Shown: piece by piece, positions 1-64,000 of the stretch | Numbering within the stretch: the first letter of the stretch is position 1 | Layout: every line of letters begins with the position of its first letter | Assembly: GCF_002177135.1 (NCBI RefSeq) | Contig: NZ_MWPH01000001.1 | Coordinates: forward strand, 124,001-188,000 | Source: Natronolimnobius baerhuensis | Lineage (GTDB): Archaea; Halobacteriota; Halobacteria; Halobacteriales; Natrialbaceae | Direction of reading: 5' to 3' | DNA length: 64,000 nt | The notes under the pieces: generated by a model | What the model saw: only the letters and a program-made list of their open reading frames with translations | What the model was told of the DNA's origin: nothing | Database searches by the model: none | Made by a program: the position numbers and the translations under genes

Positions 1-277
1 CGTACCAGAGGATAGCGAAGATGATGCCGTCCATCAGGCCCATCACGAGCACCCATTCGGGGCCTTGCTGGTAGGCGATGTTCGGCCCGGCAAAGAAGGT
101 AAACGCCGACAGCAGCGTCGCGAAGGTCGTAAAGAGGAGGACGACCGTCCCAAAGGTTCGGCTGGCGAGATAGAAGTCCTCAGCGGTCCGGTCGGTGAGT
201 CGGTAGGCGAACAGGCCGACGACCAGTGCAAGGACGAGGTAGCCGACGATGATCCCCAACTGCAGTGCCAGCGTCAC
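1..277 (-). CDS. Sodium:solute symporter (SSF family), N-terminal part, cut by window edge
   Basis: Only the first 92 codons are present, read leftwards from a GTG at 277. They encode a first membrane helix, a short charged loop with the SSF signature-like stretch 'DRTAEDFYLASR', and the start of the second and third helices. The DFYLASR motif after TM1 is typical of sodium/pantothenate- or sodium/proline-type symporters. The GTGA overlap with the upstream DUF3311 gene means the two are translationally coupled, and DUF3311 proteins commonly sit directly before SSF symporters as a small accessory subunit. Substrate cannot be told from this fragment. It would catalyse Na+-driven uptake at the cytoplasmic membrane. 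Confidence 0.85.
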   Translation of the reverse strand, partial: MTLALQLGIIVGYLVLALVVGLFAYRLTDRTAEDFYLASRTFGTVVLLFTTFATLLSAFTFFAGPNIAYQQGPEWVLVMGLMDGIIFAILWY

Positions 278-552
278 CGGGTGTCACCTCCGGCGTACTC
301 ATTTTGGGGGCGGTCAGGGCGCTCGCTCGAGTTCCCGTCATCTTCACTCTCGGGTTCGATGCCGATTCCCCACGCCGTCTGGGCGAAGTACCAGAAGACG
401 AGCGATGCGAGGAGCATCCAGCCAACGTGCCACCAGAGCCACAGCGGAATCCCCGCGACGGTCGTGGCGTTGCCCCAGAGAAACCACGGAATCGCGAGCG
501 CACAGAGGACGACTCCGACGACGATCCAGCCACCGATTTCGAGCCGACGCAT
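274..552 (-). CDS. DUF3311 small membrane protein
   Basis: A 92-residue protein with two hydrophobic helices (about residues 5-28 and 38-60) separated by a short loop, then an acidic tail rich in Glu, Asp, Ser and Arg. Length, two-helix plan and the position immediately upstream of an SSF symporter fit DUF3311, a small partner of pantothenate/acetate-type sodium symporters. It overlaps the symporter start by four bases (stop TGA inside GTGA), so the two are a coupled operon. Its biochemical role is not established; stabilising or regulating the symporter is inference. Confidence 0.8.
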   Translation of the reverse strand: MRRLEIGGWIVVGVVLCALAIPWFLWGNATTVAGIPLWLWWHVGWMLLASLVFWYFAQTAWGIGIEPESEDDGNSSERPDRPQNEYAGGDTR

Positions 553-796
553 GTGCGGTGGTTCGGGTCGACGTTGGTAACTGTTTCCCTTCAGAACTCA
601 CGATTGAAGAGATTCTCTGATCGGTGACGATCTGTGGCCAGTTTTGGACAGTGGTCGCTCCTCGAGCCACACAGTTTCCCGGCCCGCCGATCCACCCGCC
701 GTCTGCGCATCTAGTCCCTGCGTACCAAACTGAAATCGCTCTTTCAGCGAGGAAAAAGCGTATACGTGTCGGCAGGCGAATGAAAGCAGTAGCCAC

Positions 797-1705
797 ATGG
801 CCCGTCTGTTCCCCTTCCGGTCGGAAACGCCATCACAGGAGGGGCAACCGCGCGTCGTCGATCTCGAGGGTGAGGACGCCGATGCGGTGTTTAGCGCCCT
901 CTCGTCGACGACGGCCCGCCAGATTTACGCGCGACTCGATGACGAGCCAGGAACGCCGAGCGACATCGCCGACGCCATCGATTCCTCGATTCAGAACGTC
1001 CGCTACCACCTCGAGAATCTCGAGGAGGCGGGCCTCGTCGAGGTCGTCGACACCTGGTACTCCTCACGGGGCAACGAGATGAGCGTCTACGCGACGACAG
1101 ACGGCCCCCTAATCGTCACGAGCGACGAGTCGACGGCGAGCCAGTTGAAAGCCGCCATTTCGCGGCTCATCGGCGGCATTGGCGCGCTCGCTGGCGGCAG
1201 CTTACTCGTCCAGTACGGCGTGACCCAGTGGGCCGGGTCCCACAGCGAGGACGCCGTCTACGGGTCGGCCGCGACGGACGACACTGCTGACGATCAGTCG
1301 GAGACACTCGAGGTGCAAGACGAGTCAGTTGACTCTGGTGCACCCGTGGATGAGACGGATGATAGCACAGACACAACGGAGAGCGAGGATTCCTTCGGTA
1401 CCCAAACTGTTGACGATGACGCGGACTCGAGTGAGGACGACGCGGCCGATGCCGAAGATGATGGTGCGACTGATGCCGAAGATGACACTGCGACCGCCGG
1501 CGACGAGTCATACGACTCTGGCCGCGGCGGTGACGAGGCGGCCGCGGATGATGCGGGTTCCGAGGAGTTCGCGCTCGATGCCGCCGAGGGCGCTGATCCG
1601 GAACTTCTGTCGGTGATTCCGCCAGGATTACTCTTTTTCCTCGGTGGACTGGTTGTTTTGCTCGCCGTCTGGCTCTATTGGTACTGGTATCGTCCAGCAT
1701 ACTGA
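797..1705 (+). CDS. Membrane-tethered winged-helix (ArsR-like) transcriptional regulator
   Basis: A 302-residue protein. Residues about 30-108 form a winged helix ('SSTTARQIYARL', then a recognition helix near 'SSIQNVRYHLENL'). A hydrophobic segment lies at about 118-140, followed by a low-complexity acidic linker (about 150-265, repeated Asp/Glu/Ala/Thr) and a strong C-terminal membrane helix (about 273-298) ending in aromatic residues. This architecture suggests a DNA-binding domain held at the membrane by one or two helices. No neighbour identifies the target genes. Start chosen at the ATG giving the short basic leader; there is no better upstream start. HTH assignment is solid; function is unknown. 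Confidence 0.85.
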   Translation: MARLFPFRSETPSQEGQPRVVDLEGEDADAVFSALSSTTARQIYARLDDEPGTPSDIADAIDSSIQNVRYHLENLEEAGLVEVVDTWYSSRGNEMSVYATTDGPLIVTSDESTASQLKAAISRLIGGIGALAGGSLLVQYGVTQWAGSHSEDAVYGSAATDDTADDQSETLEVQDESVDSGAPVDETDDSTDTTESEDSFGTQTVDDDADSSEDDAADAEDDGATDAEDDTATAGDESYDSGRGGDEAAADDAGSEEFALDAAEGADPELLSVIPPGLLFFLGGLVVLLAVWLYWYWYRPAY

Positions 1706-1832
1706 CATCGGGAGTGTTCATTTCGCCAGTCTCTGCGAGTGAGGTCAACAGCTATTTGCCTGTCACGACCGATATTTACGGTATACGGCTTCGGACGCCT
1801 CTCGCCGTCCCCTCCCCGGGGACAGATCTCCC

Positions 1833-3209
1833 ATGGAAGACACCTCGAAATACCTCATTCACGCCAATGTCACCGCTGACGGTGTCGTCGAGCGCAGCGA
1901 CGTCGTCGGTGCCATCTTCGGCCAGACCGAAGGGCTCCTTGGCGACGAACTCGACCTCCGCGATCTGCGCCAATCTCAGAAGGTCGGACGCATCGACGTC
2001 GAAATCAGAAGCACCGCCGGCCAGTCACACGGCCACCTCACCATCGCCACCAGCCTCGACAAAGTCGAAACCGCGACCCTCGCTGCCGCCCTCGAGACAA
2101 TCGACCGTGTTGGTCCCTGTCGCGCCAGTCTCGAGGTCAGCGAGATCGAAGACGTTCGGGCAGCCAAGCGCAAGGACGTCGTCGACCGCGCAAAGGAACT
2201 GCTCGAGACGGGCTTCGACGACACTGTGATGAGTTCCGAGGAAATTCTCGCGGAGGTTCGCCAGCACGTTCGCGTCGAAGACATCACCGAGTACGAGGGT
2301 CTGCCGGCGGGGCCGCGGGTCACCGACAGCGATGCGATTATCGTCGTCGAAGGACGCGCCGACGTGCTCACGCTGCTGAAATACGGCATCAAAAACGCAA
2401 TCGCAGTCGAGGGAACGAACGTCCCCGACGCGGTCGCCGAACTCACACGCCACCGCACCGTCACGGCATTTCTCGATGGGGACCGTGGCGGTGACCTGAT
2501 TCTCGAGGAACTCGAGCAGGTCGGCGAGATCGATTACGTCGCCTTTGCACCCGCTGGTGACTCCGTCGAGGAACTCGACCACCATCAGCTCTTTACCGCC
2601 CTCCGGAACAAGGTCCCCTATGAGACGGTCTCGAGTTTGAGCGAACCGCGGGCTGCTATCGCCGCAACGGATGGAAGCGCCTCGCCGGCACCGGCCCCTT
2701 CGGGCGACCCTATCGACCCTGATGCGCCAGCCTCCACTGACGATTCTGCGACTCGAGTCGAGCGCCAATCTGCCTCGAGTGAGTCCCAGGAATCCACACC
2801 ACAGCAGGCCGGGGCAGGAGCAGATGCAACCGCTGGGTCCGACGACCCCGACGATGCGACGGCGGCCGACGATACCGCAGCGCAGTCTCCCACACCGGCC
2901 ACTGTCTACGGCCACGCAACCGATATTATCCGCCGCGGGACGCACCATGTTCGCCTTCTCGATGCCGAAAACGAACCGATCACCGAGGCTGATGCCGGTA
3001 AGGCATACACCGTCCTTGAGGAGTGTGAGCCCGTTGCGACGACTCTCGTTCTTGACGACGTGTTGACCCAGCAACTGCTGGATGTGGCGGCTGACAGCGG
3101 CGTTGACAGAATTATCGCCCGCTCGCTCGGGCAGTTCACCAAGCAACCGACCAGCGTTAACATCCACGCGATTGATGACGTTGCTGAAACGCCGCCAGAG
3201 ACAGAGTAG
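1833..3209 (+). CDS. dnaG: DNA primase DnaG, archaeal type
   Basis: A 458-residue archaeal DnaG. The N-terminal domain 'MEDTSKYLIHANVTADGVVE' is characteristic. The Toprim domain at about 165-270 shows the catalytic Glu in 'VVEGRADV' (E173) and the metal-binding 'FLDGDRGG' (D215, D217). Residues about 280-350 are a Pro/Ser/Ala/Asp-rich linker and the remainder is the conserved C-terminal domain. In archaea DnaG can make short primers and is also known to associate with the exosome, so a role in RNA metabolism is possible beside replication. It is a single-gene unit followed by a convergent DUF92 gene 21 bases away. Confidence 0.97.
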   Translation: MEDTSKYLIHANVTADGVVERSDVVGAIFGQTEGLLGDELDLRDLRQSQKVGRIDVEIRSTAGQSHGHLTIATSLDKVETATLAAALETIDRVGPCRASLEVSEIEDVRAAKRKDVVDRAKELLETGFDDTVMSSEEILAEVRQHVRVEDITEYEGLPAGPRVTDSDAIIVVEGRADVLTLLKYGIKNAIAVEGTNVPDAVAELTRHRTVTAFLDGDRGGDLILEELEQVGEIDYVAFAPAGDSVEELDHHQLFTALRNKVPYETVSSLSEPRAAIAATDGSASPAPAPSGDPIDPDAPASTDDSATRVERQSASSESQESTPQQAGAGADATAGSDDPDDATAADDTAAQSPTPATVYGHATDIIRRGTHHVRLLDAENEPITEADAGKAYTVLEECEPVATTLVLDDVLTQQLLDVAADSGVDRIIARSLGQFTKQPTSVNIHAIDDVAETPPETE

Positions 3210-3230
3210 TACCCGGTTTCCTCGGCTCTG

Positions 3231-4568
3231 TTAGCCAAGCACAGCAAACGAAAGCACAAGCAGCGCACAGGCGAGTGCGCCCGACAGCGTCGCGAGGAAG
3301 TTCACGCCCTGATTGCCAAGCAACGTCCCTTCGAGTGTCGCACCCAGCAGGCTATCGACGGTCATTCCGACGAATCCGGCGGCAGCGATGATTGTCGCAC
3401 CAATGAGTTCGACTTCCGGGAACAGTCCGTACGAGAGTAGCGCAACGATTGCTGCGCCGCCGAGGCCGGCCACCTCGCCCTGCCAAGTGACGCCACCGTC
3501 GGTGCCGGGGTCGACCGGCTCGAGCGTGGTGATCAGCCGCGGCGACTCGAAGATGCTCCCGATTTCGCTCGAGAGCGTATCACTCATCGCGGTCGCAACG
3601 GAGCCAGCGAAGGCGAACAGAAAGAGGGTTGGCTCGAGGTCGATTGGGAACACCGCGGCAGAACTGGCAGCGTATCCGAGGACGGCTGCGATGGCGACGG
3701 ACGCGTTTCCGAGGACATTGCCGATTCCGCGAGCGCCGTTGTTCTCCTCGGCAACGCCCAAATCCTCCTTGCGGTCGTAGCGGAATTTCGTCGAGAGGCC
3801 ACCGATTGCGAAGAACGAGACGAGGACGGCGAACCAGCCGTAGCCCCCGAGGATAATCGTCAGCAAGCACAACAAGACGCCCGTCAGCATCCCCGCAATC
3901 GAGGCCGTCTCGAGCGCGTAGGCGACGTAGCCGAAGGCGGCCGTAATCGCGAGTGCAATCGTGATTTCGACAGCCCCGAGTGCTGGCTCGAGTTCGGCGA
4001 GCAGCCACAACAAGAGGCCGACAAAGAGCATGACGACTGGATCGTCGTACAGCATGAGAATGTCTCGGAGCAAGGCGGCGAGTAACGCGCCGCTGGCTGC
4101 GAGGAAGACGAGTGTCGGCAGCACCGACTCGAGCGCGCCGGCCCCGTCGGTAATCGCGACGGTTGCAACTTGTCCGGCGACAGCAGCGACGAGCGCGCTG
4201 AGACAGAAGACGGTCACGCGGGCGACGTCGTGGTCAGTCCGCTGGCGGGCGAGTTGCTCACCGAGGTCGCCGTAGCCGACGAGGAAGACGGTGCCGACGA
4301 AGACGGCGGTCGACATCGACGAGGTTTCGGCGATCACGCCGAGTAAGACAGCAGCGAGGATGAACGTCAGCAACCCATAGAGGCGACCGTCCTCGTAATC
4401 GCCCGGATAGGCGAGGAGATCGAACACGGGGCCGTCGGAGACGACGCCAGCCCCGAGTAAGGCAACCGCGGCGACCGCCACCGCGACCGTCGTACCAAAG
4501 AGCGGAACGACGAGCGCAAGCGTACACAGCGCCGCAAAGACGCCTGCTCGTCGAACAGGTGCTGTCAC
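3231..4568 (-). CDS. DUF92 family integral membrane protein
   Basis: A 445-residue protein with about 12 hydrophobic helices and short loops, matching the archaeal DUF92/TIGR00297 family. The internal stretch around 'YGWFAVLVSFFAIGGLSTKFRY', the polar 'AMSDTLSSEIG' motif and the following 'GTDGGVTWQGEVAGLGGA' are the family landmarks; the Asp/Ser-rich motif within a helix suggests a catalytic or transport site. Plant and cyanobacterial relatives include phytol/prenol kinases, so a lipid or isoprenoid kinase role is possible, but this is inference. GTG start at 4568. Convergent to dnaG and adjacent to prenyltransferase genes, which is at least compatible with isoprenoid metabolism. Confidence 0.88.
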   Translation of the reverse strand: MTAPVRRAGVFAALCTLALVVPLFGTTVAVAVAAVALLGAGVVSDGPVFDLLAYPGDYEDGRLYGLLTFILAAVLLGVIAETSSMSTAVFVGTVFLVGYGDLGEQLARQRTDHDVARVTVFCLSALVAAVAGQVATVAITDGAGALESVLPTLVFLAASGALLAALLRDILMLYDDPVVMLFVGLLLWLLAELEPALGAVEITIALAITAAFGYVAYALETASIAGMLTGVLLCLLTIILGGYGWFAVLVSFFAIGGLSTKFRYDRKEDLGVAEENNGARGIGNVLGNASVAIAAVLGYAASSAAVFPIDLEPTLFLFAFAGSVATAMSDTLSSEIGSIFESPRLITTLEPVDPGTDGGVTWQGEVAGLGGAAIVALLSYGLFPEVELIGATIIAAAGFVGMTVDSLLGATLEGTLLGNQGVNFLATLSGALACALLVLSFAVLG

Positions 4569-4690
4569 GATACGGGTGTCTTTCTGTCGGGTTTACTTGA
4601 AGGTTCCCGAACGTCCCTCGAGCGTCAGTTTGTGCGTGTGAGCGTCTGTCTGGCGCTCCTGTCCCTGCAAGCGACTCTCACCAGCCGGCC

Positions 4691-5344
4691 GTGACCGTAA
4701 TCTGTATAGTACCGGATCGGAAAGCAGATGCCGTGGGTCTGTACGAACAGTATCTCTCGCTGCGGATTCAACGCCATACCGGCTCTCCCCCCGACCACGT
4801 CGCGCTCGTCATCTCCGAACGCGATCTGCTCGAGGACGGTGCCTACGAGACGCTCGCCGACTTCTTCGAGTGGGCGTTTACCTACGGTTCTCGACTGACT
4901 GTCTATGTGAGCGTCCTCGACCGGGATGCGGTGCCAGCGCTTCGACGCGACCTCGAGGAACTCGATGGGCCTGCGGGCCGAGAAATCGCGGTCCGCGGGC
5001 CGGACGATCAGACGCCGGCGGATGCGCCGATTCAGATCGGGATCGGACTCGGCGGGAAACACGAGTTCACGAGCGCCGTCCAGACGCTCGCCGAAAGCGT
5101 CGAGGCTGGCGACCTCGATCCCGCAGAGATCGACGACGAGCACGTCGAACAGCATCTGATCTTCCCCTCGGAGCCGGATCTGGTGATCAAAGCCGGTGCG
5201 GAGCGACTCTCCGATTTCATGATCTGGCAGTCCGTCTACTCGGAACTGTACTTTACGGACGTTAACTGGCGGGATTTCCGCAAACGAGACTTTCTGCGGG
5301 CGGTCAGAGAGTACTGCAACCGCTCACGGCGATTCGGGCGGTAA
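4691..5344 (+). CDS. cis-Prenyltransferase family protein lacking the DGN motif (NgBR-like subunit)
   Basis: A 217-residue member of the undecaprenyl diphosphate synthase family. The C-terminal half is highly typical: a 'GGKHEFTSAV' strand-helix (121-130), 'DLVIKAGAERLSDF' (163-176), the 'WQSVYSELYF' motif (179-188) and a terminal R-x-G ('RRFGR', RFG at 214-216). The N-terminal half lacks the catalytic D-G-N-R-R motif; at that place it reads 'VPDRKADAVG'. It ends 23 bases from the convergent uppS, which has the opposite pattern. This division matches heteromeric cis-prenyltransferases, where one subunit supplies the RxG tail and the other the catalytic Asp. Start GTG 4691; no ribosome site decides it. 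A degenerate pseudo-enzyme is the alternative. Confidence 0.82.
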   Translation: MTVICIVPDRKADAVGLYEQYLSLRIQRHTGSPPDHVALVISERDLLEDGAYETLADFFEWAFTYGSRLTVYVSVLDRDAVPALRRDLEELDGPAGREIAVRGPDDQTPADAPIQIGIGLGGKHEFTSAVQTLAESVEAGDLDPAEIDDEHVEQHLIFPSEPDLVIKAGAERLSDFMIWQSVYSELYFTDVNWRDFRKRDFLRAVREYCNRSRRFGR

Positions 5345-5366
5345 TCAACAGCAGTGCGTTTTCGAC

Positions 5367-6344
5367 TTAATCTGCGGCCTGACTCCCCGAGTCGATGCCG
5401 TCAACGTTGTCGGCATCACGTTCTTGGTCGCCGTTCTCGAGCGTCTCGAGACCATCGAGTTCGCTCCGTTCAGCCGTTGGCAGCGAGTCACGAAAGCGGT
5501 CGACAACGGACTGGGCTTCGGTGAGTTCGGTTTCGCTGACAGCGCCGAGCAAGGCAAGTGCGCGCCGAGCACGGGTGCGTCGCCAGGACTCCTCGCGGTG
5601 TTCGTAGGTCCGGATTCCCCGGAGAAAGTCGCTTTTCGAGAACTCTGGCCAGTAGGGCGTACAGAAGAAGACCGCGGCCTCGTTGCCGTTTGCGTGCCAC
5701 GGCAGGAAGTTCGAGGTGCGTTCCTCGCCTGCCGGCCGGATAATCAAATCCACGTCTCGAACAGGCTGGTCGTACAGGCGCTGTTCAATCGTTTCCACGT
5801 CGATGTCGTCCGACTCGAGGTCGTTTGAATCGACTTCTCGAGCGACGCCGCGGGCGGCCTCGAGCAGTCGCGACCGTCCACCATACGCAAGCGCGATGTT
5901 GAGGACGAAATCGTCGTACTCGCCGGTCTGTTCTTCGGCGTAGTCGACGGCGTCCTGAACGCGCTCGGGAAGCATCTCGATTTCGCCGATAGCGCGGATA
6001 CAGACGCCGTTGTCGTGGACGCGGTCGGCATCGGCGAACTCGTGGAGTTTGTCACAGAGCAGGTCGAACAGGGCCTCTTTTTGGTCGTCCGGCCGGTCGA
6101 AATTCTCCGTGGAGAAGGTGTACAGCGTCAGTTCCTCGACGCCAATTTCCTGACACCACTCGAGGACGCGCTCGGTGGTTTCCGCCCCTGCACGGTGGCC
6201 TTCGTGGGCCTCGTCGCCGTTTTGACGTGCATAGCGTCGGTTGCCGTCTTGAATCACCGCAATATGCGTCGGTGCACCGGCGAGTTCATGCGAGAGCAGC
6301 CGCTCGTAGACCGTATCAACACGCTGACGGAGCCACCGCTTCAT
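5367..6344 (-). CDS. uppS: Polyprenyl diphosphate synthase (cis-prenyltransferase), catalytic subunit
   Basis: A 325-residue protein from ATG 6344 (a TTG/GTG-type start at 6365 would add seven residues). The catalytic 'IQDGNRRYA' lies at 31-39, the 'YTFSTENFDRP' substrate-binding motif at 75-85, 'ALAYGGRSRL' at 152-161 and 'IRPAGEERTSNFLPW' at 202-216. It condenses isopentenyl diphosphate in cis to make the long polyprenol that becomes dolichyl phosphate, the glycan carrier for N-glycosylation of the S-layer. The usual bacterial C-terminal RxG motif is missing; after about residue 250 the sequence is Arg-rich and then an acidic extension of about 65 residues. The neighbouring convergent gene carries RxG instead. 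Confidence 0.93.
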   Translation of the reverse strand: MKRWLRQRVDTVYERLLSHELAGAPTHIAVIQDGNRRYARQNGDEAHEGHRAGAETTERVLEWCQEIGVEELTLYTFSTENFDRPDDQKEALFDLLCDKLHEFADADRVHDNGVCIRAIGEIEMLPERVQDAVDYAEEQTGEYDDFVLNIALAYGGRSRLLEAARGVAREVDSNDLESDDIDVETIEQRLYDQPVRDVDLIIRPAGEERTSNFLPWHANGNEAAVFFCTPYWPEFSKSDFLRGIRTYEHREESWRRTRARRALALLGAVSETELTEAQSVVDRFRDSLPTAERSELDGLETLENGDQERDADNVDGIDSGSQAAD

Positions 6345-6521
6345 CGACTGAGTTGACGATACCAACGACTATGTGTCTTGTGTGTGACTCTCCGACAGTG
6401 ATACACGTCAGCACGCCAATTACTTTCGCGGGTAAGGCGCTCACATAGACCCGTCATATGGCGTCAGACCGGTCCGACGGAACCGTGAGTGCTATCCGTC
6501 AGGCGGTCCTCGCTCCAGGCA

Positions 6522-6923
6522 ATGACCGACGTGATCGATCAGGACCTCTACCAGCGGACCAAGGCACTGCTCGAGCCGGGCGAGATCGAACTCAACGGCG
6601 CGATCATCCATACGGACTACAGCGGCCAAGAAGACGTCCAGATGATGCAGGCGACGATTGATATCGGCGATATCATCGCCGAACAGTCGACGTACGATCC
6701 GGCCGACTGTTACGTCCACTCCGGCAACGACGACCCCGATTTCTCCTCGAACCAGCACCAGGGACTCACTCTCGAGGACGAGGAGTTCGTCTGGGAGTGC
6801 CAGCAACTCCTGCGCGATGGCAGTTTCGATATCGTCATCTACTATCGCGCAACCGCGGATCACGACGCGATTCTCGAGGACATTCGGGACCTCGGATTCG
6901 ACGTGACGGGCGTCGAAGGGTAG
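6522..6923 (+). CDS. Conserved haloarchaeal protein, probable DUF5778 family
   Basis: A 133-residue acidic protein from ATG 6522; an upstream in-frame start at 6489 would add eleven basic, poorly coding residues, so it is disfavoured. It resembles the haloarchaeal DUF5778 family: 'IDQDLYQRTKALLEPGEIEL', an internal Asp/Glu-rich loop, and a C-terminal ferredoxin-like stretch ending 'DLGFDVTGVEG'. No catalytic motif, signal peptide or membrane helix is visible. It stands alone between uppS (divergent) and an aldehyde dehydrogenase. Function unknown. Confidence 0.75.
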   Translation: MTDVIDQDLYQRTKALLEPGEIELNGAIIHTDYSGQEDVQMMQATIDIGDIIAEQSTYDPADCYVHSGNDDPDFSSNQHQGLTLEDEEFVWECQQLLRDGSFDIVIYYRATADHDAILEDIRDLGFDVTGVEG

Positions 6924-7047
6924 GCCGGTCGGAGAGTCAGTACCGTTTCTTCAGTGATGTTCTGAAGTCCGTTATTGTCACAATAACTGTCGATACAGCG
7001 GCTGTACTGCGCTGTTTGGCACGGGTATTTTCCGACTCGATACCGTA

Positions 7048-8547
7048 GTGTCTGTGATGTCACTCGAGCTTTCTCCCACGACGGATTGGAGCGATCTGTA
7101 CCGCGACGGCGAGTGGGTTGACCCCGATAGCGGCGAGCAACTCTCCGTCGAGGATCCGTCGACGCGCGAGTCACTGACGACGGTTCCAGCAGCCAACGAG
7201 GACGACGTCGACGCCGCCTACGAGACTGCTGCAGCAGCTCAGAGCGAGTGGGCCGAGACGCCACCGACGGAGCGCGCGCAGGTCATTCAGGGCGTCGTCG
7301 AAGGACTGCAAGACCACCGCGAGGAAATCGTGGACCTGCTGGCCCACGAGGCTGGCGGCTCCCAACTCATGGGCGAGACGTCGGTTCACCTCGCGACGGA
7401 TCAGGCGAGTGAGGCCGCAACGTTGCCCCGGCGGCTGAAAGGCGAACAGTCGGCCTCGAACATCCCCGGTAAGGAAAATATCGTCGAGCGAGTACCCAAG
7501 GGCGTCGTCACGGTCATCTCGCCGTGGAACTTCCCGCTGAATCTCTCGATGCGCGCGGTCGCTCCTGCAATCGCCGCCGGTAACGCGGTCGTGCTCAAAC
7601 CGGCGTCGAACACGCCGATTTCGGGTGGCCTCCTCCTCGCGAAACTGTTCGAGGCGGCCGGCCTGCCAGACGGCGTGCTCAACGTCGTCACCGGCCGCGG
7701 CTCCGAGATCGGCGACCGCGTCGCCGGCCACCCCGAAAGCGATGTCGTCGCCTTCACCGGCTCGACACCGGTCGGCCGACAGGTCGCCGCCACTGCTGGC
7801 GAAAATCTCGCCATCGCCGCCATGGAACTCGGCGGTAACAACGCCCACATCGTCACCGCCGATGCCGATGTAGAGCAGGCCGTCGACGCCGCCGTTTTCG
7901 GCAGTTTCGTCCATCAGGGACAGGTCTGTATCTCGATTAACCGACATCTCGTCCACGAAGATGTTTACGACGAGTACGTCGAGGCACTGACCGAACGTGC
8001 CGAATCACTTCCCGTCGGCAGCGCCCACGACCCTGACACCGTCGTCGGCCCGATCATCGACGAGTCTCAGCGCGACGAGATGCTCGAGTACGTCGACGAG
8101 ACCCTCGAGCAGGGGGCGACGCTCGAGACCGGCGGCGAGACGGTCCCCGTCGAGGGAGTCGAGGACTCGCTGGTTGTCGCGCCGACGGTCATTTCGGACA
8201 CGACGAACGACATGGCGGCCGCGTGCAACGAGCACTTCGGCCCCATTGCGCCCGTGATTCCGTTCTCGGATATCGACGAGGCGGTTGCACTCCACAATGC
8301 CGTCGACTACGGCCTCTCGGGGTCAGTCCACGCGGGCGATGTCGGCACCGGCAAGCAGATCGCCGACCGCCTCGAGACGGGGATGGTCCACGTCAACGAT
8401 CAACCGATCAACGACGAGGCCCACGTTCCCTTTAGTGGGACCGGTGCGTCGGGCATGGGCGGCTACAACGCCATGGAGATTCTCCGGGAGGTCACCGAGA
8501 CGAAGTGGATCTCGCTCCAGCACGAGCCTCGAGAGTATCCGATCTGA
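7048..8547 (+). CDS. Aldehyde dehydrogenase (NAD(P)+) family protein
   Basis: A 499-residue aldehyde dehydrogenase of full family length. Visible landmarks are the cofactor-binding 'ISPWNFPLNLSMR' and 'GNAVVLKPASNTP', the general base Glu in 'MELGGNN' (about E260), the catalytic Cys in 'HQGQVCISINRH' (about C294) and the C-terminal 'PFSGTGASGMGGY' loop. It oxidises an aldehyde to the carboxylate with NAD(P)+ in the cytoplasm. The closest style is benzaldehyde/vanillin- or succinate-semialdehyde-type enzymes, but the substrate cannot be assigned. Starts GTG 7048 or ATG 7057; the second gives 'MSLELSPTTDWSDLY'. Monocistronic by context. Confidence 0.93.
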   Translation: MSVMSLELSPTTDWSDLYRDGEWVDPDSGEQLSVEDPSTRESLTTVPAANEDDVDAAYETAAAAQSEWAETPPTERAQVIQGVVEGLQDHREEIVDLLAHEAGGSQLMGETSVHLATDQASEAATLPRRLKGEQSASNIPGKENIVERVPKGVVTVISPWNFPLNLSMRAVAPAIAAGNAVVLKPASNTPISGGLLLAKLFEAAGLPDGVLNVVTGRGSEIGDRVAGHPESDVVAFTGSTPVGRQVAATAGENLAIAAMELGGNNAHIVTADADVEQAVDAAVFGSFVHQGQVCISINRHLVHEDVYDEYVEALTERAESLPVGSAHDPDTVVGPIIDESQRDEMLEYVDETLEQGATLETGGETVPVEGVEDSLVVAPTVISDTTNDMAAACNEHFGPIAPVIPFSDIDEAVALHNAVDYGLSGSVHAGDVGTGKQIADRLETGMVHVNDQPINDEAHVPFSGTGASGMGGYNAMEILREVTETKWISLQHEPREYPI

Positions 8548-8739
8548 ACGATTTGACCGTTCTAAACTGCCAGTTGCCGCTTCGGACGCGATGTTTCGGT
8601 TTCTGTTTTTCGACGCCGGGTGGGTTCCGCAGTCGTTCCCGTGTCTCATATTGGTGCAAATATTGGCCGAGACCGGCGATGATTTGTCACCGTAGCAGTT
8701 AGCTCCACATCAGCGAACGAATCTGTACGATCTCTCGGA

Positions 8740-9393
8740 ATGATTCCACTCTTGCATGATTTCACGGGGCAGACGGTACTCGTTGTCGGCGGCGGAGCGG
8801 TCGGTGCGCGCAAGGCTCGCCGGTTCGCCCGCGAAGCCGACGTAATCGTCGTCAGCCCCGAGTTTGCAGACCGCGACTTTGGCGGCGCGACACGCATCCG
8901 GGCTGCACCCGACCCCGACGAGATCGACGGCTGGCTCGAGCGCACTGCGCCCGCGCTGGTCGTCGCGGCGACGGACGATGAGGCGATCAACGAGGCCCTC
9001 GAGTCGGCGGCGCAAGCTCGTGGCTGTCTCGTCAACCGCGCAGATCGGTCGGGCGGTCGCGATCCCGGGAGCGTCGTCGTGCCGGCGACGGTTCGAGACG
9101 ATCCGGTTGTGGTCGCAGTTGCGACTGGCGGGACGGCGCCGACGCTCAGTGCGTATCTCCGCGATGAGATTGAGGAGACGGTCTCGGGAGCCGGGGAAAT
9201 GGCGATGTGTCTGGCGGAATTGCGTGCAGACCTCAAATCACAAAACGTGTCCCCTGCGCGGCGACGGAAACTCCTCGCTGCGGTTACTGGGTCTCCGGAA
9301 CTTTGGACAGCTTTACGTAAGGGCACCCCCAAAGCTTGCCAAGTGATCGAGGACGTGCTCGGTGAAGAGGACTCTGGGGGTGACAGCACGTGA
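8740..9393 (+). CDS. Precorrin-2 dehydrogenase / siroheme synthase N-terminal-type protein
   Basis: A 217-residue protein with an N-terminal Rossmann fold, 'VLVVGGGAVGARKA' (about 13-26), followed by the CysG-N middle signature 'LVNRADRSGGRDPGSVVVPATV' region and a small C-terminal helical dimerisation domain. This is the stand-alone precorrin-2 oxidase module that makes sirohydrochlorin with NAD+ and may also chelate iron, leading to siroheme and, in archaea, to heme by the siroheme-dependent route. It overlaps hemA by four bases (GTGA), so both steps are co-expressed. The methyltransferase domain of full CysG is absent, as usual in archaea. Confidence 0.92.
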   Translation: MIPLLHDFTGQTVLVVGGGAVGARKARRFAREADVIVVSPEFADRDFGGATRIRAAPDPDEIDGWLERTAPALVVAATDDEAINEALESAAQARGCLVNRADRSGGRDPGSVVVPATVRDDPVVVAVATGGTAPTLSAYLRDEIEETVSGAGEMAMCLAELRADLKSQNVSPARRRKLLAAVTGSPELWTALRKGTPKACQVIEDVLGEEDSGGDST

Positions 9394-10718
9394 TGCCAAC
9401 TGGCGTTATCGCTGCCGCACGCGTCACACACGCAAGTGGTTCCGTCGATGAACTCGCTGCCGTTAGTCCCGACAACCAACGGAGTGCCGTTGCACAGCTT
9501 CACACCGTACCCGACATTGAGGAGGCATACGTCCTCTCGACGTGCAATCGGGTCGAGGTGTACGTCGTCAGTCCCACTGCCGGCGTCGGCCGGGCCGCAC
9601 TCGAGGAGTTTTTCGGCCCCGCTGACGACGAGTCGGTCGTCTATACGGACCACGACGAAAGCCTGCAACACCTGCTGCGGGTCGCAACCGGCCTCGAGTC
9701 GGTCGTCCTCGGTGAGGACCAGATTATTGGGCAGGTCCGCGACGCCTACGAGGACGCCCGCGAGGCAGACGGTATCGGCTCGATGCTCGAGGCGGCCGTC
9801 ACGAAGGCGATTCACGTCGGCGAACGCGCGCGGACGGAAACCGAAATCAACGAAGGCATCGTCTCGCTTGGCTCCGCTGCGACGAGTCTCGCCGCCCGCG
9901 ATGTCAACCTCGAGGGGGCAACCGCACTCGTCGTCGGCGCTGGCGAAATGGGCCAACTTGCTGGTCGCAGCCTCGTCGACAACGGTGTCGAGACGCTACT
10001 GGTCGCAAACCGGACCGTCGACCGCGCCGACCATCTCGCGCGTGAACTCGCGGCTGACGGGACAACGACTGACGCGATTCCGCTCGAGGCGCTGTCGACG
10101 GTGACGCCAACTGCAGATATCGTCGTCACAGCGACCGGCAGCACTGAGCCAGTGCTCACCGAACCAGCGTTCGACGACGACGGCTCGACACAGATCGTCG
10201 TCGACCTCGGCCAGCCACGAGACGTGGCCCCAGCTGTCGACTCGCTCTCGTCCGTGACCGTCCACGACCTCGATGACCTCGAGTCGATCACGGATGAAAC
10301 GCGCGAGCAACGCGCCGACGCGGCGCGTGAGGTCGAAGCTATGATCGACCACGAGTTCGACGTGCTCTGCGAGCAGTACAAGCGCGCCCGCGCGGACGAG
10401 GTTATCGCCGCGATGTACGAGTCCGCCGAACGGATGAAACAGCGCGAACTCGAGACTGCGTTCTCGAAACTCGAGGCCAACGGCGACGACCTGTCGCCGG
10501 GCCAACGCGAGATCATCGAGTCGATGGCTGATGCGCTCGTCAGTCAGTTGCTCGCGCCGCCGACCAAGAGCCTGCGTGATGCAGCGGCCGAGGACGACTG
10601 GAGTACGATCAACACAGCGTTGCAACTGTTTGATCCCGACTTTCAGGAAGATACCATGCAGTCATCGCTGTTTACGACAGGTGGCTCCGTCGGCGTCGGC
10701 ACGGCGGACGACGACTAA
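9390..10718 (+). CDS. hemA: Glutamyl-tRNA reductase
   Basis: A 442-residue HemA. The catalytic Cys is in 'VLSTCNRVEVYV' (C52), the 'ATGLESVVLGEDQIIGQVRDAY' signature follows, the NADPH-binding 'ALVVGAGEMGQLAG' is near residue 180, and a long C-terminal helical dimerisation domain ends the protein. It reduces glutamyl-tRNA(Glu) to glutamate-1-semialdehyde, the first committed step of tetrapyrrole synthesis. GTG 9390 or the adjacent ATG 9393 is the start; the GTG overlaps the TGA of the precorrin-2 dehydrogenase gene, so translation is coupled. The pair is the typical haloarchaeal tetrapyrrole operon. Confidence 0.97.
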   Translation: MMPTGVIAAARVTHASGSVDELAAVSPDNQRSAVAQLHTVPDIEEAYVLSTCNRVEVYVVSPTAGVGRAALEEFFGPADDESVVYTDHDESLQHLLRVATGLESVVLGEDQIIGQVRDAYEDAREADGIGSMLEAAVTKAIHVGERARTETEINEGIVSLGSAATSLAARDVNLEGATALVVGAGEMGQLAGRSLVDNGVETLLVANRTVDRADHLARELAADGTTTDAIPLEALSTVTPTADIVVTATGSTEPVLTEPAFDDDGSTQIVVDLGQPRDVAPAVDSLSSVTVHDLDDLESITDETREQRADAAREVEAMIDHEFDVLCEQYKRARADEVIAAMYESAERMKQRELETAFSKLEANGDDLSPGQREIIESMADALVSQLLAPPTKSLRDAAAEDDWSTINTALQLFDPDFQEDTMQSSLFTTGGSVGVGTADDD

Positions 10719-10855
10719 CTGTCTGTTACTCACTTCGATTTCGTTCGCCTTGCCCGAAATTGTTGTCTCGAGGCCGCTCACACTGTTGAACCGACTATCG
10801 CTGACGGACCGGCCGTGGCACAATGATTATTTGAGTGGGTTCCGTTCGCCAGCAC

Positions 10856-11137
10856 ATGGGAGAGTTACTATCTGACGAGGAGATCGAGACAGAACTGCCC
10901 GAGAGCTGGTCGCGCGAGGACGACGAAGTCGTTCGTACCTACGAGTTCGACGATTATCTCCACGGCGTCAACTTCGCCCAGATGGTCGGCGAAATCGCCG
11001 AATCGCAGGTCCATCATCCTGAGATCATCATCGGCTACAAAACGGTCGAGATTCGACTCACCTCCCACGAGGAAGGCGGCATCACCGACGCCGACCTCGA
11101 GATGGCAGACCTGATCGAATCCGAACGAGACGCCTGA
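10856..11137 (+). CDS. 4a-hydroxytetrahydrobiopterin dehydratase (pterin-4a-carbinolamine dehydratase)
   Basis: A 93-residue protein from ATG 10856 (an upstream in-frame start at 10835 adds seven residues). It shows the PCD fold signature: 'YEFDDYLHGVNFAQMVGEIAE', the catalytic 'HHPEI' and the strand 'KTVEIRLTSHEEGGIT'. The enzyme dehydrates 4a-hydroxytetrahydropterin during recycling of the pterin cofactor of aromatic amino-acid hydroxylases. No hydroxylase gene is in the window. Family members in haloarchaea are often stand-alone. Confidence 0.93.
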   Translation: MGELLSDEEIETELPESWSREDDEVVRTYEFDDYLHGVNFAQMVGEIAESQVHHPEIIIGYKTVEIRLTSHEEGGITDADLEMADLIESERDA

Positions 11138-11258
11138 ACGGTCCAAAGCGTCATTTTTGCGGCTTTCTGCTCGTGTCTGGATTCGCACGGAGCGAGCGCA
11201 AGCGCCGCTGCAGTTGCAACCGTAACGCCGACAGGTGTGGCTGATATCAGACTCCGGT

Positions 11259-11642
11259 ATGAACGGGCAGTACGTCTTCGCCGTTCGCGTCCGTCTCGAG
11301 CCCGCACAGGAGGGGATCAGCCTCGAGCCGGGCAGCGCCGAGCCGAGGGTGACCGTCTTTCGTGAGGCACCGGAGCCGGGCAGCGAGGGGTGGCTGTTCT
11401 TCCGGAACACGCTCTGGCACGGCGAGGTGTCGGATCAGGATCACGCCCGCCGACTCGCCGAGGAGTGGCTGGACCTGCCGGTCGTCTCGGTCGACTTTCG
11501 CGAACTCCAGGTCGACGAGGCGTACTTCGAGGCGATGAACGCAGCAATCGCGGAGGATCTCGAGGCGTTCAACGCCGACAACGTCAGCGAAGTTCGCTCG
11601 AAGTATCTCGGCTCGAGTATTCGGGTGACTGAGGAGATATAG
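11259..11642 (+). CDS. LWR-salt family protein
   Basis: A 127-residue acidic protein from ATG 11259. It begins 'MNGQYVFAVRVRLEP' and carries 'WLFFRNTLWHGEVSD' at about residues 45-59, which corresponds to the LWR motif that names this halophile-restricted family; here the Arg of LWR is His. The C-terminal half is helical and ends with 'RSKYLGSSIRVTEEI'. No membrane segment, no known catalytic motif. Function unknown; it lies between a pterin dehydratase and a HAD phosphatase without overlap. Confidence 0.82.
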   Translation: MNGQYVFAVRVRLEPAQEGISLEPGSAEPRVTVFREAPEPGSEGWLFFRNTLWHGEVSDQDHARRLAEEWLDLPVVSVDFRELQVDEAYFEAMNAAIAEDLEAFNADNVSEVRSKYLGSSIRVTEEI

Positions 11643-11707
11643 CGACAGGGAGCAGTTGTCCGTAACCGATACGCATTTACTCACGACGGCCGTACAGTTG
11701 TGTCCGA

Positions 11708-12355
11708 ATGGTCTCCGAGTATGACTTTTGGCTGCTCGATCTCGACGGCACGCTGGTCGACGTCGACTGGTCCTACACCCGCGAGGTGTTCGACCGGGTC
11801 GGCGATAGCCTCGGCCGTGAGTTCACGGACCGTGAGGCCGAGATCCTCTGGAACGGTCTGACCGGCTCTCGTGACCACCAACTTCGCGAGTGGGGGATCG
11901 ACCCTGCTTCCTTCTGGGAGTCGTTTCACGCTAACGAGGACCCGATGGTGCGGGCCGAACAGACCTACCTCCACCCCGACGCCGAGTTCGTCGCCGACCT
12001 CGAGGAACCCGTTGGCCTCGTCACCCACTGCCAGGAGTTTCTCGCAGAGCCGGTCTTAGAGCATGTCGGCATTCGCGACTGGTTCGACGCGCGCCTATGC
12101 TGTACCGAAGAGACGGGTTGGAAGCCGAATCCCGAACCCGTCGAGCAGGTCATGGCAGACCTCGGGGTTGCAGGCAACGGGGCACAGGGCGTGCTCGCTG
12201 GCGATGGCGCGTGTGACGTTGGGGCCGCCTGGAACGCCGGCCTCGATGCGATCCACGTTGAACGCCTCGGGCACGACCGGCGCGGTCGCTGCGTCCTTGG
12301 TGACTACCGCGTTCAGTCGTTCGACGAACTGTCGGCCTACTCGAGGACTGATTGA
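11708..12355 (+). CDS. HAD-superfamily phosphatase
   Basis: A 215-residue HAD hydrolase. Motif I is 'LLDLDGTLVDVD' (nucleophile D10, acid D12), motif II the Thr in 'GLVTHCQ', motif III the Lys in 'GWKPNPEPV' and motif IV 'GDGACDVGAA'. A helical cap lies between motifs I and II (subclass I). It should remove phosphate from a small metabolite such as phosphoglycolate or a sugar phosphate, but the substrate is not evident. Its last 19 bases overlap the convergent end of the next gene. Confidence 0.9.
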   Translation: MVSEYDFWLLDLDGTLVDVDWSYTREVFDRVGDSLGREFTDREAEILWNGLTGSRDHQLREWGIDPASFWESFHANEDPMVRAEQTYLHPDAEFVADLEEPVGLVTHCQEFLAEPVLEHVGIRDWFDARLCCTEETGWKPNPEPVEQVMADLGVAGNGAQGVLAGDGACDVGAAWNAGLDAIHVERLGHDRRGRCVLGDYRVQSFDELSAYSRTD

Positions 12356-13002
12356 GACCGTTCTTTCGTTGGCTGTAACTCCTCGTCGACCAGCGTCTCG
12401 TAGGCTCGGCGGAATCGCTCAGAGAGCGCCTGATGAGAGATGCCGAGTTCGTCCGCCAACTCCTCCATCGAAATGTTACGCGGAATCTCGAAGTAGCCAT
12501 ACTCGAGGGCTGCCTCGAGCGCTTCTCGCTGTTGTGGGGTCAGCCGTGTCTCTGGTTCTGCATACGCCGACACGTCGGTCACGCGCCGAAGGTCGGCGTT
12601 GACGCCACGGTCGACAAACTGGTCGTACGCGTCACAGAGCGCGTTTCGGTCGGGAAATCGGGCGCGAACCTGCCACCAGCCGTCGCTGCCCCAGGCCTCG
12701 AGCAGCGACCCGCCTTCCGCGAGGAGGTCATCACACAGGCGCTCGATGCCTCGCCCATCGAAAAATCGCATGTCGAATAAGTATCGCGAGTCGGTTTCGA
12801 CGAGTAAGTCGAACGTGTCGATGGTTGGGTCGCGTTCGAACGCCTGCTGTGCGCTCGCTCGGTCGATGCCGGAAACCCAGAGACAGGGCTGTGTCCCCGA
12901 GACTGACGACTCGATTTCGAACGTCGCGTCGGGGGCGTGCTCGAACGTCGTCTCGAGTATCGTGTCCGTGGCTGGGAGCCGGATCTCGGCTATTGTCGAC
13001 AT
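12337..13002 (-). CDS. Bat-type HTH_10 transcriptional regulator
   Basis: A 221-residue protein from ATG 13002. The N-terminal about 150 residues form the bacterioopsin-activator-like sensor region ('FELLVETDSRYLFDMRF'-like strands); the C-terminal HTH_10 domain runs from 'LTPQQREALEAALEYGYF' to 'SEELADELGISHQALSERFRRAYETL'-like helices, the signature of archaeal Bat/HTH-10 regulators. Expected to bind DNA and regulate transcription; the effector is unknown. The gene is convergent with and overlaps the HAD gene by 19 bases, and it is divergent to nothing. Targets cannot be told from context. Confidence 0.9.
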   Translation of the reverse strand: MSTIAEIRLPATDTILETTFEHAPDATFEIESSVSGTQPCLWVSGIDRASAQQAFERDPTIDTFDLLVETDSRYLFDMRFFDGRGIERLCDDLLAEGGSLLEAWGSDGWWQVRARFPDRNALCDAYDQFVDRGVNADLRRVTDVSAYAEPETRLTPQQREALEAALEYGYFEIPRNISMEELADELGISHQALSERFRRAYETLVDEELQPTKERSQSVLE

Positions 13003-13069
13003 CAAGCGTCATACATCAGCATACCCTAAAAACCGCTGTCCAGACAGTCCTGACTGTCCACTCGAGTTA

Positions 13070-14947
13070 TCAATCGTCGCTCGAGCGCCGACGCAACTCG
13101 TCGATGGTCTCGAGTGCTGACTCGAGTTCTCGAACGCCGGGTTTGTCGATCCGGTCAGGATTCGTCAGCACGCGGATGGATTGACTGCCAACGGGGACGA
13201 ATCCGAGGTCGAGTCGGTCGGCCGTTTCGCGCAGGCCGAGACCCGCATCTGCCTCTCCTGCGATAACCTTCCGTGCGGGACTTTCGTGGGCTCGCAAGCC
13301 GAGATCGAAGCCGTCGATTGCCTCGACGAGGTCGTGTCGCTCCACGCCGCGTTCCTCGGCAAGGTCGGCGATGGCCGCCCCGAGACTCGAGCGCAGGCCG
13401 GAGTCAGTGGTCCGGTTGACGAACCGGAGGTCGCGATCAACGAGAGCCGCCAGTTCGTCGATTTCGTTCGGGTTCCCTGCCTGGGCGATCAGTCCCCACT
13501 CGCGCTCCCACTCGCCGAGCGTCGTCGCCTCGAGCTCCCGCTCGAGCGGCCCGGCGACGACGGCCACGTCGGGGACGCCCTCGCGCAGTCGGCGCAGGCC
13601 AGGGCGCGAGCCAACCGAGAGATAGCGGGGATTCTCGAGGCGGTCGAGCACGCGATTGAGTGTTGGATCGTCCTCGCCGACGCCGAGCATCGTCGGCGGC
13701 CGAACGTCCGGCGAGAACAACTGGACGGTGACGGACTCGCCGGCCTCGAGATAGTCCGTCTCCGCGTCGACTTCGACAACGCCGTCGGCTTCGGCAAGGC
13801 TGGTCGTCGCGCCGGAACCTTTGTCGACGGGGTAGACGAGCGTCTCGCCGTCACCATCGTTGGTCAGGCCAACGGGTAATAGCAGGTGTCGACCCTCCTC
13901 GGAGCGCGCCTCTCGAGCCAGTCGACCCGAGACGGTCGCGGCTGCGGGTTCAGGGAGTCCGGCCGCTTCGCGGATCGCTGGCGCGACGAACGTTCGAAAG
14001 ACCATCATCGCTGAGACGGGATAGCCAGGGAGGCCGACGTACGCCGACGACTCGAGTCGGCCGACGAGCATCGGTTTGCCGGGTTTGACGCTGACGCCAT
14101 GCAACAGGAGTTCGCCCTGCTCTTCGATGACGCGGTAGATCACGTCGACTGCGCTCGCGCTTGTTGAACCCGACGAAAGCACGAGATCACACTCGTTGGC
14201 AGCCTCCCGCAGAACGCGCTCCATCTCGTCTTGGTCGTCGCCCGCGTGGGGGTAGAGAACGGCCTCTCCGCCTGCATCCTCGACGCCCGCGGCGATGGTG
14301 TAGCTGTTGACGTCGTATATTTCGCCGCGAGCGCTGTCGACATCGTTTCCCGGCCGAACGAGTTCGTCGCCCGTTGAGACGATACCCACTTTTGGTGGCG
14401 CACGGACGGGAACCTCGTCGATCCCGAGCGCAGAAAGGAGGCCGATATCTCGCGGCGTAATCCGCGTTCCGGGGCCCAGTGCCCGCTCGCCCGCAGCCAC
14501 GTCTGCGCCTGCGAACATGACGTTATCTCCGGGTGCAACCGACGTTCGAACCAATACGTCGCCGTTCTCGTCGACATCGGTGCGCTCAACCGCCACCATC
14601 GCATCCGCGCCCTCGGGCATCACCGCTCCCGTCGAAATCTCGACGGCCTGTCCGGACTCGAGCGCCACGTCCGGTTCCTCGCCGGCATGTACTTCGCCAA
14701 CGAGTTCCAGGCGCGCGGGGTCGGCCTCGTCAGCGCCGAACGTGTCACGCGCGGCCAGCGCGTAGCCGTCGAGACTTGCCCGGTCGAACCCCGGCACGTC
14801 GAGTTCGGCATCGAGTCGTGCGAGCAGTACCCGGCCGCGGGCCTCTGCGAGCGATACCCGGTCGACGCCACCCTCGAGCGAGAGCGAGTCGAGTGCCTCG
14901 CGTGCCGCAGTGGGTGAGGCGAGATCGCGAAACTCCTTGCGGTCCAT
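13070..14947 (-). CDS. moeA: Molybdopterin molybdotransferase MoeA fused to a PBP-like domain
   Basis: A 625-residue protein from ATG 14947 (upstream codons to 15004 are not coding-like). Residues 1 to about 405 are a complete MoeA: 'RASLDGYALAARDTFG', 'TGAVMPEGADAMVAVE', 'VGIVSTGDELV', 'LSSGSTSASAVDVIYRV' and 'GKPMLVGRL'. Residues about 420-620 are a periplasmic-binding-protein-like domain ('RPGLRRLREGVPDVAVVAG', 'LIAQAGNPNEI', 'RFVNRTTDSGLRSSL', 'EADAGLGLRETADRL'). MoeA inserts molybdate (or tungstate) into adenylylated molybdopterin. The extra domain is recurrent in archaea and may sense the oxyanion or cofactor; this is inference. A second MoeA lies 0.5 kb away on the same strand. Confidence 0.93.
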   Translation of the reverse strand: MDRKEFRDLASPTAAREALDSLSLEGGVDRVSLAEARGRVLLARLDAELDVPGFDRASLDGYALAARDTFGADEADPARLELVGEVHAGEEPDVALESGQAVEISTGAVMPEGADAMVAVERTDVDENGDVLVRTSVAPGDNVMFAGADVAAGERALGPGTRITPRDIGLLSALGIDEVPVRAPPKVGIVSTGDELVRPGNDVDSARGEIYDVNSYTIAAGVEDAGGEAVLYPHAGDDQDEMERVLREAANECDLVLSSGSTSASAVDVIYRVIEEQGELLLHGVSVKPGKPMLVGRLESSAYVGLPGYPVSAMMVFRTFVAPAIREAAGLPEPAAATVSGRLAREARSEEGRHLLLPVGLTNDGDGETLVYPVDKGSGATTSLAEADGVVEVDAETDYLEAGESVTVQLFSPDVRPPTMLGVGEDDPTLNRVLDRLENPRYLSVGSRPGLRRLREGVPDVAVVAGPLERELEATTLGEWEREWGLIAQAGNPNEIDELAALVDRDLRFVNRTTDSGLRSSLGAAIADLAEERGVERHDLVEAIDGFDLGLRAHESPARKVIAGEADAGLGLRETADRLDLGFVPVGSQSIRVLTNPDRIDKPGVRELESALETIDELRRRSSDD

Positions 14948-15108
14948 AGCGGGTTGTTGGGACTCGAGGCTATAGTAGCCACTGCAAGTCGACACACAGT
15001 GCACACGAGGACGTCATACCGCACGAATCTACTGGATTTTTGTTCAGGTCCGAGTCACGATTTGCGGGATATAGGTGGATTTTTATGATAGACAGCGAAT
15101 CTTGTGGT

Positions 15109-15423
15109 ATGGCTACCCATGGCTCTCGGAACGGGGCAACAGGGGGTTCTCGTCCCACTCTTCTCGCGTTGGATCTGCCACAGTTCTCGCGATTGAGTTG
15201 GGAACTCGGCGCACGGCTACTCGACGACGATGCAACGTGTCACAGCAAGTGGGAACGGACCGGCAGCACATGGCGACTCTCGATTTTCCGCGTCGAAACG
15301 AATACGGCCGTTGTTCGGGTCCAAACGCCCGTCGGCCGCGAACGCTTCTACACCATCGCCGAACTCGACCTCGAGGCAGTTATTCCTGAACTCGAGGCTG
15401 CAGCGCACTGGCAGCGCGTCTAA
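15109..15423 (+). CDS. Uncharacterised haloarchaeal protein between the two moeA genes
   Basis: A 104-residue protein from ATG 15109; an in-frame ATG at 15085 would add eight residues. It has haloarchaeal codon use and reads as alternating strands: 'LSWELGARLLDDDATCHSKW', 'TWRLSIFRVETNTAVVRVQ' and a helix ending 'VIPELEAAAHWQRV'. No recognised family, membrane segment or catalytic motif. It is read on the plus strand in the gap between the two minus-strand moeA genes, breaking what would otherwise be a two-gene operon. An A/T-rich stretch (about 15068-15085) could supply its TATA box. Confidence 0.55.
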   Translation: MATHGSRNGATGGSRPTLLALDLPQFSRLSWELGARLLDDDATCHSKWERTGSTWRLSIFRVETNTAVVRVQTPVGRERFYTIAELDLEAVIPELEAAAHWQRV

Positions 15424-15459
15424 TCTCTGCCTGTTCCACACGATAGCTCGGAACTGTCG

Positions 15460-16779
15460 TTAGCTAGTTGGCTCCCAGTCCTGCACAGCAACCGTCTCGC
15501 CAGCCGGAATCCCCTCGAGTGCATCGTCAACGACGACCCAGCCATCCGCGAGTGCGACGCTCGAGAGGACGCCCGAGCCGCTGGCCCGCGTTGGCGTCGC
15601 TGCGTACTGCGGTTCACCGTCGTCGATGTCGTCGGCATCGCGGGCCTCGAGTTGCACGCGGGCGAACGTCCTGGTCCCGGGTTCGCTCGGAATCTTGCGC
15701 TCGAGGACGGCCTGTGTCGTCGGGTGGGGTGCTGGCTCGGTGCCCTCGAGCCATTGGAGGACGGGTCGGAGGAACTGGACGGCGTTGACGATGCAGGCGA
15801 CTGGGTAGCCGGGCAGGGCGAGAACGGGCGTGTCCTCGACGATGCCGAGACAGACGGGATGGCCGGGTTTGAGCCCGACGCCGTGGACGAGCACCTCACC
15901 TACGTCGTCGATCACCTCCGGGAGCAGGTCGCGCTCGCCGACGGACGAGCCGCCGGTCGTGACGACGACGTCTTTCGTCAGATCGCGCTGAATCGCGACG
16001 CGTAGTGACTCGGGGTCGTCGGTAACAACGTCGCGGTAGGTTGCACGCGCGCCCCAGCGTTCGGCTAGCCGCGAGACGGTCAACCCGTTCGTCTCGATCA
16101 CTTCGCCCGGTTCGGGATCGCCCGCAACGAGTTCCTCGCCGGTGGGGATCACGCCGACGGTTGGCTGCGAGGCGGCGGCAACCCGGTCGTAGCCCGCCGA
16201 GCGAATCAGACCGAGATCCGACGGTCGAAGGTGATGCCCGGCATCGTAGAGGTGCTGGTCCGCCTCGATATCCTCGCCGATTGGGGCGACGTTTTCACCC
16301 TCGGCGACGGCATCTTCGACCTCGAGTTCGCCCGTTGCCTCGAGTTCGGTGACGTGCTCGATCATGACGACGGCGTCTGCGCCCTCGGGGAGCGCGCTCC
16401 CGGTATGGACACGCGCGGCGGTGTTCGGGTTGACAGTGGCGGCTGCACCGACGCCATCCGTCACTCGAAGTAGTTCTGGTGACCGGGCACTTGCGCCGAA
16501 CGTCTCTTCGGCGCGGACGGCGTAGCCATCCATTGCCGCACGCTCGTAGTGTGGGACGTTCTGGGCGGCCGTAATCGGCGCGGCGAGGACGCGCCCGTCT
16601 GCGCGCTCGAGGTCGATTGTTTCGGTTCCAGTCGCGGGTAGTCCTGCAGCACCGGCAGTGCTGTCTGCACCCTGTTCCGGCTGGGCGTCAACCGCCTCGC
16701 GGAAGATCTGTCGTGCCTCATCGACCGGGGTCCGCACTTTGAACCCCGATTCCGTGCGGTCGCTGTCTGGTCCGTTCAT
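15460..16779 (-). CDS. moeA: Molybdopterin molybdotransferase MoeA
   Basis: A 439-residue MoeA from ATG 16779 (or ATG 16788, three residues longer); the further upstream in-frame Arg-rich translation is not coding-like. Landmarks: 'YERAAMDGYAVRAEETFG', 'TGSALPEGADAVVMIEH', 'VGVIPTGEELVAG', 'VVTTGGSSVGERDLL' and 'GHPVCLGIV'. It catalyses molybdate ligation to AMP-molybdopterin. It has no C-terminal extension, unlike the downstream paralogue, so the two may be specialised (for example Mo versus W) or may work as a heterodimer, as suggested for archaeal MoeA pairs. Its promoter region is shared with the divergent hsp20 gene. Confidence 0.94.
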   Translation of the reverse strand: MNGPDSDRTESGFKVRTPVDEARQIFREAVDAQPEQGADSTAGAAGLPATGTETIDLERADGRVLAAPITAAQNVPHYERAAMDGYAVRAEETFGASARSPELLRVTDGVGAAATVNPNTAARVHTGSALPEGADAVVMIEHVTELEATGELEVEDAVAEGENVAPIGEDIEADQHLYDAGHHLRPSDLGLIRSAGYDRVAAASQPTVGVIPTGEELVAGDPEPGEVIETNGLTVSRLAERWGARATYRDVVTDDPESLRVAIQRDLTKDVVVTTGGSSVGERDLLPEVIDDVGEVLVHGVGLKPGHPVCLGIVEDTPVLALPGYPVACIVNAVQFLRPVLQWLEGTEPAPHPTTQAVLERKIPSEPGTRTFARVQLEARDADDIDDGEPQYAATPTRASGSGVLSSVALADGWVVVDDALEGIPAGETVAVQDWEPTS

Positions 16780-16883
16780 ACGCTGCATCGGGTCGGCCGA
16801 GGGCAAAAGCGTACGGGACACGTTGTTCGTTCTCATCGACCGCGACCGCGGGCTTTTTCGTATCGGCGTTCGAACGTGTATCC

Positions 16884-17357
16884 ATGTCAGCGCTTCGTGA
16901 CGCCTTGGGGACCCTCTCCGACGACGTCTTCTTCGATCTCTTAGAGAGCGACGAGGCGTATCTGCTGGTCCTCGACGTCCCCGGTATCTCCGCCGATTCA
17001 CTCGAGTTGACGGCCGACGACAGCCATCTCGAGATTACCGCGCGTCGAGCGAAATCCCTCCCCGATGAGTTCCAGTATCTCGAGGAAAATCGCTCGCTGT
17101 TTTTCGATGTTGAGCTCCCCGTGCCCGACGATGCACTCGCTCAGGAGGCCCAGGCCATGGTCGACCGTGGGGTCCTCGAACTGACGATTCCAAAGCGCAC
17201 GTCGACGACGGAGACGACCATCGACGTCGTTGACACCGACCAGTCAACGCGGAGTGAGACCGAAATCGAACCTGCGGCTGGATCGTCCCTCACAACTGAG
17301 ACCGAGAGTGACCCAGAAACTGACACCGAGGCCAATACCGAGACGGAATCCGGGTGA
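16884..17357 (+). CDS. Hsp20/alpha-crystallin small heat-shock protein
   Basis: A 157-residue protein. The alpha-crystallin domain spans about residues 24-110: 'YLLVLDVPGISADSLELTADDSHLEITARR' region in strands, then 'DRGVLELTIPKR', the conserved G-V-L motif. After it comes a Thr/Glu/Asp-rich disordered tail (about 112-157). It would hold unfolding proteins as an ATP-independent oligomeric chaperone. Divergent from moeA, with about 105 bases between starts. Its TGA stop is in the same reading frame as the following UbiB gene, which is relevant to that gene's missing start codon. Confidence 0.9.
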   Translation: MSALRDALGTLSDDVFFDLLESDEAYLLVLDVPGISADSLELTADDSHLEITARRAKSLPDEFQYLEENRSLFFDVELPVPDDALAQEAQAMVDRGVLELTIPKRTSTTETTIDVVDTDQSTRSETEIEPAAGSSLTTETESDPETDTEANTETESG

Positions 17358-17423
17358 CCTAGTCTGCTCTCGCTTCGTGCGTACAAACGATTCGTCATCG
17401 TTGCCTGGCAGTTTCTGCCCCTC

Positions 17424-19082
17424 TTGCTCGCGTATGCCCGCGACCGCCGTCGGTTTCTCCTCTTTGGCGGCCGCCGGCAGGTTGGCCCCGAAACCCACCG
17501 CGAGCGCGCTGAAATCCTCCTCGAGTCGCTGTTAACGCTTGGGCCGACGTTCATCAAACTCGGCCAGTTGCTCTCGACTCGCCCCGACGTCTTGCCCCCG
17601 GCGTACATCGACGTCCTCTCTGCGCTCCAAGACGACGTGCCACCGGCCGAGTGGGACGACGCCAGAGTCGTCCTCGAGGATGAACTTGGTCCCATCGAGG
17701 AGCGCTTCCTCGAGTTCGAGACCGACCCGATCAGCGGCGCGAGTCTGGGGCAGGTGTATCGCGCTCGCGTCGCTGTCGGCAGTGAGAGTGAAGCTGATGG
17801 GGGCGCTCGAGGCGACTCGCCAGAGCACGTTCGGGACGTCGCCGTCAAAATCCGTCGCCCGGGTGTCGACGAACTGGTTTCAGCCGACTTGCAGGTTATT
17901 CACTGGTCGCTCCCGATCCTGCTGTACTTCGTTGACGACGCACGATCCTTCTCGCTCGAGAATCTTGCCGACGAGTTCTCGAAGACGCTTCGCGAGGAGA
18001 TGGACTACGAGCGCGAAGCCGAGATGCTCCAGGAGATCCAGGCGAATTTCGATGGCGACGACCGCTACGTCATTCCGGACGTCATCGAGAGTCACTCGAG
18101 TCCGCGCGTGCTCACGATGGAGTACGTCGGCGGAACCAAAATTAACGACGTCGACGAACTCGAGCGCCGGGATGTTGATCGCAGTCAGATCGCCGAGAAC
18201 CTCCAGTTGGCGTACATGCAGATGATCATCGATGACGGCGTCTTCCACGCTGATCCCCATCCGGGCAATCTGGCGGTCAGCGACGACGGACGGATCGTCT
18301 TCTATGATTTCGGTATGTCCGGGCGGGTCGACGAGTTCGTCCAGTCGAAAATCGTCGACTTCTATATCGCTGTTGCAAACCAGGATATCGACGCCATCCT
18401 CGATGCGCTCATCGAGATCGGGACGCTCTCACCGGAAGCCGACCGGGCGGTGATGGCCGATGTGATGGAACTCGCGATTCAGGACGCTCGCGGCGAGGAT
18501 ATCGAGCAGTATCGCGTCCAGCAGATCATCGGACAGGTCGAGGATTCGATCTACGAGTTTCCGTTGCGTTTGCCGAAGAACCTCGCGCTCGTCCTTAGAG
18601 TGGCGACTGTCGTCGAAGGCGTCTGTGTCACGCTCGATTCCGACTTCGATTTCATTGCGACGGCAACCGACTATCTGGTCGACGAGGGCTACCGCGAGGA
18701 GTCGATTCGCCAGTATCTCTCCGAGTCGGGCAACCAGGTCAGGCGCTCGGCCGAATCGTTGACCCGGATTGCGCCAAAAACTGAGCAAACGCTCGACCGA
18801 CTCGAGCGCGATGACTTGTACGTCCGAATCGGCGTCGAGGACTCGAAGAACGTCTTCGCACTGCTTGCAAAGCGGCTGATCTACGGCATGCTGTTGACGA
18901 TGTCGGTGTTCTCGATGGGTGTTCTGTACGCCCTTGACGCCGCTGAAGCCGCAATCGTCGCTGCCGTTTTTTCCGTGGTCGTTGTCGTCTTGCTGTACCG
19001 CTCGTTCCAGGGCCGCCGCTCAACGCGCGTGAAGCCGCAGTTCACTCGTCAGAGCATGCGCCAGCGACGCGGCGAAGAGTAG
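17424..19082 (+). CDS. AarF/UbiB/ABC1-family atypical kinase (start region damaged)
   Basis: Coordinates run from TTG 17424, the first standard start codon in frame, giving 552 residues, but family-like coding continues upstream to about 17361 ('SLRAYKRFVIVAWQFLPLL'). Landmarks: the UbiB 'FIKLGQLLSTRPDVLP' (K-x-G-Q motif), the Ala-rich-loop Lys in 'AVKIRRPGV', 'VFHADPHPGNL', the metal-binding 'FYDFGMSG', and two C-terminal membrane helices after about residue 490. Such proteins are membrane-bound ATPases needed for quinone lipid metabolism. A GTG at 17354 overlapping the hsp20 stop would be the natural start, but one extra T near 17360 puts a TAG in its frame. Confidence 0.9.
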   Translation: MLAYARDRRRFLLFGGRRQVGPETHRERAEILLESLLTLGPTFIKLGQLLSTRPDVLPPAYIDVLSALQDDVPPAEWDDARVVLEDELGPIEERFLEFETDPISGASLGQVYRARVAVGSESEADGGARGDSPEHVRDVAVKIRRPGVDELVSADLQVIHWSLPILLYFVDDARSFSLENLADEFSKTLREEMDYEREAEMLQEIQANFDGDDRYVIPDVIESHSSPRVLTMEYVGGTKINDVDELERRDVDRSQIAENLQLAYMQMIIDDGVFHADPHPGNLAVSDDGRIVFYDFGMSGRVDEFVQSKIVDFYIAVANQDIDAILDALIEIGTLSPEADRAVMADVMELAIQDARGEDIEQYRVQQIIGQVEDSIYEFPLRLPKNLALVLRVATVVEGVCVTLDSDFDFIATATDYLVDEGYREESIRQYLSESGNQVRRSAESLTRIAPKTEQTLDRLERDDLYVRIGVEDSKNVFALLAKRLIYGMLLTMSVFSMGVLYALDAAEAAIVAAVFSVVVVVLLYRSFQGRRSTRVKPQFTRQSMRQRRGEE

Positions 19083-19153
19083 CATGATACACTCTTCGAG
19101 TGAGCCTGTCACTCTGTGGCCGGTCGTTCGATATCAGGAGTTGGCAACGATAA

Positions 19154-19312
19154 TTAAAAACCCATAATCACAAACACCACAATATAGGAAATAATCCCGA
19201 AGAGAGCGGTGGCTCCCATCCAGACAGCAACTATTAGGGCTGCCTGTTTTCCAGTCATATCCTCCCCTTCGAGGAGCTTATTACATTGTGACAGCAAGTC
19301 ATGGAGTCCCAT
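19154..19312 (-). CDS. Small single-span membrane protein (52 aa)
   Basis: An unlisted short gene read from ATG 19312 to TAA 19154. The product starts 'MGLHDLLSQCNKLLEGEDM', a short amphipathic polar segment, followed by one long hydrophobic stretch (about residues 24-52) that ends the protein without a polar tail. Base composition is clearly more A/T-rich than neighbours, with Asn, Ile and Met codons rare nearby, so transfer or a mobile origin is possible. No family recognised. Support: complete ORF, sensible topology, and it fills an otherwise empty gap. Being a chance ORF is not excluded. Confidence 0.5.
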   Translation of the reverse strand: MGLHDLLSQCNKLLEGEDMTGKQAALIVAVWMGATALFGIISYIVVFVIMGF

Positions 19313-19446
19313 GATAGAACTGTAATTTGGAATGGATAAAAAGTTGGTGGGTTATTGAACAATAATCAATCGTTTTGCTCGCATGTGCAGTGACCGAACT
19401 TCCAGATTCGGTTACAGGTGTAATTCTGAATAGCGAGGTCGCGATT

Positions 19447-19943
19447 CTATCTACTGATAGTGACGGTCGTCGTTTCGTCCATTTCCACTGTGGCTGCTTC
19501 AGTCGATTCGACTGCCTCAGCAGCAATCTCATAGGTCCCAGAGCTGACAGTCGTTTTGTAGCTCCCCTCGTCGTCAGTCATCACTGTGTCGGCGACGACT
19601 CCAGTTTCCGTGTCTCTGATTTCAACCGCCGTCTCGAGTGGCGTTCCGTCAGCATCCGTAACCGTTCCCTCGAGTGTGCCGGCGTCGATGACAATCGTTC
19701 CTGCCTCGTGTTCGCTCGTTTCAGTACTGATGGTGAGCAACGACTCGCCAGTCGCGTTTTCGGGCATTTGCAGTGTCGTGAGGCCCGCCTCGGCTTTCGG
19801 CTCGAGCGTCACGTTTTTCGTCTCAAGGACAGTGCCGTCGAGTTCGAAGGTGAGTGTCTCCGTCGCGGTTTCGCGTTGATGGTTTATATATTCGGGGTGC
19901 CAATCGCCACTCGAGTGTTTGAATTCGTTGGAACTGAGCGTTC
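19447..19943 (-). pseudogene. Truncated C-terminal fragment of a surface/Ig-like protein
   Basis: Open frame from a TGA-bounded point near 19943 down to 19447, with good haloarchaeal coding quality but no ATG before the internal GTG at 19812 (121 residues from there). The first part ('ETLTFELDGTVLETKNVTLEP') is like a CARDB-type strand repeat; the second ('GTLEGTVTDADGTPLETAVEIRDTETG', 'YEIAAEAVES') is a carboxypeptidase regulatory-like Ig fold. No signal peptide is present. The frame opens abruptly with coding-like sequence, so this is most likely the tail of a larger secreted protein whose front has been lost. A short expressed protein from 19812 remains possible. Confidence 0.6.
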
Positions 19944-19990
19944 ACGGTCGGTGAAACGTACTTCTGACTCGCCCGTGATGGATCAGTACG

Positions 19991-21070
19991 ATGAACGAGC
20001 AGATTGCCGATTTGTCCCTCGAGATCGCATCCGTTTCGACGACCCGCCTCGAGCGCGAGACCTCGAGTGAGTTCACCCGTGCAACGACGGAAGTGACGCT
20101 CGCCGGTCTAGCGGCTGAATCGGCCGGCGACGACCGACTCGAGGGGATCGGTGAGGACGTCACCTACGAAACCGAAGAACACGACCGACTGGCAGAGACC
20201 GGCCTGCCGGACCTGACCGGCGAGTACACCCTCGAGTCGTTTTCCGACGCGCTCGAGGACATGGATCTCTTTCCCGCGGGCGCGCCCGACCGCGAGGTCT
20301 TTCGGAACTACCGGCGCTGGGCACTCGAGAGCGCGGCGTTTGACCTCGCGCTTCGACAGACCGATGTGGGCCTCGAGGACGCACTCGAGCGTTCACTTGA
20401 ACCGGTGCGGTTCGTCACCAGCACCAGACTTGGCGACCCGCCCACCGTCGACCGCCTCGAGCAACTGCACGAACAGGTGCCCGACCTCGAGTTTAAACTC
20501 GACCCCACGCCGGAGTGGGACGACGCCGTCGTCGACTCGATTCAGGACGCCGTCGGCACTGACGCGATACAAATCCTCGATCTCAAAGGGCAGTACGAGG
20601 GCACCGACGTGGACGTCCCCGCTGATCCCGACCTCTACGAGCGCGTCCTCGAGGCGTTCCCCGAGGCCGTCATCGAGGATCCCGGCGTTACTGACGAGAC
20701 GCGGCCACTGCTCGAGGACTCTGCAGTTCGGAGTCGACTCTCTTGGGACGCGCCGATCCACGGTGTGGACGACGTCGAGGCGCTACCCTGGGAACCCGAG
20801 TGGCTGAACATCAAACCCTCGCGCTTTGGCTCGCTCGAGTCACTGCTCGAGACGCTTGCCTATTGCGCCGAGCGTGACATTACGATGTACGGCGGCGGCC
20901 AGTTCGAACTCGGCGTCGGCCGCGGTCAGTTGCAACTGCTCGCCTCGCTGTACTATCCGGACTCGCCCAACGACGTTGCGCCGGGGGCGTACAACGACGC
21001 TGACGTGGGCGATGGGCTGCCGGAGAGTCCGCTCGAGGTGCCGGCGGAGCAGAGTGGCTTTCGGTGGTAA
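19991..21070 (+). CDS. Enolase-superfamily (muconate-lactonising/OSBS-like) protein
   Basis: A 359-residue protein from ATG 19991. The N-terminal capping domain is followed by a TIM-barrel of the mandelate racemase/muconate cycloisomerase type. Barrel landmarks are Lys in 'LEFKLDPTPEWD' , Asp/Lys in 'QILDLKGQYEG', Glu/Asp in 'VIEDPGV', 'APIHGVDD' and the late Lys in 'WLNIKPSRFGS'. Members abstract an alpha-proton next to a carboxylate (racemisation, cycloisomerisation or o-succinylbenzoate synthesis). No menaquinone or sugar-acid neighbours are adjacent, so the substrate stays open. A TATA-like TTTATATA on the plus strand lies near 19881. Confidence 0.85.
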   Translation: MNEQIADLSLEIASVSTTRLERETSSEFTRATTEVTLAGLAAESAGDDRLEGIGEDVTYETEEHDRLAETGLPDLTGEYTLESFSDALEDMDLFPAGAPDREVFRNYRRWALESAAFDLALRQTDVGLEDALERSLEPVRFVTSTRLGDPPTVDRLEQLHEQVPDLEFKLDPTPEWDDAVVDSIQDAVGTDAIQILDLKGQYEGTDVDVPADPDLYERVLEAFPEAVIEDPGVTDETRPLLEDSAVRSRLSWDAPIHGVDDVEALPWEPEWLNIKPSRFGSLESLLETLAYCAERDITMYGGGQFELGVGRGQLQLLASLYYPDSPNDVAPGAYNDADVGDGLPESPLEVPAEQSGFRW

Positions 21071-21158
21071 CTTCTCACGTCCAGCAGTTGCGTCCTAAGG
21101 GGTTGCGTTCTCCGATAAAACATAGGACTACATATCGTGCTGGGTAGATAGTCGTCGT

Positions 21159-21380
21159 ATGTCGGTCCGAGAGAAGGTGCTCACGACGGATTTCGATGCG
21201 TGGGCCCACAAGCGAAGAGTAGTGCTAGCGATACCGATTGCTGCTGTACTCGGTGGAACAGCGGGCTCCCTGTTCGCTCCGCATATGACGAATAGCCACG
21301 TACTCACCGGCGTCCTCGGCGGTCTCTTCGCTGCCGGTGCTGTACTACTGTGCTGTGTTGTGCTCGCGATTTTCGATTGA
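21159..21380 (+). CDS. Small two-helix membrane protein
   Basis: A 73-residue protein. A soluble, basic N-terminus ('MSVREKVLTTDFDAWAHKRR') precedes two hydrophobic helices (about 21-43 and 48-71) separated by a short polar turn. No family recognised. It follows the enolase-like gene by 88 bases on the same strand and precedes a convergent gene by 48 bases. Codon use is acceptable for the genome. Function unknown. Confidence 0.55.
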   Translation: MSVREKVLTTDFDAWAHKRRVVLAIPIAAVLGGTAGSLFAPHMTNSHVLTGVLGGLFAAGAVLLCCVVLAIFD

Positions 21381-21428
21381 ATTACACTCTAATCTGCGGT
21401 ATCGACCGGAAACCGCTTCCAGTACGTC

Positions 21429-22004
21429 CTACTCGCGACAGGGCCCCCAGAGCGTCGCACGGTCTGCGTTCGGCTCGTCACTCTTGCCCTCGGAGGCCGC
21501 TTTGACGTCTCGGTGCAATTCGAACGCCCGATACTCGTCATCGGTGGCCACTCGCTGTGCAAACGCCGGCGGCACTGAGACGCGCCGACACTCGCCGTCG
21601 ACGAGCAGGCCGCCAGGACCGAACGTAAACTCGAGGTCGTACCGTTCGACACGGTCATCGCGCTCCTCGAGCACCGGATGGATCGCCTCGAGGACGTCGA
21701 CGACGTAGCCGAAGACGAGTTCCATCCCCGGCCTGTCGGCGGTCTCGAGGTCGATCCGGATGACCGGGATGATCGCCGGTGGCTCGTCGTCGGTGCTATC
21801 GATTGCCCGGACCTGTGGTGACGACTCGAGGTGGGTTCCCTGACCGGCCGGCATCGAGTCGGCGAGGCGCTCCTCGAGGACCTGAACGCGACCACGTTGG
21901 CCGCGCGTCCGCAAGCGTTGGACGAGTTTGACGCCGACGACGACCGCGACTGCGACGGCAATGCCGCCGAGTACCGGTGGAACGTCTCCGAAGACTGCCA
22001 TCAT
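21429..22004 (-). CDS. Membrane-anchored uncharacterised protein
   Basis: A 191-residue protein from the ATG ATG pair at 22004/22001 (a GTG at 22010 adds two residues). One N-terminal membrane helix ('PPVLGGIAVAVAVVVGVKLV', about 6-27) is followed by a soluble cytoplasmic or exported domain of about 160 residues with strands such as 'PAIIPVIRIDLETADRPGMELVFGYVVDVLEAI' and 'YDLEFTFGPGGLLV'. No catalytic motif is visible. It is divergent from the aIF5A gene, about 120 bases apart. Reads as a conserved haloarchaeal protein; function unknown. Confidence 0.7.
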   Translation of the reverse strand: MMAVFGDVPPVLGGIAVAVAVVVGVKLVQRLRTRGQRGRVQVLEERLADSMPAGQGTHLESSPQVRAIDSTDDEPPAIIPVIRIDLETADRPGMELVFGYVVDVLEAIHPVLEERDDRVERYDLEFTFGPGGLLVDGECRRVSVPPAFAQRVATDDEYRAFELHRDVKAASEGKSDEPNADRATLWGPCRE

Positions 22005-22126
22005 TGGCACATCCTTGGCGGGCTACGTAGTAGGGATTTCGACGTTGGTCGGTCCTCGGTATCGCAGTACAGGCGTCCGGAGCGCATTCCAAACGGTTTA
22101 TGCCCGTCGGTTGATTACCCCGGGAC

Positions 22127-22501
22127 ATGGCGAAACAGCAAACCGAAGTTCGCGAACTCCAGGAAGGAAGCTACGTCATGATCGACGATGCAGCGTGTCA
22201 GATTAACGGCTACTCGACCGCAAAGCCCGGCAAACACGGCAGCGCGAAGGCCCGCGTCGAGGCCAAGGGCGTCTTTGACGGCAAGAAACGCTCGCTCTCC
22301 CAGCCTGTCGACGCGAAGATCTGGGTCCCAATCATCGAGCGAAAACAGGGACAGATCGTTTCCGTCGACGGGAACGACATGCAGGTCATGGACTTAGAAA
22401 CCTACGAGACGATCACGATGCGTATCCCCGAGGACAAAGATGTCTCCCCCGACGATAACATCGAATACCTCGAGATGGAAGACCAGCGAAAGATCGTCTA
22501 A
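22127..22501 (+). CDS. eif5A: Translation initiation factor aIF5A
   Basis: A 124-residue aIF5A. The hypusination loop '[16 protein letters not shown]' (about 50-65) carries the Lys that is modified (in the P-G-K-H-G context), followed by the C-terminal OB-fold ending '[12 protein letters not shown]'. The hypusinated factor promotes translation of difficult peptide bonds on the ribosome. The stop TAA shares its last base with the ATG of the next gene, an agmatinase-like enzyme, and deoxyhypusine synthase is encoded 5 kb downstream, so most of the modification pathway sits here. Confidence 0.97.
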
Positions 22502-23376
22502 TGTTTCCCGGGGCGACTGACAAACGCGGAGCAGGCGACGCTGCCGGCCAGACGGCCGATTCGGCGGACGCGAACTTCGTGGTCGTCGGTGCGCCCCTGG
22601 ACGTCTCGACGACCTTTCAGCCGGGGACCCGATTCGGCCCTCGGCGCATTCGATCTTTTGCCGCGCCGTTTGACGATTACGACTACCGGACGGACCAGCA
22701 CTTCTCGGATCTCGGCGTCGTCGACCGCGGCGACGTCCACACGTGGGACGACGTTTCCGAGTACCTCGAGTGGCTCGAGGGAACACTTCGCGACGCCGTC
22801 TGGGACGACGCCATCCCGCTCGTTTTGGGTGGCGAACACACCGTTTCACTCGCGGGCGTCCGCGCTGTCGAACCGGAGGTGTTCGTCTGTCTGGACGCCC
22901 ACCTCGACCTGTACGACGCCTACGACGGCAATCCGCTCTCGCACGCGGCCGTTACTCGCCGCATTCTCGAGGATGTCGACTCCGTCGAGGAGGCCGTTAT
23001 CCTTGGTGCCCGGACGGGCAGCGAACTCGAGTGGGAGCGCGCAGACGCCGACGACGTAACCGTTGTCTCACCGGAGACGGTCGCAGCGCCGTCGTTCGCC
23101 CTCGACGATGTCGTCGACCTCGAGGCTCGATCCACCTATCTGAGCGTCGACATCGACGCCGCAGACCCCGCGTACGCACCCGGGACAGGGACGACGGAGC
23201 CGTTCGGCCTCGAGGCCCGCGAAATGCGCGATATCGTCCGCGCGGTTGCCCCCCATGCGAGTGGGTTCGATGTGGTCGAGGTCAACGACCGCGACGACGG
23301 ACAGGCAGCCTCGCTGGCCGGTAAACTGCTGCGGGAGTTCGTCTTTTCGGCTGGCGCGACAGCCCAGACACAGTAG
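22501..23376 (+). CDS. speB: Agmatinase-like ureohydrolase
   Basis: A 291-residue arginase/agmatinase-fold enzyme with all metal-binding segments: 'LGGEHTVSLAGV', 'CLDAHLDLYDAY' (D-x-H-x-D) and 'SVDIDAADPAYAPGTGTTEP' (D-x-D). It hydrolyses a guanidino group to urea. It is fused to aIF5A by a one-base TAATG overlap. In haloarchaea it has been proposed that deoxyhypusine is built from agmatine, so the ureohydrolase then removes urea from the aIF5A side chain; the tight linkage to aIF5A fits that better than bulk polyamine synthesis. Free-agmatine hydrolysis to putrescine is the alternative. Confidence 0.93.
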   Translation: MFPGATDKRGAGDAAGQTADSADANFVVVGAPLDVSTTFQPGTRFGPRRIRSFAAPFDDYDYRTDQHFSDLGVVDRGDVHTWDDVSEYLEWLEGTLRDAVWDDAIPLVLGGEHTVSLAGVRAVEPEVFVCLDAHLDLYDAYDGNPLSHAAVTRRILEDVDSVEEAVILGARTGSELEWERADADDVTVVSPETVAAPSFALDDVVDLEARSTYLSVDIDAADPAYAPGTGTTEPFGLEAREMRDIVRAVAPHASGFDVVEVNDRDDGQAASLAGKLLREFVFSAGATAQTQ

Positions 23377-23527
23377 CTTTCCGTGCGGTCGACTGCGTTT
23401 TGTTTTCAGTACCCATCGTCGACTGGCATCAATCCATCTTGCCAACGCGCCCACTCATCGTCTCGAACGATCAGTACCCTACCAGTTAGGGACAACAATT
23501 GCACTGTCGATGCCCTAACGTAGGCTC

Positions 23528-23899
23528 GTGACACAGCCGCAACTCCCCCAGATCGACCGACCGGCGGCTCGCGCAATCGTCTCGAACCACCACCGACGAA
23601 GGCTGGTCTGTCACCTCGAGCACGGCGAAACCGTTTCCGTTGCCGAAGCAGTACGGCGACTCGGCACTCGCGACCAGCAGTCAGCCGAAGACGACGCAGC
23701 CGAGCCGACCCGCCAGCAACTCAGACTCGCACTTGTACATAATCACCTCCCGCGACTGGACGACCACGACGTCCTCGAGTACGATCCAAACACAAACGAG
23801 ATCACTCTCACGGCACCACTCGAGTACGAACATTCGGAGGCAGTCTTCGAGACGCTTCTCGAGCCAGCGCTCGAAGCTCCAAACGCCAATTCGTGGTGA
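23528..23899 (+). CDS. DUF7344-type winged-helix protein
   Basis: A 123-residue protein from GTG 23528. It has the haloarchaeal pattern 'SNHHRRRLVCHLEHGETVSVAEAVRRL', a polar loop, then 'LRLALVHNHLPRLDDHDVLEYDPNTNEITL', typical of the DUF7344 winged helix, where 'HNHLPRL' is the recognition-helix region. Probably binds DNA. No sensor domain is attached. It stands alone between the agmatinase gene and a convergent acetamidase gene. Targets unknown. Confidence 0.78.
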   Translation: MTQPQLPQIDRPAARAIVSNHHRRRLVCHLEHGETVSVAEAVRRLGTRDQQSAEDDAAEPTRQQLRLALVHNHLPRLDDHDVLEYDPNTNEITLTAPLEYEHSEAVFETLLEPALEAPNANSW

Positions 23900-23950
23900 C
23901 TCTAGGCAACCAGCCCTCGAGTCCACAGAGTAGGCGGTGAAAGCGCCCGC

Positions 23951-24874
23951 TCAGAACGGCGAGGACAGGTACGTCTTCGGAATCGCGTTTCGAACGGTCA
24001 CCAGCGGATCGACGACCTGGCTGATCTCGAGTCCACCAACCAGACTCGAGACCATGTACGCCTCGGTGTCGTCGAACCCGTGTTCAGCCGCCAGTAACGA
24101 AATCGCATCCCGGTTCGCGAGTTTGCAGGCCTCCTCGAGCGTCTCCGCGCTCGCGAGGGGCTTCCAGGCGTCGTCGGTTTCGACCAGCGGCCGCTCGAGG
24201 TCGACTGCAGCGTCGTCACCGTCGATGACCTCGAGTGTCACGTCGATCTCGCAGGCGATTTCCGCGCCTGTGCCACACATCTCGCCGTCGGCCATCGCGG
24301 CCTTGCAGTCACCCATCGCGAGCATCGCGCCTGACTGAAAGACGGGTAAGTAAACCGTGTTGCCCACCGTGATATCCGTCGTATCCAGGTTCCCGCCGTG
24401 ATCGTGCGGGACGAGCGTCGTGTACGACTCCGCGTCGGGAGCGACGCCGATTGTTCCGATTACGGGCGCGACTGGCACCTCGAGGTCGTCGAATGAAATC
24501 GTGTGCTCGTCGCTGTCGCCATCGACGGGCGTCATACGCGTCCTCGGCGCGTCAATCGCCTCGTCGCCGTCGAGCAGGCCGAAGCCGTCGATGGTGACCA
24601 CGCGGCCGTGGTCCTCGGCGAGTCGGATGGCCTCGATCTCGACTCGCAGTACGTCTCCCGGCTCGGCGTCCGAAACGGCGATTGGCCCTGTGGCCGCGTT
24701 TACCTCCTCGGGAACCGACTCGAGGACGTCCGAGTCGGACTGGACTGCGCCATCGAGGCTATCGCGGGTGTCAATCGTCAGCTCGGTTCCCGACTCGACG
24801 GTTTCGATTGCCTCGAGATCGGGTGTGAACTCGTAGATCGCACCAGTTTCGTGGCTCACTGTGGGACGTATCAT
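23951..24874 (-). CDS. Acetamidase/formamidase family protein
   Basis: A 307-residue protein from ATG 24874; translation further upstream to 25045 is a non-coding-looking extension. FmdA/AmdA landmarks: 'GDVLRVEIEAI', 'VPHDHGGNLDTTDI', 'YLPVFQSGAMLAMGD' and the terminal 'RNAIPKTYL'. These enzymes hydrolyse formamide or short amides to ammonia and the acid, using a metal site. In the cytoplasm, it could feed nitrogen. Divergent from the Nif3-like gene (140 bases between starts). The exact amide is not predictable. Confidence 0.92.
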   Translation of the reverse strand: MIRPTVSHETGAIYEFTPDLEAIETVESGTELTIDTRDSLDGAVQSDSDVLESVPEEVNAATGPIAVSDAEPGDVLRVEIEAIRLAEDHGRVVTIDGFGLLDGDEAIDAPRTRMTPVDGDSDEHTISFDDLEVPVAPVIGTIGVAPDAESYTTLVPHDHGGNLDTTDITVGNTVYLPVFQSGAMLAMGDCKAAMADGEMCGTGAEIACEIDVTLEVIDGDDAAVDLERPLVETDDAWKPLASAETLEEACKLANRDAISLLAAEHGFDDTEAYMVSSLVGGLEISQVVDPLVTVRNAIPKTYLSSPF

Positions 24875-25013
24875 AGCGTTCTCTTTTACCGGGATGCTGG
24901 TAAAGTCCTCCCTCGCGGCGACTGTGGGTGGGTATTCTTGAGGAGTACTGACATTCCGACTGCGCCCAGTACGTATCGCAAGCATACAAATCGCTCGAGG
25001 CCAAACTGGAGAT

Positions 25014-25784
25014 ATGGATCTCGCGGAGTTCACCGCCCAGCTCAACGCGGAGTTACGCCACGCAGACTACGCCGACATCGACGCGAGCGTGAACGGCTTG
25101 CAGGTCGGTCCCGAGACCGGGTCGGTCGAGCACGTCGCGTTCGCCGTCGACGGTGCACAGGAGACGTTCGAGCGCGCGGCCGACGCCGACGCTGACGTGC
25201 TGGTCGTCCACCACGGCATCTCGTGGGGCGGCTTCGACCGCGTCACCGGCCGCACCTACAACCACGTCGACACGCTGCTCGAGAACGACCTCGCGCTGTA
25301 CGCCTCCCACCTCCCGCTCGACGGACACCAGCAACTGGGCAACGCAGCAGGGGTCGCGAACGTCCTCGACCTCGAGGACTGCACGCCCTTCGGCGAGCAC
25401 GGCAGCGAGTACATCGGCCAGCGCGGACGCGCCGCCGAGCGCTACACGGCCGCGACACTGCGCGACCGCCTCGAGGCCAATCTCGACACCGGCGGCGAGG
25501 GCGTCCGCGTGCTCGAGTTTGGGCCGGGCGAGATCGACGAGATCGCCATCGTCACCGGCAGCGGCACGGACTGGCTCGACGAGGCTGCGACGGCCGGCGT
25601 CGACGCACTCGTGACTGGCGAGGGTAAACAGAAAGTCTACCACGCCGCAAAAGAGGCCGGAATCACCGTCATGCTGGCAGGTCACTACGCGACGGAGACC
25701 TTGGGTGTGCGCGCACTGCAAGATCTGGCCGAAACTGAGTGGGGTCTCGAGACGACCTTTATCGACGCCCCGACTGGATTGTAG
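25014..25784 (+). CDS. Nif3-like dinuclear metal-centre protein
   Basis: A 256-residue protein of the NIF3/DUF34 family. Metal ligands are visible in 'LVVHHGISWGGFD' (His pair), 'YASHLPLDGHQQLGN', and the late 'GHYATETLGVRAL' segment. Members form a toroidal hexamer with a dinuclear metal site in each subunit and have been linked to GTP cyclohydrolase-like or metal-insertion roles, but the physiological function is not settled. It is a single gene followed by a 0.67 kb gap. Full family length, and no anomalies. Confidence 0.93.
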   Translation: MDLAEFTAQLNAELRHADYADIDASVNGLQVGPETGSVEHVAFAVDGAQETFERAADADADVLVVHHGISWGGFDRVTGRTYNHVDTLLENDLALYASHLPLDGHQQLGNAAGVANVLDLEDCTPFGEHGSEYIGQRGRAAERYTAATLRDRLEANLDTGGEGVRVLEFGPGEIDEIAIVTGSGTDWLDEAATAGVDALVTGEGKQKVYHAAKEAGITVMLAGHYATETLGVRALQDLAETEWGLETTFIDAPTGL

Positions 25785-26455
25785 CGTTCAGTCTCCGAAC
25801 GCCCGATATCTGCCCCGTAACAGTCCCATACTGCCCCGAAGGAGCCACTGTGCTCGAGAGGCGACGATGTGGACTCCGACGATGGCGATCACCGTCCTTT
25901 CCTGTGCGTTGTCGCACCGGTGAGAGACACCATTGCGAGCCTCCGACCGTTCGTGTTGTGACTGCATGAAGTGCGCTGGCCAATCACAAGATTCGGCGCT
26001 GGGATTGACAGCCGCGACGAGCAACGCTGTCTATGTACTCTCCTTTGACCGTGTAAGCGCACACTGTCGTCGGTAGGTCACTGCTGTCTCGTCCCTGCGT
26101 GTGCACATCACCTTGTTTCTCGATGGTCGACTCGAGTAGCCAACTCCTGTGTCAGTCGTCTCGAGTAGACAATGGCCTGTGGCGTGCCCTGTATGGTGGC
26201 CTTTCAATCCATATCCATAGACTTCCAGTGTGTCTGTACATCGAATGGTGGACGTAGGCGCTACTAGTCGGCGGTTTCTCTACGGATTCGAATCGCTCTC
26301 GAGACGTTCACAGCCATGACTCTCACGACGCAGTGAGCGTTCAAGAAGTAGTAGTCTCGTGAGTTTGGTTAGTTCACTGATTACAAACCGTCCGTCTCTC
26401 GGAGTACTCGATACTCACCGGGTCGGCGTGACCGCCGGCGGCCGGGAGCGAACCT
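25785..26455. other. Gene-poor gap (about 670 bases)
   Basis: No convincing coding sequence. Short open frames exist on the minus strand around 25.8-26.0 kb but their amino-acid composition is not haloarchaeal. The right end holds a purine-rich GGGAG about eight bases before the ATG at 26456, consistent with a ribosome-binding site for the Tat-exported protein. A palindromic GGATTCGAATC-like stretch near 26282 superficially resembles a T-loop but has no surrounding cloverleaf. Confidence 0.5.
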
Positions 26456-27637
26456 ATGACCGACGAACGTACTCTCTCAAGACGGGATAGCCTCAAAGGA
26501 ATCGCAACGACTGGCGCACTTATCGGCGGCGCTGGCATCGGGCTCGGTACAGCAAGCGCACAGGAAACGGACGACCACGGCGTCTCTCAGGTGACCTTCC
26601 AGCAGTGTCACTCACTGTACGTCCTCCTCGAGGACACGGACTCGCTGCCGATCAACGTCTGGATTCGCACGTACAACGCGGAACGTGAACGCTTCGAGAA
26701 CGTCGTGAAACCGATCACGGCCGCGCATGTGTACCAGTTTCCCGCGGTATACGGCGACTACTACGTTGCCGAATTCAATGTCTTCCAGTTCTACGACCAC
26801 ACGTTCGATGCCGGTGACGAGATCCTCTCCGTGACGATCGGCGGAGAAACGCTGGTGAACCCGAACAACTGCAAGGCCCTTCCGGAAGACGGAATGGACG
26901 CGAATGACCGGAAGAACGGGAAGAGACACGAAGATCACAAGAAGCACGACGAGGACAAGTACGCAGAAAAGAAACGCGAGATAGGCAAGAAAGACACGAA
27001 GGACACGAAAGAAAAACACGACGAGAAGGCTAAGAAAGAAAAGAAACACGAGAAGGGCAAGTACGACGACAAGGACAAAGACAAGGACGACAGCGGTACT
27101 ATCGATCTGAACAACGTCAGGCTCGTGGCCAAGTGCGTCGATACTCCGCTTGGACTCGCTCGGTACCGGGTCGAGAACCAAAACGAGAAGTCAATCACAG
27201 TCGCGTACGGAGTTGATGATACCGAGCAGACTGGTTCTATTTTTGTCGAAGCAAAAAGTGCAACTTACTTCGAAATTCCTGCCCCAGAGGGCGACGCACT
27301 CGTCGGACTGTTCTACGACGAACACCAGATTGATGCCGCGGAGAGTGCGACGGAAACCGTGTGTGTCCCTCGAAGTCGGATCGGATTCGATGGCCGGTGT
27401 ATTGACCCCGAGGCGAAAGAAGCACGGTTCTACGTGCGAAGCGGAACTCACACCGATCGAACCTTTGTCTACCGTGTCGCTGAGACCGGCGAGATTGGCA
27501 CGGTCACGATACCGGACGATCTCAGTAGTGCCGAGATTTTCTGGGTCGCTGCCCCGGACGGGGAGGCAACGGTGACGCTGTTCTACGAGGGTCATGCCAT
27601 CGGAACGGCTACCGTCGATCCAGACGATCACTGTTAG
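26456..27637 (+). CDS. Tat-exported protein with Lys/Asp-rich segment and Cys-bounded repeats
   Basis: A 393-residue protein. A twin-arginine signal ('SRRDSLKGIATTGALIGGAG', with cleavage near 'TASAQE', about residue 37) is followed by an N-terminal domain bounded by Cys ('FQQCHSLYVLLED' to 'NPNNCKA'). Residues about 148-218 are an extreme low-complexity stretch of Lys, Asp, Glu and His, very unusual in a Lys-poor halophile proteome. Two repeats of about 80 residues follow, each starting at Cys ('AKCVD', 'GRCID') and ending at Cys, with the matching motif 'LFYDEHQI'/'LFYEGHAI'. Folded export by Tat is expected; partner and role are unknown. Confidence 0.88.
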   Translation: MTDERTLSRRDSLKGIATTGALIGGAGIGLGTASAQETDDHGVSQVTFQQCHSLYVLLEDTDSLPINVWIRTYNAERERFENVVKPITAAHVYQFPAVYGDYYVAEFNVFQFYDHTFDAGDEILSVTIGGETLVNPNNCKALPEDGMDANDRKNGKRHEDHKKHDEDKYAEKKREIGKKDTKDTKEKHDEKAKKEKKHEKGKYDDKDKDKDDSGTIDLNNVRLVAKCVDTPLGLARYRVENQNEKSITVAYGVDDTEQTGSIFVEAKSATYFEIPAPEGDALVGLFYDEHQIDAAESATETVCVPRSRIGFDGRCIDPEAKEARFYVRSGTHTDRTFVYRVAETGEIGTVTIPDDLSSAEIFWVAAPDGEATVTLFYEGHAIGTATVDPDDHC

Positions 27638-27747
27638 GTAATCCGAAACCAGACTCGCCAGGCTGGTTCTGTACTTTTCTCTTCAGTCGGCGTCCTATTC
27701 ACGACTGAATCGGCGCGTTCAAACCACTGGCTCGCGGACAGGTCGAT

Positions 27748-28788
27748 ATGAGCGACCCGCACGATTCACACGAGTCAGACGAGCAGGAACGGGAGACGTT
27801 TTCCCACGACCCAATCGGCCACGCGGAAGTCCGTGCCGGGATGACCGTCGGCGACCTCGCGGACGAGTACGGTGCGGCCGGCGTCGGCGCGGCAGACCTC
27901 CACGAGGCAGTCGATATTACCGAGTCGATGTTCGACGACGACGTGACCGTCTTCTTTGGACTCGCGGGTGCGATGGTGCCGACCGGCATGCGCCGCATCG
28001 TCTCTGATCTGATTCGTGAGGGTCACATTGACGTCCTCGTGACCACTGGGGCAAATCTCACGCACGACGCCATCGAGGCAATCGGCGGCAAACACCACCA
28101 CGGCGCGGTCCACGCCGAGGGGAAAACCGAACGCGAACATGACGAAACCCTCCGCGATGAGGGCGTCGACCGCATCTACAACGTCTACCTCCCACAGGAG
28201 TTCTTCGCCACCTTCGAGTCACACCTCCGAGACGAGGTGTTTCCGGTGCTCGAGGCCGAGTGCGAGGAGTCAGGAGCTGTCTCGATCCAGCGACTTACCG
28301 AGGAACTTGGGCGGGCGAACGCCGAGGTCAACGAGCGCGACGAGATCGACGAAGACGCCGGGATCGCCGCCGCGGCCTACGAGTCGGACGTGCCGATCTA
28401 CTGTCCGGCCGTCCAGGACTCCGTCCTCGGCCTGCAGGCGTGGATGTACTCCCAGACCGGCCCGTTCACGCTCGACGCGCTCGGCGACATGACCGCGCTG
28501 ACCGATATCGCCTACTACGCCGACGAGGCGGGCGCGTTCGTCGTCGGCGGCGGGGTTCCCAAGAACTTCACCCTCCAGACGATGCTCGTCTCGCCCGATG
28601 CCTACGACTACGCCGTCCAGTTGACGATGGACCCCAAACAGACCGGCGGCCTCTCCGGCGCGACGCTCGACGAAGCGCGCTCGTGGGGCAAACTCGAGAA
28701 AGACGCCGAAAACGTCTCCGTCTACGGCGATGCGACGATCACGTTCCCGCTCGTCGTGGCTGCGGCGCTCGAGCGACTCGAGGAGTGA
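27748..28788 (+). CDS. dys: Deoxyhypusine synthase
   Basis: A 346-residue enzyme. Signatures: 'FFGLAGAMVPTGMRRIV', 'VLVTTGANLTHDAIEAI', 'CPAVQDSVLGLQ', 'DEAGAFVVGGGVPKNF' and the active-site Lys in 'LDEARSWGKLEKDA'. It transfers an aminobutyl group (from spermidine, or an agmatine-derived group in haloarchaea) to the aIF5A lysine. The N-terminal acidic leader of about 20 residues is a typical halophile extension. Together with aIF5A and the agmatinase-like gene 4-5 kb away, this makes a hypusine-modification neighbourhood. Confidence 0.96.
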   Translation: MSDPHDSHESDEQERETFSHDPIGHAEVRAGMTVGDLADEYGAAGVGAADLHEAVDITESMFDDDVTVFFGLAGAMVPTGMRRIVSDLIREGHIDVLVTTGANLTHDAIEAIGGKHHHGAVHAEGKTEREHDETLRDEGVDRIYNVYLPQEFFATFESHLRDEVFPVLEAECEESGAVSIQRLTEELGRANAEVNERDEIDEDAGIAAAAYESDVPIYCPAVQDSVLGLQAWMYSQTGPFTLDALGDMTALTDIAYYADEAGAFVVGGGVPKNFTLQTMLVSPDAYDYAVQLTMDPKQTGGLSGATLDEARSWGKLEKDAENVSVYGDATITFPLVVAAALERLEE

Positions 28789-28873
28789 CCAGCCACGGCC
28801 AGCCGTCACTGAGTCGATGCGAGCGCCCGACGACTGCATGAACTGTTATGTTCGCTGACGTGAATGTCAGCGT

Positions 28874-29476
28874 ATGACGGCTATCGTGTTCGACCTCGAC
28901 GGCACCGTGCTTCGTACGGTGAAAGCCTACCGAGACGTACTCGCAGACGCGATTACGTCCGTTCGCGGTGACGCACCTGATGCGTGGCTCGAGACCTACA
29001 CTGCGTCGTTTCTCGAGTGTTTCGCCGAGTGCGAGCCAGAGCCGATCAGGCGAACGTTCGCCAGAATCGACGACTGTGACGATCCCGAACGCTATGCGAC
29101 CGCCCTGCTCGAGGCCGAGATTGAGTCGTTTTCGCCACCGCCGGATGCTCGTCGCGTTCTCGAGGAACTCTCAGCAGCAGATACGCACGACCTCGGCGTG
29201 CTCACGAACGGCGTCCGCGACTGGCAGTTGGCGAAGCTCCGCGGGAACGACCTTGAGCAGCGTTTTGATGCAGTTGTCGCCTCCTACGACGTTGGAGCGC
29301 ACAAACCCGCCGAAGCACCGTATCGCGAACTCGAGACGCGCCTCCCGGCGGATCGGTACGTGATGGTCGGGGACAGCGACAGCGATATCGAGGGCGCACA
29401 GGCTGCAGGCTGGGATGCGATCCGATACGATGGCGGGAGCTTTGAGGACGTACTGGCTGCAATTGACTCTGCCTGA
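28874..29476 (+). CDS. HAD-superfamily phosphatase
   Basis: A 200-residue HAD hydrolase. 'VFDLDGTVLRTVKAY' gives the nucleophile pair, 'GVLTNGVRDWQL' motif II, 'AHKPAEAPY' motif III Lys and 'MVGDSDSDIEGAQAAGWDAI' motif IV. A helical cap lies between motifs I and II. Likely a small-molecule phosphatase; substrate unknown. Follows dys on the same strand, 85 bases apart. Confidence 0.9.
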   Translation: MTAIVFDLDGTVLRTVKAYRDVLADAITSVRGDAPDAWLETYTASFLECFAECEPEPIRRTFARIDDCDDPERYATALLEAEIESFSPPPDARRVLEELSAADTHDLGVLTNGVRDWQLAKLRGNDLEQRFDAVVASYDVGAHKPAEAPYRELETRLPADRYVMVGDSDSDIEGAQAAGWDAIRYDGGSFEDVLAAIDSA

Positions 29477-29493
29477 CCGCACACGTGTCGAAA

Positions 29494-29877
29494 TCAGTAC
29501 GTCTGGTAGCTACTCGAGCCGATATCGATTCGGACGAGCGTGTTCTCCGCGTAGGCGTCTGACTCCGCGCCGTACTTGTCGTTAATTCGCTCTCGAGCGG
29601 CGTCCGTCGCCTCGTCGTCTTCGACGATGGTGGCCGTCCCGAGCAGTGTGACCATCCACTTTGTCTGGCCAGCGTCGTCGGTCTGCACGGACAGCGACAC
29701 GCGCGGATTTTCGCGGACATTCTCGAGTTTTCGCCCGGTCGTCACGATTTCGACGACCCCGTCCGTGTAGCGATACCAGACCGGGGCGACGTGTGGCCGA
29801 CCGTCGACACAGGTTCCCAGATGGGCCATCAGCGGCTCGCTCTCGAGGAGCTGTGCGGCTTCGGCGTCGACTGTCAT
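29494..29877 (-). CDS. Pyridoxamine 5'-phosphate oxidase-like (split barrel) protein
   Basis: A 127-residue protein from ATG 29877; a start at 29913 would add twelve residues. The flavin split-barrel pattern is visible: 'MAHLGTCVDGRPHVAPVWYRYTDGV', 'LENVRENPRVSLSV' and 'WMVTLLGTATIVED'. Such proteins bind FMN or F420 and reduce small compounds, though many have unknown substrates. Convergent to the HAD gene, 17 bases apart. Confidence 0.88.
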   Translation of the reverse strand: MTVDAEAAQLLESEPLMAHLGTCVDGRPHVAPVWYRYTDGVVEIVTTGRKLENVRENPRVSLSVQTDDAGQTKWMVTLLGTATIVEDDEATDAARERINDKYGAESDAYAENTLVRIDIGSSSYQTY

Positions 29878-29945
29878 GGTCGATGTGGCACTGTCGACGC
29901 GCAAAAAGTCCACCCTTGCTGGTTGCTGTGCCGAACGAGGGACTG

Positions 29946-30656
29946 CTACGCGCCTGCTTGCAGGCGCTTTCGATCCAATCGGGCGTAGTGATACAACGTT
30001 CCGGTGAGTCCCTGCGTGGCGATGCGCCGCCCCGAGGACTCGACCAATACGTCGGGATAGTAGCCGGTCGGATACGCGCTTGCGACCGTGCGGCTGAACG
30101 CGGTATCCTCGTTGGCGACCGTTGGGAATCCGCCGATCTCGTCGAATACACGCCGTTTAATCAGGAAATTAAATCCCGGGAGAATCGGCTTCTCGAGGCG
30201 CGAAAGGATGTGATTGAGCGTCGCTTCCATCAGTTTGGCTCGCATCGGGCCGGTGATCCGACAGTAGGAACTCGCAGCGGCCAATCCGGTAGCCTCCGCA
30301 TACCCGACGAGGTCGGTCACGTAGGTCGGACGTACCCGTGTATCGGCGTCGATAAACGCCAGCCAATCGCCACTCGCGTGTCGAGCACCGTAGTTTCGCC
30401 CATGGGCGATACTCGAGCCATCGCCCTCGAGCACTCGAGTGTCGTACTCGCGTGCAATCGCGGGCGTCCGGTCACTCGAGTCGCCGTCGACGACGATCAC
30501 CTCGTACTCGTAGGCCGTCTCGAGTGCGCCGAGACTCGCGAGGGTTTCAGAGAGGTACCCGGCTTCGTTTCGAGCCGGGACGACGAAACTCACATCGACC
30601 GGTGTGTCAGCGTCACCTGCGGCTGGTGTCTGACTCTCCCCAGAGTTCGATCCCAT
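29946..30656 (-). CDS. Family 2 glycosyltransferase
   Basis: A 236-residue GT-A enzyme from ATG 30656 (an in-frame GTG at 30737 would add 27 residues). Nucleotide-sugar binding: 'SFVVPARNEAGYLSETL', 'VIVVDGDSSDRTPAIA', the metal-binding D-x-D in 'WLAFIDADTRVRP', 'FNFLIKRRVFDEIGGFP' and the acceptor-side 'NEDTAFSRTV'. No C-terminal membrane helices, so it would work as a peripheral enzyme on a lipid or sugar acceptor at the inner face of the membrane. Substrate unknown. Confidence 0.9.
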   Translation of the reverse strand: MGSNSGESQTPAAGDADTPVDVSFVVPARNEAGYLSETLASLGALETAYEYEVIVVDGDSSDRTPAIAREYDTRVLEGDGSSIAHGRNYGARHASGDWLAFIDADTRVRPTYVTDLVGYAEATGLAAASSYCRITGPMRAKLMEATLNHILSRLEKPILPGFNFLIKRRVFDEIGGFPTVANEDTAFSRTVASAYPTGYYPDVLVESSGRRIATQGLTGTLYHYARLDRKRLQAGA

Positions 30657-31296
30657 GCTACTCGAGCGGTCATCACTGGCGAACTTAGCCGTACGGGCTT
30701 CAGGTGCCACTCGAAACAGTGGCGCTCGAGGTACCATTCATGCCATGGTATTACACAACACATTGCGTATTTTATAACATGAACTTTTATGATGGATGGC
30801 GCTGTAGCAGGTTGTACCGATGACACACCACTCGGTTGCCACGCTCGCTATCGCTGTACCTGCGCGTCTTCGATCACTCCTCGAGTCCCCCTGCACTGTG
30901 AGACGACTGTTCGACGACGCCTATACACGCAACTTCCATGAGTTCCAGCCCACACACCCAATCCCGAACTGACACCGACTTCGACGCGGCACCAGACAGC
31001 GACACAGCCGACCACACCACTCCGACGTCACCGCCAGCGCGTGCAGCCACCGACACTCCATCGCGGTGTGTCCAAGCGATGTTCTCTCCAACCCAGACAG
31101 ACCGTATTCAGAGTCTCATCGACGAGCACAACGCCGCTCTCGTCTCACCCGGCACTCGAGACGACTGACAAAACCCTCATCAAAACCATCTTGGGGTCGT
31201 CGCTCGTAGCCTCGAGCGGCCGATGACGATTGCTCCGCTCTGAGCCGGACTCGGCACCCGGTGGTGATGAGCCCTATGAGTGCCGAGGCCACCGAT
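30657..31296. other. Gap with A/T-rich promoter-like DNA and weak small ORFs
   Basis: The left part (about 30750-30800) is A/T-rich, with TTTATAA- and CTTTTATGA-like boxes that could serve the divergent glycosyltransferase and a rightward transcript. A 50-codon ORF (30820-30972) and a 76-codon one (30938-31168) overlap each other; only the second reads somewhat haloarchaeal and is listed separately. The remaining 130 bases before 31297 show nothing recognisable. Confidence 0.4.
30938..31168 (+). CDS. Hypothetical small protein
   Basis: A 76-residue ORF from ATG 30938. The first half is low complexity (Ser, Thr, Asp, Pro) and the second half ends in a plausible helix, 'SPTQTDRIQSLIDEHNAAL'. 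No family recognised, no membrane helix. A TATA-like element lies about 150 bases upstream. The case for a real gene rests only on composition and position in an otherwise empty gap. Confidence 0.3.
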   Translation: MSSSPHTQSRTDTDFDAAPDSDTADHTTPTSPPARAATDTPSRCVQAMFSPTQTDRIQSLIDEHNAALVSPGTRDD

Positions 31297-32073
31297 TTAC
31301 TGTGCAACAGCGACGAACCGGAGCCGACGGTAGTCGGCAATCCACGTCCCATCACGGAAATACTGGTCACGAAGGTCGTCCTCGACAGCCGCTATTACGG
31401 CGTCTTGCTCATCCGACGATAACGGCGCGAAGAGTCCATCGCCGAACAGCTCGAGCCACGCTTCAAGCCCGTCTTCTCCGTTTTCGAGTTCCGTCGGTCG
31501 GTCGAACAGTTGTGCGTCTCTTACCTCGAATCCGGTGGACTCGAGGCGGGTTGCGTACTCACCGATACTCGGGAAATACCACGGATGGTCGAATTCGTAG
31601 CCGCGCTGGGTCAGTTCCCGCTCGACGGCGTTCGTGATTGCGGCTACGTTTCCGTTCCCGCCCATCTCTCCGACGAACCGTCCGCCGGAAGCGAGCACGT
31701 CGTGTACGTTTTGGAGCACCTGGTTCTGGTCGGCGTCCAGAATCCAGTGCAACATCGCGTTCGAAAAGACCGCATCGAAGTGGGTTTCAAAACTCAGTTC
31801 TCGAGCATCCATACAAACGAACGAACACTCGGGGTCACTCTCTCGTGCGGTCTCGAGCATCTCTGGGGAGGTGTCTACCCCGACGACGTCGGCCGCCTCG
31901 CTCGAGATAGCACGTGTAAGTTCTCCTGTCCCGCACCCGAGATCGAGGATGCGTTCGTCGTTGTGGGGATCCAGAAGTGCCAACACGTCTGCTCCGTATT
32001 CGTAAACGAACGAGTGATCGTTTCGATAGTCGGTCCCGTCCCAGTCGTTAGTTTCGGCTTCGGAACTCTTCAT
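31297..32073 (-). CDS. Class I SAM-dependent methyltransferase
   Basis: A 258-residue protein. Motif I 'ERILDLGCGTGELTRAI' (about 41-57), the acidic motif II 'VVGVDTSPEMLETAR', motif 'FDAVFSNAMLHWI' and a C-terminal region with 'PWYFPSIGEYATRLESTGFEV' place it in the trans-aconitate methyltransferase-like/methyltransf_11 group. The 'GEMGGNGNV' segment after motif IV resembles Tam-type enzymes. It would methylate a small molecule such as a carboxylate in the cytoplasm; no neighbour clarifies which. Confidence 0.92.
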   Translation of the reverse strand: MKSSEAETNDWDGTDYRNDHSFVYEYGADVLALLDPHNDERILDLGCGTGELTRAISSEAADVVGVDTSPEMLETARESDPECSFVCMDARELSFETHFDAVFSNAMLHWILDADQNQVLQNVHDVLASGGRFVGEMGGNGNVAAITNAVERELTQRGYEFDHPWYFPSIGEYATRLESTGFEVRDAQLFDRPTELENGEDGLEAWLELFGDGLFAPLSSDEQDAVIAAVEDDLRDQYFRDGTWIADYRRLRFVAVAQ

Positions 32074-32384
32074 CAGTGACGTGTTACTTCTCGTGTTATC
32101 GTATTTATATTACTGGCTCGTCGGAAGAGTACCGATAGAACACACGATGTGATGCTCGCAGACGATCTCGTGGCGCGGTCATCACTCTAGATCGTTGCGG
32201 GAAACGACGATCCGTGAGTTCCTCCTTCCCACCGATAGTAACAACAAAATCTGTGTATACACCACGTTCACTGTCCGAAATTCTCACTCACTCCATTCGT
32301 TCCGAACCGCGTACTCATTCCGAATCCACGCCTCTTTCGAACCGCGTTCCCGTCGTGCGGGTCAGTCTGCACTGACTGGCGTGG
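32074..32384. repeat. Intergenic region with a copy of the GAACCGCG repeat family
   Basis: No gene seen. From 32281 to about 32347 the DNA carries a degenerate TTCTCACTCACT / TCCGAACCGCGTACTC repeat. Over 47 aligned bases it matches 37 positions of the stretch at 59534-59580, and both copies are followed by similar TGGCG...TGGCTACT sequence, so this is one dispersed intergenic element. It ends directly at the stop codon of the glycoside hydrolase gene. Confidence 0.6.
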
Positions 32385-34661
32385 CTACTTGCCGACAGCA
32401 CCAAACGCCTGCTGCATCACGTCATACGACTCTTTGAGCCGCTCGCTGTAGGCGGGTTCGTTCCACGTCTCCCACGTGAACTGGGCGGCCGAATCGAACT
32501 GCAACTCCCCATCACGTATCTCGGAGAGTGAATCGGTAATGTTCGGCTCCGACTCGAGGTCAGCTGCCTCCTGCTCCGAATCCGGCCTGACGGTCACTGC
32601 GGAGATTGAAATGTCGTCGATAACATCCCCTGCATACTCCTCCAGGGAGTACTCGTCATCCCAGAGATCCGCGATGACCTCACGTTGACTCGGGTCGCCG
32701 AAATTCAAGAGTAGCCATGGGAGTCGAATTTCGATCATGTTCTCTTCTGGGGTCACACAAACGTCAGCCAACGAATCGTACTCCTCGTGGTCTGGATCGC
32801 CAATTCCGAACCGTAGTTTCCCGGTTTCGTAGCTTTCGAACGGGACGGTCTGTTCCGGGTCCGGAATCTCCATCTCTCGGCTCAACACCAGCTCGATCTC
32901 GTGGAACTCCCCACTATCTCGGTCGCCTGCGTACTCGACCTCGGGGATCATCTCGAGAGTTTCCCCGTAGATGTAGTAGAAGACGTCGTAGTAGCTGTCG
33001 ACGAGGACACGAGAGTCGTCGGGCCCTGCGAGATGGACAAGGAAATCGACGCCGTCGTTCGTCTCGAGGGCCGTGTTGAACGGGATCGAGGTGTTGCCTT
33101 GATCCGGCTTGGTATCGAGAAGGACGTACGTATTCGTGCGCTCCCAGTCGACGCTCGAACCGAGGTCGTCGTAGGTGAGTTTGAGCTGGAGATAGCGGGG
33201 ATCGACCGCCGCCTCGAGTCCGGTGAGCGTTCGCTCCCCGTTATGGCCGTCGTCGAGACTCAACAGGGGCTCCGCGCTCGCGTCGGCGTGTAACTCGGTT
33301 GCGCCCTCCCACTCCGTCGGGTCCCCAGAGAGGGTAATGTCGGTCTCACCCTTCGGATCGAAACTCAGGAGGCCAAAGGACTGCTCGCACGTCTGGAAGT
33401 CCGACCAGTACGGGCGGCGGTTCGGGTCCATGTAGTCCATCGTATTCCAGACGCGTTTGAACCACTCGTCCTGCCAGGCGAAGACGGCACCGCCAAGCGA
33501 ATCCGACGCCAGTATCTGTTCGTACAGTTCGGCGTTTATTGCTCCCTGTTCGTGTTCAGTGTGATGGCCCTGATCGAACCCGTGGACGTGTCTGTGGGTC
33601 ATTCCTCGCGAGTCCGGGACACCGAACTCGCCGATGAAAACCGGATAGTCGTTCGCCTCGAGGAGGTCCTCGAGATAGCCGCGGTAACTACTTCGCTCGC
33701 CGTCTTCGGTAACGTAGTCGACGTAGTCGGGTTCGTAGTTCAGGAAATCTGGATAGTAGGGATAGACGTGGTAGGTCGCAAAGAGTCCGCGAGTGAATTG
33801 GTCGGTCGGCAGCACGTGGTTGAGTGTGGCGCTCGCGAGTCGCTCCTCTTCGACGGGCTCTGCGGGCTGTTCGATATGGTCAGTCGTCGGCCAGTTGGTC
33901 ACGCTCAACGGCCGAAGCGTGTCGTACTGTTCGTCTTCGTACGTAGCCACGTCGTCCAGTCGCGCGCCCATCCAGTGCTCGAACGGTGTCGCGTCTTCCG
34001 TTGTAAAATAGGTTCCCTCGTACTCCTCGAGTCCGTCGTGTTTTTCGTCGGTCGCGTGGACGACTTCCGGATTCCACTCGATGCCAAGTATGTATCCGAG
34101 GACGTACGGTGAGACGTCCGCCCGAAACTGTCCGTCTGCGTGCCCTGGCCTCTCTGCAATCGAGCAGTTTCCGTGTACTGCATCGATAACGTTCTCTGTC
34201 CGCTCTCGTTGGATCGCGAGTACCTCGGAATCGAACATATCTCCCGCTTCGTCCATCACCTGTTCGTCGATCCAGTTTCCCTGTAAGAGTAACAACGGCT
34301 CATCTCGGTCGACGTTGTGCTCGGCGAGTGCGTCGTAGAACGCCGGTGGATGAAGCGTGTACGTTCGGATCACGTTCGCGTTCATCTCCGAAATCTGTCT
34401 CAGCCAGCGACTGTATTCGGCTTTCGTGATCGCTGCTTCGCCCGGAAAGTGACCCGGTTTCGCCATGCCGAGATTCACGCCTCGAGCGCGGAGGTCCGTC
34501 CACTCGCCGCCGTCTCGTCTCGTTTGGAACCGGTCGTCGGTGACGTTGGGTTCGATGTTTTGTGGCTGTGGTGGTGGCGTCTGAATCGAGAGACAACTGG
34601 AAATCCCAGTACCGACTGCTACCGTCCCCGTTGCTTTGAGAAAGTGACGTCTATCAATCAA
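32385..34661 (-). CDS. Tat-exported lipoprotein, glycoside-hydrolase (TIM-barrel) family
   Basis: A 758-residue protein from TTG 34661, the only start that keeps the twin-arginine signal. The signal 'DRRHFLKATGTVAVGTGISSC' has RR at 4-5 and a lipobox Cys at 23, so the mature protein is lipid-anchored outside the cell. Residues about 55-450 resemble a glycosidase TIM barrel: 'RGVNLGMAKPGHFPGE', 'MNANVIRTYTLHP', candidate acid/base region 'GIEWNPEV' (E195/E199) and nucleophile 'VFIGEFGVPDS' (E345). The last 300 residues are beta-rich, possibly carbohydrate-binding. Substrate not assigned; similar proteins accompany glycosyltransferases in bacteria. Confidence 0.85.
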   Translation of the reverse strand: MIDRRHFLKATGTVAVGTGISSCLSIQTPPPQPQNIEPNVTDDRFQTRRDGGEWTDLRARGVNLGMAKPGHFPGEAAITKAEYSRWLRQISEMNANVIRTYTLHPPAFYDALAEHNVDRDEPLLLLQGNWIDEQVMDEAGDMFDSEVLAIQRERTENVIDAVHGNCSIAERPGHADGQFRADVSPYVLGYILGIEWNPEVVHATDEKHDGLEEYEGTYFTTEDATPFEHWMGARLDDVATYEDEQYDTLRPLSVTNWPTTDHIEQPAEPVEEERLASATLNHVLPTDQFTRGLFATYHVYPYYPDFLNYEPDYVDYVTEDGERSSYRGYLEDLLEANDYPVFIGEFGVPDSRGMTHRHVHGFDQGHHTEHEQGAINAELYEQILASDSLGGAVFAWQDEWFKRVWNTMDYMDPNRRPYWSDFQTCEQSFGLLSFDPKGETDITLSGDPTEWEGATELHADASAEPLLSLDDGHNGERTLTGLEAAVDPRYLQLKLTYDDLGSSVDWERTNTYVLLDTKPDQGNTSIPFNTALETNDGVDFLVHLAGPDDSRVLVDSYYDVFYYIYGETLEMIPEVEYAGDRDSGEFHEIELVLSREMEIPDPEQTVPFESYETGKLRFGIGDPDHEEYDSLADVCVTPEENMIEIRLPWLLLNFGDPSQREVIADLWDDEYSLEEYAGDVIDDISISAVTVRPDSEQEAADLESEPNITDSLSEIRDGELQFDSAAQFTWETWNEPAYSERLKESYDVMQQAFGAVGK

Positions 34662-34879
34662 CTATAGTGTATATTAGGGGTTGCAGAGGCATACTCTTGT
34701 CCCCCACCAATCCGTTTGTCTTTGTGTGCAACCAACGGAATCAAACCGTTTCCTTCGTACTCGCGGGACATCTCATTCCTGACCCTCGGGAGGGGAATCC
34801 CCTCTCTGATCAAAGCGGCGAGAAATTGATGGCAGCCACAACTAGTTATCTATATGTCTTCTCCGGCCGTTGTGTTCGT

Positions 34880-35755
34880 ATGAACCAGCCGACTGACACC
34901 CGTCTCCTCGGACGGATGTTGTGTGCGCTCGTCCTCACGCTCGTCGGCTACGGCGTGTTACTTTGGGTCGTCTTTACGCTCGCACCCACGGGACTCGCAG
35001 TTGTGATTTGTGCCGTGTTGGCACTCGTCCTCATCGGCTGTGTCACGCAGGCCGACTACGTCGCCTACTGGGCGACGAACGCCGTCGCCATCGACCGCGA
35101 ACAGTATCCGCCGCTGTACGACACCACCGACCGTCTCGCACGGCAAGCAGACATCCTGCGCCCGCCAGTCGCCGTTATCCCTGCCGACGAACCGAACGCG
35201 CTCTCGGCGGGAACGGGCTCGAGGACCGTCCTCTGTGTGACGACCGGACTCTTGAAAACGCTCGAGGAGGACGAACTCGAGGCGGTGCTTGCACACGAAC
35301 TCGCCCATTTGAAGAACAGCGACTCGGCGGTGATGACGATTGCTGGATTCCCAACGACGATTGCGATTACCGCGATCACGCTGTCGACTCGAGCCCTGAC
35401 GCCGACGACGATGTTTCTCGGGCTTCCGTTCTGGATTGCGATGTACGTTCTCTTTATCGGCGTCCCGGTCTATCTCGCCACGTTGCCGGGAACGCTCGTG
35501 CTCTCGCGATATCGCGAGTACGCTGCTGACCGTGGCGCCGTAGCCATTACGGGCAAGCCGTTTGCGCTCGCGAGCGCCCTCGCGACGTTGCACTCGACGC
35601 CCACGCCACCGGATACTGACCTCCGCCGCGTTGCCGGGTTCAACGCATTCTGTATCGTCCCCTCGCGGTCGCTGCTTCCGACGGGGGCGACGCATCCGCC
35701 GACGCACAAACGCATCCGCAGGCTGCGCCAGCTCCAGACCGACGCGGCGGAGTAA
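34880..35755 (+). CDS. M48-family (HtpX-like) membrane metalloprotease
   Basis: A 291-residue protein from ATG 34880; a TATA-like TTATCTATATG about 25-30 bases upstream supports a leaderless start here instead of further upstream. Two N-terminal membrane helices (about 15-35 and 38-57), the zinc-binding 'LAHELAHLKNSD' (H-E-x-x-H), two more helices, then the third-ligand Glu in 'SRYREYAADRGAVAI'. The active site faces the cytoplasm. HtpX-like proteases degrade damaged membrane proteins. Single gene. Confidence 0.93.
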   Translation: MNQPTDTRLLGRMLCALVLTLVGYGVLLWVVFTLAPTGLAVVICAVLALVLIGCVTQADYVAYWATNAVAIDREQYPPLYDTTDRLARQADILRPPVAVIPADEPNALSAGTGSRTVLCVTTGLLKTLEEDELEAVLAHELAHLKNSDSAVMTIAGFPTTIAITAITLSTRALTPTTMFLGLPFWIAMYVLFIGVPVYLATLPGTLVLSRYREYAADRGAVAITGKPFALASALATLHSTPTPPDTDLRRVAGFNAFCIVPSRSLLPTGATHPPTHKRIRRLRQLQTDAAE

Positions 35756-35786
35756 CGGACCTCCCGACCACGTCCACGCAATCGCC

Positions 35787-36329
35787 TCACTCACTACGAC
35801 CCCGATGGACTGACTCGAGTTCCTGATACCGCTCGTCGTCTCGAACGAGCGTGAGCCACACGTCGTAGACAAGTGCGGCGTTGCGCTTCTCACTGTCTGC
35901 CCAGTAGAGAGGTTCTCGCTCCTGTCCATTTTCATACTTTTGACCACCAGGGTATTTCGCGTATCGCATTGCCCGCGTGTAGCCCATTTGGAGGTACTTC
36001 CGTGCCATGTCCATTCCGACGAAATCGTCGCGATTTTTGTACCGCTGGAACTGCTCGTAGATGGCCTCCCCGCCATCGTCTGCCGTCTCCCGATCAGCGT
36101 ATCCCCACAGCGGGAGGAGTTCAGACTTGTACGGCTGAACTTTGAACACGCCCTCCTCACCGCGGCCAATTTCGCACGCCTCCGGTTCTTTGCGGTAGTT
36201 TATGTCGTGTGAAACCTCGTCTGTCAGATGTGGTGGCGGAGTGGTCCCATCGTTTGTCTCAGTCGCTGTATCCATGTCAGCAGTCATCTCGTTTTTGGGA
36301 TTGCTCGAGTGCTGTTCACCGTCTGTCAT
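35787..36329 (-). CDS. DUF4385 family protein
   Basis: A 180-residue protein from ATG 36329 (an in-frame GTG at 36344 adds five residues). After a low-complexity leader, residues about 45-150 match DUF4385: 'INYRKEPEACEIGRGEEGV', 'VQPYKSELLPLWGYA', 'DDFVGMDMARKYLQMGYTRAMRYAKYPGG'. The family is widespread in bacteria and halophiles, of unknown function, and lacks obvious catalytic residues. Convergent to the M48 gene, 31 bases apart. Confidence 0.85.
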   Translation of the reverse strand: MTDGEQHSSNPKNEMTADMDTATETNDGTTPPPHLTDEVSHDINYRKEPEACEIGRGEEGVFKVQPYKSELLPLWGYADRETADDGGEAIYEQFQRYKNRDDFVGMDMARKYLQMGYTRAMRYAKYPGGQKYENGQEREPLYWADSEKRNAALVYDVWLTLVRDDERYQELESVHRGRSE

Positions 36330-36519
36330 AGCACGGTTACACACTGGATTGACTTTGCGTTGATTCCGTCAGGTGCCACCTGTCTGCATCGTTCCCAGAC
36401 ACAGCCCACACATGAACCAGTCGCTTTTCAAATCATATGTGTAATATGATCAATTCACGAGTGTGTCGAACTGGAGTTCGGAGAATAACGACTATACGGC
36501 CACGTTCCCAATCGCCGCC

Positions 36520-37545
36520 ATGGACGTTTCTATCGTCGATCTCGCGCCTGTTCCGGAGGGTGGGTCAGCGACCGACGCCTACGACAACACGGTCGAACTC
36601 GCGCAACTAGCCGACCGCCTCGGCTACGCGAGATACTGGCTCGCCGAACACCATGCGTTGGGTGACTCAATCGCCAGTACGACCCCGGAGGTTCTCATCG
36701 GCCACCTCGCGGCAGAAACGTCATCCATTCGAATCGGGTCTGGAACAATCTTGCTCAATCACTACAGCCCGTTCAAGGTCGCCGAAACGTTCAGTTCGCT
36801 CGACGGGCTGGCTCCCGACCGCGTCGACCTTGGTCTCGGGCGGGCAACGGGCGTCCCAGCGGCCGACCGTGCACTCGGCACCGACCGCCGTAAAGAGGAC
36901 CCGGATGGCGACCACGCCGACAAAATCGAGGAAACCGCTCGCTACCTCTACGACGGCTTCTCCAATACCGACCCTGCCGCCGAACTCCAACTCGCCCGAA
37001 GCGACGACGGCGTTCCCGAAATCTGGGTCCTCGGCTCGAGTCCCTCGAGTGCGAAGATTGCGGCCGACCTCGGCCTGCGCTACTGCTTTGCGGCGTTTAT
37101 CAGACCGACGCTCGCCGAACGCGCCTTCGAGGTCTATCGCGAGCACTTTGAGCCATCCGAATTCGGCGCTGGTCCCGACGAGCCAACGGGAATGCTGGCG
37201 ATGAACGTCGCCTGTGCGGAAACCGATGACGAGGCCGCACGTCTCCGTGCCACTGCCGAAGCCTCCTACCAGCGAATGCGCCAGGGGGTCGCCGGTTCAC
37301 TTCCTCCCGTCGAGGAGGCAATCGACGAACTCGGTGCCGTTCCCGACCCAACGCCGAACCCGCTGCCCGAGGATCGCTGGCCGCGCTCGATTTCGGGCAG
37401 TCCGGAAACGGTTTCCGACCTCCTCGAGCAACTGACCGACCGAGTTGGCGTCGACGAGGTAATCGTTCAAAATCTCATCGCCGACCACGACGACGTCCTG
37501 CGTTCACACGAGTTGCTCGCGGACGGCATCGGACTCGAAGGCTGA
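36520..37545 (+). CDS. Luciferase-like (LLM) flavin- or F420-dependent oxidoreductase
   Basis: A 341-residue protein from ATG 36520, where the family consensus begins ('MDVSIVDLAPVPEGG'); a GTG at 36463 would add 19 residues. Family landmarks: 'YARYWLAEHHALGD', 'IRIGSGTILLNHYSP', 'DRVDLGLGRATG' and 'EIWVLGSSPSSAKIAADLGLRY'. It belongs to the alkanal monooxygenase-like class I flavin oxidoreductases; substrate unknown. No flavin reductase is adjacent. Single gene. Confidence 0.92.
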   Translation: MDVSIVDLAPVPEGGSATDAYDNTVELAQLADRLGYARYWLAEHHALGDSIASTTPEVLIGHLAAETSSIRIGSGTILLNHYSPFKVAETFSSLDGLAPDRVDLGLGRATGVPAADRALGTDRRKEDPDGDHADKIEETARYLYDGFSNTDPAAELQLARSDDGVPEIWVLGSSPSSAKIAADLGLRYCFAAFIRPTLAERAFEVYREHFEPSEFGAGPDEPTGMLAMNVACAETDDEAARLRATAEASYQRMRQGVAGSLPPVEEAIDELGAVPDPTPNPLPEDRWPRSISGSPETVSDLLEQLTDRVGVDEVIVQNLIADHDDVLRSHELLADGIGLEG

Positions 37546-37612
37546 TCGACGACAGTGCGTACTGTCTGGGTCACCACCGAGCTATTTCGGGCCAGTCGTT
37601 GAGTGGTTCCGT

Positions 37613-37891
37613 ATGGAAACCGAAGAGACGGTTCAAGTCTGGCTCGTCGAACGGACGTATTCGGATGACGAGCAGAACCTGATTATTCTGACCTACGCGA
37701 CGCCCGATGGCTCACAGTACTTTCGCAAAGAGCGAGCACTCACGTCGTCTGCTGACGTTCGGGAGACGACCGCGGCTGTCGATGCTGACCCAACAAATCT
37801 CGGCACTGTCGACGAGTCGGCACTGCGAGAGCAGTACGCCACTGAGGCACGGCGAATGGCCGCGGAACACGAGCCGGACGATGCGATATAA
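37613..37891 (+). CDS. Small conserved haloarchaeal protein
   Basis: A 92-residue acidic protein. It starts with strands ('ETVQVWLVERTYSDDEQNLIILTYATPDG', 'YFRKERALT') and ends in a helix ('REQYATEARRMAAEHEPD'). Composition is typical of the host. No motif or membrane helix. It is followed five bases later by the convergent ABC permease. Function unknown. Confidence 0.7.
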   Translation: METEETVQVWLVERTYSDDEQNLIILTYATPDGSQYFRKERALTSSADVRETTAAVDADPTNLGTVDESALREQYATEARRMAAEHEPDDAI

Positions 37892-37896
37892 GGCGT

Positions 37897-38667
37897 TCAG
37901 ACGGCTTCGACGCGCTCAAAGAGGTACGCGCCGAGGGCGACCATCGCAATCGACGAGAGTGACAGGAGCCCGGCGTTGAGCGCGACAGGGAACATCGACT
38001 CCTGAATCAGTACGGCGCGAAGCCCGTCGACGCCATACGTCAGCGGGTTCACGTAGGCGAGATACTGCACGGGGCCGGGCAGTCCTTCGATTGGGAACAG
38101 CGCTCCCGAGAGGAAAAACAGCGGGAAGATGATAAACTGGACGATCAGCATGAACCCCTCGCTGTCGCGGAACTGCGAGGCGAGTGCGATGCCGAAGCCG
38201 ACGAACGTCACTGCGATCAGAACGAGAAAGCCAAACGCCAGCGGCAGCGAGAAGACACTCGCGAAGCGAAAGCCAAGCGGCACCGAGAACACGAGGATGA
38301 GAATCCCCTGCAAGAACGCGGTGGTCGACCCGCCGGCGATACGCCCGAGGACGATTGAGGTGCGACTGATCGGTGCGACCAGAATCTCTTTGAGAAAGCC
38401 GACGTCCCGATCAGAGAGAATCGAGAGACCGGCGAACGACGCTCCAAACATCATTGTGAAACCGACGATTCCGGGCACCAGATACTGGATGTAGTCGATG
38501 TCCTCGGAGAGTCCCGGCAGTGCCGCATCTTCGAACCCGTAGCCCAGAAAGACGAGAAAGAGCAGCGGCATCGATAGCGCCCCTGCGATGCGTGACGGCG
38601 TCCGCAGGAATCGCTTGACGTCTCGCAGCCACAGCCCGTAGATGCCGAGCGGGTCGATTCGGTTCAT
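37897..38667 (-). CDS. ABC-2 type exporter permease
   Basis: A 256-residue membrane protein with six hydrophobic helices. The N-terminal amphipathic segment 'GLWLRDVKRFLRTPSRIAGAL' and the conserved late 'LSGALFPIEGLPGPVQYLAYVNPLTYGVDGLRAVLI' are diagnostic of DrrB/ABC2-type permeases. It pairs with the ATPase encoded immediately upstream, overlapping it by four bases. Together they would export a lipid, drug or glycan precursor from the cytoplasm. Substrate unknown. Confidence 0.94.
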   Translation of the reverse strand: MNRIDPLGIYGLWLRDVKRFLRTPSRIAGALSMPLLFLVFLGYGFEDAALPGLSEDIDYIQYLVPGIVGFTMMFGASFAGLSILSDRDVGFLKEILVAPISRTSIVLGRIAGGSTTAFLQGILILVFSVPLGFRFASVFSLPLAFGFLVLIAVTFVGFGIALASQFRDSEGFMLIVQFIIFPLFFLSGALFPIEGLPGPVQYLAYVNPLTYGVDGLRAVLIQESMFPVALNAGLLSLSSIAMVALGAYLFERVEAV

Positions 38668-39683
38668 TGGATTCCCTCCGCTGACTCCGCTGGTTGCTCA
38701 CCGACGGCTGTCGCCTCGCCTGTCCCCGTCCCCGCCCCCGCGGCGTTGCGTTCGTCGAGTGTACTGCCCGTCACCGAGAGGAACACGCTCTCGAGGTTGG
38801 GCTTTCGAAGATCAATCGAGGACAGTTGGACGTCGGCCGCGTCTGCGAGGCGCACGAGATCGGCAACCCTCGATTCGGCAGTATCGAGCGTGACGTGGAT
38901 CGCCCCATCGGTTTCGGTGTATTCTGCAACCCAGGATTCGCGCTCGAGGCGCTCGCACAACGGCGCTGCGTCGGTTTCGACCTCGAGTGTGACGACGTCG
39001 CCACCGAGTGAGCCTTTGAGTGCGTCTGGCGTGTCGAGTGCGGCAATGGTGCCGTCGTCGACGATAGCGACACGGTCACAGAGCTGTTCGGCTTCCTCGA
39101 TGTAGTGCGTTGTAAGGACAATCGAAATGCCGGCCTCCTCGTTCATTTGCTGGATGTACTCCCAGGTGTCGCGTCGTGACCGCGCGTCGAGACCGACAGT
39201 TGGCTCGTCCAAAAACAACACGGCAGGTTCGTGCATCAGTCCGCGCCCGATCTCGAGGCGGCGTTTCATGCCGCCGGAGTAGTGCTCGACGAGGTCGTCT
39301 CGTTCGTCGCTGAGATCGACCAACTCGAGGATTTCCTCGATGCGCTGTTCGCGTTCGGCTTTCGGCTGGCCGTACATGCGAGCGTGCAGGGCCAGGTTCT
39401 CCGCGCCGGTCAGTTCTTCGTCGAGTGCGGGTTCCTGAAAGACGATGCCGATGCTGTCGCGGACGGCCCCACGTTCGGTGAGGATGTCATGACCGTCGAC
39501 CGTCGCGGTCCCGGCTGTCGGTTGGAGCAAGGTGACGAGCATTTTGATAAGCGTCGATTTGCCTGCGCCGTTCGGGCCGAGTAGGCCAAACAGTTCACCG
39601 GAGTCAACGGTAAACGTGAGGTCATCGACGGCAGTCACGTCGCCGAACTTCTTGGTCAGTCCGTCGACGGTTATCGCAGTCAT
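38664..39683 (-). CDS. ABC exporter ATP-binding protein (DrrA-like)
   Basis: A 339-residue ATPase. Walker A 'LLGPNGAGKSTLIKML', signature 'HYSGGMKRRLEIGRGL', Walker B 'AVLFLDEPTVGLD', switch His 'VLTTHYIEEAEQ'. The C-terminal extension of about 110 residues ('LEVETDAAPLCERLERE' and onward) is the DrrA-type regulatory domain. The ATPase gene precedes and overlaps the permease gene. It energises export; relatives give resistance to anthracyclines, but here the substrate is open. Confidence 0.95.
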   Translation of the reverse strand: MTAITVDGLTKKFGDVTAVDDLTFTVDSGELFGLLGPNGAGKSTLIKMLVTLLQPTAGTATVDGHDILTERGAVRDSIGIVFQEPALDEELTGAENLALHARMYGQPKAEREQRIEEILELVDLSDERDDLVEHYSGGMKRRLEIGRGLMHEPAVLFLDEPTVGLDARSRRDTWEYIQQMNEEAGISIVLTTHYIEEAEQLCDRVAIVDDGTIAALDTPDALKGSLGGDVVTLEVETDAAPLCERLERESWVAEYTETDGAIHVTLDTAESRVADLVRLADAADVQLSSIDLRKPNLESVFLSVTGSTLDERNAAGAGTGTGEATAVGEQPAESAEGIQ

Positions 39684-39824
39684 TGCACACCGCTAGTTTC
39701 AGCAGACCAATCAATGTTTCCATCGTGACAAGACAGTCATGGACGCTGGCGGGAGCCTCTCTCATTACGGATGAGTGGACGGACAGCTACAGTCCGTCAT
39801 CCACAGTGAATCAAACCGCGTGCG

Positions 39825-41162
39825 TCAGTGATCTGTTGGCTTCTCTTTCTTCTTGGCGACTGCATCCTCGAGGATGGTCTGTTCCGGAAGCTCGGGGTTG
39901 GGTGTGCGTCCGAGCGTCAACAGCCGTTCAGTGAGCGTGAGTTCCTCGCCGCTCGGACTTGGTTTTTCGATTGCCTGATGCTCGACGACGATATCGGTGT
40001 CTGTTGTGGCGATCCGGACGGCACAGAGCTGGTAGGACGGATAGAACACTGGCGGAAGCAGGCCGGTTACACCGTCTCGTCGGTGCAGTCGCTTGAGCCA
40101 TGTTCCCGAATTGACGAGCAGTCGGCCGTCGACTCGCCGATTTTCTGGGCGGTGCGTGTGTCCGTAGCAGAAAATCGCCGTCTCGGGGCACTCCTCGAAG
40201 ACGTCTCGTGCCGCCGTATCGTACGGTTTCGCCGGATCGACCGTCAGATCGGTCTCGAGGATGCCAAAGCGGTCAATCGTGCGCGTGATGTCCCGGCGAA
40301 GGAAGTACACTGGGACACCAACGAGCAACAGCAGGCCGGCAACGGCGATGTTGGCAGCCAGCAGGTACCAGACGGCGGTGCCAGCGATGCCGAACTGGCC
40401 AAGAAATGCCGTGGCGTCGTCGACCGGCTGTGACCAGATGCCCGCCAGGTCCAGCCCTGCAAGGATCGCGAGAAGCGCACTGATGTTGAACAGCAGCAAA
40501 AACGGCACCAGCGCGTACCGCAACAGCGGGTTCATCTCACGATAGAAGTACTTCGAAGCCAGCCAGATCGGCATCCATTCAGTCGGTGTCACCGCCTGAA
40601 CGTCCTTGAGCCAGTTGTATCGGCCACGGTCGGACACTTGCCCAGCCCGGCTCGTTACGAGCGTGTTGTAGTAGTAGCCAAGCGGTGACGCATGGGGACT
40701 CCCCCAGTCTTCGATCCGATTGTTGGGGTCCTGTTGATTGCCGTGTTCGAAATAGATCGTCCGATCACCGAGTTGGCGGCTGGTCGATTGCTCCTGGACG
40801 AGATCGACATTGTACGCCGCAAATCGCTCGACGTACGCATCGTATGCTGCGAGTTCGTGATCGTGGTTCCCCGGAAGGAGTGTAATCGGGATCTGTTCGC
40901 CCGTCGCACGCAACTGCTCGAAGAGCCTCGGATACGTCTCCTCGAGTAAGTCGAACTTCTCGATGCCATCGACCTGGGTAATCTCCCACAGTCCGAACGC
41001 ATCGCCGTTGATCACTAACTCGGCGTTTTCATCCGTCGTCTCGAGGCGCTCGAGAAACGCGAGTAACTCATCGAGAAACGGCGCTTCCTCGAGTTGTTCG
41101 TCACCACCGATGTGTAGATCGCTGAGTACGTAATAGACACGATCATCGTCGGTGTCGGCCAT
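39825..41162 (-). CDS. Metallophosphoesterase interrupted by a two-helix membrane hairpin
   Basis: A 445-residue protein. The calcineurin-type motifs are present in order: 'YVLSDLHIGG' (D15, H17), 'ELVINGDAFG' (D54), 'LLPGNHDHE' (N99, H100), 'YFEHGNQQD' (H140) and 'CYGHTHRPENR' (H335, H337). Between H140 and H335 lies an insertion of about 190 residues that contains two strong membrane helices (about 216-240 and 260-288). Two helices keep both catalytic parts on the same side of the membrane. Probably hydrolyses a membrane-associated phosphodiester or pyrophosphate. Start ATG 41162; single gene. Confidence 0.9.
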   Translation of the reverse strand: MADTDDDRVYYVLSDLHIGGDEQLEEAPFLDELLAFLERLETTDENAELVINGDAFGLWEITQVDGIEKFDLLEETYPRLFEQLRATGEQIPITLLPGNHDHELAAYDAYVERFAAYNVDLVQEQSTSRQLGDRTIYFEHGNQQDPNNRIEDWGSPHASPLGYYYNTLVTSRAGQVSDRGRYNWLKDVQAVTPTEWMPIWLASKYFYREMNPLLRYALVPFLLLFNISALLAILAGLDLAGIWSQPVDDATAFLGQFGIAGTAVWYLLAANIAVAGLLLLVGVPVYFLRRDITRTIDRFGILETDLTVDPAKPYDTAARDVFEECPETAIFCYGHTHRPENRRVDGRLLVNSGTWLKRLHRRDGVTGLLPPVFYPSYQLCAVRIATTDTDIVVEHQAIEKPSPSGEELTLTERLLTLGRTPNPELPEQTILEDAVAKKKEKPTDH

Positions 41163-41314
41163 TACCCACGGATTAGGCCGTTCCGTGAAAAAGATTGAGT
41201 TTTTGGGCGACGAGAGGGCAACGGCGATTCGTCTGCGCTGGTTGTCTCTCGGTGTGACGATAGATTGATTAGTCTCGCTGGCAGATTTCGTGTACAGACG
41301 AGACGGGTAGAAAA

Positions 41315-41989
41315 ATGGGTATTTGGAAACGAGATCTCGCCCGTGGCTTGGTTGTCGTCGCGCCAGTACTCGTTACCGGATTCGTCCTCTATCTTCTCTA
41401 TGGCTTTATCGAAGGTCTCACGCCTGGGTTTCTCGTACCCAACTGGCTTCTCGAGGGCCTCATTGCGGATGAAACGGTGCGTGAACAGGCAACCGAATTT
41501 CTTCGGGTTGGCGTCTCGCTTAGTCTCCTTTTAGTCGTTCTCTACGCGTGTGGATCGTTGATGCGAACTGCCATCGGCCCGGCTGCTGAACGGGTGTTCG
41601 ACGCCAGCGCAAACTACATCCCCGGCGTTCGGATGGTCTACAACGCCTCCAAGACAGCCGCCGAAACTGCCGTTGGCGACCAGGACCAGCTCCAGGAACC
41701 CGTCAGACTCGAGGTTTGGGACGAGATTCGAATGACGGCGTTCAAAACCGGCCAACCAGCCCCCGACGAGCGCGAACTGTACTTTATTCCGACCGCTCCG
41801 AACATCACGACCGGCTTTCTCGTCGAAGCCCATCCTGACGAGGTGACCTCACTCGAGGAAACCTCAGAAGAGGCACTGACACGCGTCCTGAGCGCCGGAT
41901 TCGGCGATGCGGATACCGACCGCGGGATGCGGGGTGGTGTTCCCATTGATGTTATTGCTGAGTCCCGTGAGCCGCGTTCTGAGCGCTAA
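41315..41989 (+). CDS. DUF502 membrane protein
   Basis: A 224-residue protein with two membrane helices (about 8-30 and 64-85) joined by a short soluble loop, then a conserved region 'YIPGVRMVYNASKTAAETA' and strands ending 'ERELYFIPTAPNITTGFLVEAHPDEVTSLEETSEEALTRVLSAG'. This is the DUF502 pattern found in bacteria, plants (LIKE-COV) and haloarchaea. Function is not established. ATG 41315 starts a leader with two basic residues before the first helix. Confidence 0.9.
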   Translation: MGIWKRDLARGLVVVAPVLVTGFVLYLLYGFIEGLTPGFLVPNWLLEGLIADETVREQATEFLRVGVSLSLLLVVLYACGSLMRTAIGPAAERVFDASANYIPGVRMVYNASKTAAETAVGDQDQLQEPVRLEVWDEIRMTAFKTGQPAPDERELYFIPTAPNITTGFLVEAHPDEVTSLEETSEEALTRVLSAGFGDADTDRGMRGGVPIDVIAESREPRSER

Positions 41990-42175
41990 GTTGTCGCGCA
42001 GGCTCTCCATGCGGTCGTACTCAGACAGCTACTCTGGGAACTCACACAGTGGACCAGCGTCTCGAGGTATTATCCCAGCCGTGATAGGTTCTCGATTGTA
42101 TCGAGGGACTGATGGTGTCTGGTGTATCCGATCTGGATCCGGGATTATTTATGTTGTATTCTCATTTGGGAGCGT

Positions 42176-42799
42176 ATGGCCGACACATCGGGCACGAACT
42201 GGTCGGGGTCCGAGGGGGAGGAACCTGTTGATACGAACGCGGAAATTATGTGGGCAGTGTACCGAGCACTGTCGAAAAACGGCTATCCGGAGCTAACGAT
42301 GTCACAGATCGCAGCCGAGTTCGAAAAGAGTAAAGGATTACTGTACTATCATTATGACAGTAAAGAAGCGATCCTGAACGATTTCTTTACGCACCTGTGT
42401 GAGCGACTCGAGACCTCACTGGTCGACGACGAGTACGATGATCCGGCCGAACAACTCTGGGCAGTCATCGAGCGCATCCTACCAGCAGCGATGGACGACG
42501 AACAACTCGAGTTTCGGCAGGCGTTTTTTGAGGCTCGGTCACAGGCACCACACAATCGCTCCTATCACGAACAAATCCGGCGGTCTGACCATATCATTAT
42601 CGAGACACTCGAGGAAACGATTGCGTGGGGTGTCGACACTGGCCAGTTCACTGACGTCTCCCCTGAGGATCATGCAGAACTGCTCTTTTCGTTGCTCTAT
42701 GGCTGCTTAGAGCGTGGCACCGCACTCGAGGATCAGGACCTCATCGACCGCAATCGACAGCTCATCGAAGCACATATCGAACGAACGTTACTCGAGTAG
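42176..42799 (+). CDS. TetR/AcrR family transcriptional regulator
   Basis: A 207-residue regulator from ATG 42176; upstream in-frame codons to 42122 are not coding-like. The N-terminal HTH is 'ELTMSQIAAEFEKSKGLLYYHYDSKEAILNDFF', a textbook TetR recognition helix. The rest is a helical ligand-binding and dimer domain ('RQAFFEARSQAPHN', 'WGVDTGQFTDVSPEDHAEL', 'LLYGCLERGTAL'). It should bind a palindromic operator and be released by a small ligand. Downstream, at 42.9-43.1 kb, lie several TGACY-type inverted repeats, but no target transporter gene. Confidence 0.93.
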   Translation: MADTSGTNWSGSEGEEPVDTNAEIMWAVYRALSKNGYPELTMSQIAAEFEKSKGLLYYHYDSKEAILNDFFTHLCERLETSLVDDEYDDPAEQLWAVIERILPAAMDDEQLEFRQAFFEARSQAPHNRSYHEQIRRSDHIIIETLEETIAWGVDTGQFTDVSPEDHAELLFSLLYGCLERGTALEDQDLIDRNRQLIEAHIERTLLE

Positions 42800-42907
42800 A
42801 GTCTCCGTTCTCGGAGTTCCATTGTGCCGATATGGATGCCTCCTATTCGTGCTCCGTAGGAGGCTATTTTGGCTGTCGCGGGGTGTCGACGCCACGTACA
42901 CTATATC

Positions 42908-42927
42908 TTACATTCATACGAATGTAA
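42908..42927. promoter_or_regulatory. Inverted repeat TTACATTC-N4-GAATGTAA
   Basis: A perfect 8-bp inverted repeat with a four-base spacer (TTACATTC, ATAC, GAATGTAA), 108 bases past the tetR stop. It is A/T-rich and of the right size for a dimeric regulator; a TATA-like TATATC lies just upstream. Operator function is inference. Confidence 0.5.
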
Positions 42928-42946
42928 TGAAAAACGCTCGCTCTTA

Positions 42947-42962
42947 CTGACCGATTGGTCAG
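42947..42962. promoter_or_regulatory. TetR-like operator CTGACC-N4-GGTCAG
   Basis: A perfect 6-bp inverted repeat around GATT. The half-site TGACC/TGACT recurs twice more within 160 bases, which makes a specific dimeric binding site likely. The TetR gene lies about 150 bases to the left. Confidence 0.5.
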
Positions 42963-42981
42963 CGTGCGACTTAAAACTTAC

Positions 42982-42995
42982 TGACTATTCAGTCA
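42982..42995. promoter_or_regulatory. TetR-like operator TGACT-N4-AGTCA
   Basis: A perfect 5-bp inverted repeat around ATTC, with the same half-site and spacer as the site at 42947 and separated from it by 19 bases, so on nearly the same helix face. Flanked by A-rich sequence (TTAAAACTTA). Confidence 0.5.
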
Positions 42996-43085
42996 ACGAT
43001 CCGACGCTGTTTCGTCTCCACTCCAGCGGCGCCTCTGCCGTGCCCGCCTGGTTCCACATCGAGAAACGAGGCAACAGACCTATAT

Positions 43086-43103
43086 TGACTGAACGGTTAG
43101 TCA
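43086..43103. promoter_or_regulatory. TetR-like operator TGACT-N8-AGTCA
   Basis: TGACT and AGTCA separated by eight bases (GAACGGTT) and preceded by a TATATT box. The wider spacing resembles the classical TGACTGA-type haloarchaeal TetR sites. No gene start follows within a sensible distance. Confidence 0.45.
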
Positions 43104-43939
43104 TTGATGCTGGGTTCCACCAGCTCGCTTCGCCACGACAGTGGTTGCCCCATCACCGTCGTCGTGAAGGGAGTGGACCGAACGCTACCAGGGATTTCAC
43201 CAGTCCCAGGCGTGTTGGTCCATCTTTCTCTCTCTTTGCCTCTCCACTAACTTCACACTGTTCTGTGCTTCTGGACATATGTTCAGTATCCGCTGCTCTC
43301 CTCGAGTATGGTGATTTCTCTTTTTTGCCATACGTCGGCTTCTCCAGTATACTGGTACTATTATGACTCTCCTGAAATATATGGTATTTTGAACTTCTGT
43401 ACTACTCTGTCTCATCGTCTTTTCCACTCACCAGTTCCCCTCGTGTGGAGAGACTCTTGACACTCGAGAAGTGTGTTGGATTCGCTGATCGGCAGTGGGA
43501 CACGGTGACTGTATACTATCGAGAGTTATCTACAAACCCGTTTAATTCCTGGTAGACGACGATTTGGCGCTGTCCGGCAGTATGAATCACTGTCTCTAAT
43601 GGATGCTGCAAGTCATACTCCGATGACCAGTCAACTGTTACTCGAGATATCTATACGAACGTGTTCCTCGCCACACTCAGTTTTGACTCGAGCAAAAACT
43701 ACCGATTTACTATACTACTCCCTTACCTGTTATTCTTTCGCATTCTGAATTCGAGCGGCCTCGATCACCGTGACACACCATCCGCTCTCGGTTGGAGACA
43801 GACAGAACGTCGGTCTGTACACCCGTCTGCGCTCGAGGCCCCAGCGCAAACGACTGTGAGAGGTTGGTAGACGGACAGTGGCCGTTGTTCCGGTGCGACA
43901 CGACTGTCGTGGGTCTCACCAAGACCCGTTACAACAGTA

Positions 43940-44398
43940 CTACTCGTCGGTGTTCAGTTCGAACTGTTCGTTCTCGCTGACGCTGTTGAGAACGACACTG
44001 GTGTTCGACTGATTGATGTCTGGATCGGTCAGCAGCGCCTTAATCTGGTCGTTCATGTCGTCTGTATCGGTGAACTTGCCAATCGCGATGACGTCGTAGT
44101 TGCCGGTGACTTCGTAGACGGAAATCATCTGCTCGTGATCTTGCAGTGTCTCCGTAATCTCGGGCAGGGCGTTCCCCTCGGCTTTGAGTTGCATAATCGC
44201 CGTGACGTCGTAGCCGACCTCATCGTAGTTGAGGACCGGCGTATAGCCCTCGATGACGCCTTCGTCCTCGAGGTCAGAGAGGTGATTCGAGACGGTTGTA
44301 ACCGAAACGTCCAGTTCTTCGGCGAGGCTTCGCAGGCTTGCACGGCCGTTCCCAAGCAGTTCGTTGACGAGGTCCGAGTCGAGATGTTCGTACGTCAT
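43940..44398 (-). CDS. lrp: Lrp/AsnC family transcriptional regulator
   Basis: A 152-residue regulator. The N-terminal winged helix is '[37 protein letters not shown]', followed by the RAM ligand domain ('[19 protein letters not shown]', '[22 protein letters not shown]', 'NTSVVLNSV'). It is divergent from hpt, with 178 bases between starts, and so is well placed to control purine salvage and the adjacent permease, or itself. Lrp family members respond to amino acids or other small ligands; the effector is unknown. Confidence 0.95.
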
Positions 44399-44576
44399 AC
44401 TGAAGGTTGACTCGCTTCCACTACTAGATGTTTACGAAAATACGATTAATTGCATGAAACGATACGTCTGTTAAGGGACTGAGCATACATTATTGTGCCA
44501 TAGGTATTCGGAACCGAGTGAATCGACAGGGAGTCGAGAGCGAACGACTTTTCCATGGATTTTCCGAACCAGCAGT

Positions 44577-45131
44577 ATGGACCGACTCCTCGCGTCACTG
44601 GATGATGCCCCGATTATCGACAAGGACGGCTACGAGTACCTCGTCCACCCGATCAGTAACGGCGTGCCACGACTCGAGCCAGACCTGTTGCGGGAAGTCG
44701 TCGTCGAGGTCATGCAGACGGCTGACCTGGATGTCGACAAAATCGTCGCACCCGAAGCGATGGGCATTCACCTCGCGACGGCGCTCTCGCTGCAGACTGA
44801 CATCCCACTCGTTGTGATCCGCAAGCGTCCGTACGGCCTCGAGGGCGAGGTCTCGCTGCACCAGGAAACGGGCTACTCGGAGTCGGAGATGTACATCAAC
44901 GATATCGAAGAGGGCGACCGGGTCGTGATCGTCGACGATATGCTCTCGACGGGTGGCACGCTCGCGGCGATCTGCCAGGCGCTCGATGACATCGGTGCCG
45001 ACATCGCCGATATCGTCGTCGTGATGCGAAAAGTCGGCGACTCCGCACTCGATGACACCGAATACGACGCAACGAGTCTGATCGATATTACGGTCGAGGA
45101 TGGCGATGTGACGGTACACGACGACCAGTAG
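44577..45131 (+). CDS. hpt: Hypoxanthine/guanine phosphoribosyltransferase
   Basis: A 184-residue PRTase from ATG 44577 (upstream codons to 44493 are not coding-like). The N-terminal '[26 protein letters not shown]' is typical of archaeal Hpt; the PRPP loop is '[20 protein letters not shown]'. It converts hypoxanthine or guanine with PRPP to IMP or GMP. It sits between a divergent Lrp regulator and a nucleobase permease, a coherent purine salvage locus. The related adenine enzyme is less likely from the N-terminus. Confidence 0.92.
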
Positions 45132-45251
45132 TTCCGACTAGCTCTCGCCCCTGAGGTATGCACTTCCGTGCACATATTTGCACCACTAGGGACGAAATAG
45201 ACGTATTTACGAAGCTTTTTGTACACCTATCTGCAACGTGGCGGCCACACA

Positions 45252-46646
45252 ATGTCGTCTAACACGGATGGGGGCGTTCAGATCGAATACGGCGTTGACG
45301 AGAAGCCGCCGTTGTCGAAATCACTCTTGCTCGGGGTACAGCATATCGCCGTGATGATCGTGCCAGCGACGGCGGTCGCGTACATCGTCGCCGGTGACGT
45401 GGGTCTCAGCGTCGCGGATACGGCCTACATCGTCCAGATGGTGATGCTGTTCTCGGGGATTGCAACGATGATTCAGGCCTATACTATCGGCCCAGTCGGG
45501 GCTCGACTGCCGATTGTCATGGGCTCGAGTTTTACGTTCGTCGGGGCGTCGGTCTCGATTGGGCTTGACTACGGCTTAGCGGCCGTATTCGGCGCAATTT
45601 TGGTCACCGGTTTCGTCGTCGAAGGACTCATCGGCTGGCAGTTCAAGCGGATCAAACCCTTCTTCCCGCCGCTCGTCACGGGACTCGTCGTCGTGATCAT
45701 TGGTCTCTACTTGATCCCCGTCGCGATGGACTATGCAGCGGGTGGTGCCGATGCCGCAGACTTCGGCGCACTCCACAACCTCGGATTGGCCGGTCTCGTA
45801 CTGCTCGTTGCCGTCGTCCTCAACATGCTCACACGCGGTGTGACTCGCTTACTCAGCGTGCTCATCAGCATCGTCGTTGGCTACGTTGCCGCCATCGCGC
45901 TCACGTTCGGTACCGGCCTCGAGATCGTGGACTTCTCGCCGGTTGGGGATGCTGCGCTGATCGCGTTCCCCGAGCCAACGCGCTTTGGCCTCGAGTTCGA
46001 GCCGATTGCGATTGCAACGTTCGCCGTGCTCTTTCTCGTCTCGGCGATGGAAACGGTCGGCGACATGTCGGGCGTGACCGCTGCTGAAGGCCGGAACCCG
46101 ACGACAAAGGAGTTCCGCGGTGGCCTGTTTAACGATGGATTCTTGAGTTCGATTGGCTCAGTTTTCGCTGCGTTCCCGATCACCTCGTTCTCCCAGAACG
46201 TCGGCATCGTGAACTTCACGGGCGTGATGAGTCGTCACGTCGTGGGTATCGGCGGCGGTATCCTCGCACTGCTCGGCCTGAGTCCAATCGTCGGCGCTGC
46301 TGTCACGACGATTCCGTCGTCCGTCTTCGGCGGTGCGGTCTTGCTCATGGCCGGCATGGTTGCCGCAAGTGGCGTTCGGCTCATTATCACGAACGCGAGC
46401 CTCGACCGCCGAAATATGGTTATCGTCGCCGTGTCGCTCGGACTCGGCCTCGGAATCGCGACCACGCCCGAAGCGCTTTCCGGACTGCCAAGCGACGCCG
46501 AACTGTTCTTCGGCCAGCCAGTCATCGTCACGGCACTCTCTGCACTCCTGCTCAACACGTTCGTTCCTGGCCCGCAGAGTCCGCTGTTTGACCGCTCACA
46601 GCCCGAGCAAGCCGAATCAGAAGCAGCCGTCTCGAGCGACGACTGA
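45252..46646 (+). CDS. Nucleobase:cation symporter (NCS2, uracil/xanthine permease)
   Basis: A 464-residue membrane protein with about 12-14 helices from ATG 45252. NCS2 signatures: 'GVQHIAVMIVPATAVAYIV', 'MGSSFTFVGASVSIG', 'SAMETVGDMSGVTAAEGRNPTTKEFRGGLFNDGF' (the Glu of the substrate-binding helix), and 'FPITSFSQNVGIVNFTGVMSRHV' (QN-x-G motif). It takes up xanthine, hypoxanthine or uracil with a cation. The hpt gene upstream argues for a purine. A T/A-rich box before 45219 may be its own promoter. The C-terminal tail is acidic and short. Confidence 0.95.
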   Translation: MSSNTDGGVQIEYGVDEKPPLSKSLLLGVQHIAVMIVPATAVAYIVAGDVGLSVADTAYIVQMVMLFSGIATMIQAYTIGPVGARLPIVMGSSFTFVGASVSIGLDYGLAAVFGAILVTGFVVEGLIGWQFKRIKPFFPPLVTGLVVVIIGLYLIPVAMDYAAGGADAADFGALHNLGLAGLVLLVAVVLNMLTRGVTRLLSVLISIVVGYVAAIALTFGTGLEIVDFSPVGDAALIAFPEPTRFGLEFEPIAIATFAVLFLVSAMETVGDMSGVTAAEGRNPTTKEFRGGLFNDGFLSSIGSVFAAFPITSFSQNVGIVNFTGVMSRHVVGIGGGILALLGLSPIVGAAVTTIPSSVFGGAVLLMAGMVAASGVRLIITNASLDRRNMVIVAVSLGLGLGIATTPEALSGLPSDAELFFGQPVIVTALSALLLNTFVPGPQSPLFDRSQPEQAESEAAVSSDD

Positions 46647-46676
46647 CACGAATAGTACTCGCAAAAACGCCGCCGC

Positions 46677-47405
46677 TCAGGCTGCGTCGGGCTGTGACTC
46701 GGACTCGAGGTGGTCCGGGTCGGATCTAAGCGAGAGCAGCCGTCGGTTCTGTGCGGTCTCGGCGAGCGCGTCTCGACTCCGAAGCACGATGCCACCAAAG
46801 CCGATGACAATGATCGCTTCCACGTAGATCGCGAGGAGTTGGCTGATAAAGTCATCAGTCAGCGCTGCTGCCTCGCCGAGCATGCCGGTAACGACGAGTG
46901 CAATCCAGCCGAGAACGATGAGATTCCGCAGTTTCGTATAGAGGAGCCGTCGCTCCCCGCTGACCCCTGCAACTGCCTGCATGAACGGGCCGAACAGCAG
47001 GTAAATCCCGGCAGCGAGCAACACGAACGGCGCAAGCGTCAGGATCGTCCCAATCGTTCCCTCGAGTTGCCAGCTTGCGTAGGTCACCCACAGGCGCGCA
47101 AGCACGATGGCGAGCAACGCAGCGGTGAGGCGGCGTCCAGCACCGGCAACGCCAGCGACCACGAGACAGATCATGCTCCAGAGGCCAGTGTAGCCAGCGA
47201 ACCGGATGAAATCTGTTTCAAGTGCCGCCATGTCGGCAGCGCCCATCAGTACGTACGAGACGGTCATCGTTCCGGATGCAACGACAGCGGCGTATCCGTA
47301 GTGGCGCCCCATCGCAGGCAAGCTACGGGCACTCCACAGGAGCACCAGCGTCGTCAGCCCGAGAACGCCTGCAGCGGCCAACGTGATCAGATGCGTTTCG
47401 ATCAT
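46677..47405 (-). CDS. Opsin homologue lacking the retinal Lys (sensory rhodopsin II-like)
   Basis: A 242-residue seven-helix protein that aligns along its length with sensory rhodopsin II. Best-conserved parts are '[12 protein letters not shown]', '[14 protein letters not shown]' (E-F region) and helix G '[15 protein letters not shown]'. In helix G the retinal Lys (K205 of NpSRII, in 'YLDLVTKVGFG') is V200 and the preceding Asp is E196. Helix C, 'AGYTGLWSM', has no Asp at the counterion site. The only Lys in the protein is K158, in a loop. Tyr at the NpSRII Y199 position (Y194), which contacts the transducer, is kept. Encoded with and overlapping (ATGA) an HtrII-like transducer. Cannot form a normal retinal Schiff base. 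Confidence 0.9.
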
Positions 47406-49075
47406 CGAATCGCACCTCCGCTCGCCGCGATCCGTCGATTAGTGACGGTAAACGCATCGAGCAGTTCGCGAAGGTCGATTGCATCGTCCTCGAGTCCGGT
47501 TGCCGTCCCGGAGACAGTCTCGATTGTCGCCGTCGTCTCCTCGGCTGCGGCAGCAGCCTGCTGTGCCGTACTCGTCGTCTCGTTCGAGACGGCCGCCACA
47601 TCGTCGACAATCGTCGCTAACTCCTGGGCCGAGTCAGCCTGATCGTCAGCCGTGTGCGCGATCTCCTGAATGCTTTCGTCGACGTGTTCGACTTGGCTAG
47701 TGATCGTCTCCTGTCGCGACTCGAGGTCAGCGACGAGCGACGCCGTCTCCTCGAGTTCGGCATCGACCGTCGTAATGTCGGCTGCCGTCGCTTCGGTCCG
47801 ATTGCGGATCGACTCGAGTGTCGTCTCGATTTCGTCGACCGCGTCCATCGTCTCCTCGGCAAGCGATTTGATCTCGCTTGCGACGACCGCGAAGCCGTCG
47901 CCGTCCTCGCCGGCCGTTGCCGCCTCAATCGAGGCGTTCAGCGCGAGCAGGTTCGTCTGATCAGCGATGTCGTCGATCAACGCGATAATCTCGCCGATTT
48001 GGTCGGTTTCACGCTCAAGTTCGTCGACTCGGTCAACGACGGTATTGGTGTTTTCGACGAGCGAGTCCGTCGTCGTCGCGGCGGTCGCCGCCACGGACTG
48101 GCCCTCAGCGGCGAGCGCTGCGACTTCCTGGGACTGGTCTGCGATGGCGGCCGTCGTTGAGGCGACTTCCTCGGTCGCCGCCGAAAGGTCGCTGACCTCA
48201 CTCGCTGCGACATCGAGTTCTTCGGTCTGTGATGCTGCCCCCTCTGCGATTTCCTGAACAGAGGTTGCGACCTCCTCGCTCGCATCTCGGATCTGCCCGC
48301 TCGAGTGCTGGAGTTCGGTCGCTGCGTCTCCAACCGTCTCTGCGGACGTCTGGATTTCAGTAATCGTCTCGGTCATCGTGTCGACCATCTCGTTGAACGA
48401 GTTGGCGATGGCGACGATTGCCTCGTTATCCGTGGTCGGCTCGAGGCGCTGGCTGAGGTCGCCGTCAGCGCAGGCGTCCATCGTTTCCGAGAATCGTTCG
48501 GCTTCGGCGATCAACGCCTCGTTTTGCTGTTCGACTTTCCGGCGGGTCTCCTCAACGCGCTGTCGTTCCTGTTCAACTTCCTCGGCGCGCTGTTCGGCGT
48601 CCTGTTTGGCCGCCTGTGCACGCTCTTGCTCGGCCTCGAGGTTCGCAACTGACTCCTCGAGCGAGTCGCGCATTTCCCCAATCGTGGCGTACAACTGCCC
48701 GATTTCGTCGATTCGATCCGTCTCGAGGTCGACGTCGAACTCGCCGTCACCGATCTGTTCGGTTTTCGAACTGAGTTGCTGGAGCGAGAGTGCAGTGTTG
48801 CCGCCGGTAACGATACCGAACAGGCCGAGATTCATGAAGAAAACCACCAAGAGACCAGTCAGCGCGCCAATCGCGCGGTTCGTTGCTTCCTCGGCTGGAC
48901 CCGAAGCGACGTAGTAACCAAAAATAACGCCGAACGCGAGTGTCACGGCGATAATCACCCCAAGCGAGGCGGTAATTTTCGTGCTGTACTGCCGACGGAT
49001 GTGCCGTGGGACGACGGCTGTGGTCGTCACTGGCGCCCCCCGTGTTCTGTCTGTGTGCCCATCATCGTTTCTCAC
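47402..49075 (-). CDS. HtrII-like methyl-accepting chemotaxis transducer
   Basis: A 557-residue transducer, GTG start 49075 (a GTG at 49030 is possible). Two membrane helices (about 33-56 and 68-90) have a very short extracellular loop, the sensory-rhodopsin-transducer topology; no ligand-binding domain lies outside. TM2 keeps the Asn ('[20 protein letters not shown]', N82) that pairs with the opsin Tyr in NpSRII/HtrII. Two HAMP-like segments follow, then the long helical signalling domain with the tip '[18 protein letters not shown]'. It would control CheA and flagellar (archaellum) switching. A leaderless promoter (AATTATCC on its strand, 49097-49104) sits 25 bases before the start. Confidence 0.95.
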
Positions 49076-49096
49076 CGACTCATCTCGGACGCACTG

Positions 49097-49104
49097 GGAT
49101 AATT
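49097..49104. promoter_or_regulatory. TATA-like element between the transducer and a small rightward ORF
   Basis: GGATAATT on the plus strand reads AATTATCC on the minus strand. Its centre is 25 bases from the GTG of the transducer and about 20 bases from the ATG of a 38-codon ORF on the plus strand. The distances fit leaderless haloarchaeal transcripts in both directions, so it could serve one or both. Confidence 0.5.
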
Positions 49105-49120
49105 GTTATTGCCGTCTGAT

Positions 49121-49237
49121 ATGTCGTCATCATCTATTGACATCTGGGACACTGAAGAAACAGAACCTCCGTTTAGATCTATTTTCGAAGACGAAGAAGT
49201 CGTAACCCGAGTACGAACGACGCAATCACTTAGATGA
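49121..49237 (+). CDS. Tiny acidic ORF divergent from the transducer
   Basis: A 38-codon frame starting at ATG 49121. The product, beginning 'MSSSSIDIWDTEETEPPF' and containing 'FEDEEVVTRVR', is acidic and coding-like for a haloarchaeon, and it starts 20 bases downstream of a TATA-like box. It may be a real small protein, an upstream relic of another gene, or chance. Confidence 0.3.
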   Translation: MSSSSIDIWDTEETEPPFRSIFEDEEVVTRVRTTQSLR

Positions 49238-49297
49238 CATTTATGAAAACAAATGGGTTCGTCAACTGGATCACTGATTCCGTCGTGTCGCTGGGAT

Positions 49298-50101
49298 CTA
49301 CGACAACTGGTCGTCTGCCTCGAGTGCTGTTGCACTCTCCCAGTACTCGTCGATTCTGTTGTGTGCCCACGAGTGAACCGCTTCGTCGTCGGTATCGACC
49401 GACGCTCGCAACACGCCGTGGTCGTCTCGCAGCAGAAAGTACACGATGTCGTCGATGATCATTGCAGCAATCGGCACACCGTCGGATCGAACACGAACCG
49501 TCGCCCGGTCGTTCTCGAGAAGTGTTTGAAACTGCTTATTCAGCGCTGTATCGGCTGCGAGTGCGTCAATCGCATCCTGCGAAAAAACGCCCTCGAACGT
49601 TTGTTCACCAGCGGCGGTCCGTTCACGGACGACAGTCAAACTTTGCTCGTTGAACGCATGCGAGACGGCTCGGACGCTGTCTCCGTCCTGAAGCAGCGAG
49701 AGCAGACGCTGGAGCGGTGCGTTCGGACGCGTCTGGGTCGGCAGCGTAATCGTCGCATCCGACAGTCGCCGAATATCGAAGTCGAACGCTGCGGCCGGCA
49801 GATACTCGACGATTCCCCGCAGTTTGCGCTCGGTCTCGAGGATACGCTGTAAATCCTCGAATCCCGCCGCGACCAGTTGGCCGGTTGCTGTTGCCGTATA
49901 CTCGCTGCCCGCTCGCGTGATCCATGAGCGCTCCGCGAAGTCACTCAGAACACGCCCCAGCGTCGCCTGTGACGCGCCGGTCTCAGCAGCCAGTTCGGTT
50001 CGCGTATAGCTCCCCGTAGCGAGCAACCCGAGGACTGCAACCCGATTCGACGACAGGGACAGAAACTCGATCTCCTCGAGTGACGCGTCCGACGGTTCCA
50101 T
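49298..50101 (-). CDS. Winged-helix transcriptional regulator (haloarchaeal GlpR/FilR1-like)
   Basis: A 267-residue protein from ATG 50101 (an ATG at 50143 adds 14 residues but overlaps the palindromic site). The N-terminal HTH is 'SNRVAVLGLLATGSYTRTELAAETGASQATLGRVLSDFAERSW', followed by a C-terminal sensor domain ('AAFDFDIRRLSDATITLPTQ', 'DGDSVRAVSHAFNEQSLTVV', 'GVPIAAMIIDDIVYFLLRDDHGVLRASVDTDD'), the methanogen/haloarchaeal FilR1/DUF1724-like arrangement. It is upstream of and co-oriented with the opsin-transducer pair, 223 bases away. Its palindromic site suggests autoregulation. Confidence 0.88.
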   Translation of the reverse strand: MEPSDASLEEIEFLSLSSNRVAVLGLLATGSYTRTELAAETGASQATLGRVLSDFAERSWITRAGSEYTATATGQLVAAGFEDLQRILETERKLRGIVEYLPAAAFDFDIRRLSDATITLPTQTRPNAPLQRLLSLLQDGDSVRAVSHAFNEQSLTVVRERTAAGEQTFEGVFSQDAIDALAADTALNKQFQTLLENDRATVRVRSDGVPIAAMIIDDIVYFLLRDDHGVLRASVDTDDEAVHSWAHNRIDEYWESATALEADDQLS

Positions 50102-50142
50102 ACGCTGAGTCTCTCCTGTATCGACAAAGTGCTTTCGCCCCA

Positions 50143-50155
50143 TGAAATAATTTCA
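50143..50155. promoter_or_regulatory. Palindrome TGAAAT-A-ATTTCA
   Basis: A perfect 13-base palindrome with a single central A, 42 bases upstream of the regulator's ATG at 50101. It is a plausible operator (or TATA-containing promoter, as it reads AAATTATTTC on the minus strand) for autoregulation. Binding is inference. Confidence 0.45.
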
Positions 50156-50347
50156 CGGCATGAACGTCCAACACACGTGAACCACCTTTCGATTGGTGAA
50201 AGATTTTCTGAAACAACCTATGGCTGTTGGTGCCGTTTTGATGAATATGATCCCATCTTCCCTCATATACCCATTCCTCCGTAACAGATGGTCACTTTGT
50301 CATTCCAGTCGGTCCCTGCGTGGTGTCCACAGCGGGGTGAGCCGCTA

Positions 50348-51361
50348 ATGGATCGGCGAGCAGCCAGCTTTTTCGTCCTCTCGAGTCTCTTCTTTGGCGG
50401 CACGTTCGTCGCCGCAAAGGCTGGCCTCGAGTACTTTCCGCCCTTGTTGTTCGTTGCGCTGCGATTCGACGTTGCAGCCGTGTTGCTCGGCGGCTACGTC
50501 CTGCTGACGTCCTCACGTGAGGAGTTGCTGCCGACGACTCGCGGCGACCTCCTCGGTATTCTCGCGACTGGCGGCCTCGTGATTGGTCTCTCGAACGCGC
50601 TGTTGTTCGTTGGCCAGCAGTACGCCACGAGCGCAGTCGGGGCCATCGTCTTCAGTCTCAACCCGATTCTGACGCCCGTCTTCGCGGCTGTCCTCCTCTC
50701 GAACGAGCGCCTGTCCGTCCACGGTGCAGTTGGGATGGGACTGGGACTCCTCGGCGTTATCCTCGTCGTCAGCCCCGATTCTGCGAGTCTCCTTGGCGGC
50801 GACGCTGTCGGCCGCGCGATTCTTTTTGCCGGTGCAATCAGCGCTGCGCTCGGTGCGGTTCTCATCCGCCGGGCCAACGCGACGCTCTCGAGTACGGTTC
50901 GTATCGCTTGGGGACTGCCACTTGCCGCGGCGCTCGCTCACGGCCTCTCTGCGTTTGCAGGCGAGTCACCCGGCGCTATTCGCTGGACGACAGAAGCACT
51001 CCTCGCACTCGGCTATGTCAGCATCTTCGCTGGTATCCTCGCGTATCTCGCGTACTTCGCGCTGCTCGACTCGACTGGGGCGATCCACGCCAATCTGATC
51101 TTCTACGTCGTGCCCGTCATCTCAACACTCGGTGGCTGGGCGCTCCTCGACGAACAACTTGCCCCGAGTGCCGTGTTTGGATTCCTGACTATCTTCGCTG
51201 GCTTTGCCATCCTTGGCAGCGAGTCGGTCGATCTTCGGTCGCGACTGCCCGCACGCGTTCTCGAGTGTGACCTGTCCGCGCATCTGCCGGCGACGATGCA
51301 GTCGGGACCCGACGAGCACGGAGCACTCGAGCAAGAGTCTCATAGTTCCCAAACGGACTAA
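50348..51361 (+). CDS. EamA/DMT-superfamily exporter
   Basis: A 337-residue protein from ATG 50348 (the in-frame upstream part to 50288 is not coding-like). Ten membrane helices are arranged as two EamA repeats: 'FFGGTFVAAKAGLEYFPPLLFVALRF' in the first and 'ALGYVSIFAGILAYLAYFALLDSTGAI' in the second. Such transporters move amino acids, nucleobases or drugs, often outward. The C-terminal tail of about 40 residues is polar and Glu/Ser-rich. Substrate unknown; single gene. Confidence 0.93.
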   Translation: MDRRAASFFVLSSLFFGGTFVAAKAGLEYFPPLLFVALRFDVAAVLLGGYVLLTSSREELLPTTRGDLLGILATGGLVIGLSNALLFVGQQYATSAVGAIVFSLNPILTPVFAAVLLSNERLSVHGAVGMGLGLLGVILVVSPDSASLLGGDAVGRAILFAGAISAALGAVLIRRANATLSSTVRIAWGLPLAAALAHGLSAFAGESPGAIRWTTEALLALGYVSIFAGILAYLAYFALLDSTGAIHANLIFYVVPVISTLGGWALLDEQLAPSAVFGFLTIFAGFAILGSESVDLRSRLPARVLECDLSAHLPATMQSGPDEHGALEQESHSSQTD

Positions 51362-51710
51362 CCCATTACAGTGTGCTTGATACGGTTTACTGTAAGTCAT
51401 TTCCGGTGCAACCGCGACCCGGCCGGCGGTTGCAACGGTGGACTCGCTGCACTCCTCCACCGAGACTCGTCTCACACGGTTCGACTCACCGCCGGTACAT
51501 CGTTACAGCAATCCGTATGAGGCCACCGGCCGGAGTCTCAACCGCGTCACCCGTGTCTGTCGATGCCAATCGGTTAGTCGGTGTCACTCACTGATGTCGA
51601 CCGCCTCCCGATTGAGTGAGCTACGAGCACCATATTACTAGAACTCGAGTACTAGCTGAAAGTGGTACGTTGGTCGATTTTTGACCTCGAGATGCCGTGG
51701 CAGTTTTCAG
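51362..51710. other. Intergenic region between exporter and rdfA
   Basis: About 350 bases with no coding sequence that can be supported. It holds the hairpin at 51407-51434 and, before the convergent rdfA stop, only A/T-richer DNA (TTACTAGAACTCGAGTACTAG near 51640). The two flanking genes are convergent, so no promoter is needed here. Confidence 0.45.
51407..51434. other. Hairpin TGCAACCGC / GCGGTTGCA
   Basis: A 9-bp perfect stem (TGCAACCGC with GCGGTTGCA) with a 10-base loop that itself contains CCGGCCGG-like sequence, about 45 bases past the EamA stop. It may be a transcript-stabilising or terminating hairpin or the end of a dispersed repeat ('GATACGGTTTACTGTAAG' precedes it). No U-tract follows, so a classical terminator is not supported. 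Confidence 0.4.
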
Positions 51711-52343
51711 TTAGTTGTCGGATTGGCAGTCACAGCCACCCTGGTCGAGCAGGTCTCGGATCGTATACTGGGTTTTGCAGTCTTCACAGGTCACGGTCAC
51801 GTTGACGAGCACGTTGAACTCGCCAATATCGATGACGTCTCCGCGCTCGAGTTGGGCAACCGTATCTTCGGTGACCGCTGCCGTTCGGTTGCGAAGCGCA
51901 CCGAGTTTATCGCGGCTTCGCTCGAGTTTCTCCTCATCGGTTGGCTCCTCGAGTTCGGCCTCGAGACACTTTGTGAGGTGGTTGTAGACCGTTTGGTGCG
52001 AGATGAAGTTTCGTTCGACGTTTTCGACTGGCACTGCGTCGCGCTCGAGTTCCTTGCGCGTCTGTACGCGGGTCCCGCTGCTGACATCGTCACTCGTCAG
52101 GAGTCGGTAGGTGTTCTCGACTTCGCCGTCTTTGTACTGCAAGCCGGCGTCATCGAGTGCAGCCTCGAGTACGCGCTGGTTGACGTGTTCAGCGAGGTCA
52201 CGGGTGCTGTAGCGGTCGTCTGTGCGGTCGGTCCAGTAGCGAACGAGTTCGTCGTTGAGGTCGGTAAGGCCGTATTCTGTGGCGATTCGGCCGACTTTGC
52301 AGCCACACGCCTCGCTCGTTTCGGTGGGCGTCGTCTGAGTCAC
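51711..52343 (-). CDS. rdfA: Rod-determining factor RdfA
   Basis: A 210-residue protein from GTG 52343; the in-frame extension to 52478 lacks coding character. It has the RdfA pattern: 'CGCKVGRIATEYGL', 'DELVRYWT', 'YSTRDLAEHVNQRVLEAAL', 'ENTYRLLTSDDVSSGTRVQ', 'SHQTVYNHLTKCL', 'ALRNRTAAVTEDTVAQLERG' and a C-terminal Cys pair region 'CEDCKTQY ... GGCDC'. In Haloferax volcanii this family promotes the rod cell shape and its loss locks cells as discs. Cys pairs at both ends suggest zinc binding. Convergent to the exporter gene. Confidence 0.85.
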   Translation of the reverse strand: MTQTTPTETSEACGCKVGRIATEYGLTDLNDELVRYWTDRTDDRYSTRDLAEHVNQRVLEAALDDAGLQYKDGEVENTYRLLTSDDVSSGTRVQTRKELERDAVPVENVERNFISHQTVYNHLTKCLEAELEEPTDEEKLERSRDKLGALRNRTAAVTEDTVAQLERGDVIDIGEFNVLVNVTVTCEDCKTQYTIRDLLDQGGCDCQSDN

Positions 52344-52652
52344 TACCGCTACTATCCGCGCGGAGTGCAAAAATCTTTCCGCAGGCCAACGGTTTACAAG
52401 AATACTGGCGTAATCAATGCCGTCACCCGACCGGAAGCGGTCAGACGCCTGTCTGACGCAGTGTCCGCTCGTCCGCAATGAGTCACAGCCTCCTCGTCCC
52501 GCGCTGGGAGACGTTGACCGTTCTGATTATTTCCTTGTTCGACGAACTCTATATATTCTGGTGTATTTCTCGAGGCTGAACGCAGTACCGCTCGAGAACT
52601 GTGGTCACCGTGTGAGACAACGGTTTTGTACCGCTACCGGCACGTAGTAGCC
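52344..52652. other. Divergent promoter region of rdfA and the C4 acid-sugar module
   Basis: About 310 bases. The right half carries CTCTATATATTCTG (about 52548-52556) and ACGGTTTTGTACC (about 52620) as possible TATA/BRE elements for the kinase gene starting at 52653; the left part is A-rich before rdfA (GCAAAAATC). No gene seen. Confidence 0.45.
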
Positions 52653-53915
52653 ATGGAACGGGCGCTCGTCGTTGCAGACGATTACACCGGTGCGATGGAC
52701 ACGGGGCAGCGATTCGCCGCTAACGGCCGGTCAGTGCGAGTCGTTCTCTCGGGTCCCGACTCGAGTGGTCTCGAGCGACGCGACTCGAGCGATCCAGACG
52801 TGCTCGTCGTCGACGCAAATACGCGCGCAGCCGATTCGGAAACGGCAGGCGACACCGTCTCTCGCCTCCTCTCGGATGCGCCGTCGCTCGTCTACAAGAA
52901 AGTCGATTCGACACTGCGCGGGAACGTGGTGAGCGAAGTCGATGCCGCACTCGCTGCACTCGGTGCGGATCTGGCCGTCGTCGCTCCCGCGTTTCCAGCA
53001 ACGGGTCGGGTGACGGTCAACGACCGTCTGCTCGTCGATGGCGTCTCGCTTGCGGATGCGGGGTATGGCGTCCAGTCGTCGACGCTCGAGTCGCGATTCG
53101 CCACGTCACAGTATGACTGCGAGTCACTGCCCATCGACACCGTTGTGTCAGGGCGGGATGCAATTCGATCCGCACTCGAGTCGACACTGGGCGGGGAGCC
53201 GACGCTCGTCACCTGCGACGCGATCCACGAGCGCCATCTCGAGTCGATTGGCGCTGCAGCCCAGTCGCTCGAAGCGACTGTATTGTTCGTCGGCAGCGGC
53301 GGATTGGCGAGTGCGCTTTCAGTCCCGGGAATGGATACCATGGCCGCGCCCGCCGTCGACCGACCAGCTGGCGATGTCCTCGGCGTCGTCGGCAGTATCA
53401 ACGACCGGACGCTCGAGCAACTCGCAGCCGTCCCTGACAACCGCGTTGTTCGATTGGCCCCCACGGATGCTGTGTCGGATCCACTGCGAGCGGGCCAGAA
53501 CGCGGCTCGCCCCCTCCAAGAACGACTCGAGGCCCACGGCGAGGCGGTTGTGACTGGCGCGCTCGAGCCAGGTGACGTTGAGCAGGCCCGCGAGGGTGCA
53601 GCGGCCCTTGATCGCGACATCGGCCCTGGGAGTCGAATCGAGAGCGCACTCGCGAGTGCAGCCGCGGAAACGGCGAAATCGACTTTCCTCTCTGGGCTCT
53701 TTCTCACCGGTGGCTCGGTCGCTCGAGCGACACTCGAGCGCCTGAACGCGACGGCAATCGACCTCTCCGGCGGGGCCGTCGATGATGGAATTCCAGTTGG
53801 CCACCTCGTCGATGGTGACCTCGCGGGTGCAACGGTCATCACGAAAGCCGGTGGCTTCGGCTCGCCTGGGAGTATCGTTAACTGTCTCTCCGCACTAGAT
53901 GAGGCCAATGACTGA
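52653..53915 (+). CDS. Four-carbon acid-sugar kinase (OtnK/DtnK family, DUF1537)
   Basis: A 420-residue kinase from ATG 52653. Residues 1 to about 225: the family's N-terminal domain with 'VVADDYTGAMDTGQRF' (catalytic Asp region), 'LVYKKVDSTLRGNVVSEV' and 'VVAPAFPATGRVT'. The second, nucleotide-binding domain ends with 'LFLTGGSVARATLERL' and 'TVITKAGGFGSPGSIV'. It phosphorylates C4 sugar acids such as D-threonate or D-erythronate at C4. The overlap of 8 bases with pdxA2 (ATGACTGA) couples the two. Confidence 0.9.
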   Translation: MERALVVADDYTGAMDTGQRFAANGRSVRVVLSGPDSSGLERRDSSDPDVLVVDANTRAADSETAGDTVSRLLSDAPSLVYKKVDSTLRGNVVSEVDAALAALGADLAVVAPAFPATGRVTVNDRLLVDGVSLADAGYGVQSSTLESRFATSQYDCESLPIDTVVSGRDAIRSALESTLGGEPTLVTCDAIHERHLESIGAAAQSLEATVLFVGSGGLASALSVPGMDTMAAPAVDRPAGDVLGVVGSINDRTLEQLAAVPDNRVVRLAPTDAVSDPLRAGQNAARPLQERLEAHGEAVVTGALEPGDVEQAREGAAALDRDIGPGSRIESALASAAAETAKSTFLSGLFLTGGSVARATLERLNATAIDLSGGAVDDGIPVGHLVDGDLAGATVITKAGGFGSPGSIVNCLSALDEAND

Positions 53916-54936
53916 GAGCGACCGGCCGACCGTCGCGGTGACGATGGGCGACCCCGCCGGCGTCGGCAGCGAGATCATCGTCGCCGCCTACGAACGGCTG
54001 TGTGACGTTGCAAATCCTATCGTCATCGGCGACGCGACCGTCTTAGAATGGGCACTGGACGTACGCGACAGCGACCTCGAGATTGCACCCGTCGATACCG
54101 TCGCGGACGCCGCGTTCGATCCGAACGCGATTCCCGTGCTCGACCTCGCAATCGTCGATTCCCTCGAGTATGGCGTCGTCCGCGAAGCGTATGGCGAGGC
54201 GAGTTTGTCGTACATCGAGCGCGCAATCGAACTCGCGCTCGCGGGCGAGGTCGACGCGATGGCGACAGCGCCGATCAACAAACAGGCGACCCGCCTCGCG
54301 GGCAGCGAGTACGCCGGCCACACGGGGATGCTCGCGGACTACACGGACACCGAGCACTACTCGATGATGCTGGTTGAAGACGACCTGATCGTCACCCACG
54401 TCAGCACGCACGTCCCGCTGCGGGAGGCCTGTGACCTCGTGACGACCGAAACCGTTCTCGAGACGATCCGCGTCACCGACGCCGGTCTGCGAGATCTGGG
54501 GATCGACGACCCCGACATCGCCGTGGCTGGGCTCAATCCACACGCGAGCGACGGCGGCTTACTCGGCGACGAAGACGACGCCGAAATCCGACCCGCAGTC
54601 GAGGCCGCCCGCGGGGAGGGCATCGACGCACAGGGACCGGAATCGCCGGATACCGTCTACGTGCAGGCCGCCCGCGGCAACTACGACTGCGTCGTCTCGA
54701 TGTACCACGATCAGGGCCACATCCCGATCAAAACGCTCGGGTTCTCGAGCGGCGAGGCCGTCTCCGGGGTCAACGTCACGATTGGACTCCCAATCGTTCG
54801 CACGAGCGTCGACCACGGCACCGCCTTCGATATCGCCGGCGAAGGCGTCGCCTCCGAAGCGAGCCTGATCGACGCCGTCGAGGTTGCTGCGGAGATGGCT
54901 CGGCGGCGAAACGAGCGCGAGCAAACAGCGAACTGA
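53908..54936 (+). CDS. pdxA2: PdxA2-type 4-phospho-D-threonate/erythronate dehydrogenase
   Basis: A 342-residue PdxA-family enzyme from ATG 53908 (ATG 53899 is possible). Signatures: 'VTMGDPAGVGSEI', 'ATAPINKQATRLAG', 'YAGHTGMLADYTDT', 'GLNPHASDGGLLG', metal-site 'SMYHDQGHIPIKTLG' and 'RTSVDHGTAFDIAG'. Haloarchaea make pyridoxal phosphate through PdxS/T, so a biosynthetic PdxA is not expected. With an OtnK-type kinase directly upstream it should oxidise and decarboxylate the 4-phosphate to dihydroxyacetone phosphate. C4 acid catabolism is therefore the likely role. Confidence 0.92.
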   Translation: MTESDRPTVAVTMGDPAGVGSEIIVAAYERLCDVANPIVIGDATVLEWALDVRDSDLEIAPVDTVADAAFDPNAIPVLDLAIVDSLEYGVVREAYGEASLSYIERAIELALAGEVDAMATAPINKQATRLAGSEYAGHTGMLADYTDTEHYSMMLVEDDLIVTHVSTHVPLREACDLVTTETVLETIRVTDAGLRDLGIDDPDIAVAGLNPHASDGGLLGDEDDAEIRPAVEAARGEGIDAQGPESPDTVYVQAARGNYDCVVSMYHDQGHIPIKTLGFSSGEAVSGVNVTIGLPIVRTSVDHGTAFDIAGEGVASEASLIDAVEVAAEMARRRNEREQTAN

Positions 54937-54955
54937 CCGCCACGCTCGTCCACCC

Positions 54956-56323
54956 CTACGTCGATGGCTCGACGACGATAATCCGCAGATCGTTGACGTT
55001 CGTCCCGCTCGGACCAGTCCGAATCACGGCGTCTGCGTCCTCGAGCACCGATAGCGCGTCGTGTTGCTCGAGTGCGCGACGCCCTGCCCGGTCGGGTATC
55101 GTTGTCCCATCTGCAATCGCGCCGGCGACGTCGGTCGCGCCGTCGATGCCGTCCGTATCGACGCTCGCAACGACGATCTCCTCGCCCTCGAGCGCGAGCG
55201 CGCCGCTCAGTACGAACTCCTGATTCGGGCCGCCCGCACCGGGGTCGTCGCCGAGCGTGACCGTCGTTTCACCGCCCGAAAGCAAGACCGCTGGCGGGGA
55301 GATCGGCGAGCCCGTTTCACGACATTCCTCCGCAATCGCGACGTGAGTCAGTGCCGCCTCTCGAGCCTCGCCACGCACACCCGACGCGAGTATCAATGGC
55401 TCGTAGCCGGCCTCGAGCGCGGTTCCACGCGCCGCCTCGAGTGCCGTTCGCCCGTTGCCGAGAACGTGCGTGTGGGTGCGGTCGAACGCCGGGTCGGTCG
55501 CCGTCGGCGTCTCGCTTTTTTCGCCGTTCGCGCCCGCCTCGAGATGTGCGCTGACCGCCGCTGGGGCATCGAGATCGTATCGCTCGAGGACGGCGAGCGC
55601 GTCGCGGTACGTCGAGTCGTCGGGAACGGTCGGGCCGCTGGCGATGACGCTTAGGTCGTCGCCGACGACGTCGCTTAAGACGAGCGTCACGAGGGTCGCC
55701 GGTGCCACGGCGCGAGCGAGGTGGCCGCCCTTGATCGCCGAGCAGTGCTTTCGGACGGCGTTGATCTCGTCGATGGCTGCGCCACAGGCCAGCAGTTCGT
55801 CGGTGACGGCTTGCAGGTCCGACAACGACAGTCCCGGCGCAGGGGCCGCAAGCAGTGCGCTTCCGCCGCCCGTGATCGTCACCAGCACGAGGTCGTCCTC
55901 GCCGCACGCGTGTGCAGCCTCGAGGATGCGCTCTGTGCCCGCCACGCCGTCTTCGCTCGGAATCGGATGATCGCCCGCGTGTACGTCGACGACGGCAGTC
56001 TCAGTCGGGTCGTCGGTGACGACCGCGCCGCCGGTGAGCCACTCGACGAGGTTGTCCTCGAGTGCCGAGGCGAACTGTGCCGCGGCGTTTCCGCCGCCAA
56101 ACAGCCGGATATCGTCGTACGCCTCGAGGTCGTACTCGCTTGCCTCGCCATCGTCAGCCTCGCCGCTCGCGATGGTGAGCGTTCCATCATCAACGGCGAC
56201 CATCTCTGAGACGAGTTCTGAGGGATGTGCAGCCTCGATACCAGCGAGAAGACACTCGAGTGCGACCTCGTGGGCCTCGCTCCGGCAGACGACGTCGCGG
56301 CGATGACAGCGGAGATCGGTCAT
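54956..56323 (-). CDS. Glycerate 2-kinase (MOFRL/GK family)
   Basis: A 455-residue protein, ATG 56323. Landmarks: 'RLFGGGNAAAQFASALED', 'AGDHPIPSEDGVAGTERIL', 'VTITGGGSALLAAPAPGLSL', 'INAVRKHCSAIKGGHLA', the MOFRL motif region 'VLLSGGETTVTLGDDPGAGGPNQEFVLSGALALEG' and 'VASVDTDGIDGATDVAGA'. It makes 2-phosphoglycerate from D-glycerate with ATP, feeding glycolysis. It is convergent with pdxA2 (20 bases), so the acid-sugar genes and glycerate kinase form one catabolic region. Confidence 0.94.
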   Translation of the reverse strand: MTDLRCHRRDVVCRSEAHEVALECLLAGIEAAHPSELVSEMVAVDDGTLTIASGEADDGEASEYDLEAYDDIRLFGGGNAAAQFASALEDNLVEWLTGGAVVTDDPTETAVVDVHAGDHPIPSEDGVAGTERILEAAHACGEDDLVLVTITGGGSALLAAPAPGLSLSDLQAVTDELLACGAAIDEINAVRKHCSAIKGGHLARAVAPATLVTLVLSDVVGDDLSVIASGPTVPDDSTYRDALAVLERYDLDAPAAVSAHLEAGANGEKSETPTATDPAFDRTHTHVLGNGRTALEAARGTALEAGYEPLILASGVRGEAREAALTHVAIAEECRETGSPISPPAVLLSGGETTVTLGDDPGAGGPNQEFVLSGALALEGEEIVVASVDTDGIDGATDVAGAIADGTTIPDRAGRRALEQHDALSVLEDADAVIRTGPSGTNVNDLRIIVVEPST

Positions 56324-56377
56324 GCGTCAGTTTCGCGTCCCGCAGGATATGTATCTACTGCGAGGACTGCTTGGCTT

Positions 56378-58636
56378 TTACTGTGATGACTGCTGGGCTT
56401 CGACCGTCGCGACGGCTGCCAGATTCACGATGTCTTTGACCTCGTCGTCGCGCTGGAGGACGTGGACCGGTTCTGCCATCCCCGTCAGCATCGGGCCGAC
56501 CGCCTCCGCGCCGCCGAGGCGCTGCAGCAGTTTGTAGGTGATGTTGCCCGCCTCGAGATTCGGCATGACCAACACGTTCGCCGGCTTCTCGAGGTCGGCG
56601 AACTCGTAGGTTCCCTGTAGCGTCTCCTCGACGACGGCGGTGTCTGCTTGCATTTCACCGTCGACTGGGAAGTCAGCTTCCGAGTCATTCCGCAGCAACT
56701 CGGCTGCGCGCCGTGGCTTGCGCGTTCCCTCGTTGTCGACGCTGCCGAAATCGGAGTACGACAGCAACGCGGCCCGCGGCTCGACGTCGAACCGCCGGGC
56801 GATATCGGCCGTGTGGCGGGTGACTTCCGCGAGCGTCTCGGCGTCGGGATCCTGATTGACCGTCGCGTCCGCGAGGAAGACCACGCGGTTCTTGAACGTC
56901 AGCATGTAGACGCCCGCAGCGTAGTCGACGTCCTCGGCGGTTCCGATGACCTGCAAGAGCGGGCGCAGCGCAGAGGGATAGTGGTGAGTCAGTCCCGTCA
57001 ACATTGCATCGACATCGCCCTGTTCGACCATCACCGAGGCGAAGTAGTTGCTGTCCTCAATCAACTCCGCGGCCTCGCGCCGGGTGATTCCCTTGCGTCG
57101 ACGTCGTTCATAGAGTGCATCGACGTACTCGTCGTACGAATCGCCTTTCGGGTCGACCACATCTGGCTCGAACTCGAGGCCGAGTTCCGTGGCGATACGT
57201 TTAATTCGCTCTTCGTTGCCGATCAGCACCGGCTCGGCGATGCCTTGCTCCTCAAGTTGGTAGGCTGCGCGGACGATCTTCTCGTTGTGGCCCTCTGCGA
57301 GTGCCACCCGCTGTGGGTCGCTCTGGGCCTTGTTGAGCACGACGCGCATCATCTCGCGGGATTTGCCGAGTCGGGCCTCGAGATCCTCGACGTAGGTGTC
57401 GACCTCGAGGTCGACTCGGGCGACGCCGCTGTCGATGGCGGCGTTTGCGACCGCTGGGGCGACCTCAAAGAGGACGCGGGGATCCATCGGCTTCGGGATG
57501 ATGTATTCGGGGCCGAACTGCAGCGGCTGGTCGCCGTAGGCCTTGCGGACGGCGTCTGGGACGTCCTCTTTTGCGAGGTCTGCGAGCGCCTCGGCAGCGG
57601 CGACTTTCATGGCTTCGTTAATTTCGGTTGCACGCACGTCGAGTGCCCCACGGAAAATAAAGGGAAACCCGAGGACGTTGTTGACCTGATTCGGGTAGTC
57701 TGAGCGGCCCGTAGCCATAATAATGGTATCATCTCGGGCCGCTTTGGCCGCGTCGTAGCTGATTTCGGGCGTCGGATTCGCCATCGCGAAGAGGATCGGG
57801 TTGTCCGCCATCGAGCGGACCATCTCCTGAGAGACGATATCGCCCGCTGCAAGCCCGACGAACACGTCTGCCCCGACCATCGCGTCCTCGAGTTCACCTT
57901 CGGGAACATCGCGAGCGAATTCGCGGTTGTAGGCGTTCAGGTCGCCTTCCTCGGCCCGCTCAGTCGTGAGAATCCCGTCGATGTCGACCATCGTGATGTT
58001 CTCTCGCTTGACACCGAGTGAGACGTAGAACCGCGCCGACGCGACCGCGGCAGCGCCCGCGCCGGCGAACGTCACCTCGAGGTCGGCGAGATCCTTCTCG
58101 AGGACTTCGGTGGCGTTCAACAGCGCCGCGCCGCTGATGATCGCGGTTCCATGCTGGTCGTCGTGAAAGACCGGCACGTCCATGCGCTCGCGCAGCTGGC
58201 TCTCGATGGTGAAACACTCGGGCGCTTTGATATCCTCGAGGTTGATCCCGCCGAAGGTCGGTTCCATTCCGGCGACCGACTCGACGAACGCATCCGGATC
58301 CTCGTGGTCGAGTTCGATGTCGAAGACGTCGATATCTGCAAAGCGCTTGAACAGGACGCCTTTGCCTTCCATGACGGGTTTCGATGCCTGCGCACCGATA
58401 TCGCCGAGTCCGAGCACCGCAGAGCCATTCGAGACGACACCAACCAGATTCCCTTTGACGGTGTACTGGTAGGCCGCGTCCGGATCCGACGCAATTTCCC
58501 GACACGGGCCAGCCACACCCGGCGAGTACGCGAGGCTCAACTCGCGCTGGGTGTTCGTCGGCTTTGTCGTCGTAATCTCGAGTTTGCCCGGCGGGCGTTC
58601 CGCGTGGTACTCGAGGGAGTCATCTTCGAGAGTCAT
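56378..58636 (-). CDS. maeB: NADP-dependent malic enzyme (MaeB type)
   Basis: A 752-residue two-domain protein. Residues 1 to about 410 are malic enzyme ('[15 protein letters not shown]', '[34 protein letters not shown]', '[20 protein letters not shown]', '[12 protein letters not shown]', '[29 protein letters not shown]'). The rest is a phosphotransacetylase-like domain ('[15 protein letters not shown]', '[32 protein letters not shown]', '[15 protein letters not shown]'). It oxidatively decarboxylates malate to pyruvate with NADP+; the second domain is regulatory (acetyl-CoA) in characterised homologues. Start ATG 58636. Convergent-free, single gene. Confidence 0.96.
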
Positions 58637-59307
58637 ATGCAGTAGTGCGCGTATCCGGTCAAAAGCCTATGGAAACCGACGCAATTCGCGTCAACCGTCC
58701 GGGAAACTATACGCTTCGGTGGTGTTCGTGGTGAATTCGTGTCATTCAACGCTGTGTGTTCATGACTCAGTCCGCGAGGATGCGTCTCTATTTGCGTCTC
58801 ATTCCATAGTAACGCCAGTACTGGTATTTTGTATCGCTGTATTCAGTTTATCCTGTTCTCCCTGGGATCTCGTTGGTGTCTCTTTACTCCCTCTTACGGT
58901 CGAAATCGGCCAGGTGATTCCTCGAGTGATCGATATCACCCTCACCTGCCCGCTGTGGAGTCGGACGAGCGTGTCCGGTATTCCTGTCGTTGGCCAGCTG
59001 CGTCTATGCCAACTGGTGAGTAACATTCCTCCGACAGAACAGTACTGTCTGTCCACGGAATGGGGTGCGAACGATTAGGGTCGGATCTCGCATACGCGCG
59101 CGCGAGACCGATGGACAGTCCAACTGGAGGCCGAAGAGACACTGGTGGGGAGGTCGTTCACCGCCGAATACGAGTCTACGTGTGGTATCCGGAAATTCGC
59201 GCCAGATCCGCGGTGTCTTGCCGCACGTTCGGCGCGTGGCAAGATGGAGTTCCAACTGCAACGATGTATCGTAACAACTGAAACTGTTTACACACCAATC
59301 GCACTAT

Positions 59308-59343
59308 CCGCGGTTCTCACTCACTTCGCGGCTCACGGGTCAC
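59308..59343 (+). repeat. 36-base repeat copy 1
   Basis: CCGCGGTTCTCACTCACTTC... ending CTCACGGGTCAC. It matches the copy at 59472-59507 at 34 of 36 positions. Both lie in the proC upstream gap. Confidence 0.7.
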
Positions 59344-59471
59344 CAGGTTCTCCGTCCACTCACGGGCATGCTGTTTGCAGGGTTTGTGGAATCTCTGAGC
59401 CTGCGTGATTCGAATTGGCGCAGTCTCGCTCACTGCGTTTGTTCCCGACTCTGTTGGTCGCCGTGCGCTTA

Positions 59472-59507
59472 CCGCGGTTCTCACTCATTTCGTCGCTCAC
59501 GGGTCAC
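59472..59507 (+). repeat. 36-base repeat copy 2
   Basis: Same unit as 59308-59343 with two substitutions. Spacing between copy starts is 164 bases. The first 12 bases also start the palindromic unit at 59528. Confidence 0.7.
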
Positions 59508-59527
59508 TCTGTTCCCCGCTCGCTTTG

Positions 59528-59582
59528 CCGCGGTTCTCGCTCGTTTCACTCGCTCCGAACCGCGTACTCGCTCCGAACCGCG
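59528..59582. repeat. CGCGGTTC...GAACCGCG inverted repeat with direct repeat tail
   Basis: CGCGGTTC (59529-59536) and GAACCGCG (59557-59564) form an 8-bp stem around a 20-base loop. A second TACTCGCTCCGAACCGCG follows (59565-59582), so TCGCTCCGAACCGCG is repeated in tandem. The related copy is at 32281-32347. Confidence 0.7.
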
Positions 59583-59843
59583 CACCCATCTGGCGATCTG
59601 GCGTGTACTGACCTCGTGGCTACTGTATACCGAACCCGGTAGTCGCATACGACGTGAGCCAGTAACTCGAGCAGACGACAATATAAATCAGATATTGCGA
59701 TATTAATTCGTCTCGAGCGCACCGATCCGGCCACCCCGGTGACAAGTCTCGAGACGGCTGTCTGCGGCCGCACTGTGTGACAGGTACCCACCCGGGCGAA
59801 AAGCCAACTTGTATGTTCTCGTGTGCACCTCCTGTGAACTAGG

Positions 59844-60620
59844 ATGACTGAAGTTTGCGTAATCGGTTGCGGGAACATGGGGGCGTCCTTACTCGAGGGA
59901 CTCTCCAAAACCGATGAGTACACCCTGACAGCGTGTGATATCGACCCGGACGCGCTCGAGGCAGTCTCACCGTTCTGTGAGACAACGACGACGGACCTTA
60001 GCGCGGCCACAGAGAGCGAGGTCGTCATTATCGCCGTCAAACCGTCGGTCGTACCGATTATTCTGGACGAACTCGAGTTGTCGGCAGACCAGACGCTTGT
60101 CTCGATTGCAGCCGGCGTCTCGACGGATATGATCACAGACGAGACTCCTGCGACAGTCGTTCGCGTGATGCCGAATCTCGCAGCACGGACACAGAATATG
60201 GCAGCAGCGGTTACGGCGGAAACCGTGACCAACGAGGTGCGAGAAATTCTCGATGCTGTCGGTGAGTTCGTCGAGATCGATGAGTCCCAGATGGACATTG
60301 CAACGGCAGTCAACGGTAGCGGACCGGCGTTCGTGTTCTATCTCCTCGGGGCAATGCAGGCGGCTGGCGTCGAATCGGGACTGTCGGACGACGAGGCCAG
60401 AACGCTCGCCGCACAGACTTTTAAAGGCGCTGCTGAGACGGTTCTGCGATCCGACGAGCCAATCGATGACCTCATCGATGCAGTCTGCTCGCCGAACGGC
60501 ACGACGATTGAAGGGATGGAGTTGCTGTGGGACAGTACCGCAGATGAAGCGGTCACTGACGCTGTTCTGGCAGCCGAACGCCGCTCGACGGAGTTAGCTG
60601 AGGACTATGGCAATGAGTGA
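59844..60620 (+). CDS. proC: Pyrroline-5-carboxylate reductase
   Basis: A 258-residue enzyme. Rossmann start '[17 protein letters not shown]', '[17 protein letters not shown]', '[19 protein letters not shown]' and the C-terminal '[27 protein letters not shown]' with '[13 protein letters not shown]'. It reduces pyrroline-5-carboxylate to proline with NAD(P)H. It is the first gene of a coupled proC-proB-proA operon; its last bases overlap the proB start. Confidence 0.96.
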
Positions 60621-61446
60621 TGGAGTCTCTCGCTCGGAGATCGAGCAGGCCAGAGCGTTGGCGGCGAACGCAGACCGCGTGGTCGTCAAAGCAGGGACGA
60701 ACTCGCTGACGAACGAAGCGTCAAAACTGGACATCGACAAGCTCGATAAACTCGTCGATGATATCGCTGCGCTCCGTGAACGGGGTAAGGACGTGATCCT
60801 CGTCTCCTCGGGTTCCATCGGTGCGGGCAAGGGACGAATCGCCTACAACGGCGAGACCGTCGAGGAGTCACAGGCATTATCGACAGTCGGTCAGAGCCTC
60901 CTGATGCACCAGTACACCGAGAGCTTCGAGCGCTACGACCAGAAAATCGCACAGCTCCTGTTGACCCAGCACGACCTCGAGAATTCGGAACGGTTCACGA
61001 ACGTCCAGAACACGATTGAGACGCTCCTCGAGTGGGATATCGTCCCGGTGATCAACGAAAACGACGCTGTCGCCACGAAAGAGATTCGCATCGGCGACAA
61101 CGACATGCTCTCGTCGTCGGTTGCAGTCGGCGTTGACGCCGACTTGCTCGTGACGCTGACGGACGTTGGCGGCGTCTACACCGGCAACCCGAAAGAAGAC
61201 GAGACGGCAACGCTCATCGAAGCGGTGGGGCGCAATTACGACGACGTACAGGGGATTGTCGAAGCAAGCACCAGCAGCGAGTTCGGCGGCATCCAGACGA
61301 AAGTCCAGGGCGCACGCGACGTCAGCGAGTACGGTATTCCCGCGATAATCGCCAAATCCACCGAACCAGACGTCCTCGAGAAAATCGCAGCTGAAAAGGC
61401 GGTCGGAACACTATTCATCCCAATAAACGGAGTCATCAATGACTGA
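60613..61446 (+). CDS. proB: Glutamate 5-kinase
   Basis: A 277-residue kinase from ATG 60613 (ATG 60607 adds two residues; both overlap proC). It is an amino-acid-kinase fold: '[13 protein letters not shown]', '[18 protein letters not shown]', '[46 protein letters not shown]' and '[14 protein letters not shown]'. The C-terminal PUA domain of bacterial ProB is absent, as expected for a short type. It phosphorylates glutamate, the first committed step of proline synthesis. Confidence 0.95.
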
Positions 61447-62755
61447 ACAGACAGCTCGAGCCAAAGTTGATGAGGCACAGACTGCAGCGCGCACGCTCGC
61501 GATGTGCTCGGAAGACGAGCGCAACGCGGGGCTGCGTTCGATTGCAGACGCACTCGAGGAGCGAACGGACGAAATCCTCGAGGCGAACGAGAAAGACGTC
61601 GCCGCGGGCGAGAAACTGCTCGAAGCGGGCGAGTACAGCCAGGCGCTCGTCGACCGGCTGAAACTCTCCGAGTCGAAACTCGAGGATATCGCGGAGATGG
61701 TCCGAAGCGTCGCCGAGCAGACGGATCCGCTCGAGAAGACCCTCGTCTCGCGACGGCTCGACGAGGACCTCGAGTTGTACAAAACCGCCGTCCCAATCGG
61801 CGTCGTCGGGACGGTGTTCGAATCCCGACCGGACGCGCTCGTCCAGATCGCCGCGCTCAGCCTCAAATCCGGCAACGCCGTGATTCTGAAAGGCGGCAGC
61901 GAGGCGAGTCACTCCAACCGAGTGCTCTACGAGATCATCCAGGAGGCGACCGACGAGTTCCCAGCCGGCTGGGCACAGCTGATCGAGGCGCGCGAAGACG
62001 TCGACGCCTTGCTCGAGATGGACGATGCAATCGACCTCCTGATGCCACGGGGCAGTTCGGCGTTCGTCGAGTACATTCAGGACAACACGAGCATCCCGGT
62101 GCTCGGCCACACTGAGGGCATCTGTCACGTTTACGTCGACGACGACGCCGACCTCGAGATGGCGGCCGATATCGCGTTCGACGCGAAGGTGCAGTATCCC
62201 GCGGTCTGTAACGCCGTCGAGACGCTGTTGGTCCACGAGTCCGTCGCGGACGAGTTCCTGCCAGCAATCGCCGAGCGCTACGAGGACGCCGGCGTCGAAC
62301 TCCGCGGCAGCGAGGCGGTCCGTGAGATCATCGACGCAGGGCCAGCAACCGAAGATGACTGGGCGAGCGAGTACGGCGATCTCGTGCTCTCGATCACACT
62401 CGTCGACTCGCTCGACGGCGCAATCGATCACATCGCCGAGTACGGATCGAAGCACACGGAATCCATCGTCACCGAAGACGACGACCGCGCCGTCCGGTTC
62501 ATGCGCAGTCTCGACTCGGCGAGCGTCTTCCACAACGCCTCGACGCGCTTCAGCGACGGCTACCGCTTTGGCCTCGGTGCCGAGGTCGGCATCAGCACCG
62601 GCAAGATCCACGCTCGCGGTCCCGTCGGCCTCGAGGGCCTAACTACCTACAAGTATCACCTCGAGGGAGACGGCCACATCGTCGCGACCTACGCCGGCGA
62701 GGATGCGAAACCGTACCTCCACGAGGAGTTCGACGGCGACTGGCTCGACAACTAA
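61439..62755 (+). CDS. proA: Glutamate-5-semialdehyde dehydrogenase (gamma-glutamyl phosphate reductase)
   Basis: A 438-residue enzyme, overlapping proB by eight bases (ATGACTGA). Landmarks: '[34 protein letters not shown]', '[14 protein letters not shown]', the catalytic Cys in '[17 protein letters not shown]' and '[41 protein letters not shown]'. It reduces gamma-glutamyl phosphate with NADPH to the semialdehyde that cyclises to P5C. It completes the proline pathway encoded in this operon. Confidence 0.97.
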
Positions 62756-62845
62756 CTGACTCGTTTTTCACGATCTACATCCGAATTCGCGCTCATCGAC
62801 CGCCGCTGCGCCAACGTTTATTCACCTCCTTCGAGGTCTAGGCAC

Positions 62846-63718
62846 ATGGACGACATCGGCATCATCGGCGTCGGGCACATCGGCAACGGATTCCTCGAGA
62901 ACTTGCTCGCTGACGGCTACGACGTCACGGTGTACGATATCGACGAGACGACACTCGAGCAGGCCAGCGAGCAGGGTGCCAGTCGCGCCACCTCGCCGGC
63001 GGCGCTGGCAACGGCGGTCGACGCCGTCGTGATGGCGGTTCCGGGCACGCCAGAAGTCGAGGCCGTGATGGGCGGCGACGACGGCGTTCTCGCCGGCGCA
63101 TCTGATCTCTCGCTCGTCATCGACGTGACGACGACGCTCCCCGAGACCAGCCGCGAGTGCCAGACGCTGTGTGCTGACGCCGGCATCCGCTTTCTCGAGG
63201 CCCCGATCACTGGCGGCTCTCCACGCGAGGGCATGCACATGCTCGTCGGCGGCTCCGAAGCCGACTACGACGCCGCGAGCGACCTCCTCGAGACGCTCTG
63301 TACAGAGCACACCCGAATCGGTCCGGTCGGCGATGCGACGATTTTCAAACTCGGATTGCAGGTGCGCTATGCGGGCCACCACGCCATCGACGCTGAGATC
63401 ATCGAGTTCATGCGCGCGAACGATGTCGACCCTGACCCGCTCGTGGACTTCCTCGAGTTCGATATCGAGGAGCGATACTTCAGCGGCGACTTCAGCCAGG
63501 CTATCGAGGGACTGGGCGGCCTCGCAATCTGGCACAAAGACATCGGCTACGCCCGACAGGTGGCTCGAGAAACCGAGACTGCGCTGCCGCTTGCTGGGGT
63601 GTTGGCGGAGGCGTACAAAGCGACCGTTCGACGAACCGACGACGAGGCGGGCCACGCCGCCGCGCTGCGGACGTACTGGCAGGTACTCAATGGAACGGAT
63701 GGCGAGAACGGCGACTGA
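62846..63718 (+). CDS. Beta-hydroxyacid dehydrogenase (3-hydroxyisobutyrate/tartronate-semialdehyde reductase family)
   Basis: A 290-residue enzyme. 'IGIIGVGHIGNGFLENLLADGYDVTVYD' binds NAD(P)+, 'VVMAVPGTPEVEAVM' and 'FLEAPITGGSPREG' are family motifs, and the catalytic Lys is in 'DATIFKLGLQV', where most members read K-x-x-N-N, so this is a divergent variant. It would oxidise a 3-hydroxy acid or reduce a semialdehyde. The nearby acyl-CoA dehydrogenase suggests valine-type catabolism; glycerate metabolism is the alternative. Confidence 0.88.
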   Translation: MDDIGIIGVGHIGNGFLENLLADGYDVTVYDIDETTLEQASEQGASRATSPAALATAVDAVVMAVPGTPEVEAVMGGDDGVLAGASDLSLVIDVTTTLPETSRECQTLCADAGIRFLEAPITGGSPREGMHMLVGGSEADYDAASDLLETLCTEHTRIGPVGDATIFKLGLQVRYAGHHAIDAEIIEFMRANDVDPDPLVDFLEFDIEERYFSGDFSQAIEGLGGLAIWHKDIGYARQVARETETALPLAGVLAEAYKATVRRTDDEAGHAAALRTYWQVLNGTDGENGD

Positions 63719-63805
63719 GACGCATATGCCAACGACTCGAGGACCACACCTCCAGACTGTGTGACACGCCAGCACGTTTACCACGACACCGGCCGATGTT
63801 CTCCT

Positions 63806-64000
63806 ATGGCGCTTTCAGCCGAGCAGGAACTCATCAGGGACACGGTGCGGTCGTTCGTCGAGCGCGAGGTCGAACCAGCAGTCGACGAGGCGGATGCGAA
63901 CCAGGAGTTTCCCGAAGCCGTCTGGGATGGCCTCGCCGAACTCGATCTGACTGGGCTGACCGTGCCCGAGGAGTACGGCGGATTCGACGCCGATCCGCTG
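63806..64000 (+). CDS. Acyl-CoA dehydrogenase, N-terminal part, cut by window edge
   Basis: 65 codons from ATG 63806 run off the window edge. The N-terminal domain is unmistakable: 'MALSAEQELIRDTVRSFVEREVEP' and 'WDGLAELDLTGLTVPEEYGGFD'. It would introduce an alpha,beta double bond into acyl-CoA with FAD. It follows the beta-hydroxyacid dehydrogenase by 87 bases on the same strand. Confidence 0.92.
   Translation, partial: MALSAEQELIRDTVRSFVEREVEPAVDEADANQEFPEAVWDGLAELDLTGLTVPEEYGGFDADPL

Follow-up and report, generated by a model that had tools for sequence, protein, structure and literature searches.

How an opsin could go on serving as a receptor after losing the lysine that holds retinal, and what it might then respond to, is the question raised by a pair of genes from Natronolimnobius baerhuensis. 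They lie within a 64,000-nucleotide stretch of the genome (contig NZ_MWPH01000001.1, positions 124,001 to 188,000), here called the window. Both are on the minus strand and both reading frames are intact. The first encodes a transducer of the HtrII type with two transmembrane helices, a HAMP domain and an MCP signalling domain (47402..49075) and the second a type-1 opsin homologue of 242 residues (46677..47405). The two share four bases, ATGA (47402..47405), in which the TGA of the transducer runs into the ATG of the opsin, so that the layout which the preliminary description had likened to that of sensory rhodopsin II (SRII) and HtrII is indeed present, and the two proteins may be translated in a coupled fashion. 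The transducer likely starts at a GTG near 49030 (V16), giving 542 residues, because its orthologues start some 7–9 residues ahead of a P-x-R-I-R-R-x-Y-S motif.

The opsin scores under the cut-off of the Pfam family Bac_rhodopsin, and 11 of 18 orthologues match that family at E ≤ 1. Against SRII of Natronomonas pharaonis (NpSRII) it gives a phmmer match over residues 5–214 (E 2.5e-5). Similarity to NpSRII had been noted through helices E–G; it holds there but is not confined to them, spanning all seven helices. An AlphaFold2 model (pLDDT 85.3, pTM 0.82) has NpSRII (3qap) as its best Foldseek match (E 4.6e-8, TM 0.78–0.86, rmsd 2.3), and VIA-align of the model to SRII chains gives a Z of ~25.9. 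When superposed on solved rhodopsins the model has the seven-helix type-1 fold, though the opsin is only ~22% identical to SRII in the structural alignment. With orthologues, a fold and a dN/dS ratio (see below) to its name, the gene is not an artefact or a chance reading frame.

Residue equivalences were taken from an alignment of 89 opsins with NpSRII. The site of the retinal-binding lysine, Lys205, is occupied by Val200 (codon 46806..46808, minus strand, counted, as are those below, from the ATG at 47405), so the helix-G lysine needed for covalent retinal is missing. Asp201 of helix G is replaced by Glu196 (codon 46818..46820) and the helix-C counterion, Asp75, by Gly71. Trp76, Phe127, Tyr174 and Trp178 have become Tyr72, Thr123, Leu170 and Gly174, respectively. 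Retained are Tyr51, Arg68 (Arg72 in NpSRII), Trp167 (Trp171) and Tyr194 (Tyr199), while Asp184 falls at position 189, a threonine in NpSRII. No other lysine is available in helix G, as the whole protein has just one, Lys158. The alignment bears out the preliminary description on Val200, Glu196, the missing counterion aspartate and the single lysine. Lys158 sits where helix F begins on the cytoplasmic side, within an L-L-x-x-K-L block, and is part of a conserved cytoplasmic stretch of that helix (Arg152, Leu154–Leu155, Lys158, Leu159).

The output interface of the complex has been kept. The transducer matches the Pfam families MCPsignal (3.4e-38) and HAMP (5.4e-17) above their cut-offs, and a search with its first 150 residues hits NpHtrII in solved structures of the SRII/HtrII complex (5.6e-23), in agreement with the proposed pairing with an HtrII-type partner. 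Asn82 on TM2 aligns with Asn74 of NpHtrII, so the asparagine that faces Tyr199 of helix G has been kept together with the tyrosine, as proposed; Asp184, Arg68 and Tyr51 are retained as well among the receptor–transducer contact residues. With the N. pharaonis system the pair therefore shares the fold, the gene order, the four-base overlap, the HAMP domain, the Tyr199–Asn74 contact and a two-helix transducer with almost no extracellular domain. The signalling tip appears intact and output would be through the HAMP domain.

The preliminary description regarded a lysine-less archaeal receptor with its own transducer as a distinct system. Such receptors have been in print since 2016, when 48 lysine-less opsin-related proteins (ORPs) were reported from 80 haloarchaeal genomes (Becker et al, 2016; PMC4915679). 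These were divided into group A, with an arginine at the lysine site, and group B, with a hydrophobic residue; a HAMP/MCP transducer adjoins 17 of the 32 group B members. Transcription was reported, modelling gave a novel cavity open to the extracellular side, and taxis to non-light stimuli was proposed (PMC4915679). The window opsin has the hydrophobic residue (Val200), has lost the residues around the retinal ring in the way group B has (Trp178 to Gly, Phe127 to Thr or Ser, Tyr174 to Leu), keeps the equivalents of the signalling residues Tyr51, Arg72, Tyr199 and Asp189, and adjoins a HAMP/MCP transducer. Group B is monophyletic and lies beside the sensory opsins in the tree, as does the window opsin (see below). 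As every group B feature that could be tested is present, the pair, judged by its sequence, is a group B ORP system and the supposed new system is one already described. Group A proteins are also lysine-less, coupled to transducers and in the same clade of the tree, but have arginine in place of lysine and different pocket residues. Eight of these arginine-type ORPs (L054, L055, L057, L058, L061, L110, L111 and L112) have a four-base overlap with transducers of 750–785 residues, ~200 residues longer than the HtrII-like ones.

To place the opsin among its relatives 149 related haloarchaeal genomes were searched, 52 of which contain opsin relatives. In a tree calculated with the lysine column masked, and without Becker's own sequences by accession, 72 lysine-less opsins form one clade (support 100/100) that is sister to SRII, with a single change from lysine to another residue. 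The tree shows that the lysine-less opsins derive from SRII-like sensory opsins, the Schiff-base lysine having been lost once. The conserved lysine-less clade that had been anticipated is thus real: none of its 72 members has the lysine, which rules out isolated decay from a lysine-bearing orthologue. Two lysine-less opsins on long branches have a histidine at the Schiff-base position (L113, 5934–7271; L059, 813–1592).

Within the clade the window opsin belongs to a subclade of 20 members from the Natrialbaceae (100/100), set apart from group B in general by Glu-201, Arg-108 and Asp-69 (NpSRII numbering). Glu196, Asp65, Arg68, Tyr72, Trp76, Arg104, Thr108, Gly174 and Tyr194 are invariant in it; all 20 members have glycine at the counterion site and valine, leucine or isoleucine at the Schiff-base site. 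Lys158 is also invariant, as it is in the arginine-type ORPs, the remaining ORPs having lysine or arginine. Carriers include Natrialba, Natronorubrum, Natronolimnohabitans, Halopiger and Salinadaptatus, and among 392 genomes sampled from the order the strong matches to a profile of the subclade (E < 1e-98) all come from the family to which the window belongs. Scanning genome contigs with the single opsin protein as query gave no match, while an alignment as query gave 10 loci. The subclade probably already lay within Becker's group B, since Natronolimnobius (now Natronolimnohabitans) innermongolicus, a genome named in that study, carries a member (L142). The main text of that paper makes no mention of Asp201 or of a glutamate, and a full-text literature search that took in few of the subscription journals found no later work on ORP function after 2016. 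What appears to be new, relative to that main text and the later papers found, is the Glu/Arg/Asp subclade itself and its altered but conserved pocket.

That pocket was examined at 19 positions which we take, from knowledge of the NpSRII structure and not from distances on the opsin model, to surround retinal. Conservation was expressed as mean pairwise identity at these positions compared with all other transmembrane positions. In SRII the values are 0.84 and 0.54. In the glutamate subclade they are almost the same, 0.83 and 0.52 (P < 5e-5, column permutation), and the difference remains significant when the sequences are thinned to 65% identity (0.82 against 0.50). Despite this, the subclade consensus is the SRII residue at only 2 of the 19 positions, the other 17 having been rewritten. 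The other D-type group B ORPs, when pooled, give 0.56 against 0.47 (P 0.065), and one transducer-rich group B subgroup falls in between (0.79 against 0.61, P 0.003). Asp65, Arg104, Gly133 and Glu196 do not vary within the subclade and hardly occur elsewhere; Arg104 (codon 47094..47096) takes the place of Val108 in the part of the NpSRII pocket around the retinal ring. The residues both rewritten and fixed are Gly71, Tyr72, Trp76, Arg104, Thr108, Leu170, Val171, Gly174 and Glu196. In a decaying light receptor the pocket would be left to drift, and here it has changed and then been held, which argues for a re-purposed site that is under selection.

The genome encodes 12 MCPs, a CheA/CheW cluster and archaellins, and the host probably swims by chemotaxis. 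It would seem most likely that the pair is a non-photic sensory complex that feeds CheA. The fuller reading that we favour on balance is of a retinal-free complex in which the group B ORP is the receptor, the HtrII-type protein its transducer, and a polar or charged ligand binds at the rebuilt pocket. The ligand would probably be small and polar. It, rather than light, would reach the site lined by Arg104 and Glu196 and shift helices F and G in a movement similar to that of SRII; this may in turn move TM2 of the transducer, then the HAMP domain and the signalling tip, altering CheA activity and archaellum switching, with taxis to a chemical stimulus as the net outcome. Against this reading, the strong conservation of the pocket could reflect the packing of a buried salt bridge instead of ligand binding. 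That all members of the Glu196/Arg104 subclade are chemoreceptors for one class of ligand, an SRII-like retinal pocket having become a fixed charged site with an HtrII-type readout, is a more tentative proposal. If it were true, a type-1 opsin would have turned into a chemotaxis receptor, a prokaryotic counterpart of ligand-gated GPCRs.

The main rival also starts from the charges. Asp65, Arg68, Arg104 and Glu196, four charged residues within or close to the membrane that are invariant among the 20 members, could respond to voltage, pH or an ion such as chloride, and the response could be passed to the transducer with no ligand involved. Loss of the counterion aspartate with retention of arginine and glutamate would leave an ionisable cluster at the site of proton transfer in SRII. 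A charge pair alone, on the other hand, has no obvious need for the fixed Trp76, Tyr72, Gly174 and Thr108 at the old ring site, and we consider a physical sensor of this kind unlikely, though it is the strongest of the alternatives to a ligand-gated complex.

An opsin was counted as paired if an MCP gene on the same strand lay no more than 400 bp upstream. By this measure 41 of the 72 lysine-less opsins are paired, 12 of them among the 20 subclade members, so the expectation that they would always be paired did not hold. Where there is a pair in the subclade the spacing is always −4 or +2 bp (12 of 12). The groups on the transducer tree match those on the opsin tree, the 12 paired subclade transducers and one orphan (L068) forming a single clade (99/94), and the trees show the lysine-less opsin and HtrII-like transducer to have descended together. 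Compared with the closest relative both window genes are under purifying selection, as had been predicted, with Nei–Gojobori dN/dS values, which are simple pairwise estimates on high-GC sequence, of 0.21 for the opsin (dS 0.87) and 0.15 for the transducer (dS 0.82).

The eight subclade members without an adjoining transducer are from Natrialba, L032 and L088. Most are still conserved, so that signalling through a transducer in cis is not the sole role under selection. Around the Natrialba copies, which lie at a conserved site, a search for remnants of a transducer gave nothing; most pairs of these copies have a dN/dS of ~0.21–0.26, with L091/L100 at 0.46 (dS 0.11). At L032 (5006–5919, genome G057) a stub of 27–35 residues from the start of a transducer lies upstream of an open ORP, which evolves faster (dN/dS 0.50 against L101). 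At L068 (4937–6841, genome G042) the receptor has been lost and the transducer kept: the latter is intact and 73% identical to the others, and beside it only residues 157–242 of the ORP are left, with an internal stop. Either half can therefore go and the opsin can persist alone. L068 and L032 are what might be expected if the opsin merely stabilised the transducer, or were a slowly decaying relic kept by the structure of the operon. Elsewhere, though, the ORPs have a dN/dS of 0.2–0.26, even where there is no transducer in cis, as in Natrialba, and their interior is the most conserved part of the protein. An opsin that does not sense, or is slowly decaying, would seem quite improbable.

Lack of retinal does not account for the loss of the lysine. 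The genome has a single canonical opsin (contig C2, ~669–673 kb; L084, L114). It looks like a halorhodopsin by its motifs in helices C and G, and it adjoins a gene for a brp/blh-type beta-carotene dioxygenase, on which basis the host is able to make retinal; the lysine was therefore not lost for want of it. A photoreceptor is unlikely, and a light sensor with non-covalently bound retinal or another chromophore highly so: the fold, a source of retinal and the equivalents of Trp171 and Arg72 are all there, and, as PMC4915679 discusses, engineered K216 mutants are known to work with non-covalent chromophores, but the pocket aromatics Trp76, Tyr174, Trp178 and Phe127 of NpSRII have given way to Tyr, Leu, Gly and Thr or Ser, an arginine has entered the ring site, and two ORPs expressed with excess retinal had no band at 480–580 nm (PMC4915679).

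What the retinal-free haloarchaeal opsins respond to has been a question since 2016, and the subclade offers a defined receptor with residues to mutate, in a host whose own chemotaxis and archaellum genes offer a direct behavioural readout for the pair. Should a ligand be found, the microbial opsins could no longer be regarded as a family devoted to light alone.

The members of the subclade lie at two conserved chromosomal sites (L090–L102, L032). The site of the window type adjoins an HVO_A0261-type regulator, in the window an HVO_A0261/FilR1-type gene upstream of the pair (49298..50143, minus strand), and an EamA transporter. At the second site the neighbours are presumably genes for prephenate dehydratase (pheA), PheRS beta and LeuRS. 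A functional role was considered for these neighbours and for a member of the uracil/xanthine permease family, and all, the conserved regulator included, were taken as plain synteny. At four loci in Natrialba and Natronorubrum (L044, L045, L037 and L033) an ORP, a transducer and a second ORP follow one another in a row, and in most of these two more MCP genes come next on the opposite strand, forming a multi-receptor sensory cluster.
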